Source: a virus. Taken from it: DNA of 31,635 nucleotides. Positions 1 through 31,635 of this stretch are shown in pieces. Numbering within the stretch: the first letter of the stretch is position 1; each line of letters starts with the position of its first letter. The DNA lies in IMG/VR virus record IMGVR_UViG_3300037485_000756, positions 1 through 31,635 of that record, one strand, 5' to 3'. The notes below the pieces were generated by a model. The model worked only from the letters and a program-made list of their open reading frames with translations, was not told the DNA's origin and searched no databases. The position numbers were made by a program, and so were the translations under genes.

Positions 1-233
1 TTGATGTTACAAGTACTGTTGATGTGCTTTCAAACACTTCAAAGTTATACATGTATAATTGTATTGCAGGAAGAAATGGAATTGTAGGATATTTAGTTTA
101 CGGTGGTGTTGTAGGAGTAATAACTCAATTACAAAATATAAGAAGTGTAGGTGCGTTACATCCAAATGTTACTGACGAATTAGTTCCAACAGGTCTTATA
201 GTTGACCTATTATTAACAGTTCCAAAATATTAA
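1..233 (+). CDS. C-terminal end of an upstream virion-type protein (5' partial)
   Basis: The reading frame beginning at base 3 is open to the left edge of the window and ends at TAA 231-233, so this is the last ~77 residues of a longer protein whose start lies outside. A GTG at base 24 is in frame but there is no reason to call it a start. The visible part is rich in Val, Ile, Leu and Gly with several Thr/Asn, compatible with a beta-rich structural domain such as the end of a fibre or other virion protein, but I recognise no family. It ends 3 nt before the next gene, so the two are probably co-transcribed with the lysis genes. Confidence 0.6.
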   Translation, partial: DVTSTVDVLSNTSKLYMYNCIAGRNGIVGYLVYGGVVGVITQLQNIRSVGALHPNVTDELVPTGLIVDLLLTVPKY

Positions 234-236
234 ATT

Positions 237-548
237 ATGGAAATAAATATATTAAGTGGTTCAAATGCTCCACAAGACACAAATATACTAATGGGATTGT
301 ATAATGATACAGATCAGAATATTGATGTAAATGCTTTATCAACATTATTAAAAGCTGATTACAATACGTTTTTTAATTTTACAGGCAATTATATGTCTCT
401 TACAATATTAAATGCTCCTTATTCATTAGAAGCAAATAGAGTTACTCCTTTAGATGTTGAATTAGATACAATGGTTATAGATTATGAAACATTATCTTCA
501 GCTGATAAAAAGAAGATAGATGATTTAATTAATGTCTTTAATAATTAA
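237..548 (+). CDS. Small conserved hypothetical protein upstream of the lysis genes
   Basis: A 103-residue, mildly acidic protein without signal peptide or membrane segment. The N-terminal part is Asn/Asp rich, the middle reads as beta-strand sequence, and the last ~20 residues (SSADKKKIDDLINVFNN) look like an amphipathic helix with a polar cap. It starts 3 nt after the previous stop and ends 9 nt before the spanin-like gene, so it belongs to the same transcription unit. The leader is A/T rich with no Shine-Dalgarno sequence. I do not recognise the function; position between a probable virion gene and the lysis cassette would fit a small virion or tail-associated protein. Confidence 0.6.
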   Translation: MEINILSGSNAPQDTNILMGLYNDTDQNIDVNALSTLLKADYNTFFNFTGNYMSLTILNAPYSLEANRVTPLDVELDTMVIDYETLSSADKKKIDDLINVFNN

Positions 549-557
549 AAATAAATA

Positions 558-995
558 ATGAAGAGGTTAATTTATATATTATTGCTAATTACTTTAATTA
601 TTTCTTGTACTCCACAAAGAAGACTAGAAAGATTGCTCAGAAAACACCCTGAGCTCACTTCTATTGACTCTATTACTATTCATGATACTATTAGAGTAAC
701 AGTTCCTGAAGTACACTTAGACACTATTGTAACACTACAACAGTTATATGATACAGTTTACTTAGAGCAAGAACAACTTAAGGTAAAAGTATGGATGGAT
801 AGATATAATAAGGTTTATATCCAAGGTAAATGTGATACTGTATATATTGACAAGATAGTTACAAGAAAGATTCCAATAAGAATATATGAGAAGACTCCAC
901 TATGGAAAAAGATTATCAATTGGATTTTTGTATTTTTACTAATTATAACTGTTGGCTATACCTTATACAAGGTAGCTAAGTCTAAACTATTTTAA
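558..995 (+). CDS. Unimolecular spanin-like lipoprotein (u-spanin candidate)
   Basis: The 145-residue protein starts with a basic-hydrophobic signal (residues 1-16) ending in a lipobox, LIISC, with Cys17 as the predicted lipidated residue. At the other end a hydrophobic segment (about 119-137) is followed by a short basic tail. The middle (20-115) is charged, with repeated short beta-like D-T-I/V-Y motifs. An outer-membrane lipid anchor at the N-terminus plus an inner-membrane helix at the C-terminus is the architecture of unimolecular spanins such as T1 gp11, which join the two membranes in the last lysis step. It lies directly before the holin and endolysin genes, as a spanin would. The role is inferred from topology and context, not from sequence similarity. 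Confidence 0.75.
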   Translation: MKRLIYILLLITLIISCTPQRRLERLLRKHPELTSIDSITIHDTIRVTVPEVHLDTIVTLQQLYDTVYLEQEQLKVKVWMDRYNKVYIQGKCDTVYIDKIVTRKIPIRIYEKTPLWKKIINWIFVFLLIITVGYTLYKVAKSKLF

Positions 996-996
996 A

Positions 997-1440
997 ATGA
1001 AAACTATTATCTCTACCCATATAATGACTATTTTGAAAACACTACTTTTATTTTTTGCGCCTATTAATGGAATTATAATACTTGTTATATTATCAGTATT
1101 GATAGACACAGGGTTTGGTGTTTGGAGAGCATATAAGACAGGAGAAGGTGTCTCCTCTAAAATATTTAGACGTGGCTTAATCCCTAAAATTATTTCTTAT
1201 GTAGTTGCTATAATGTTAGTGTATGCTGCGGACTTTCTTATGATAAATGTTATTACGCATTCTGTAATAAGTATAGACTTCTTATTTACAAAAGTAATTG
1301 CGCTTGTACTTCTTTCTATTGAAGTAAAAAGTATAGATGAAAATTTTACTGCTGTAAAAGGATATTCTTTTCTTAAGAAGATTATTGATTTAGTAATGAA
1401 AGCTAAGAACATAAAAAAAAATCTAAATGAGCTTAACTAA
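997..1440 (+). CDS. Phage holin
   Basis: A 147-residue membrane protein with hydrophobic stretches at about 13-37, 65-84 and 93-109 and a Lys/Asn-rich cytoplasmic tail. The central pattern of a V-L-I-D-T-G-F-G-V-W-R-A turn, then G-E-G-V-S-S-K-I-F-R-R-G-L-I-P-K-I, a hydrophobic helix, and later E-V-K-S-I-D-E-N is characteristic of a widespread phage holin family (toxin-secretion/phage-lysis holins) whose members often end with a similar S-I-D-E-N segment. Holins form lesions in the inner membrane that time lysis and release or activate the endolysin. It follows the spanin-like gene by 1 nt and overlaps the next small membrane protein by 14 nt. An in-frame ATG at 1024 is an alternative start. 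Confidence 0.85.
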   Translation: MKTIISTHIMTILKTLLLFFAPINGIIILVILSVLIDTGFGVWRAYKTGEGVSSKIFRRGLIPKIISYVVAIMLVYAADFLMINVITHSVISIDFLFTKVIALVLLSIEVKSIDENFTAVKGYSFLKKIIDLVMKAKNIKKNLNELN

Positions 1441-1639
1441 TAATTCTTCAAGTATAATGGATACATTCTTATCTAAAGTAAAAGAACAATCTTTTATTAT
1501 TATACTAATGCTTGGAGGATTATACTACCAGAATAAACTATTTGAAGATCAAATAGAAATAATGCGTAATAGAGAAGCATACTTAATTCAGCAAAGAGAT
1601 AAGTATGTAGAAGACATAATAAACAATAAAAATAAATGA
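1427..1639 (+). CDS. Small single-membrane-segment protein of the lysis cassette
   Basis: A 70-residue protein with one predicted transmembrane helix at about 23-34 (SFIIILMLGGLYY) followed by a charged, probably helical tail (KLFEDQIEIMRNREAYLIQQRDKYVEDI) that could form a coiled coil. It overlaps the holin gene by 14 nt and the endolysin gene by 4 nt (ATGA), implying translational coupling inside the lysis cassette. Size, topology and position suit a holin partner, antiholin or second lysis accessory factor, but no family is recognised, so function is inferred only from context. An in-frame ATG at 1457 (residue 11) is an alternative start. Confidence 0.7.
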   Translation: MSLTNNSSSIMDTFLSKVKEQSFIIILMLGGLYYQNKLFEDQIEIMRNREAYLIQQRDKYVEDIINNKNK

Positions 1640-2154
1640 GTTATAGTTTTTTAAATACAGAAAAATCTCCAAAGATTCTTGTTGAAGCTGTTAAACTTAT
1701 AGGAATAAAAGAGGTTGTAGGAAAAGTTCATAATCCAATTATTATGGCTTGGGCTAAAGACCTTGACTTACAAAAGATTTATACAGCAGATGAGATTCCT
1801 TGGTGCGGATTATTTATTGCATATGCTTGTCATAAAGCAGGTATAGATGTAGTAGATAAACCTTTGTGGGCTTTATCATGGGCTAAATGGGGAAATAAAG
1901 TTACTGAACCTATGTTAGGTGATATACTAACTTTTAAAAGAGATGGTGGTGGTCACGTAGGAATCTATGTAGGAGAAGATAAAGACTGTTATCATGTGCT
2001 TGGTGGAAATCAAGGAAATGCAGTATCAGTAACAAGAATTGTTAAATCAAGATTATATCAAGCAAGAAGAACTGCATGGAAGATAGCTCAACCAGCAAAT
2101 GTCCGTAAAGTGTATTTAGATGCTAAAGGTATTGTCAGTAAAAATGAAGCATAA
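1636..2154 (+). CDS. Endolysin, CHAP/NlpC-P60-like cysteine hydrolase
   Basis: A 172-residue protein resembling the phage-type cysteine peptidase family often labelled TIGR02594. The N-terminal helix region (SPKILVEAVKLIGIKEVVGK) precedes the catalytic cysteine in IPWCGLFIAYACHKAG (Cys57). The conserved histidine is in GGGHVGIYVGED (His107), and a polar residue follows in LGGNQGNAV (Asn125). This Cys-His-polar order fits peptidoglycan amidases/endopeptidases that cut cell-wall peptides. There is no signal peptide, so export would depend on the holin encoded upstream. It starts in a 4-nt ATGA overlap with the preceding gene, and its stop overlaps the next start (TAATG). The exact bond cleaved cannot be told from sequence. 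Confidence 0.87.
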   Translation: MSYSFLNTEKSPKILVEAVKLIGIKEVVGKVHNPIIMAWAKDLDLQKIYTADEIPWCGLFIAYACHKAGIDVVDKPLWALSWAKWGNKVTEPMLGDILTFKRDGGGHVGIYVGEDKDCYHVLGGNQGNAVSVTRIVKSRLYQARRTAWKIAQPANVRKVYLDAKGIVSKNEA

Positions 2155-2312
2155 TGAAAATAAGAAATAACTGGAATGTCCATAATAAGCAATGGGATAA
2201 ATTTCAAATAAAATTAAGAGTTGGAAAGATTGATATTATTTCAATAGAAATAGATAAATCACGTAGCTTTTATATGATAACATTATTTAACTTTACAATT
2301 AAAAATAGATAA
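2154..2312 (+). CDS. Tiny hypothetical protein after the endolysin (52 aa)
   Basis: The start codon overlaps the endolysin stop (TAATG), a coupling pattern used repeatedly in this window. The product of 52 residues is basic, aromatic-rich at its N-terminus (two Trp within the first 15 residues) and contains alternating hydrophobic/polar residues that suggest a small beta-sheet. No family or function is recognised. Tight coupling and its place before the next coding frame at 2314 support it being a real gene. Confidence 0.5.
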   Translation: MKIRNNWNVHNKQWDKFQIKLRVGKIDIISIEIDKSRSFYMITLFNFTIKNR

Positions 2313-2313
2313 G

Positions 2314-2472
2314 ATGGCAAAGAGTAAAAAAGTAATTACCTCTACAGGTAATAAAAGACTATATGAGATGGGACCCATCGATGCAATTAAATTAATATCA
2401 TATCCTGCCCCAGGTATATCTATGATTGAAGGAAAAAATGTTCGTAAACCTAAATCTACAAAAGGTTTATAA
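2314..2472 (+). CDS. Tiny basic hypothetical protein closing the lysis operon (52 aa)
   Basis: Starts 1 nt after the previous stop and encodes 52 residues with Lys/Arg-rich ends (MAKSKKV at the start, VRKPKSTKGL at the end) around a Pro/Gly-containing hydrophobic centre. It ends 27 nt before an intrinsic terminator, so it is the last gene of the lysis unit. The MA-K start and Lys-rich tail resemble the small basic proteins of the post-capsid cluster (14605-16821), but no family is recognised. Confidence 0.5.
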   Translation: MAKSKKVITSTGNKRLYEMGPIDAIKLISYPAPGISMIEGKNVRKPKSTKGL

Positions 2473-2499
2473 TAACGAATAGCATTATAGTTCTTTATA

Positions 2500-2523
2500 G
2501 GCTCCTGCTCAGGGGCCTTTTTT
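2500..2523 (+). terminator. Intrinsic terminator after the lysis operon
   Basis: A 7-bp G+C-rich stem, GGCTCCT paired with AGGGGCC (one G-U wobble) across a 4-base GCTC loop, is followed directly by six T residues. It sits 27 nt downstream of the last lysis-region gene and just before a promoter-like element, so it separates two transcription units. Confidence 0.85.
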
Positions 2524-2535
2524 GATAAATATATA

Positions 2536-2562
2536 TTGTTTAACTATTTTTTGTTATATTTG
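2536..2562 (+). promoter_or_regulatory. Bacteroidota-type promoter for the packaging block
   Basis: TATATTTG at 2555-2562 is an exact match to the Bacteroidota -7 element TAnnTTTG. A TTG at 2536-2538 lies 16 nt upstream and could be the -33 element, a slightly short spacer. The element follows a terminator and precedes the ATG at 2585 by 22 nt. The match is seen in the sequence; activity is inferred from published Bacteroidota promoter consensus. Confidence 0.6.
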
Positions 2563-2584
2563 TATATATTTAAAAACATATCAT

Positions 2585-2830
2585 ATGTCAAAAGATGTAA
2601 ACCAACAACAAGAATTATCAGCAGAACAGATTGCTGAACTTAAAAAAAGATCAATTGATTTCTATAAAGAAAGAATTGAATTTTTAAATTATCAACACCA
2701 GTATGAAAAATTAATTGCTGATATTGAAGATTGCAAATTAAGAGGTTTAATTGCTACATTAAAAGTAGCTCAAATTACTGCGCCACCTCAGGAAGAAGAA
2801 ATAGATGATAATCCTGAAAAAACAAAGTAA
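2585..2830 (+). CDS. Small coiled-coil protein, first gene of the packaging block
   Basis: The start is placed at ATG 2585; an ATG at 2522 in the same frame would lie in the terminator/promoter region and add an implausible extension. The 81-residue product begins MSKDVNQQQE and is mostly charged alpha helix (about 10-62, SAEQIAELKKRSIDFYKERI onward) with heptad-like hydrophobic spacing, ending in an acidic tail (PPQEEEIDDNPEKTK). This suggests a coiled-coil oligomer. No membrane segment or catalytic motif is visible. It stops 2 nt before the next gene. Function unknown. Confidence 0.75.
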   Translation: MSKDVNQQQELSAEQIAELKKRSIDFYKERIEFLNYQHQYEKLIADIEDCKLRGLIATLKVAQITAPPQEEEIDDNPEKTK

Positions 2831-2832
2831 TC

Positions 2833-3204
2833 ATGGCTACAGCTAATTTAGTAAACAAAAAAATTAGAATGAGTAGAAGAGATATTATTAAATATCAGCT
2901 TTTATCTCATTCATTTATTCACTCTATTTCATATAGTGAAGCTGAATTAGATTGCTTAACTCTTTTAGGCGTTTGTGGAGAAATAGATTTATCTGAATTT
3001 TGTAATTACACTGTAGATGAAAATATCTTTAAGGTATCTCAAACTGCTCGTAACTTTTTAACTAAAGTAGAAAAAATAAACTTAGTTGAAAAAAATGGTA
3101 CAAGTAGAAAGAAGATTAAACTTAATGATGAACTACAAATTCAAACATCAGGTAATATAGTACTTAACTATAAAATATTTTATCTTGATACCCAAGAGTC
3201 ATAA
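2833..3204 (+). CDS. Conserved hypothetical protein, winged-helix-like
   Basis: A 123-residue protein starting MATANLVNKKIRMSRRDII. The basic N-terminal segment is followed by helices (YSEAELDCLTLLGVCGEIDLSEFC), then a helix (ARNFLTKVEKINLVEK) and a short strand-turn-strand (NGTSRKKIKLND), which together resemble a winged helix-turn-helix DNA-binding fold. That resemblance is by eye only. The gene sits between a coiled-coil protein and an HU/IHF-like protein, whose coding frame it overlaps by 20 nt. A DNA-binding or regulatory role would fit but is not shown. Confidence 0.7.
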   Translation: MATANLVNKKIRMSRRDIIKYQLLSHSFIHSISYSEAELDCLTLLGVCGEIDLSEFCNYTVDENIFKVSQTARNFLTKVEKINLVEKNGTSRKKIKLNDELQIQTSGNIVLNYKIFYLDTQES

Positions 3205-3556
3205 AAACTTTATAAAACCAACAGCAAAAGAACTTAATGTTGATGAGATATTAGTTTCTGATGTTGTTGGTTTTTATTACAGTGAGTTAAGAAAATCACT
3301 TAATGATATTGCCTCTATAAATATTAAAGTAGATTCTCTTGGAACTTTTAGTATTAAATCTAAAGAACTATATAAATTAAAAGGTAGATTAACTGGTCAT
3401 CTAAAAGCATTAGAGAATCCAGAAACTTTTAATCAAATGAGAATTAAAAAAGATATTGAAGAGAAATTTGAAAAGGTTACAAATGCTGCTAATTTATTAG
3501 GATCTGAAAAATTACGTAAACAAGAAGTAAAAAAAAATCGCAATGAAAAAACTTAA
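3185..3556 (+). CDS. HU/IHF-like DNA-binding protein
   Basis: A 123-residue protein with HU/IHF fold features: two N-terminal helices (about 12-42, KPTAKELNVDEILVSDVVGF then YYSELRKSL) and the strand-turn INIKVDSLGTFSIK, which matches the conserved G-x-G-x-F turn with one change. Downstream, the canonical arm motif (R-x-x-x-x-x-N-P-x-T) is absent; residues 64-110 look helical and basic instead. IHF-like genes near the terminase are a hallmark of crAss-like phages. No ATG exists upstream of residue ~85, so the start is taken as TTG at 3185, giving a 20-nt overlap with the previous gene; homologous proteins typically begin just before the same H-K-N/H-F-I-K-P-T segment. It probably bends or compacts phage DNA. 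Confidence 0.8.
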   Translation: MIPKSHKNFIKPTAKELNVDEILVSDVVGFYYSELRKSLNDIASINIKVDSLGTFSIKSKELYKLKGRLTGHLKALENPETFNQMRIKKDIEEKFEKVTNAANLLGSEKLRKQEVKKNRNEKT

Positions 3557-3824
3557 AAAAATATGGAAAGAAAGAAGGCTCATATTACAGGGAGCTCAAC
3601 GATATCTTTTTAAAACTAAATTTGTAGAAAAAGTTTCTGCATATAGAATGGAAATATGTAATGAATGTGATGAATTAGATACAAAAGGAAATAACTGTGT
3701 ATTAAAAGGATCTCAACCTTGTTGTTCTAATTGTGGTTGTTCATTAGCATTTAAAACAAGATCTTTATCTTCAGAATGCCCATTAGGTAAATGGGGAGCA
3801 TTAGAAAATGATGATGACGAATAA
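3543..3824 (+). CDS. Small cysteine-rich zinc-binding protein
   Basis: A 93-residue protein with a basic helical N-terminus (MKKLKKIWKERR) and a C-terminal cluster of eight cysteines (39, 42, 52, 60, 61, 64, 66, 79) in the pattern C-x2-C, C, C-C-x2-C-x-C, C, consistent with two zinc sites. Segments such as QPCCSNCGCSL and a terminal CPLGKW resemble a small family seen in several phage groups; its function is not established. It overlaps the HU/IHF gene by 14 nt and ends 8 nt before the nuclease gene, so it may act with either. An acidic tail (ENDDDE) ends the protein. Confidence 0.8.
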   Translation: MKKLKKIWKERRLILQGAQRYLFKTKFVEKVSAYRMEICNECDELDTKGNNCVLKGSQPCCSNCGCSLAFKTRSLSSECPLGKWGALENDDDE

Positions 3825-3832
3825 TAGAAACT

Positions 3833-4669
3833 ATGGCAATTCAATTCACAGCAGCAGATCATAAATACCAATCAATTAATTTAGAAGAAGCTATTGATTG
3901 GGTAAGTGTTACATCTTTAATTGGTTTATTTAAAAAACCTTTTGATAAAGAATTACAAGCTACTAAATCTTCAAAGAATAAAAAGTCTAAATGGTATGGA
4001 CTAACAACTGATGAGATTCTTTCTATATGGGCTAGTAGTAACTCTGTATCTTTAGATCTTGGTACATGGTATCATAACCAAAGAGAAGCAGACTTACTAG
4101 CATGTGACACAATAGGAAGACTAGGTCTTAATCTTCCAGTATATAAACCATTAGAAAATGATGGTATAAAGATAGCTCCAGATCAAAATCTTACAGAAGG
4201 AATATATCCTGAGCACATGGTATACCTAAAGTCTATAGGTATCTGTGGTCAAGCAGATAGAGTTGAAGTTGTAAATGGGGTAATAAACATATACGACTAC
4301 AAGACTAATAAAGAAATCAAACAACAATCTTATAAAAACTGGCAAGGAGTAGGTGATAAAATGTATGAACCTATTAACCATCTTGATGACTGTAACTATA
4401 TGCATTATGCATTACAGTTATCAATCTATCTTTTTATAATGTTAAAACATAATCCTAATCTTAAACCAGGTGAAATAATTCTTGAACATATAATGTTTAA
4501 AGTTATAGGTAAGGATAAATATGATAATCCCATATATGAGAAAGATGCAGAAGGTAACCCAGTTGTAGATAAAGTTGTACCTTATAAACTACCATTTCTT
4601 AAAAGAGAAATAATTAGCATGTTTAAACATATTCAAAACAACCCTGATTTTAAAAATAAAAAGAAATAA
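3833..4669 (+). CDS. PD-(D/E)XK nuclease, RecB/Cas4-like
   Basis: A 278-residue protein carrying the ordered motifs of RecB-family PD-(D/E)XK nucleases: an early helix with His81 (GTWYHNQRE), motif II Asp142 (GICGQADRVE), motif III Asp155-x-Lys157 in INIYDYKTNK, and a downstream Q-x-x-x-Y helix (Gln195/Tyr199 in YALQLSIYLF). These residues bind metal and cut DNA in the family. The conserved cysteines of an iron-sulfur Cas4 are not evident. The gene is two genes upstream of the large terminase, a position compatible with a role in genome processing, packaging or recombination; host-DNA degradation is another possibility. Nuclease assignment is strong, the specific role is not. Confidence 0.85.
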   Translation: MAIQFTAADHKYQSINLEEAIDWVSVTSLIGLFKKPFDKELQATKSSKNKKSKWYGLTTDEILSIWASSNSVSLDLGTWYHNQREADLLACDTIGRLGLNLPVYKPLENDGIKIAPDQNLTEGIYPEHMVYLKSIGICGQADRVEVVNGVINIYDYKTNKEIKQQSYKNWQGVGDKMYEPINHLDDCNYMHYALQLSIYLFIMLKHNPNLKPGEIILEHIMFKVIGKDKYDNPIYEKDAEGNPVVDKVVPYKLPFLKREIISMFKHIQNNPDFKNKKK

Positions 4670-4671
4670 TT

Positions 4672-4968
4672 ATGAAATTTTATCAAGTAAGACACTATGA
4701 CAAGAACTACCCAGGTAGAACAATTATATTAGGTTATTCAGGCTTAGTATTATTTAGATATAAAGGTAAGATACTTGTAAAAGTTAAGCCAAATAAAAAA
4801 CTAACTAAAAACTATTTAGAAAGTGAAGAAGAATATTTAAAAGGTTATCTTGTAATTAATAATGATCATTTGCTTTTTAATCCATATATAGCAAATGGAT
4901 TTATTGATGGTTTTAAAAAATTATTTAATATAAAATTTAAACAAAAACCTATAAACCCTTTTATATGA
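4672..4968 (+). CDS. Hypothetical protein between nuclease and terminase
   Basis: A 98-residue basic protein (MKFYQVRHYDKNYPGRT...) rich in Lys, Tyr and Phe with alternating hydrophobic residues indicating a compact beta fold; the last third (NGFIDGFKKLFNIKFKQKP) looks like a basic amphipathic helix. No recognised motif. It begins 2 nt after the nuclease stop and overlaps the next gene by 4 nt (ATGA), so it is co-translated with the packaging genes. Function unknown. Confidence 0.65.
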   Translation: MKFYQVRHYDKNYPGRTIILGYSGLVLFRYKGKILVKVKPNKKLTKNYLESEEEYLKGYLVINNDHLLFNPYIANGFIDGFKKLFNIKFKQKPINPFI

Positions 4969-5486
4969 CAATTAAATTATTTGAATTAGAAAATGGTGTT
5001 ATTAAAGCTACAGAACATTGCTACACTATTGATTGGCTAAAAAATATAATGGATAATTATCCAGATAGTTATTTAAAAATATATGCTTATGTATTCTATA
5101 TGACATGTCCTAATCCAGAACTTAATCCATTCTTTAATACTCCAGCAGAAGATAAAGAAGATATTATAATTAGTTCTCTTAAATTAGAAATTCCTGTTGA
5201 AGATGATTTAATTAGATTAGCAGTTGAAAAATGTATTTTATTATATACATCCCCAACGCTTAGAGCTTATAATGGTATTTCACAAATGCTAGATAAGTTA
5301 AGTTATTATATGGAAACAGCACCTATTACAGCAGGAAGAGATGGTAATATTAATTCACTCCTTGCAGCTGCCAAAAACTTTCAAGCTATTAGAGAATCTT
5401 TTAAAGGAGTACTTAGAGATCTAGAAGCTGAACAAAGTAAAACATCTGTAAGAGGAGGGCAAAACTTAGGATATGACCAAGCATGA
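4965..5486 (+). CDS. Conserved hypothetical in the small-terminase position
   Basis: A 173-residue, largely alpha-helical protein. Residues about 20-60 form a helix-rich segment (WLKNIMDNYPDSYLKIYAYV), followed by acidic linkers, and a long C-terminal helix at about 135-165 (LLAAAKNFQAIRESFKGVLR) that could mediate oligomerisation. It overlaps the large terminase start by 14 nt. A small helical protein encoded immediately upstream of the large subunit is the usual place for a small terminase (DNA-recognition) subunit; small terminase subunits diverge strongly and no helix-turn-helix is clear here, so this identification is inference from position and predicted structure only. Confidence 0.65.
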   Translation: MTIKLFELENGVIKATEHCYTIDWLKNIMDNYPDSYLKIYAYVFYMTCPNPELNPFFNTPAEDKEDIIISSLKLEIPVEDDLIRLAVEKCILLYTSPTLRAYNGISQMLDKLSYYMETAPITAGRDGNINSLLAAAKNFQAIRESFKGVLRDLEAEQSKTSVRGGQNLGYDQA

Positions 5487-7683
5487 TCTTAGTTATATAA
5501 TTCCTACTTGGAATAATGGTACATGGGGGTCAACTACATTTGATACTAGAGAAGCCTTTGCTGAATATCTTACACCATTATTAAAAGAACCTGGTCTTTA
5601 TAACTTTGATGAATCATCATTTATATTTAATGAACAGGCACGTAAGTTTAAAGAAAATGGTGAAATATATTGTACTGCTCCATATATGAGTAAGGACTTT
5701 ATAGCTTATTGGGATGATCAAAAAAATAAATGTAGAAAAGGTATACTTGTAATAAGTGGTGAGAACATTTGGTATCTACCACGTGACTATTATATGTGGC
5801 TTAACTTCTTACCTATCTATGATAAAGAAAAGAAAGATTTTGACTTTGCTACTGTACGTGATGCACAATATCACATGGCTTTATATGAGTGTTTAGCAGA
5901 ATTAACTTTTAAACATGTAAGTATACTTAAGAAACGTCAAATAGCTTCTTCTTATTACCATATGGGTAAGTTCATCAATCAGATTTGGTTTGAACCTGGA
6001 GTTATATTAAAACTAGGAGCGTCACTTAAAGATTACATTAGTCTAGAAGGGTCATGGAAATTCTTAGATGAGTATCGTGCATTCTTAAACTCTAAGACTG
6101 CATGGTATCGTCCTATGAATCCAGGAAAGGTATTAACATGGCAGCAAAAAATTGAAGTAACTGAAAATGGCAGAAAACAAGAGAAAGGTTTAAAAGGAAT
6201 GCTTCAAGGAATGTCATTTGAACAATCTGAAACAAAAGGTGTAGGGGGGCCATGTTCATACTTTTTTTATGAAGAGGCAGGAATTGCTCCTACAATGGAT
6301 AAAACATTTGAGTACTTAAGACCAGCAATGCAATCAGGAGAGATTACTACTGGGCTTTTTATATGTGCAGGATCTGTAGGTGACTTATCTCAATGTAAAC
6401 CTTTAGAGCAATTTACTAGATTTCCTGAAAATAATGGCATGTATGCTGTTGAATCTAATCTTATAGATGAAACAGGTATAGTAGGTAAAACTGCATTATT
6501 TATTCCAGAACAATGGTCAATGAAACCATATATAGATATCTATGGAAATTCACTTGTAGAAGAAGCAATTAAAGGTATCTTAAAAATACGTGAATTATGG
6601 AAGTCAAGCTTATCTCCTGAACTATATCAATTACGTATTTCTCAACATCCATTAACTATTAAAGAAGCTTTTGCTTTTAGAGATGAATCATTATTTCCTC
6701 TTTTACTTATTGGTTCACAAAAAAGAAAAATAGAAGATAAAGAATATCCTTATGAGTTTATTGAACTTGAAAGAGATTTAAGTGGTAAAATAGAAGCAAA
6801 GATGTCTAGGCGTCCACCTATTATGGAATTTCCAGTAGATAAAAAACGTGAAGATAAAAAAGGTGTTATTGTTGTTTATGAAAGACCTGTGCCTGACTCT
6901 AAATGGGGTACATATTATGCGTCAATTGACCCTGTATCTGAAGGTAAAACAACAACTTCTGAATCTCTTTGTTCAATATATGTATACAAGAATCCTGTAG
7001 AAGTTACAAGAATAACTGATAGAGGAGTAGAGAATCTTGCTGAAGGTGACTATGTTGTTGCTTCATGGTGTGGTAGATTTGATGATATTGGTAAAACACA
7101 TGAAAGATTAGAAATGATCATTGAGTGGTATAACGCTTGGACTATTGTAGAAAATAACGTTTCTCTCTTTATTCAGTATATGATTGAAAAAAGAAAACAA
7201 AAATATCTTGTACCTAAAAATCAAATTGTATTTCTTAAAGAAGCAGGTTCTAATAAATCTGTATACTCAGACTATGGTTGGAAGAATACAGGTACAATAT
7301 TTAAATCACATTTATTAAGTTACTTAATTGGATGGCTAACTGAAGAGATAGATCAGGAAATTGCAGAAGATGGAACAGTAACTAAAATAACATATGGTAT
7401 AACAAGATTACCTGATATCATGGCTTTAGTAGAAATGGAACAGTATAGGCCAGGTGTCAATGTGGATAGATTAGTATCTCTTGCAGCTCTTATTGCATTT
7501 GCAAAAGTTCAGCAATCAAATAGAGGATATTCTAAACGTGTTGATGATACACGTACAAAAAACTTGCATATGTCAGAAAATTTGTATAAATTGAATAGTA
7601 GTCTCTTTAGACACATGGGTGGAAAAAGAGGAAGTAGTAATAATCAAAGGTTACCAAGAATACCATATAGAAGACTTAAATAA
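5473..7683 (+). CDS. terL: Terminase large subunit (TerL)
   Basis: A 736-residue packaging motor with an N-terminal ATPase and a C-terminal RNase H-like nuclease. The Walker A position is the deviant ILKKRQIASSYYHMGK (about 151-166), lacking G-K-T/S but matching the K-x-x-R-x-x-x-S form known from lambda-type terminases. Walker B is SYFFYEEAG with catalytic Glu267/268, and the coupling motif is LFICAGSVGD (295-304). Nuclease acids are Asp486 (YYASIDPVSEG), Glu560 (AWTIVENNVS) and probably Asp665 (GVNVDRLVSLAALIAFA). It threads DNA into the prohead through the portal, whose start codon overlaps its stop by 1 nt (TAATG). Length is typical for crAss-like phages. Start at ATG 5473 overlaps the preceding gene by 14 nt. 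Confidence 0.93.
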   Translation: MTKHDLSYIIPTWNNGTWGSTTFDTREAFAEYLTPLLKEPGLYNFDESSFIFNEQARKFKENGEIYCTAPYMSKDFIAYWDDQKNKCRKGILVISGENIWYLPRDYYMWLNFLPIYDKEKKDFDFATVRDAQYHMALYECLAELTFKHVSILKKRQIASSYYHMGKFINQIWFEPGVILKLGASLKDYISLEGSWKFLDEYRAFLNSKTAWYRPMNPGKVLTWQQKIEVTENGRKQEKGLKGMLQGMSFEQSETKGVGGPCSYFFYEEAGIAPTMDKTFEYLRPAMQSGEITTGLFICAGSVGDLSQCKPLEQFTRFPENNGMYAVESNLIDETGIVGKTALFIPEQWSMKPYIDIYGNSLVEEAIKGILKIRELWKSSLSPELYQLRISQHPLTIKEAFAFRDESLFPLLLIGSQKRKIEDKEYPYEFIELERDLSGKIEAKMSRRPPIMEFPVDKKREDKKGVIVVYERPVPDSKWGTYYASIDPVSEGKTTTSESLCSIYVYKNPVEVTRITDRGVENLAEGDYVVASWCGRFDDIGKTHERLEMIIEWYNAWTIVENNVSLFIQYMIEKRKQKYLVPKNQIVFLKEAGSNKSVYSDYGWKNTGTIFKSHLLSYLIGWLTEEIDQEIAEDGTVTKITYGITRLPDIMALVEMEQYRPGVNVDRLVSLAALIAFAKVQQSNRGYSKRVDDTRTKNLHMSENLYKLNSSLFRHMGGKRGSSNNQRLPRIPYRRLK

Positions 7684-10445
7684 TGGAAATATTAAACGCA
7701 TTACAACTCAAGAAAGGTAAAAAGTCAGAATATAACCGTTTAGGTAATATTACACAACCTTTACAATTTTTACCTGCAAAAGACAAGGATGAAGACTGGT
7801 CTGCATGGAACATGGACTGGCTAGAGTGGCAAGGTCTAAAACAGATACGTAGAAATGCTAGAAGGTTAATGAAGAACTATAAACTTGCAAAAGGTATTAT
7901 AGATAAAACTGATTACCTTGTTGAAGAAGACAATGAGTATAGAGAGATAGTTGATCAATTAGCAAGTGAGCAGTTAACTGCTCTTGAACTTAAATTCTAT
8001 CCTATTGTTCCACCTGTTATTAAAACATTAGTAGCTGAATTTGCTAAAAAAAATACAAGAGTAAGTTTTAGAGCAACAGATGAGTATACTTATAATGAGA
8101 TACTAGAATCTAAAAGAGCAGATATTGAAGATGCCTTAGTAAAGTCTGCAGAACAAAAGCTTATGGCTAAAATGGTAGAGATGGGTGCAGATATGAATGA
8201 CCCTGAAGTACAAAAGAAATTATCTCCTGAAAATATTAAATCACTCCCAGAGATTCAAGAGTTCTATACAAAGAATTATACAAGTTTAGCAGAACAATGG
8301 GCTTCTAAACAACATATAATTGATGAGGAAAGATTTAAAATGGATGAGTTAGAAGAACGTGCATTTGAAGATGTTCTTATAACAGACAGAGAGTTCTGGC
8401 ATTTTCAAATGTTAGAAGATGATTATAATATTGAATTGTGGAATCCTGTACTTACATTTTATCATAAATCTCCAGATGTAAGATACATATCACAAGGTAA
8501 CTGGGTAGGTAAAGTTGAAATGTTAACTGCGTCAGATATTATTGACAAGTATGGGTGGATTATGTCTCAAGAACAATTAGAATCTGTAGAGGCAATTTAT
8601 CCTGTAAGATCTGCTGGTTATCCTATTCAAGGATATCAAAATGATGGTACATACTATGATGCAACTAAATCTCATGAATGGAATACTAATAGACCATCAT
8701 TAGAATACAGACAGTTTACTTCTATGTATGATAACTTTGTTTATAATGGAGGAGACATTATTAACTGGATCATGGGTGAGTCAGAAGACTACTATGATAT
8801 GGGTACTGCGCACATGTTACGTGTAACTACAGGTTATTGGAAGTCACAACGTAAAGTAGGTTCTCTTACTAAAATAGATGAAGATGGTTCTGTTAAGACA
8901 ATGATCATTGATGAGAATTATAAAATCATTGATAAGCCTATGTATGATACTACCTTCTTTAAAAATAAATCTAAAGAAAACTTAGTATTTGGAGAACATG
9001 TAGATTGGATATGGATTAATCAAACATGGGGTGGAGTTAAGATAGGCCCTAATATGCCTTCATGGTGGGGAATGCAAAACCCTGGGGGCATTAACCCTAT
9101 GTATTTAGGTATTATGCAAAATAGAATGAAACCTATGAAGTTTCAATTTAAAGGTGATACTACTTTATATGGTTGTAAACTTCCTGTAGAAGGACGTGTA
9201 TATTCAGATAGAAATACTAAATCTGTATCATTAGTGGATTTAATGAAACCTTTTCAAATTGCATATAACATTGTAAACAATCAAATAGCAGATATCTTAG
9301 TAGATGAGATTGGAACTGTTATTATGTTAGATCAAAATACTTTACCACAACACTCATTAGGAGAAGACTGGGGTAAAGGTAATTTAGCTAAAGCATATGT
9401 AGCAATGAAGGATTTTGGTATGTTACCATTAGATACTTCAATTACTAATACTGAAAATGCATTAAACTTTAATCATTTCCAAATGCTTAATCTTGAGCAA
9501 ACACAAAGAATGCTTTCACGTATTCAATTAGCTACATATTTTAAGCAACAAGCATTTGAAGTTATTGGTATAACTCCTCAACGTATGGGTCAACAACTAG
9601 GGCAGACTAATACTGCAACAGGAATTGAACAAGCAGTATCAGGATCATATGCACAAACTGAGATGTATTTCTCACAACATTCTGATCACTTAATGCCACG
9701 TGTGCATCAAATGAGAACAGACTTAGCACAGTTCTATGCTTCTACTAAACCTTCTATTAGAATGCAAATTAGTACATCTAATGATGAGCGTGTAAACTTT
9801 GAAATAAATGGCACTGATCTATTATTGCGTGACTTAAATGTATTCTGTTCTACTAAAGCTAATCATAGAATGGTGTTAGAACAAATGAAACAACTTGCTA
9901 TATCTAATAATACATCAGGTGCTTCTATATATGATTTAGGTCATATCCTTCAAACAGACTCTATGGGTGGTCTTAATAACATACTTAAAGGTATTGAAGA
10001 GAAACAAAAAGCTCAGAAACAAGAAGAGTATGCACAAGCTCAACAAATGCAACAACAACAACTTCAAGCACAAGCACAAGAAAAAGCTGCAGAGCGTGAT
10101 TTTGATCTTACAGAAGCTGAGAAGAATAGACGCCGTGACTTAATGGTAGCTGAGATTAAATCTGCAGGTTATGGATCAATGCAAGATATGAATCAAAACA
10201 TGCAATCAGACTTTACAGATACTATGACTTCATTAAAAGAAACTCAACAGTATCAAGATACAATGAACCTTGATAGAGAAAAAGAGATTAATAAAAATAA
10301 TCAATTTTCACAAAAGGTTAGTCTTGAACATGATAAGATGCAACATCAAACAGATCTAAAACAAATGGAGATGGATATTGCTAGAGAAAATAAAAACAAG
10401 TTTGATATGCAACCTAAAAAACCTGTAGATAAAAAGAAAAAGTAG
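7683..10445 (+). CDS. Portal protein
   Basis: The 920-residue product directly follows TerL (1-nt overlap) and precedes the scaffold-like and capsid genes, the standard portal position. An N-terminal helical region (DWLEWQGLKQIRRNARRLMK) leads into a conserved segment with PIVPPVIKTLVAEFAKKN (about 102-119); the region around 600-680 (GITPQRMGQQLGQTNTATGI) resembles other crAss-like portals. Residues ~770-920 form a Gln/Lys/Glu-rich, coiled-coil-like extension (low-complexity CAA-rich DNA near 10035-10085) ending in a poly-Lys tail, likely corresponding to the inner barrel. The portal is the dodecameric ring through which DNA enters and leaves. It ends with TAG followed by a second in-frame TAG two codons later. 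Confidence 0.9.
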   Translation: MEILNALQLKKGKKSEYNRLGNITQPLQFLPAKDKDEDWSAWNMDWLEWQGLKQIRRNARRLMKNYKLAKGIIDKTDYLVEEDNEYREIVDQLASEQLTALELKFYPIVPPVIKTLVAEFAKKNTRVSFRATDEYTYNEILESKRADIEDALVKSAEQKLMAKMVEMGADMNDPEVQKKLSPENIKSLPEIQEFYTKNYTSLAEQWASKQHIIDEERFKMDELEERAFEDVLITDREFWHFQMLEDDYNIELWNPVLTFYHKSPDVRYISQGNWVGKVEMLTASDIIDKYGWIMSQEQLESVEAIYPVRSAGYPIQGYQNDGTYYDATKSHEWNTNRPSLEYRQFTSMYDNFVYNGGDIINWIMGESEDYYDMGTAHMLRVTTGYWKSQRKVGSLTKIDEDGSVKTMIIDENYKIIDKPMYDTTFFKNKSKENLVFGEHVDWIWINQTWGGVKIGPNMPSWWGMQNPGGINPMYLGIMQNRMKPMKFQFKGDTTLYGCKLPVEGRVYSDRNTKSVSLVDLMKPFQIAYNIVNNQIADILVDEIGTVIMLDQNTLPQHSLGEDWGKGNLAKAYVAMKDFGMLPLDTSITNTENALNFNHFQMLNLEQTQRMLSRIQLATYFKQQAFEVIGITPQRMGQQLGQTNTATGIEQAVSGSYAQTEMYFSQHSDHLMPRVHQMRTDLAQFYASTKPSIRMQISTSNDERVNFEINGTDLLLRDLNVFCSTKANHRMVLEQMKQLAISNNTSGASIYDLGHILQTDSMGGLNNILKGIEEKQKAQKQEEYAQAQQMQQQQLQAQAQEKAAERDFDLTEAEKNRRRDLMVAEIKSAGYGSMQDMNQNMQSDFTDTMTSLKETQQYQDTMNLDREKEINKNNQFSQKVSLEHDKMQHQTDLKQMEMDIARENKNKFDMQPKKPVDKKKK

Positions 10446-10448
10446 TTA

Positions 10449-10517
10449 TAGCGATATAGTGTAAAACTTTTAAATATATAGTATTGATATATTAAATATA
10501 TAAAGTTTAAGTCGCTA
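10449..10517 (+). repeat. Long imperfect dyad between portal and scaffold genes
   Basis: The 119-nt gap after the portal holds nested inverted repeats: TAGCGA (10449-10454) pairs with TCGCTA (10512-10517), and inside them AAACTTT (10464-10470) pairs with AAAGTTT (10502-10508), with an AT-rich, partly self-complementary centre. There is no following T-run, so it is not an ordinary intrinsic terminator. Its right arm overlaps a promoter-like TAAATTTG, so an operator, an RNA-processing hairpin or a transcription-control structure is possible. Confidence 0.5.
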
Positions 10518-10523
10518 AATTTG
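10516..10523 (+). promoter_or_regulatory. Promoter-like -7 element upstream of the scaffold/capsid genes
   Basis: TAAATTTG matches the Bacteroidota -7 consensus TAnnTTTG exactly and lies 41 nt before the ATG at 10565, downstream of most of the dyad. No convincing -33 TTTG is found at the expected distance, so if it is used it may be a phage-specific or weak promoter. A similar TATATTTGCT is present before the gene at 25503. Confidence 0.4.
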
Positions 10524-10551
10524 CTTATATTAATAGTAAGTCAATTACATA

Positions 10552-10564
10552 AAACCAACAGAAT
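10552..10564 (+). promoter_or_regulatory. AAACCAAC leader element, copy 1
   Basis: AAACCAAC followed by exactly 5 nt (AGAAT) and the ATG at 10565. The same octamer at the same spacing precedes the genes at 13547 and 20370. It replaces a Shine-Dalgarno sequence; a translation-initiation or RNA-level role is inferred. Confidence 0.5.
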
Positions 10565-11812
10565 ATGACTAATGAAAGCACAAACGTTCAAGAAGTTGAA
10601 TTTGACAACTTGGATGACCTATTAGGTGTAGGGAGTGAAAGTATAATGGTTCCTAATTCTTCTTCAGAAGATAAAAAACCAGGTATGTTTTCTCAAGCTA
10701 CAGTTGATACTACGTTCCTTGACAAGCCTCTTGTCCCTGCTGCAACGGCAACAGATGATAAAGCTAATGAAACTAAAGTAGATGAAGTTACTTCTCTAGA
10801 AGATTTAAATATTCTTTTAGAAGAAGCAATGACAGATGACACTCAAAAAAATGTAGGTGGAAGACCAACATTAAATAAAGATGTCATGATTGAAACAGCT
10901 AATAAACTAATTGAAAAAGGTTTATTATTTCAATTTGATGATGACAAAAAATTAGAAGATTATTCTGCTACTGACTGGGAAGAATTACTTGAAGCTAATT
11001 TTCAAGAAAGAGAAGATAGATTACTTGAAGAAGTACCTGCTTCCTTTTATGAAAGTTTACCAGGTGAACTTAAAAAAGCATATGAGTATGTCTCTAATGG
11101 AGGTACTGATATGAAAGGTATGTTTAGAGCACTTGCTGCTGCTGAAGAAATAAAAGAACTTGATCCAAGTACAGAAGAAGGTCAAGAAGATATTATTAGG
11201 GCATACCTTCAAGTTACTAAGTATGGAACAGCTGAAGAAATTGAAGAAGAACTAGTTGCTCTTAGAGATAGAGGAGATCTAGAACTTAAAGCAGGAAGAT
11301 TTAAACCACGTTTAGATCAAATGCAAGAGCAAATTGTTCAACAACGTATTATTCAGCAAGAAGATACTAAAAAGCGTCAACAAGAACAAGCTCAAGTCTA
11401 CCAGGATAATGTATACAATGCATTAGCAAAAGGAGAAATAGGTGGGATTAAAGTAGATAACAAAGTACAGAATATGTTATTTGCTGGGTTAGTACAACCT
11501 AACTATCCCTCTATAAATGGAAGACAAACAAATATGTTAGGTCATTTACTTGAAAAGTATCAATGGGTAGAACCAAGACATGACTTAATTGCAGAAGCTC
11601 TGTGGTTACTTGCAGATCCTGATGGATACAAAAGTAAACTTAAAGAAAATGCAGGAAAAGAATCAGTTGAAAAAACTGTAAGAATGTTAAAGACAGAAGA
11701 AGCAACTAAAATTAGTTCATCTTCTTCTGAAGAAAAGGATACAAGGTCTTCTAGTGCACAGCCTACTAGAACATTAAACAGACCTAAAAGAGGCTTTTTT
11801 GGAAGGCAATAA
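10565..11812 (+). CDS. Probable capsid scaffolding protein
   Basis: A 415-residue, very acidic protein (rich in Glu and Asp over residues 1-230) with predicted helices and a Gln/Arg/Lys-rich coiled-coil stretch at about 248-285 (QMQEQIVQQRIIQQED). The C-terminus changes character: a Ser/Glu-rich linker (about 380-400) leads to a basic end (TRTLNRPKRGFFGRQ). An acidic helical rod with a basic C-terminus, encoded between the portal and the major capsid protein, is the classic scaffolding-protein design, in which the basic tail binds capsid subunits. No protease domain is visible. The role is inferred from position and composition, not from a sequence match. Its leader carries the AAACCAAC motif. 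Confidence 0.7.
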   Translation: MTNESTNVQEVEFDNLDDLLGVGSESIMVPNSSSEDKKPGMFSQATVDTTFLDKPLVPAATATDDKANETKVDEVTSLEDLNILLEEAMTDDTQKNVGGRPTLNKDVMIETANKLIEKGLLFQFDDDKKLEDYSATDWEELLEANFQEREDRLLEEVPASFYESLPGELKKAYEYVSNGGTDMKGMFRALAAAEEIKELDPSTEEGQEDIIRAYLQVTKYGTAEEIEEELVALRDRGDLELKAGRFKPRLDQMQEQIVQQRIIQQEDTKKRQQEQAQVYQDNVYNALAKGEIGGIKVDNKVQNMLFAGLVQPNYPSINGRQTNMLGHLLEKYQWVEPRHDLIAEALWLLADPDGYKSKLKENAGKESVEKTVRMLKTEEATKISSSSSEEKDTRSSSAQPTRTLNRPKRGFFGRQ

Positions 11813-11854
11813 TAAATGCAAATAAATAAATAATAATTAACAAACAAAAAACAA

Positions 11855-13474
11855 ATGGCAACTCCAGTTTTAAACAATGGTATATTCCTACGTGATACTC
11901 AGTATAATGCTAGTTCACACGTAGATTCATATCACCTTGTAAACATGTTGAAAGATGCAGAACCTATGGATTTAGGTCCTGTAGACATCTGGGCTATGAC
12001 TCAAAAAGTTGAAATGCCCCTTTATCAGATGTCATCTTTTGGTGGTAAAAACGTTATCAATGTAGATAATGTTCGTGGTGAGTACAAATGGCAAACGCCT
12101 GTAGCTCAAGATCTTCCTTATATTATTGAAGATATTGAATCTAACAATCAGGCTAAAGGTGTTGATGGTACTACATTCAAACTTAAACTTAACAAACGTG
12201 AATTTGGTCATGGTGATATTATCACTTATGATAAATATAACGGATGTGAACTTTATGTAGTTCCTGAAGAAGATATTCTTCCTATTGGTGATGGTTTCAT
12301 TTATACTGTTCAATTAGTAAATAATGATAACTACAAATTCTTAGACAATAAGTATTTGGCTAATGGAACTAAGTTCTTCCGTAAAGGTTCTGCAAGAGGT
12401 GAATATGGAGAAAGATTCTCTGACATTCAAACTAAATCAGGTTTTCGTGAATTCTACAACTTTGTAGGAGGTGCTGAAGCTCACGTACATTACTCTATTT
12501 CTTCACGTGCAGACATGATGATTAAAGGAGGAATGAATGCAGATGGTACTGTTCCTGTAACAGAAATCTGGAGAAACTTTGACAAATCTATGGATCCAGC
12601 AATCTCTAATATAGAGGATATGGTTGCTAAGATGGGTAAAGACTATGTAAAGCGTGCTATTGGAAATGGAGATTTATCTCGTACTTTCTTAACTTCTATG
12701 GAAGCTGCTCACTTAACTAAAATTGCTACTGACATTGAAACTTACCTTATGTGGGGTCATGGTGGTAGAGTTAGACAAGATGGTCCTGATGATTTACGTT
12801 TATCTGTAGGTTTGTGGAAACAACTTGATAGTTCTTTTAAAAGAGTTTATAATAAATCTTCTTTCAACCTTGAGTTGTTTAGATCAGAGCTTTATAACTT
12901 CTACGCTGGTCGTGTGGAGTTTCAAGGTCCAGATCCTAAGAGACAACTTATTGTTCAAACAGGAATGGGTGGTATGCGTATGGTTAATGAGGCTATCAAA
13001 AAAGAAGTTGCTACTTCTAACTTGAATATCCTTGCTGCTGATATTGGTGCTATTACTAACAAAGGAATGGATCTAGGTTTTGGATTTGCATACACAAGTT
13101 ATGTTATTCCTTTCTTAGCTAACGTTAAGTTTGTTCTTAACCCAGCATTTGATAACATCCATACTAATGATATTGAAAATCCAATCATTGATGGTAACCC
13201 ATTATCTTCTTATTCATTCATTATCTTTGATATCACTGATAACACTAATGACAACATTTACTTGTTGAAATTATCTTGGGATAATCAATTGAAGTGGTGG
13301 TATCAAAATGGTACTATGGATTATATGGGACGTAGTCAAGGATTCCAATCTTCAGGTCAGTTTAATGGTTATAGAGTATTTATGACTCAAACTATGCCAG
13401 CTATCTGGGTAAAAGATCCAACTAAAGTATTGAAAATTGTTATGAGAAACCCTATTACAGGTGGATCATTCTAA
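11855..13474 (+). CDS. Major capsid protein (HK97-like, crAss type)
   Basis: The 539-residue protein lies directly after the scaffold-like gene and before a strong terminator, the expected place for the major capsid protein. It begins MATPVLNNGIFLRDTQYN and has the mixed alpha/beta composition of HK97-fold capsid proteins, with an extended beta region (about 60-170), a helix-rich middle (AISNIEDMVAKMGKDYVKRA) and a C-terminal segment with WVKDPTKVLKIVMRNPITGG. Codon use shifts towards more C-ending codons (GAC, TTC, AAC) than in neighbouring genes, compatible with very high expression. It should form the icosahedral shell. The leader is almost pure A/T with no Shine-Dalgarno. Confidence 0.85.
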   Translation: MATPVLNNGIFLRDTQYNASSHVDSYHLVNMLKDAEPMDLGPVDIWAMTQKVEMPLYQMSSFGGKNVINVDNVRGEYKWQTPVAQDLPYIIEDIESNNQAKGVDGTTFKLKLNKREFGHGDIITYDKYNGCELYVVPEEDILPIGDGFIYTVQLVNNDNYKFLDNKYLANGTKFFRKGSARGEYGERFSDIQTKSGFREFYNFVGGAEAHVHYSISSRADMMIKGGMNADGTVPVTEIWRNFDKSMDPAISNIEDMVAKMGKDYVKRAIGNGDLSRTFLTSMEAAHLTKIATDIETYLMWGHGGRVRQDGPDDLRLSVGLWKQLDSSFKRVYNKSSFNLELFRSELYNFYAGRVEFQGPDPKRQLIVQTGMGGMRMVNEAIKKEVATSNLNILAADIGAITNKGMDLGFGFAYTSYVIPFLANVKFVLNPAFDNIHTNDIENPIIDGNPLSSYSFIIFDITDNTNDNIYLLKLSWDNQLKWWYQNGTMDYMGRSQGFQSSGQFNGYRVFMTQTMPAIWVKDPTKVLKIVMRNPITGGSF

Positions 13475-13488
13475 TCTGTCAAGATAAG

Positions 13489-13521
13489 TGAGAGGGACAA
13501 TAGTGTCCTTCTCATTTTTTT
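13489..13521 (+). terminator. Strong intrinsic terminator after the major capsid gene
   Basis: An 11-bp stem, TGAGAGGGACA paired with TGTCCTTCTCA (one G-U wobble) over a 4-base loop ATAG, is followed by seven T residues. It starts 14 nt after the capsid stop and would limit transcription into the downstream virion genes or protect the 3' end of the capsid mRNA. Confidence 0.9.
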
Positions 13522-13533
13522 ATTTAATAATTT

Positions 13534-13546
13534 AAACCAACGAATT
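13534..13546 (+). promoter_or_regulatory. AAACCAAC leader element, copy 2
   Basis: AAACCAAC, then 5 nt (GAATT) and the ATG at 13547. It lies 12 nt after the T-run of the capsid terminator, so there is hardly room for a promoter; the element may act on translation of read-through or processed mRNA. Confidence 0.5.
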
Positions 13547-14560
13547 ATGAGTTTTACAAGTGTTACTACAGGACCTTCATTTTCAGGACCTGTTTCAATT
13601 AGACCAATAGTTAAGCCTGATGGCGAGAACATGGGTTTACAAAATTATAACCTGAGTTTATTCCCAGGTACATTTCAAGAAGAGCAATTAGCTTGTCTTG
13701 AGAAAAATGGTGTAAGAAGATACATCACAGGTCTTAATGAGTTTGCTCCAGAAGTAAAAAATATTAAAGACCCACAACAAAGAGATGCTATTATAAAAGA
13801 TATTCGTTTTACAGTAGCACAGTTAGAAAGAGAATTGAATGCTAATCATCTTGACCCTGATCAAGAAGATTTCTGGCAAAAAGTTGTATTACTTAGACCA
13901 GATAATCATGAGTTTTGGGAAAAGATAACAGTTAGATGTGGTAATGAACCTTTGTTCTTAAACCCTAAAGCTGATCCTTTTGATCTTATTAAAGTAAGAG
14001 CAATTGAAGCAGGAGGATTTAGTATAGTAGCAAAAAGTTGGGAAGATGCGCAGAACATGGCAAAACCTCCTAAATTTTATTTAGATAAAACAGTTGACAC
14101 TGTTGCAACAAGAACACAATCTAAGAAACTTAGAAACAAGGCTCTTAGTGAACTTGATAAATTGTATAATAAGAACATTAGTAAACTTATGTATGTATGT
14201 AAGATTGTTGATGCTCACAGTGCACAATATAGAAAGTCAACTCCTATAGATGTGATGTATGAAAATATGGACACATATATAAATGCTGAAGGAATAGAGC
14301 GCAATGAATTACGTGCTGCTGAATCATTCCTTAAAGCAGCAGAGCTTGACATGGAAACTTTGAAATTGAAGTCTCTAGTTAAAGATGCTAGTTTTTATAA
14401 GATACTAGCGCCTAGAGCTGATGGTATGATTTATCATATTCCTTCTTCTACAATGTTAGGACGTAATGCATCTGAGCTTGTAGAGTACTTAAGGAATCCA
14501 TTAAACGAAACTATTTTAGTAGAATTATTGAATTCTATAGAGGTTTATTGGAATGATTAA
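13547..14560 (+). CDS. Conserved virion-region protein downstream of the capsid gene
   Basis: A 337-residue soluble protein starting MSFTSVTTGPSFSGP. The N-terminal ~60 residues are Pro/Gly/Asn-rich and extended, while the rest is mostly helical and charged, with conserved-looking blocks such as VVLLRPDNHEFW (about 108-119) and SELDKLYNKNISKLMYVCKI. There is no signal, membrane segment or enzyme motif. A protein at this position is a regular feature of crAss-like late regions, where it is expected to be a head-associated or assembly protein. I cannot assign it to a particular structural role. It begins with an AAACCAAC-type leader immediately after the capsid terminator. Confidence 0.75.
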   Translation: MSFTSVTTGPSFSGPVSIRPIVKPDGENMGLQNYNLSLFPGTFQEEQLACLEKNGVRRYITGLNEFAPEVKNIKDPQQRDAIIKDIRFTVAQLERELNANHLDPDQEDFWQKVVLLRPDNHEFWEKITVRCGNEPLFLNPKADPFDLIKVRAIEAGGFSIVAKSWEDAQNMAKPPKFYLDKTVDTVATRTQSKKLRNKALSELDKLYNKNISKLMYVCKIVDAHSAQYRKSTPIDVMYENMDTYINAEGIERNELRAAESFLKAAELDMETLKLKSLVKDASFYKILAPRADGMIYHIPSSTMLGRNASELVEYLRNPLNETILVELLNSIEVYWND

Positions 14561-14604
14561 TGTATATTATATTATAGAATAATATTAAATTAAAACAATA
14601 AAAA

Positions 14605-14766
14605 ATGGCAACTAAAAATACTCCAGTATATGCTTCTAAGAAAGCAACAGGAAGAACAGGTGGAACTAATGAGCCTGTATACGCAACTAAGCTTCCTACA
14701 GGGAACAAGAAAATTTCCCAAGGAAGTAACATTCCTGTACGTGCCTTAGGTAGAACAAAGAAATAA
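14605..14766 (+). CDS. Tiny basic protein with three internal repeats (53 aa)
   Basis: A 53-residue Lys/Arg/Thr-rich protein made of three imperfect repeats around TPVYASKKATGRTGG, EPVYATKLPTGNKK and IPVRALGRTKK. It has no acidic patch to speak of and no hydrophobic core, so it is probably unstructured alone and binds DNA, RNA or the capsid surface. First of a run of nine small, mostly Lys-rich genes (14605-16821) between the post-capsid gene and the first ring protein. The leader is A-rich without Shine-Dalgarno. Function unknown. Confidence 0.65.
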   Translation: MATKNTPVYASKKATGRTGGTNEPVYATKLPTGNKKISQGSNIPVRALGRTKK

Positions 14767-14791
14767 TTATTAACATTTAAAACTAATTAAG

Positions 14792-14932
14792 ATGTCAGAA
14801 AATATTTTAGTTTATATTCCTAACCCAAATGGTAATGGATATATTTTGAATCCTGAGTTTGCAGCTACTAAAGCTACTGTAGGTGTTGAGGCTCCAGTTA
14901 AAATAACTAAAGCAAAAAAAGCTAAGAAGTAA
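14792..14932 (+). CDS. Tiny protein with Lys/Ala tail (46 aa)
   Basis: A 46-residue protein with a small hydrophobic N-terminal half (MSENILVYIPNPNGNGYILN) and an Ala/Lys-rich tail ending KAKKAKK, similar in style to bacterial histone-like tails. Its place in a row of small basic genes with short spacers supports it being real. No family recognised. Confidence 0.6.
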   Translation: MSENILVYIPNPNGNGYILNPEFAATKATVGVEAPVKITKAKKAKK

Positions 14933-14959
14933 TTAGCTCATGGCTAAAAAGAAATAGTT

Positions 14960-15082
14960 ATGGCAACATCTAATAAAAATACAAAGAAGTCAGATTGTGG
15001 AGAAAAGACTAAAAAATCTTTTCAAGCAGGAATGATGATTGGTCGCAACATGAAGAAACCTAATTCTAAAAAGAAAAAGTAA
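14960..15082 (+). CDS. Tiny Lys-rich protein (40 aa)
   Basis: Forty residues, of which about twelve are lysine, beginning MATSNKNTKKSDCG and ending KKPNSKKKK. A short hydrophobic patch (SFQAGMMIGRNM) lies in the middle. The stop overlaps the next start (TAATG), giving translational coupling. A five-codon ATG-GCT-AAA-AAG-AAA-TAG reading frame lies just upstream at 14940-14957. Function unknown; nucleic-acid binding is suggested only by charge. Confidence 0.6.
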   Translation: MATSNKNTKKSDCGEKTKKSFQAGMMIGRNMKKPNSKKKK

Positions 15083-15558
15083 TGGTAAAAAATAAATTAA
15101 CATTGCTAGATTTAATGATTAGAAATACAATTCCTAAAGTTAATACTAAATCTATACTTGATCCTGGGTTTGGTGTAACGCCTCCTGATACATATAACCT
15201 AAGAAAAAAAGGTATTATGAATGATCCTGGATTTACTGCAAAACCTTCTGGTTATAAAGGTAAAGCTATGAAAACTGGAGGAACTACAGCTGCATGGACA
15301 AGATCTGAAGGTAAAAATAAAACAGGGGGTCTTAATGCTAAAGGTGTAGCAAGTTATAGAGCAGCTAATCCTGGTAGTAAACTTAAAACAGCTGTTACTA
15401 CTAAACCTTCTAAACTTAAAGCAGGTAGTGAAGCTGCAGGGAGACGTAAAAGTTTCTGTAGTAGGATGAGTGGGATGAAGAAAAAACTAACGAGTGCAAA
15501 GACTGCTAATGATCCTAACTCTAGAATCAATAAGTCTTTGAGAAAATGGAATTGTTAA
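15082..15558 (+). CDS. Basic protein of a widespread phage family (ends LRKWNC)
   Basis: A 158-residue very basic protein. The N-terminal third has two related turns (ILDPGFGVTPPDTYN and MNDPGFTAKPSGYK). The C-terminal ~90 residues contain AAWTRSEGKNKTGGLNAKG, AAGRRKSFCSRMSGMKKKL and the terminal SLRKWNC. This combination recurs in proteins from unrelated tailed phages, including large marine myoviruses, as a domain of unknown function; the two Cys residues (in SFCSRM and at the C-terminus) are part of the signature and could bind metal. The start overlaps the preceding stop (TAATG). Location among small basic proteins hints at a virion or DNA-associated role. Confidence 0.75.
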   Translation: MVKNKLTLLDLMIRNTIPKVNTKSILDPGFGVTPPDTYNLRKKGIMNDPGFTAKPSGYKGKAMKTGGTTAAWTRSEGKNKTGGLNAKGVASYRAANPGSKLKTAVTTKPSKLKAGSEAAGRRKSFCSRMSGMKKKLTSAKTANDPNSRINKSLRKWNC

Positions 15559-15565
15559 TATAATT

Positions 15566-15700
15566 ATGGCACAATCTTTTAAAAATAAGCCTGCAGTGGT
15601 TAGTCCAAAATCTGCACCTTTATCAGCTTCTAAGAAACCTGGAGCTGGTATAATGGCTATTAGATTTAAAAAAGGTGGTGCTACTAAAACTAAAAAATAA
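15566..15700 (+). CDS. Tiny basic protein (44 aa)
   Basis: Forty-four residues, starting MAQSFKNKPAVV and ending in GGATKTKK, with Ser/Ala/Pro/Lys-rich low-complexity sequence and a short hydrophobic GAGIMAIRF. It has the MA...KK layout of its neighbours. Eight nt separate it from the preceding gene and four from the next. No recognised family. Confidence 0.55.
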   Translation: MAQSFKNKPAVVSPKSAPLSASKKPGAGIMAIRFKKGGATKTKK

Positions 15701-15704
15701 TGTT

Positions 15705-15941
15705 ATGGCAATAAAGAAAACTATAACCAAAGCTAAAGCTCCTGCTGCTAAGAGAACATCTACAGTGGGGATTTCTATTTCTAAATCAGGTAAAAATGAT
15801 ATGAGAAAATGGGAAATTGAATCAGCATTGAGTACTTTAAAGAGAGCAGATGAAATTCGTAAAGACTCAAAAATGATGAATGATGTTAAAAGACTTGCAC
15901 AAGATCAAGTTAATGTTTTAAATAATTATACTAAATCATAA
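15705..15941 (+). CDS. Small basic helical protein (78 aa)
   Basis: The start is taken at ATG 15705, 4 nt after the previous stop; an upstream in-frame start at 15675 would overlap the preceding gene and break the MA-K start pattern. The 78-residue product has a Lys/Ala-rich disordered N-terminus (MAIKKTITKAKAPAAKRT) and a helical C-terminal part (MRKWEIESALSTLKRADEIR onward, then KRLAQDQVNVLNNYTKS). A basic tail plus a helical domain suits a nucleic-acid-binding or assembly protein; no family is recognised. Confidence 0.65.
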   Translation: MAIKKTITKAKAPAAKRTSTVGISISKSGKNDMRKWEIESALSTLKRADEIRKDSKMMNDVKRLAQDQVNVLNNYTKS

Positions 15942-15945
15942 TATC

Positions 15946-16065
15946 ATGGCTAAAAAAGCAACAGAAAAAGGCAAATGGATTCCACCATGGGCTAAAAATG
16001 TAAAAGAGGATAAAACTACACCTAAGAAAAAAGTAGTTAAGAAAACAACAATGAAAAAAAAATAA
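15946..16065 (+). CDS. Tiny Lys-rich protein (39 aa)
   Basis: Thirty-nine residues with about sixteen lysines: MAKKATEKGKWIPPWAKN in the first half and repeated K/T blocks in the second, ending TTMKKK. The WIPPW segment is an unusual aromatic-proline motif in an otherwise histone-tail-like peptide. It begins 4 nt after the previous stop and ends 6 nt before the next gene. Function unknown. Confidence 0.55.
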   Translation: MAKKATEKGKWIPPWAKNVKEDKTTPKKKVVKKTTMKKK

Positions 16066-16071
16066 AATAAA

Positions 16072-16632
16072 ATGGCAACTAAAAAATTAGCATGCGCTAC
16101 TTGTGGTGGTAAAATGAGAGGTGGTGGTAAGGTAGCTACTATGAAAACTAAAAAATATCAACCTGGGGGACCTGTTACTGGTTCTGAACAAGGTACAGGT
16201 TCTCAAATTGCAAAAACACTTGGTAAAGTTATTCCTACTCTAGGAGGAATTGCAATAGGAATTAAAGCTGGTGTAGATAAAATGAAAGCAAATAAAGAAA
16301 GTAGACAAGCTGCTAGAGAAGCTATTAAAGCAGGTACTGCTTTTAAAAGTGAAAAGCAACAAACTAGATTTGCAAAAAAAGAAAATAAAGAACAAATAAA
16401 AAATACCAAAAAAGAAAATAAAGCTACTGCTAAAGAATTAAAAAGTAATAGAGTAGGTGGAACTACTAAAAAGAAATATGCATTAGCTGGTACTGTTTCT
16501 ACAACTGGTGTTACTGATACTTGTAATGAAGGAGATCCAGGTTGTAAACAAAAGAAATCTTTTACAAAACAGCGTGATATGGCACCTAAAGGTGTAGATA
16601 CAGTTAGAGGATTTAGAAAACGTAAACATTAA
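16072..16632 (+). CDS. Basic Gly/Lys-rich protein with CxxC pair and hydrophobic segment
   Basis: A 186-residue strongly basic protein. It opens with KLACATCGGKMRGGGK, a C-x2-C with Gly-rich flanks; residues ~46-68 are a Gly/Ile-rich hydrophobic helix (AKTLGKVIPTLGGIAIGIKA); residues ~70-125 form a Lys/Glu/Gln-rich helix; and a second Cys pair lies near the end (DTCNEGDPGCKQKK) before a basic terminus (RGFRKRKH). The hydrophobic segment may insert in a membrane or pack in an oligomer, and the paired cysteines may bind zinc. The mix of a possible membrane-active helix and nucleic-acid-binding composition would suit an internal or ejected virion protein, but that is inference. Confidence 0.65.
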   Translation: MATKKLACATCGGKMRGGGKVATMKTKKYQPGGPVTGSEQGTGSQIAKTLGKVIPTLGGIAIGIKAGVDKMKANKESRQAAREAIKAGTAFKSEKQQTRFAKKENKEQIKNTKKENKATAKELKSNRVGGTTKKKYALAGTVSTTGVTDTCNEGDPGCKQKKSFTKQRDMAPKGVDTVRGFRKRKH

Positions 16633-16644
16633 AAATAATTTATA

Positions 16645-16821
16645 ATGGCAGCATCTAAAAAACCTAAGTTAGGAACTGGAACTAGATTTAAAGCTTTATC
16701 AAAGCAAATACAAAAGTCTGGTAAATCAAAAGATGCTGCTGAAGCTATTGCTGCTTCCATAGGACGTAAGAAATATGGAAAAACTAAATTTCAAAAACTT
16801 GCTTTAAAAGGTAAAAAATAA
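16645..16821 (+). CDS. Small basic helical phage protein (58 aa, IGRKKYGKxKF motif)
   Basis: A 58-residue basic protein reading GTGTRFKALSKQIQKSG, then SKDAAEAIAASIGRKKYGKTKF and a Lys-rich end. The R-F-x-x-L helix followed by A-A-x-I-G-R-K-K-Y-G-K-x-K-F is a pattern I know from small proteins in many unrelated tailed phages, usually near structural genes; no function is established. Its stop overlaps the start of the first ring-protein gene (TAATG), so the two are translationally coupled. Confidence 0.7.
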   Translation: MAASKKPKLGTGTRFKALSKQIQKSGKSKDAAEAIAASIGRKKYGKTKFQKLALKGKK

Positions 16822-17522
16822 TGAATAATACAACTATACAGCTTAAAGTTAAGCAGAGACTTAATAAGTTAGCAAGTCAGGATTATGATAATCTTGAATG
16901 CTGGCAAATTGTTGAGGCCTTTAATAAAGGTATGGTTGACTGGTGTCGTAGAAACTTACATGGTAATAATCTATACAAAACAGGAGATGAAGCTTCAAAA
17001 AGAAGGATAGACGATATGAATATCCTTCTTAGTGAAGTTGCTATTACACTTGTTAAAAAAGATGCTTACTATGAATCAAATGGTTTACCTACGGATTACT
17101 TTGAATGGAAAAGAGTAAGTGCTAAAACAAATACTTCCTGTTGTAAAGATAGAAGAATGGTTATCTACTTAGCAGAAGAAGCTAACGTAGATACTTTATT
17201 AAGAGATGTACTTAAGAGACCTAGCTTTGATTGGGGTGAAACTTTTTGTACACTTAAAGATGGTAATGTAAGGATATATACCAATAATGAATTTGAAGTT
17301 CCTAATGCAAGGTTATCTTTCTATAGACAACCATTAAGAATACAAATTGTAGGTTGTGTTGATCCATATACAAATGTTGTTTCTACAGTAGAAGTTGAGT
17401 GTGAGTTTAAAGATGATATCATTGAATTATTTGTAGATGAAGCAGCAAAAATAATTGCTGGAGATATAGAATCAATTAATCAAATTTCTATTCAGGATAG
17501 TTCTGTAGAAAATAATAATTAG
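16821..17522 (+). CDS. Portal-vertex ring (connector) protein, first copy
   Basis: A 233-residue protein with helical N-terminus (KVKQRLNKLASQDYDNLECW, then FNKGMVDWCRRN), a beta-rich middle (about 90-175, with PTDYFEWKRVSA and NARLSFYRQPLRIQ) and a C-terminal helix (DIIELFVDEAAKIIAGDIES). This helix-beta-helix layout and the closing helix after a strand pair are typical of the ring/connector proteins that stack below the portal in crAss-like phages, comparable with P22 gp4-type adaptors. Similar layouts occur in the products of the genes at 26087 and 26755. Translation is coupled to the preceding gene by a TAATG overlap. It ends with TAG. Confidence 0.65.
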   Translation: MNNTTIQLKVKQRLNKLASQDYDNLECWQIVEAFNKGMVDWCRRNLHGNNLYKTGDEASKRRIDDMNILLSEVAITLVKKDAYYESNGLPTDYFEWKRVSAKTNTSCCKDRRMVIYLAEEANVDTLLRDVLKRPSFDWGETFCTLKDGNVRIYTNNEFEVPNARLSFYRQPLRIQIVGCVDPYTNVVSTVEVECEFKDDIIELFVDEAAKIIAGDIESINQISIQDSSVENNN

Positions 17523-17527
17523 AAAAA

Positions 17528-17986
17528 ATGGATAAACCAAGACTATTAAAAAGAGATGCTCCGTCATCTAATACAACTACAAGTTATTCAGCTCCTTCTG
17601 GTAATACTGTAGAATCAATGACTTCTGCATGTGTATCAGAATTAATGAATGCTGCTACTGCATTTCATAAACTACATCTTAAAGTAACTGGTGCAGGATC
17701 TTATGCTGCACATAAAGCTTTGAATGATTTATATGATGCGTTACCTGGTCATGCTGATGACTTAGCTGAAGGGTTTCAAGGAGCATCAGAAAAGTTACTT
17801 GCTTATACAGAAGTAGCTCCAAAAAAATTAGATTCTGTTGATTCAGGATTAAATTATATAAGAGAATTATATGATATGGTAACTGGCTTACAAGCTAAGA
17901 TGCCTTACTCAGAATTAGTAAATGCATTAGATACTGTAAAAGATACTCTTGCTTCTGCTAAATATAAATTAATTTTCTTAAAATAA
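17528..17986 (+). CDS. Dps/ferritin-like four-helix protein
   Basis: A 152-residue protein with a ~30-residue polar N-terminal tail (MDKPRLLKRDAPSSNTTT...) and then four predicted helices. Aligning LHLKVTGAGSYAAHKAL and GHADDLAEGFQ with E. coli Dps places His50, His62, Asp77 and Glu81 at exactly the spacing of the Dps ferroxidase residues His51, His63, Asp78 and Glu82; the fifth, Asp67, is replaced by Asn66 (Asp67 follows). The L-K-V-T-G turn corresponds to the Dps W-N-M/V-R/T-G signature. Dps-type proteins form 12-subunit shells that oxidise iron and may bind DNA. Encoded 5 nt after the first ring protein, so likely a late, possibly virion-associated protein. Length is close to Dps (~160). 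Activity is inferred. Confidence 0.75.
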   Translation: MDKPRLLKRDAPSSNTTTSYSAPSGNTVESMTSACVSELMNAATAFHKLHLKVTGAGSYAAHKALNDLYDALPGHADDLAEGFQGASEKLLAYTEVAPKKLDSVDSGLNYIRELYDMVTGLQAKMPYSELVNALDTVKDTLASAKYKLIFLK

Positions 17987-17992
17987 ATTTGG

Positions 17993-18016
17993 ATATAAGG
18001 AAACTATTTCCTATAT
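17993..18016 (+). promoter_or_regulatory. Hairpin in the leader of the 553-aa virion gene
   Basis: AGGAAA (17998-18003) pairs with TTTCCT (18007-18012) over a CTA loop, extended by ATAT/ATAT with a one-base bulge. No T-run follows (the next bases alternate A and T), so it is not a typical terminator; RNA processing or mRNA stabilisation is possible. It lies between the Dps-like gene and the ATG at 18053. Confidence 0.4.
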
Positions 18017-18052
18017 TATATATATATGTTTATAAATTAAAATTAAAAAAAA

Positions 18053-19714
18053 ATGGCTTATTTTAATCATGCTTTTAAAAAGACTTTTCTGGGGACAGGA
18101 AATGACTTAAATGCAGTTTCTGTAACAGATCCTTTAAATGGAAATGTTTACGTAGTTTCTACTGACTCTGGATATTTAACTACTACTAGTGTACCTACTT
18201 ACATGCTAAATGTAATGTCTCAGTCACAAGAAGTAAATCCTTATTCAAGTGCAACATCTCTTTCTACATGGAATAGTGGATATTTTGGATTATTTAATCC
18301 TAAGAATAACTTGTCTATTTCACCAGAAAATTGTTGTAATCTTTATATTGCTGGTTCTGCAATATATTCTAATGACAAGATTGGACCTTACCATGGTGGT
18401 TACACTGAAACTAACAAATCTAAGATGGTAAATCCTAGATATGTACAAAAATTTTATCGTGTAGATCCTTGTAATCCTCAAAATGAAGTTCTTCATGTAG
18501 GTTCTACATTCTGGACTGCAGGTGGTTCAGTTCTAGGAACAGTAGCTGCAGGTGGACCTGCTACAGGTTATGCTCCTAATCTTATTGACTTCCCTGTTCT
18601 TGCAATAGGAGGAACTGGTACAGGGTTAACAATTTTAATTACTACTAGTGCATTAGGCGTAGTAACTGCTTGGTCTATTGCTCAAGCTGGTGGTAAAGGA
18701 TATACTGCTGGTGATATTGTTACCCTTACAGGTGATACTTCTGGTACTTTTCAAATTACAATTAATACTGTAAGTGATGCTTATGGTGATGCTAATTGCT
18801 GTAAAGATTTCTTATGTGGTGAAACTTATTATTTACGTGTAGATATTAAAGGTTCTCCTGCATTACGTTTCTTAAATCACAATGCATACTTAACTGCTGA
18901 AGCATATGCAGGATGTTGCCCTGAAGGGTCAATTGTACCTGTTGCTATTGATTCAACTAATATTATGATTTTATGGGCTAATGCTTTATTGAGATCATTA
19001 ATTACTTCTCCATTCTTGCAAATTGTTATTCAAGATGAAGCTGGTGTACTTTGGTATGCTCCAGGAACTTCTGCTGCTGATCTTGCTGCATTAGGTGGTG
19101 ATACTTGGGATAACTATGTATCTGCAGGACATGTTGATGGTGCTTGTGCAGGTTTGATTTTAAATGGTGCTTATGTAGATACTAAATTTGGAGATTGTAC
19201 TTTCCAAGTTTCTGACTTTTATGAAAAACAACCAGTTAAACTTTATGCATCTGAAGTAGATTACACTGGTGATCCATGTGTATTTACAGGTATCTGTTCA
19301 GTTATTGAATGTCAAGGTGTTCAAGCAATGGGTCTTGGTGAATCAGTTCTTCGTGATCTAGTTCTTTCTGAGTCTTATCGTCAAAACTTCCTTGCAAGCA
19401 GTGACTTAAGAATTCGTGAGATTACTCAAGGAAATCAAATTGTATCTGCAATTAATCGTAATGCGTTATATACACGTTACTATTTACTACATAGCGTTCC
19501 ACGTTTCAATAATCCTTCAGGAACATTTGATAATGATCGTTATTTGTTAGAAGTAGTTTCTTTAAATGCATTAAATAGTTTTGAAGAAGATGTGAATAGT
19601 TGGTTAAATGGATGTGGTACTGAATGTGCATTTGAAGAATTTACTTGTGTAACAGAATGTTCTACAATTACATTTCCTCCAATGCCTATAAAACCTATAA
19701 GACCTGAAATGTAA
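18053..19714 (+). CDS. Cysteine-rich virion protein with embedded Gly-rich beta module
   Basis: A 553-residue beta-rich protein beginning MAYFNHAFKKTFLGTG, with paired cysteines (CC at 94-95, 249-250, 293-294) and a Cys-rich end. Residues ~160-240 contain the Gly-rich unit LAIGGTGTGLTILITTSALG ... QAGGKGYTAGDIVTLTG, a structural module found in virion and fibre proteins of many unrelated phages. The C-terminal third (ESVLRDLVLSESYRQNFLAS, then INRNALYTRYYLLHSVPRFN) looks like a conserved assembly domain. There is no enzyme motif. In crAss-like phages, large proteins at this place are structural; a head-decoration, vertex or tail-component role is possible but cannot be decided here. C-ending codons are frequent near the end, suggesting high expression. 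Confidence 0.7.
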   Translation: MAYFNHAFKKTFLGTGNDLNAVSVTDPLNGNVYVVSTDSGYLTTTSVPTYMLNVMSQSQEVNPYSSATSLSTWNSGYFGLFNPKNNLSISPENCCNLYIAGSAIYSNDKIGPYHGGYTETNKSKMVNPRYVQKFYRVDPCNPQNEVLHVGSTFWTAGGSVLGTVAAGGPATGYAPNLIDFPVLAIGGTGTGLTILITTSALGVVTAWSIAQAGGKGYTAGDIVTLTGDTSGTFQITINTVSDAYGDANCCKDFLCGETYYLRVDIKGSPALRFLNHNAYLTAEAYAGCCPEGSIVPVAIDSTNIMILWANALLRSLITSPFLQIVIQDEAGVLWYAPGTSAADLAALGGDTWDNYVSAGHVDGACAGLILNGAYVDTKFGDCTFQVSDFYEKQPVKLYASEVDYTGDPCVFTGICSVIECQGVQAMGLGESVLRDLVLSESYRQNFLASSDLRIREITQGNQIVSAINRNALYTRYYLLHSVPRFNNPSGTFDNDRYLLEVVSLNALNSFEEDVNSWLNGCGTECAFEEFTCVTECSTITFPPMPIKPIRPEM

Positions 19715-19745
19715 TTTGAAAATAAATTAATAATTACCAAAATAA

Positions 19746-19789
19746 AAAAGGGAGAGTGAGAGTTTATCTTTCCTCTCCTTTTTCTTTAT
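19746..19789 (+). terminator. Probable intrinsic terminator after the 553-aa virion gene
   Basis: AAAAGGGAGAG (19746-19756) pairs with CTCTCCTTTTT (19773-19783), 11 bp with one G-U wobble, over a 16-base loop; the T-run forms part of the stem and continues as CTTTAT. It falls 31 nt after the gene's stop and 12 nt before the next start. The long loop lowers confidence somewhat. Confidence 0.65.
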
Positions 19790-19801
19790 ATATATTAACA
19801 T

Positions 19802-20347
19802 ATGGCAACTCACGTACTAAGTTTAGAAGTTCCTGACGTAATGAATCCATGTATCATAAAGATATTTGATACAAGTGTTTATGCTTCAACAATTCCAGTT
19901 GTATGTCCTATACTGGCAATTACAGTTCCAGGATTTAACTACTCATCAGAGATATCTGTTGTAGAAGGGTTTAGTGAAACAATTACTGCATGCGATTTAG
20001 GATTACAATCTACTGGATGTGATTTATCAGAGTTTGCAAACTTACCTGATGGTATTTATATCATTAAGTATAGTGTAGCGCCTAATAATGTTGTATATGT
20101 AGAATATAACCATTTAAGAATTACACAAGCTTTAAACAAGTATTATAAAACAATGTGTGATCTTGACATTGCTGATTGTGAACCATCAGCAGATACAAAA
20201 GCAAAATTAAAAAAATTACAAACAATTCGTACTTATTTAGATGCAGCAAAAGCTAAAGTAGAAATATGTCATGAACCAGATAAGGGAATGCGTATTTACA
20301 AGTATGCGCTTAAACTATTAAGTAAAATGAATTGTTCAAATTGTTAA
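19802..20347 (+). CDS. Two-domain Cys-containing virion-region protein
   Basis: A 181-residue protein. The N-terminal ~105 residues look like a beta-sandwich (VLSLEVPDVMNPCIIKIFDT ... YIIKYSVAPNNVVYVEYNHL), similar in style to small Ig/fibronectin-type adaptor domains. The C-terminal ~75 residues are helical (NKYYKTMCDLDIADC, AKLKKLQTIRTYLDAAKAKVE, RIYKYALKLLSKMNCSNC), ending in a C-x2-C. Similar proteins occur between structural genes of other Bacteroidota phages, but function is unknown. Cysteines at residues 17, 35, 64 and near the end might form metal sites. Start ATG is preceded by an AT-rich leader. An adaptor or attachment role for neighbouring fibre proteins is a guess. Confidence 0.65.
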   Translation: MATHVLSLEVPDVMNPCIIKIFDTSVYASTIPVVCPILAITVPGFNYSSEISVVEGFSETITACDLGLQSTGCDLSEFANLPDGIYIIKYSVAPNNVVYVEYNHLRITQALNKYYKTMCDLDIADCEPSADTKAKLKKLQTIRTYLDAAKAKVEICHEPDKGMRIYKYALKLLSKMNCSNC

Positions 20348-20356
20348 TCATAAAAA

Positions 20357-20369
20357 AAACCAACAACTT
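20357..20369 (+). promoter_or_regulatory. AAACCAAC leader element, copy 3
   Basis: AAACCAAC, then 5 nt (AACTT) and the ATG at 20370: the third exact copy of the octamer at identical spacing. It lies 9 nt after the preceding stop codon. Confidence 0.5.
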
Positions 20370-20534
20370 ATGGCAACATGTTTAAATTGCAAGAAAAAAT
20401 TATCTTGTGGATGTCAACAAAGAAAAGCAACAGATGGTAAATCTGTATGTACAAACTGTTTAGCAACATATCAAGCAGGACTTAAAAATACTAGAGTAGT
20501 GCCACCAGTGGCAGATCCTATTTGGAAAAAATGA
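20370..20534 (+). CDS. Small zinc-ribbon-like protein (54 aa)
   Basis: A 54-residue protein with six cysteines in the order C-x2-C (4,7), C-x-C (13,15), C-x2-C (27,30): MATCLNCKKKLSCGCQ and SVCTNCLATY. This can bind one zinc ion in a ribbon/knuckle fold. The C-terminal half is basic and Pro-containing, ending DPIWKK. It carries the AAACCAAC leader. It lies between two Cys-rich virion-region genes, so it could be a structural adaptor or a regulator; no family is recognised. Confidence 0.7.
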   Translation: MATCLNCKKKLSCGCQQRKATDGKSVCTNCLATYQAGLKNTRVVPPVADPIWKK

Positions 20535-20550
20535 TATAATAAATAAAAGG

Positions 20551-22152
20551 ATGGCAAATTACTATGTATATATACCTTGCCCTGGTTCCACTGGGACACA
20601 GTTCTATTCTAATGTTGCACCTACTTATCCAGGTGCTTACATAAGATTTGATTCAGGATCAGATCTGCTTCAATATGGAAAATGTTTCCATGTTATGCTT
20701 GTTAGTTTAGAGGTTCCTCCAACTCCTTTAGTATCCATTAATTGGTCAACAGTAGTATACAGTTTTTGGAATAATAAGTGTTCTAACTGTGTTGAGCAAG
20801 CTGTTTATTATCAATTAGTTAATTGTTTAGATACTACAGATACTATATGTGTATTAAATGATTTAACAGCTGAATATAATGCAGGTTGGGTATTAACTTT
20901 ACCTGCAGATCCTACAAAATGTTGGTACATTGAATGGCCAATTAATTGCATTAGTCCAGTTAATATAATCTATACTCAATATTATCCTGATTGTATAACG
21001 TGTGGATTAAAAGATGTAGTAAACTATGAGTTAATAAACTGCTTACATCCTGAAGAAATAATCTATACAAGTATTGACCTATCTTTATATGTGGGATTAA
21101 TACTATCTCTTATAGAGTATCCAGATGATTGTTGGGAGGTTAATGCTATTAATACACAAATTCCTACAGATTTAACAATTACTGTAAATAATTCATTTGT
21201 TACATGTACAGAGTGTACACAACAATATTACTTATTAGAAGATTGTAGTAGTTCAAATCCTGAATTAAACATAATTACAAATACTGATTTATCAGCTTAT
21301 GTAGGTACATCATTAACTGGTGTTATTGTTCTTAATTCATGTCCTGGTGTATGTTGGATAGTTAGTGAAACTGATATTACAACTAACTCACAAGTTGTCA
21401 ATATAACTGGTGAATTTACTTCTTGTGAAACATGTATGGCAAGTATGCCTTGTATATGTAGTACAGTTAAAAATAATTCTATTGGTGCATTACAATATGA
21501 GTATGTAGACTGCAATGGAATAACTCAGTCAATTATAGTAAACTCAGAAGTTACAAGTCCTAAGATATGTTTGGTCAAATGGCTTTATCCAGATAATACA
21601 AGCACATATAAATATTATGGTAACTGTATTGATCAACTATGTCCTGTTGTAACTTTTCCTACAAGAACTGTAAAACCTGGGTACAATACTCCTGGATGTT
21701 CTCCAGAAAAGTATGAGCAAATTATGTGTAACTTTTCTGAAGGAGTTTATAGAGATATAATGGTACAAGCATATGGTATTACACCATGCTGTGGAGAAGA
21801 TGATCATAGATGGACTATTAGAAAAGAATTAATAGAACTTAAAGCAATACAAGATCCTAATTATATATGTTTAGCTTTAGGATGTGGGTGTACTACATCA
21901 ACACAAGGATTAACTCCATGTATACCACCTCCAGTTACATGTGTGTTATATTCAATAAATATTCAATCAGCTACAAAAAATTTTTTACATTATTTAGATT
22001 GCGCTGGAGTTAGTCAAATAGAAAATGTTGATGCTGCAGAGCAACCAGTAGAATATATAATATGTGGAATAGCTGGTCAAACTAATAGCGATATATATTG
22101 TGATGGGTCAACTGTAGTTTTTAACTTTACAGAAACAACAACGCTCTGTTAG
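20551..22152 (+). CDS. Cysteine-rich repeat protein, probable virion or fibre component
   Basis: A 533-residue protein with about 38 cysteines. Three tandem units of ~65-70 residues (about 86-151, 158-222 and 226-295) share the pattern Y-Y-x-L-x-x-C, then D-L-S-x-Y-V-G, then C-W-x-V/I, then F/Y-x-x-C-x-x-C. The rest carries further C-x2-C and C-C motifs and two related Y-x-D-C-x-G segments (about 318 and 485). The remainder is beta-rich, Thr/Asn/Ser-rich, as in phage adhesion or fibre proteins. Disulfide or metal cross-linking would stabilise such repeats. No enzyme motif is seen. It precedes the two fibre-like genes and is likely part of the same appendage, an inference from position and composition. 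Ends with TAG. Confidence 0.7.
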   Translation: MANYYVYIPCPGSTGTQFYSNVAPTYPGAYIRFDSGSDLLQYGKCFHVMLVSLEVPPTPLVSINWSTVVYSFWNNKCSNCVEQAVYYQLVNCLDTTDTICVLNDLTAEYNAGWVLTLPADPTKCWYIEWPINCISPVNIIYTQYYPDCITCGLKDVVNYELINCLHPEEIIYTSIDLSLYVGLILSLIEYPDDCWEVNAINTQIPTDLTITVNNSFVTCTECTQQYYLLEDCSSSNPELNIITNTDLSAYVGTSLTGVIVLNSCPGVCWIVSETDITTNSQVVNITGEFTSCETCMASMPCICSTVKNNSIGALQYEYVDCNGITQSIIVNSEVTSPKICLVKWLYPDNTSTYKYYGNCIDQLCPVVTFPTRTVKPGYNTPGCSPEKYEQIMCNFSEGVYRDIMVQAYGITPCCGEDDHRWTIRKELIELKAIQDPNYICLALGCGCTTSTQGLTPCIPPPVTCVLYSINIQSATKNFLHYLDCAGVSQIENVDAAEQPVEYIICGIAGQTNSDIYCDGSTVVFNFTETTTLC

Positions 22153-22195
22153 GATAAGTCAATTAAAATTATTATATTATATTATAAGAAAAAAT

Positions 22196-24073
22196 ATGAA
22201 GCCTCTAAATTTAAATAAAGAAACTTGTAATCCAATATCATCTAATTGTGTGGTATGGCAAGGACCTGATATGCCTTGTATTAAACTATGCAAGGGAGAT
22301 ACAGTATCAGATGTGGTAGCTAAATTAGCTGTTGAGTTATGTGCTGTTCTTGATACATTAGATGTTACTAATTATAATCTTGACTGCTTTAATCTTACTG
22401 CTTGTGGACCAACTAATTTTGAACAATTAATACAATTTATTATTGATCAGATTTGTGAATTAAATGATTTAATTAATAGTCCTACTGCTGGTAAACCTAT
22501 ATCATCTGGATGTCCTGATTGTATAGTTAGTGTAGCAGATTGCTTTATTCCTGAATTAGGAACTTCAACACAACTTACTACTTATGTACAAACTATTGCA
22601 ATGCGTGTATGTACATTGGTATTACAGATTGGAGTAATACAAGCTACATTAGTTTCATTAGATGGTCGTGTATCAATACTTGAAAGCTACTTTCCATTAC
22701 CTGCACCAGCTGAAGCTGAAATTACACCTGATTGTATTTTACCTGCTATTCCTACTCCAGTAAGTGTTGTACTTACAGCTTTAGAAACTGCATGGTGTAA
22801 TCTTATAGGAGTACTTGGAGATGATGCTGCAATTTACAATAGTATCATTTCACAATGCGTTGCTGATGGTGATCTACGTAAAGATGGTGGTGGAACTATG
22901 AGCTCCCTACCTGGATGGTTTTCTTCTCCAGTACAAACTCTTGCAGAATCTATAGTTAATATATGGTTGACAGTATGTGATTTAAGATCAATGACTGCTA
23001 CTACTTTATTATCTCTTGATACACAAACAATTCAAACTGTAATAACAGGAGGTCCTGCATATGTAGTTTCTGCTAATCTTGTTGATACAGGATGGTATGA
23101 TCTTGAAGGATTTGATTACTATGGTGTTAATCCTCCAGGAAGTGCTATGATTAATAGCAAACCTAAATGCAGAAGAGTAGGTAATGTAATACACTTTAAA
23201 GGTTCTGTATATATTCCTATGAGTGCTACTGTTGATGGTCTTACATTAATTCCATTATTAACTGATACATCTTATAATGGAACACCTGTTCCTTATGTGT
23301 ATAGTGGAGTTGATGTAACATATGGTAACGGGTGTATAATTGATCCTTTAAATGGTATAATTAATTTTAATGCTAATAATAATTGTATTCCAACAGCTAT
23401 ATGGACAGGAACTTCTCCATTGTTAGATGATAACTATAGTACAAGTTATGTAATAGGTACAAGACCTATTAATTTAGATACATCTTATGGAACTTCATTA
23501 TCTGCTGTTGGTCAAATTAGAATAAGTAATGCAGGTATTTTATCTATTGCTACTTTAAGAAATCTTGAACTTACAAGTACAAGACCTGCTGGTCTTTTAG
23601 GAAATTCACATTTACGTTATATAACTAGCAATGTAAGATTCAATGAATTTGTTCCTAATTTTATAAATGGGGAATCAATGATTCATAATCTTCCTACAAT
23701 AAATCAAGCAGTTAGTACAGGTGAAATTACAGGTACTGTATTTACAGATACTACACATGGAGCTGGAGTATTTTCTATAGGACAAATACTTACAGGAACA
23801 GGAGTAACTCCAGGTACAAAGATAATAGGATATGGAACAGGTACAGGAACAAATAATGGTGGTACTTATGATATTAATATTTCTCAAGTAGTAGCTGCAG
23901 CTACAGTAATTAAAGGAACTGATTCTATTAATTTAAATTCAACTTCTTATGATGTAATTAATACAGCTGTTTCAACTACAGTATGGCCTTTCTCTTGTAA
24001 TGCAGGAGATGCTGATCAACTAGGAGGATTTGTATTTGTATTAGATGGCTTAATGTCATATATTCAACCTTAA
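22196..24073 (+). CDS. Fibre-like virion protein A (paralogue of the next gene)
   Basis: A 625-residue protein. An N-terminal domain (1-90) contains SSNCVVWQGPDMPCIKLCKG and several cysteines, resembling a virion-attachment domain of crAss-like fibre proteins. A central coiled or helical region (~120-290) leads to a C-terminal receptor-type beta domain beginning LVDTGWYDLEGFDYY. Residues ~506-574 are a separate Gly/Thr-rich module (GVFSIGQILTGTGVTPGTKI, then GTGTGTNNGGTYDINISQVV) typical of unrelated phage structural proteins. The final DQLGGFVFVLDGLMSYIQP matches the end of the next protein. Domain order and homology to its neighbour indicate a head or tail fibre; target unknown. Confidence 0.78.
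   Translation: MKPLNLNKETCNPISSNCVVWQGPDMPCIKLCKGDTVSDVVAKLAVELCAVLDTLDVTNYNLDCFNLTACGPTNFEQLIQFIIDQICELNDLINSPTAGKPISSGCPDCIVSVADCFIPELGTSTQLTTYVQTIAMRVCTLVLQIGVIQATLVSLDGRVSILESYFPLPAPAEAEITPDCILPAIPTPVSVVLTALETAWCNLIGVLGDDAAIYNSIISQCVADGDLRKDGGGTMSSLPGWFSSPVQTLAESIVNIWLTVCDLRSMTATTLLSLDTQTIQTVITGGPAYVVSANLVDTGWYDLEGFDYYGVNPPGSAMINSKPKCRRVGNVIHFKGSVYIPMSATVDGLTLIPLLTDTSYNGTPVPYVYSGVDVTYGNGCIIDPLNGIINFNANNNCIPTAIWTGTSPLLDDNYSTSYVIGTRPINLDTSYGTSLSAVGQIRISNAGILSIATLRNLELTSTRPAGLLGNSHLRYITSNVRFNEFVPNFINGESMIHNLPTINQAVSTGEITGTVFTDTTHGAGVFSIGQILTGTGVTPGTKIIGYGTGTGTNNGGTYDINISQVVAAATVIKGTDSINLNSTSYDVINTAVSTTVWPFSCNAGDADQLGGFVFVLDGLMSYIQP
23711..23917 (+). other. Inserted Gly/Thr-rich module in fibre-like protein A
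   Basis: Encodes residues ~506-574, whose pattern V-F-S-I-G-Q-x-L-x-G-T-G-V-x-x-G-T-x-I, then G-T-G-T, then G-T-Y-x-I-x-x-S-Q-V-V-A-A-A-T-V-I, I recognise from virion proteins of many unrelated phages. The equivalent position in the paralogue holds a different module (25060-25197). Confidence 0.6.
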
Positions 24074-24084
24074 TAATATTTAAA

Positions 24085-25371
24085 ATGAGCGATTGTAAAG
24101 ATAAACCTTGTGGATGTGAGGATACTCCTCTAACTACACCAGCACCATGTAATCCTGTTGGGTGTCCTGATCCATATCCATGTACAGAGACAACTGATGC
24201 AGAATGTGTAATTTATTCAGGTCCAGATATTATATGTACACCTGATGTTGTAGTTCCATCAAACACTAATGTGTCAGATGCACTTAATGATATAGTAGAT
24301 TATTTTTGTGCTAAAACTCCTGATCCTGCAGATGTAGTAATTGTAGAAGGAGATAATACATCTATTAATGTTACTTCAGTTACTATAAGTAACACTACTA
24401 CTTATACTGTAACTACATTAGATACTGGTTGGGTAAACCTTGAAGGCTTTGCTTATTATCAAGGATCAATGGCAAGTAACAAACCACAAGTACGTAGAAT
24501 GGGTAAACAGATTCACTTTAGAGGTGATCTTTATATTCCTTTAAGTTCAGGATCAGCAGCTATTTCTTTAATTGCAGAAGATACATATAGAACAGTACAA
24601 AGACAGAATCCTTGGATTGGAGTAGGTGGTATGTATAATGATGGTACTGATAGATTATTATTTAATAGTAATGGATCTGCAGCACAATCAGTTATTCCTA
24701 CATCTGTTTTACCAGCTCTTACAAATTTAGATGGTACTTATAAGTTATCACAATTTATAGCTACAAGACAAATAGAAATATTAAGTTCATTAACTTTAGG
24801 TCAGTCTGGAACTGCTACATTAACTGCACCAGTAACTATTGAGATTTTATCTAATAAAACTTTAAGAGTTACTGCTTTACAACAGTTGGAAGAAAATCCT
24901 GCAGATTTTGTATCTTTTGATGGTAATTCATCACTTAGAAATATTACTAGTAAATATCAAACTAGAGATCCTATTATTAACTTATCTGAATGGCTCTATA
25001 ACAATGGTGGTAGATCAGGGTTAAATTCAGGTTGGAATAGCTTACAAACTACAGGATTATTTCAAACAGGTACAACATATGTAATTCTTGATTATAACGC
25101 TGGAGATGACTTTACTAATATTGGAGGCGTTAATATTAGAGGAAATATATTTACTGCTACAGGTCCAGCTCCAACAGTATGGACTAATCTAAGTCAAGTA
25201 TATCAACTTTTTCAAGCTATCAGTATTCCTGAAAATTATTTTCTTACTGGTCTTGCTGGTACTGCACAATGGGCTATATTATTAGATGGTATAACATTAA
25301 ATGCTGCAGAGCATACTAGTCTTGGTGGATTTAAAATTAGTTTAGATGGGCTTATAGCTTATTTAACATAA
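24085..25371 (+). CDS. Fibre-like virion protein B (paralogue of the previous gene)
   Basis: A 428-residue protein. Its first 75 residues have nine cysteines (CKDKPCGCEDT, CNPVGCPDPYPC, CVIYSGPDIIC) and a motif parallel to the attachment domain of protein A (V-I-Y-S-G-P-D versus V-V-W-Q-G-P-D). Residues 111-152 (TLDTGWVNLEGFAYYQ ... MGKQIHFRGDLYIPL) match the beta domain of protein A. Residues ~326-371 contain TGTTYVILDYNAGDDFTNIG and RGNIFTATGPAPTVW, a second widespread phage module. The end (TSLGGFKISLDGLIAYLT) again matches A. It is 11 nt downstream of A and followed by a strong terminator. Probably a second fibre or alternative adhesin subunit. Confidence 0.76.
   Translation: MSDCKDKPCGCEDTPLTTPAPCNPVGCPDPYPCTETTDAECVIYSGPDIICTPDVVVPSNTNVSDALNDIVDYFCAKTPDPADVVIVEGDNTSINVTSVTISNTTTYTVTTLDTGWVNLEGFAYYQGSMASNKPQVRRMGKQIHFRGDLYIPLSSGSAAISLIAEDTYRTVQRQNPWIGVGGMYNDGTDRLLFNSNGSAAQSVIPTSVLPALTNLDGTYKLSQFIATRQIEILSSLTLGQSGTATLTAPVTIEILSNKTLRVTALQQLEENPADFVSFDGNSSLRNITSKYQTRDPIINLSEWLYNNGGRSGLNSGWNSLQTTGLFQTGTTYVILDYNAGDDFTNIGGVNIRGNIFTATGPAPTVWTNLSQVYQLFQAISIPENYFLTGLAGTAQWAILLDGITLNAAEHTSLGGFKISLDGLIAYLT
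25060..25197 (+). other. Inserted module in fibre-like protein B
   Basis: Encodes residues ~326-371 with the pattern T-Y-x-I-L-x-Y-N-A-G-D-D-F-T-x-I-G-G, then G-N-I-F-T-A-T-G-P-A-P. This resembles a short module spread through unrelated phage tail and capsid proteins (typically G-x-x-Y-x-I-x-x-x-G-x-T-D-F-T-x-I-G-A ... G-x-x-F-T-A-T-G). Its location corresponds to that of the other module in protein A. Confidence 0.55.
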
Positions 25372-25414
25372 CATAAGAAGTCTCAGTTTGTTGGTTTAAC
25401 TGCGATTGACAGAG

Positions 25415-25453
25415 AAACCCCAGGACCACAACATGCCTGGGGTTTTGTATTTT
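25415..25453 (+). terminator. Strong intrinsic terminator after the fibre genes
   Basis: A perfect 10-bp stem, AAACCCCAGG (25415-25424) with CCTGGGGTTT (25436-25445), over an 11-base loop, followed by TTTTGTATTTT. It lies 43 nt after the stop of fibre-like protein B and separates this unit from the promoter-like elements just downstream. Confidence 0.9.
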
Positions 25454-25456
25454 AAC

Positions 25457-25492
25457 TATATTTGCTAAAGTAAATTATTTTTCGTATATTTA
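25457..25492 (+). promoter_or_regulatory. Promoter region for the tail-assembly genes
   Basis: TATATTTG at 25457-25464 matches the Bacteroidota -7 element, and its own TTTG (25461-25464) also sits 20 nt before TATATTTA (25485-25492), giving a TTTG-N20-TAnnTTTA arrangement ending 10 nt before the ATG at 25503. Either could be active. The position after a terminator supports a promoter. Confidence 0.55.
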
Positions 25493-25502
25493 ATAGTATA
25501 GT

Positions 25503-26090
25503 ATGAGTGGACAATTTAAAAAACCAGATTTAAATGCGCCAAGGTTCAGAGAGAAAAGTGTGCATATGTTATGTCTTTCATTGTTTAAGAAATTTAAAAA
25601 GAAATTTCCTGAACATAACATAGTTTATAGTGAATTCAAGTCTATAATTAAAACTTATAATGAGCAACTTGTTGATGCTATTATTGAGTTTAGAGATGGC
25701 ATTGAATTACCAGAAAGTTTGGGTCATATATTTATAGGAAGTTGTCCTGCTATGACTAAACGAATTAATATAGATTATAAAAAGTCTGGTGAGTATGGTG
25801 TATTAACTCAACATAGAAATTGGAACAGTGATAACAAAGTAATGAAGATATTTTTTACTAGTGGTCAAGTAAGATATAAAATAAAGAATAAAGAAATATG
25901 GGCCTTTACTGCAAATAGAGAATTTAGAAGAAAGGCCTCTAAACTTTATGTTGAAGACTATACAAAGTATATGTATATCAATAATAATAAAAAGATATCA
26001 ATGTTGTTTAAAGAAGGACATAATAAAATGCATAGAAATATGGAAAGAAATAAAGTTGCTTCTGAAGACTATAATGAATTTGACATATGA
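25503..26090 (+). CDS. Conserved phage hypothetical protein
   Basis: A 195-residue basic protein with blocks LNAPRFREKSVHML, FKKKFPEHNIVYSEFKSIIK, IEFRDGIELPESLGHIFIGS and the central GVLTQHRNWNSDNKVMKIFF, followed by NKEIWAFTANREFRRKASKL. This combination (R-D-G-x-E-L-P-E-x-L-G, then H-R-N-W-x-S-D-x, then a W-x-F-x-A-x-R-x-F-R/K segment) recurs in conserved, uncharacterised proteins of many Bacteroidota and other phages. Its high lysine content suits nucleic-acid binding, but no catalytic site is visible. It is the first gene after a terminator and promoter, overlaps the next gene by 4 nt (ATGA), and precedes two ring proteins and the main tail protein, so a role in tail assembly is possible. 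Confidence 0.75.
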   Translation: MSGQFKKPDLNAPRFREKSVHMLCLSLFKKFKKKFPEHNIVYSEFKSIIKTYNEQLVDAIIEFRDGIELPESLGHIFIGSCPAMTKRINIDYKKSGEYGVLTQHRNWNSDNKVMKIFFTSGQVRYKIKNKEIWAFTANREFRRKASKLYVEDYTKYMYINNNKKISMLFKEGHNKMHRNMERNKVASEDYNEFDI

Positions 26091-26755
26091 CAACAATAAA
26101 TGATTCAGTTTCTAGATTAAGAAATACAATTAAAGCAGTTAAGGAAGATGCATTTATGACAGATAGATACATCTATAGCATTATTATTAAATATGCTAAG
26201 ATGCTTATACGCCGTCAGGATAATGAGAACAAAATCTTTAAGTTTCAAAGTTTATTTAAAACTCTACCCTGTGTTGAATTAATAGAAATAGATAGAGTTG
26301 AAGCTTGTTGTGAAGGAATTAAATCAGGATGTATTATTAAGAGAACAAAGGACAGAGTTCCTAATGTCATTGAAGGAGCTTTTGGACCAATTATTAGAAC
26401 TGTTTCATCTATTGATGGTTCTAATCTTGTGTATAGAACTTATCCAACAGCTTATACTAGAATGACACATGCCTCAGGTTATAGGTATAATACAAATAAA
26501 TACTACTGGTATCTTAATGGATATTTATATATTCCAAATGTAGCTTGGGAGGCAATTAGTATTACAGCTTTATTTGAAGATAACATTAGCATGTTTACTT
26601 GTGAAGTAGATGATTGTACACTAGCTCAAGATAGACCTATTGCTGTTCCTGAATATTTATTTGCTGAGATTGAGCAATATGCACTTAAAGAAATTTTAAC
26701 TGCAGGATCAATACCTGCAGATACTGCTGATGATTCACAAAATGTATTAAGATAA
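26087..26755 (+). CDS. Portal-vertex ring (connector) protein, second copy
   Basis: A 222-residue protein with an N-terminal helical part (DSVSRLRNTIKAVKEDAF, then MTDRYIYSIIIKYAKMLIRR), a beta-rich middle (about 60-180, with RTYPTAYTRMTH and YYWYLNGYLYIPNVAW) and a C-terminal helix (EYLFAEIEQYALKEILTAG). The helix-beta-helix architecture and the closing E-x-x-A-L-K-E helix are typical of ring/adaptor proteins of the crAss-like tail. The gene is coupled to its neighbours by ATGA and TAATG overlaps. Assembly below the portal is inferred from architecture and position; which ring it forms cannot be told. Confidence 0.68.
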   Translation: MTTINDSVSRLRNTIKAVKEDAFMTDRYIYSIIIKYAKMLIRRQDNENKIFKFQSLFKTLPCVELIEIDRVEACCEGIKSGCIIKRTKDRVPNVIEGAFGPIIRTVSSIDGSNLVYRTYPTAYTRMTHASGYRYNTNKYYWYLNGYLYIPNVAWEAISITALFEDNISMFTCEVDDCTLAQDRPIAVPEYLFAEIEQYALKEILTAGSIPADTADDSQNVLR

Positions 26756-27744
26756 TGAGCTTTAATTACACACTCAAGTATAGAACTTTTGATGATCTAA
26801 TAGCAGATGCTGCTGTAGACTTTGAAAAGTATGATCTAGAAAGTATGATCTTACCTCAACAACTTATTAAAGTTGCTAAGAAGGTTAACTATGATCTTGG
26901 TTTAAGAATCTTTCAAACTAAAGAAATTGTATTAGAAGTAGAGAAAGGTAGAGCAAAACTACCTGATAACTTTTATACATTAAACTTTGCATTAATGTGT
27001 GGAGAACATACACAAACGGTATACACTCCACAGGGAACCAATATAGAAGAAAGAAAAGTTGAACCTATAACTTATAGACCTATGGGTCCTGCAGTTATTC
27101 CACTTTGTGAACCTGGTATTGTTAATCCTAATAATGCTGGTCAAACATGTAGTAGTTGTCAATCATCTCCTTGTGGATGTCAAACAAACCTTGTTATACC
27201 TAACTCATGTAAACTAGATTGTAAAGGGAATCAGTATGAACTAATTCAGATAATAAATTCTCAGACAAGAACCTTTAAATTTCTTAGACAAATTAGAATA
27301 CTGGCTAATGCTATGTCTGTTGATTGTGATTGTCCTAATTTATATTGGGATAGTCCATTTACAGGTTGGATTCAAGATGGTTACTTTTACACTAACTATC
27401 CTCATGGGAATCTATATATTAACTATCAAGGTATGCTAGAAGATGATAATGGAAACTTACTTGTTCCTGATCATGATATGCTTAATGATTATTATGAATA
27501 TGCGTTAAAGCAAAGAATACTAGAAAATCTTATAATGAATGATGAAACTGTATCACCTACTAAAATTCAAATCATAGAGGATAGATATAGAAAAGCTAGG
27601 AATGCTGCTAAGAGTATTGTTAACACTCCTAACTTTGCTGAGATTAAGAAACTATTTGAATCTAATAGAAAAGCACAGTATCACAAATATTACAGTATGT
27701 TTAAAAGTTATCCAGGTCCTAATGGATCCTATAGAGGGATTTAA
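26755..27744 (+). CDS. Portal-vertex ring (connector) protein, third copy
   Basis: A 329-residue protein. Helical N-terminus (FDDLIADAAVDFEKYDLESM, LIKVAKKVNYDLGLRIFQTK) leads to a beta region (KGRAKLPDNFYTLNFALMCG). A Cys-rich insertion at about 122-163 (CEPGIVNPNNAGQTCSSCQS, CGCQ, CKLDC) may bind metal. The beta strands resume (GYFYTNYPHGNLYINYQGML) and end in C-terminal helices (LNDYYEYALKQRILENLIMN and onwards). The closing Y-E-Y-A-L-K-x-R-I-L-E-N-L helix with following basic helices resembles P22 gp4-like ring proteins. It overlaps the previous gene by 1 nt (TAATG) and precedes the giant tail gene by 12 nt. Probably the outermost connector ring on which the tail sits. Confidence 0.72.
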   Translation: MSFNYTLKYRTFDDLIADAAVDFEKYDLESMILPQQLIKVAKKVNYDLGLRIFQTKEIVLEVEKGRAKLPDNFYTLNFALMCGEHTQTVYTPQGTNIEERKVEPITYRPMGPAVIPLCEPGIVNPNNAGQTCSSCQSSPCGCQTNLVIPNSCKLDCKGNQYELIQIINSQTRTFKFLRQIRILANAMSVDCDCPNLYWDSPFTGWIQDGYFYTNYPHGNLYINYQGMLEDDNGNLLVPDHDMLNDYYEYALKQRILENLIMNDETVSPTKIQIIEDRYRKARNAAKSIVNTPNFAEIKKLFESNRKAQYHKYYSMFKSYPGPNGSYRGI

Positions 27745-27756
27745 TATTATATTACT

Positions 27757-30700
27757 ATGGCTAAGAAGAGAGGAGCTAATCAAAATTCTACAGATGTTAA
27801 AGCTCAGGGGTTTACAAAACACCTTGTAGAAGATACTAGTAATTACGCAGTAGATGATAACCAATGGACACAAGCAAGGAATGCTATAAACAATTCTAAG
27901 ACTGGTGACTTAGGAATGATTGGTAATGAACCATCTAATAAGTTTTGCTTTGAGATTATGGATGGTCTTGATAAGTTAACTATTATTGGGGCTATACATG
28001 TGCATGGAGATTTGTGGGTGATATTTAGTACGAATGATAGTAAGCATGAAATTGGGGTATTCAAAGAAGACCTATGTCAATACACTAAGATTGTTAATGA
28101 TGTTTGCTTAAACTTTGATAGAGCTCACCTTATTATAGGTATTTCTAAAGCAGCTTTTGATTGTACTTATAATATTTATTGGTCTGATGCTAATAACCCA
28201 GATAGAACAATAAGTATTGATATAGACACTCTTAGTAATAATCCATATACAAATCCTGATTCTCCTATTCCATGGATACAAACCTGTGTAGATGATAATG
28301 GTTGTATTACATGTACTAATACACCTGTACTAGATTGTAATAAGATAAGATTAGAAGCATTAGTCAAACAACCTTGTTTAAGAGTAGAAAGAGGATCCAT
28401 TGGAGGTCTTATACCAAATGGGTCTTATTATGTCGTTATAGGCTATACAATCAATAATCAGAGAGTCACAGACTTTTCTATGCCATCTAATATACAACCT
28501 TTATTTGCACACGCTAATACTTCTTCATCATTAGATATTTATATAGATACAATTGACTCTTCCACATATGATGAATTTGAATTAGTTTTAGTACAATTTT
28601 TTAATGGTCAAACTGTAGCATCTAATGTAGGTATATATAGCACAAGACAAACTAAAATAACTCTTGATTATTTAGATTCTACATGGCCTGCAGAACCACT
28701 TAACTTAGTATATCTTAGAAATAACATTGTTGATAAATCAGATGGTATATATGAGATTGGTCAGTATGCAGTACGTGTAGGGCCTACAGATAAATTTGAT
28801 TTTAATTACCAACCACTAGCTAATCAGATAGTAACTAAATGGGTCAATGTAGAATACCCTGAAGATTATTATCGTCAAGGTGGTAATCATACAGGATATT
28901 TACGTGATGAAGTATATGCTTTTTTTATTAGATGGATTTATAATACAGGAGATAAGTCTGCTTCATATCATATTCCAGGTAGACCTCACTATCCTTCTGA
29001 CATTGCTCCTATCTCCCCTGGAGATGTTCCTAATGCTTTACCTGAAATACAAGCAGGTATACCTTTGGGTAGTATTTATAACTGGATGGTTAATAATACA
29101 GCTACTTCTTTTTCTCCTGCAGGTATAGTTTTAACAGGCTCAGGTACAATAGTAGGTGCTGGATATATGGGATACTGGGAATCAGAAGAATTTTATAATG
29201 ATATAGTTCCTGCAGTATGGAATGCATCTGCTCATTGTTGGTCTAGTTTAACTCCATGGACTATACCATGTCCTGGAGTACCTGCTCCAATAATTCCTTA
29301 TCCTGGAACTACTGCAGCTCAATATGATTTATGTGGTGCGCCTATTAGACATCATAGATTTCCTGATAATGCAACTGATCCAAATGCACTTATATTAGCA
29401 GCTAATCACTTTGGACCTGGTGGTAATACTATACGTATTATGGGAGTTAATTTTGATAATATAAGACCTCCTGTAAATAATGATGGAACACCTATAGATA
29501 ATATAGTTGGTTATGAAATACTAAGAGGTAGTCGTGTAGGACAAGAATCTATTATTGCTAAAGGTATGATTAATAATATGTTTAAATACACTGTTGTTCC
29601 AACAGATGATGATACAAACATAAACTTACTTACTGCTAGACAAGGATTATATCCTAATTATCCTTACAATGATTTAAGACCTGATCGTTTTATTTCTAAA
29701 ACTCCTACTAGTTGGGAGACAGATCACTATGTAGGATTAGTTCCTAATAATGTATATTCTAAAAATCATTTTACTTTTCATTCACCTGACACTCAATTTA
29801 CAGATCCTTATTTATCTGCAACTGAGATTAAAATATATGGTGAGCTATCTGGAAGTACAGAAGGGGCTTTTTCATATGTAGATAAACATCCTAAACATCA
29901 GTTTGTTACTGATGCAGCTTTTCTTGTAGCTATGGTTATAGGAGCAGGTATTGCTGCTTTAGCAATTAATCCTACTCGTAGTACTACAATGGCTAGAGCA
30001 CGTGCTAATAATCAAGGTTTATTAATAGCTGGTGGAGCAGATGGATTGATGCCTGAGGATTTAGGTGCTCAAGCTACCCTTTCAAATTTATCTGAAAAAA
30101 ATTTATGGAATGTATATAGAACACAACATAATACGTGGGATTTAGTTGCATCAGCAACTGGTGGTGTAGCTGATCCTGGTGCAACACCACGTGCTGCTGC
30201 AACAACATATGCTAATGGTTTTGGATCAGACATGGGTGTTATAGGACAACAATATGAATATAATGAACAAGCATCTGCTATATCTGGTCTTCCTAACTGG
30301 ATGGCAGGACTTTCAGGAGTTATTACTTTTTATAACTATTTTACTGAAGGTACTGATGCAACATTAAGATTAATTAGAGCATACAGTAATTATAATCAAT
30401 TTGCTGCTCAATATAATTCTCATTGTAAATATACAACGTTTACTCCACCATGGAATTCAGCTATAACTGTTCCATCTATAGAAGTAAATAAACGTACAGT
30501 TATTAATACATCAAGATACTTAGAACCACAGATTCAAGATTTTGGTGCATATTTTAGAATAAATAATTTATTTCGTGGTAAAGCTGTAGCCTTGCAAACT
30601 ACATATAGTTTAAGAGATCCTTTTATTCCTGATAACTCTAGAGTAACTATTGGTGAATCACCTATACCTGGATCATTAGCTGATAAATATAAAAAATTTA

Positions 30701-31635
30701 AAACACCATTTAACACAACAGCTTCTTCACATTATGTTGCACTTAAACAACGTATAAGAAATCAGTATGGACAAATAGAACAAATACGTCAAGTACCTGT
30801 ATCTACATGTTGGTATAAATCAGTTGATAAAGATACTAATGTATTGTTTAATGGTGATACATATGTAGGAAGGTATTCTGAAAAAAATACAATGTTTTAT
30901 TTTTATAACTGGTTATACAATCAACCTAATGATGCTGAGTTTAATTACAAACTTAATAAGATGCTTCCTTATTCATCTTTTTGGATGGACACAGAAGAAT
31001 TTGATTGGAGTGATTTTATTAATAGTATAGGTCCAGCAATTGCAAGTACTACTAACTTTTTAAATACAATTGTTACACCTTCTGATAAACATTGTTTTGA
31101 TAGACCAGGAACAACTAATACAGGATTTTTTACTCTTAAGAATTGTTTTCAATATTTATTTAATTCAGGTATACGTGACTTCTTTGTTGAATCAAATTGT
31201 AATGTAGATTTTAGAGATTGGGGTGAGCCCTTATTTGAAAGACATTATGACCCATATTCTTATACAGATTATATTGCATTGTTTAGTAGTGATATTATTA
31301 AGTCAGGTAACTTCTTTAAGTATGACTTTAGTTTAAGTATTAATAAACTTTTCAATAATTATATTTCATGGGGTGAAACACATACAAGAGATTATAACCC
31401 AACTCTTGCACAGTATTGTTATACATATTCTCCTAATAGGTTAATGTATTCATTACCTCAACCAGATGAAGAAAAGAAAGATTTCTGGCGTGTATTCTTA
31501 CCTTTAAATGCAAAAAACTTTAGAAGTAAAGTGATTGCTATTAAACGTATCAATCTAAATGGAGCCATAATATTATTTGAAGACTCTTCTCCAATACAGA
31601 TATTAGGTACAGAACAACTTACTTTAGAAGCAGGT
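27757..31635 (+). CDS. Giant tail protein, P22 gp10-like ('muzzle'-type), 3' partial
   Basis: The frame from ATG 27757 is open to the right edge: at least 1293 residues. It starts MAKKRGANQNSTDVKAQGF and then has NYAVDDNQWTQARNAINNSK with KTGDLGMIGNEPSNKF, a start characteristic of the P22 gp10-like tail-stabilisation proteins of crAss-like phages. The body is beta-rich with short Cys-rich parts (about 169-206) and many Asn/Thr/Tyr. A hydrophobic segment at about 720-735 (AAFLVAMVIGAGIAALAI) stands out and could be membrane-active. The protein should form the tail tip/tube that seals and releases DNA. It is 12 nt after the last ring protein. The C-terminus is outside the window. Confidence 0.85.
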   Translation, partial: MAKKRGANQNSTDVKAQGFTKHLVEDTSNYAVDDNQWTQARNAINNSKTGDLGMIGNEPSNKFCFEIMDGLDKLTIIGAIHVHGDLWVIFSTNDSKHEIGVFKEDLCQYTKIVNDVCLNFDRAHLIIGISKAAFDCTYNIYWSDANNPDRTISIDIDTLSNNPYTNPDSPIPWIQTCVDDNGCITCTNTPVLDCNKIRLEALVKQPCLRVERGSIGGLIPNGSYYVVIGYTINNQRVTDFSMPSNIQPLFAHANTSSSLDIYIDTIDSSTYDEFELVLVQFFNGQTVASNVGIYSTRQTKITLDYLDSTWPAEPLNLVYLRNNIVDKSDGIYEIGQYAVRVGPTDKFDFNYQPLANQIVTKWVNVEYPEDYYRQGGNHTGYLRDEVYAFFIRWIYNTGDKSASYHIPGRPHYPSDIAPISPGDVPNALPEIQAGIPLGSIYNWMVNNTATSFSPAGIVLTGSGTIVGAGYMGYWESEEFYNDIVPAVWNASAHCWSSLTPWTIPCPGVPAPIIPYPGTTAAQYDLCGAPIRHHRFPDNATDPNALILAANHFGPGGNTIRIMGVNFDNIRPPVNNDGTPIDNIVGYEILRGSRVGQESIIAKGMINNMFKYTVVPTDDDTNINLLTARQGLYPNYPYNDLRPDRFISKTPTSWETDHYVGLVPNNVYSKNHFTFHSPDTQFTDPYLSATEIKIYGELSGSTEGAFSYVDKHPKHQFVTDAAFLVAMVIGAGIAALAINPTRSTTMARARANNQGLLIAGGADGLMPEDLGAQATLSNLSEKNLWNVYRTQHNTWDLVASATGGVADPGATPRAAATTYANGFGSDMGVIGQQYEYNEQASAISGLPNWMAGLSGVITFYNYFTEGTDATLRLIRAYSNYNQFAAQYNSHCKYTTFTPPWNSAITVPSIEVNKRTVINTSRYLEPQIQDFGAYFRINNLFRGKAVALQTTYSLRDPFIPDNSRVTIGESPIPGSLADKYKKFKTPFNTTASSHYVALKQRIRNQYGQIEQIRQVPVSTCWYKSVDKDTNVLFNGDTYVGRYSEKNTMFYFYNWLYNQPNDAEFNYKLNKMLPYSSFWMDTEEFDWSDFINSIGPAIASTTNFLNTIVTPSDKHCFDRPGTTNTGFFTLKNCFQYLFNSGIRDFFVESNCNVDFRDWGEPLFERHYDPYSYTDYIALFSSDIIKSGNFFKYDFSLSINKLFNNYISWGETHTRDYNPTLAQYCYTYSPNRLMYSLPQPDEEKKDFWRVFLPLNAKNFRSKVIAIKRINLNGAIILFEDSSPIQILGTEQLTLEAG

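Follow-up and report, generated by a model that had tools for sequence, protein, structure and literature searches.

What kind of protein is encoded between the virion genes of a crAss-like phage when its sequence recalls the bacterial mini-ferritin Dps, and does it act in the infected cell or travel with the particle? The first-pass annotation of this DNA had read the gene as a Dps/ferritin-like protein that a phage might package. We examined it in its window, which here means the whole stretch of DNA analysed, a 31.6 kb IMG/VR virus record covered from position 1 to 31,635.

Genomic setting of the gene

The gene and the features that place it in a phage genome are as follows.

11855..13474, + strand: crAss-type major capsid protein, which identifies the phage (PF23898 Crass_capsid, E 2.1e-31)
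14605..16821, + strand: run of small, mostly Lys-rich ORFs preceding the upstream neighbour (from ORF translations)
15082-15558: DUF6321-domain protein inside the small-ORF run (PF19846, E 2.7e-19)
16821..17522, + strand: upstream neighbour in nearly every related locus, a probable virion structural protein (PHROG_29507, E 9.7e-14)
17528..17986, + strand: Dps-like mini-ferritin gene (DUF5856 / PHROG_858), 152 aa, ATG start
18053..19714, + strand: downstream neighbour in most related loci, likewise a probable virion structural protein (PHROG_6005, E 5.6e-5)
26087-26755: ring protein 2 homologue (match to crAss001 gp40, E 9.6e-5)

Because the window holds the Crass_capsid gene and the ring protein 2 homologue together with TerL and portal genes, we assign the phage to the crAss-like group. 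The proposed position of the Dps-like gene inside a virion gene block was borne out in related loci, which are not all distinct: a PHROG_29507-type gene lies directly upstream in 121/127 of them, a PHROG_6005-type gene lies downstream in 121 of 128, usually about 0.5 kb past the start of the Dps-like gene, and the crAss capsid gene and the downstream virion-type gene are kept in most. The upstream gene had been described as a portal-ring gene ending 5 nt before the Dps-like gene; the 5-nt gap stands (stop at 17522), but the neighbour is a PHROG_29507 probable virion protein, and its profile reached only E 0.37 against the crAss001 tail-barrel ring protein 4/5.

The run of tiny basic proteins noted further upstream is also present, as short Lys/Arg-rich ORFs at 14605-16821. 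By tblastn, one ORF at about 15702-15941 and the DUF6321 protein were found in relatives, whereas most of the others were not; the run possibly encodes fast-evolving basic proteins of the virion interior. On the other side of the gene, the region 18053-22152 encodes unusually cysteine-rich proteins, including a 54-aa CxxC/CxC protein at 20370-20534.

Fold and putative metal site

The window protein belongs to Pfam DUF5856 (PF19174; E 2.4e-13, 51.4 bits against a cut-off of 34.6, residues 58-148) and matches PHROG_858 (E 2.1e-20, residues 29-150 on positions 12-127 of a 129-position profile). This large phage family, whose gene occurs in more than 1000 phage records, includes RI.-1 of the model phage T4 and carries the RefSeq label 'starvation-inducible transcriptional regulator'. 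A literature search on DUF5856 found nothing, and a search on crAss-like phages with ferritin or Dps found no structural account. The sole homologue in genome contigs, at 57% identity, comes from a Sphingomonadaceae MAG contig of 7.9 kb, RFPL01000035.1, which is probably a binned phage fragment and hence was not counted as a cellular gene.

As a single sequence, the protein falls below the Pfam Ferritin cut-off (PF00210; 14.7 against 24.5 bits, E 0.029), and its best match in a PDB search had an E of 0.008. A profile of 64 homologues placed Dps proteins at the top of the PDB matches, with the Helicobacter pylori neutrophil-activating protein HP-NAP at E 7e-5; this similarity was confined to helices A and B. 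AlphaFold2, run with the homologue alignment on a metal-free monomer, predicted the four-helix bundle expected of a ferritin-like protein, with helices at 28-50, 58-87, 104-124 and 128-151 (pTM 0.78; pLDDT 88 overall, with most of the core above 90), and Foldseek searches of the PDB with this model were again led by Dps proteins (probability 1.00, TM about 0.6-0.7, best E 4e-3). Against viral models, Foldseek returned phage proteins, some of them crAss-like entries from the gut that bear the name DNA-binding protein or DpsA. Five further BFVD models (A0A6J7WIS1, A0A6J7WPK9, A0A6J7XDU5, A0A6J5LAB8 and A0A8S5MNG7) embed ferritin-like domains in long phage proteins annotated as prohead protease, ParB/sulfiredoxin or NUDIX hydrolase, and it is possible that Dps-like domains have been joined recurrently to head or DNA-processing proteins.

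The residues that would form the metal site, together with the N-terminal tail, map to the gene as follows.

17528..17605, + strand: disordered N-terminal tail, residues 1-26 (pLDDT is low across residues 1-27), in which residues 7-9 form an LKR motif
17666..17677, + strand: His47-x-x-His50, candidate ligands for metal on helix A; each is kept in all 102 crAss-branch and all 15 divergent homologues
17711..17725, + strand: His62 and Asn66, the latter at the fifth Dps ligand position; His62 never varies, and 100/102 crAss-branch homologues have Asn66
17756..17770, + strand: Asp77-x3-Glu81, candidate ligands for metal on helix B; both are likewise kept throughout the 102 crAss-branch and the 15 divergent homologues
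17930..17932, + strand: Asp135 of helix D, an extra near-invariant acid; 102/102 of the crAss branch and 14/15 divergent members, with Glu in one; on a helix whose alignment with Dps is uncertain, it may be a metal ligand or a pore residue

Profile-profile alignment set His50, His62, Asn66, Asp77 and Glu81 opposite His51, His63, Asp67, Asp78 and Glu82 of E. coli Dps without a gap (P = 1.4e-5), so the exact Dps spacing claimed for the two histidines, Asp77 and Glu81 was recovered, as was the likeness of the turn between them, where HLKVTG aligns with the HWNMRG or HWNVKG of Dps. The Dps side of this alignment comprised 25 sequences, E. coli Dps and 24 other Dps proteins that we gathered; a search with the E. 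coli sequence used recovered genuine Dps genes, the best of them 81% identical.

We found His47, His50, His62, Asp77, Glu81 and Asp135 in all 102 distinct crAss-branch homologues, a set in which the counts for His62 and Asn66 are partly biased, as one search pattern contained both. The 15 divergent DUF5856 members, collected mostly by tblastn without that pattern, have a median pairwise identity of 27% and come from crAss-like phages, the podovirus ctEw122, P19250A, the jumbo phage phiR1-37, T4, RB49, CC31, a Proteus T4-like phage, phiAS5, CBA120, ValerieMcCarty03, MA9V-2 and others. They share only six invariant columns: His47, His50, His62, Ala64, Asp77 and Glu81. Since five of the six are putative ligands, we conclude from sequence comparison that the metal site is under selection: three histidines and two acids are retained, while nearly all other positions vary among family members whose identity to the window protein ranges from 19 to 55%. 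Neither outcome named beforehand as refuting the first reading, a fold other than a four-helix bundle or homologues without the His/His/Asp/Glu positions, was seen.

The likeness to Dps has limits. The fifth ligand of Dps, Asp67 (or Glu), is absent from the window protein, where Asn66 stands as first reported; elsewhere in the family this position is Asp in T4 and MA9V-2, Glu in RB49, phiR1-37 and ValerieMcCarty03, and Asn, Gly, Gln or Arg in other members. The Dps tryptophan beside the first histidine, Trp52, is likewise absent, with Leu51 in 102/102 crAss-branch homologues, and residues 88-103 of the AlphaFold2 model lack the short BC-loop helix of Dps. The replaced acid and the missing tryptophan suggest a chemistry slower than, or unlike, that of classical Dps. 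We call the protein 'Dps-like' rather than Dps because the fifth acid, the tryptophan, the BC helix and the Pfam score all depart. The ferritin-like part of the first reading, fold and ligands, therefore holds on the predicted model, and the assignment to Dps proper does not.

A single helix of the model carries both His62 and Asp77, separated by 15 residues, which amounts to about four turns or ~22 Å. Because His62 and Asp77/Glu81 would be too distant to share one metal within a subunit, an antiparallel pairing of two subunits, as in Dps, is indicated by the geometry, and such a pair would form two metal sites at its interface. The tail in front of the bundle has a distinct character in the crAss branch: the LKR motif occurs in 95/102 homologues and was absent from the other window proteins tested, and the net charge is usually +1 to +3 for the tail and mostly -3 to -5 for the core.

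Family members in virions and in a prohead protein

Proteomics of virions from the window phage or its close relatives was not found in the literature. The evidence for detection in virions comes from two mass spectrometry studies, both of which, according to their authors, also had probable contaminants in their preparations (PMC10892097 and PMC13119998). The CBA120 paper names no orf108, and the ViI proteome (Pickard 2010) was left out. The first study reports Sajous1 gp217, from a Vi01-like phage, with ten spectra from CsCl-purified virions and a Phyre2 assignment as 'ferritin' at 96.7% confidence (PMC10892097); our sequence comparison showed it to be identical to CBA120 orf108. A role in the tail and in iron-linked entry was proposed there, and the accessible text draws no link to T4 RI.-1 or to crAss-like phages (PMC10892097). 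In the second study, ValerieMcCarty03/04 gp108/100 gave 26/27 spectra from CsCl-purified virions against the authors' cut-off of 15, more than the prohead scaffold/protease (PMC13119998). We identified these proteins as the orthologue of T4 RI.-1: 80/128 residues are identical and the gene adjoins a lysis-inhibition gene. Two virion proteomes therefore include DUF5856 members, under the unrelated labels 'ferritin' and 'starvation-inducible transcriptional regulator', and the Vi01-like and T4-like particles support the suggestion that phages can package a protein of this kind.

A third family member, phiR1-37 g280, is labelled 'phage structural protein' in its GenBank record; others tested this protein as a uracil-DNA-glycosylase inhibitor, with a negative result (PMC10303552). 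The Dps-like gene of Vi01-like phages is the last of a cluster that they conserve (Sajous1 gp214-gp217, L168:1642-5301; CBA120 orf111-orf108, L140:906-4300). The products of Sajous1 gp214-gp217 are among the reported virion-detected proteins (PMC10892097) and could form a co-packaged set.

The Chryseobacterium phages MA9V-1 and MA9V-2 carry the DUF5856 domain within their Peptidase_S77 prohead core protein. The prohead core serine protease of MA9V-2 (OR513085) is 1207 aa long (L142:1603-5226) and contains 15 (I/L)NE motifs, against 1.0 obtained by shuffling; the capsid protein of the same phage has INE and LNE near its N-terminus. Prohead proteases of the T4 type cleave on the C-terminal side of (I/L)xE, so the Dps-like domain would be freed inside the head, and by this analogy the core protein is probably a self-cleaving polyprotein that releases it there.

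The gene occupies other positions elsewhere in the family. It lies directly 3' of a 'head to tail connecting protein' gene in podovirus ctEw122 and directly 5' of a holin gene in P19250A, and in T4-like phages it is rI.-1, which adjoins the lysis-inhibition gene rI near tk and is not among the head genes. The T4-like homologues start MKF-x-DF, which resembles the capsid-targeting peptide of T4 internal proteins but has no such cleavage site, and may hint at packaging.

Candidate roles and comparison with known systems

Since DUF5856 members are found in purified virions, some phages probably carry a putative metal-binding, ferritin-like protein alongside their DNA. We lean towards the same reading for the window protein, as a virion-associated Dps-like DUF5856 metal-binding protein that handles iron near phage DNA. 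It would be produced together with virion proteins, pair or form a shell, and most likely be carried in or on the particle with the genome, where its basic tail of about 25 residues could anchor it on DNA or on a partner in the virion. The metal may be iron (or another transition metal), bound and possibly oxidised, and its binding would keep Fenton chemistry off phage DNA in the particle, just after entry, or both. Iron oxidation, DNA compaction and a dodecamer are conjectural for the window protein, and none of the analyses supported the anaerobic host or the part in lysis that the first-pass annotation suggested. An extension of this proposal to DUF5856 as a whole, as widespread virion-carried mini-ferritins that control iron and reactive oxygen at packaging or entry in T4, in Vi01 and in crAss-like phages alike, is held only tentatively.

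The protein might instead act only in the infected cell, late, by lowering free iron and reactive oxygen, its presence in virions being carry-over. Many phages do carry genuine Dps genes, as our own census also showed, and such a role has been proposed for them (PMC8008677; PMC6669764), and the rI/tk location of the T4-like homologues fits it. This reading is harder to reconcile with spectral counts of a Klebsiella phage homologue above those of known virion proteins, with the fixed virion-gene neighbourhood in crAss-like phages and with the fusion to a prohead protease in MA9V, and we judge it unlikely, if a serious contender. Alternatively, the protein may no longer be a ferroxidase and may serve the particle structurally or by condensing DNA, with a metal such as Zn or Mn that just holds the dimer together. 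This would account for the near-fixed asparagine at a fifth position that varies elsewhere, for the lack of the tryptophan and for the basic tail; we consider it distinctly improbable given that the remaining ligands are invariant across very large divergence and that five phages (T4, RB49, phiR1-37, ValerieMcCarty03 and MA9V-2) keep an acid at that position.

A 'Ferrojan horse', in which the particle displays iron to exploit siderophore or iron uptake at entry, was put forward for the Vi01-like homologue (PMC10892097). The same study saw similar infection efficiencies on tonB, feoB and double mutants, and the MA9V polyprotein suggests a location in the internal core, which together make this reading very improbable. 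Loss of tonB or feoB changed plating little in that account (PMC10892097), so no iron-linked phenotype is known. A transcriptional regulator, for which the inherited RefSeq/PHROG label speaks, can be set aside as scarcely credible, since the predicted fold is Dps-like by AlphaFold2 and Foldseek and no DNA-reading domain was found in the window protein; the label probably derives from old names of Dps-family proteins.

Phage Dps genes (PMC8008677, PMC6669764), DUF5856 as a catalogued family and the virion 'ferritin' of Vi01-like phages (PMC10892097) were already known. Within the searchable literature, two points appear new: that crAss-like phages, T4 RI.-1, a prohead polyprotein and the virions of Vi01-like phages are linked through one family, and that this family keeps a distinctive set of ligands under selection, with four departures from Dps. 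A family of unknown function that includes a T4 gene thus appears to encode a ferritin fold with a strongly selected putative metal site. On this ground the RefSeq family records, that of T4 RI.-1 included, ought to lose the label 'transcriptional regulator', which is probably a wrong name for a Dps-like protein. If a metal-handling protein does travel with the DNA, packaging or entry of the genome would involve iron and oxidative chemistry as well, a notion open to ordinary genetics in T4 through RI.-1.

Among known systems, the nearest cellular counterparts are HP-NAP, MrgA, Dpr and E. coli Dps, which share with the window protein the four-helix ferritin fold, the equivalents of H51/H63/D78/E82 and an acidic core with a basic tail; HP-NAP and Streptococcus pyogenes Dpr also have HxxH. 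In contrast to Dps, the window protein lacks the BC helix, has Leu for Trp52, Asn for Asp67 and an extra invariant histidine, shows significant sequence similarity only over helices A-B and scores below the Pfam Ferritin cut-off. The Dps proteins encoded by Gratiaviridae, Lactobacillus and Streptomyces phages, for the first two of which an antioxidant role has been proposed (PMC8008677, PMC6669764), are likewise phage-borne members of the ferritin superfamily, but they match cellular Dps directly and form a group separate from DUF5856. Within DUF5856, T4 RI.-1, RB49 RI.-1, CBA120 orf108 and phiR1-37 g280 have the same invariant His/His/His/Asp/Glu set and a similar core length, and Sajous1 gp217 is a member from a contractile-tailed enterobacterial phage (PMC10892097). 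The crAss-like branch differs from T4 RI.-1 and its like in a longer N-terminal tail with LKR and a near-fixed Asn66, and its gene sits among virion genes, whereas the T4-like gene lies next to rI.
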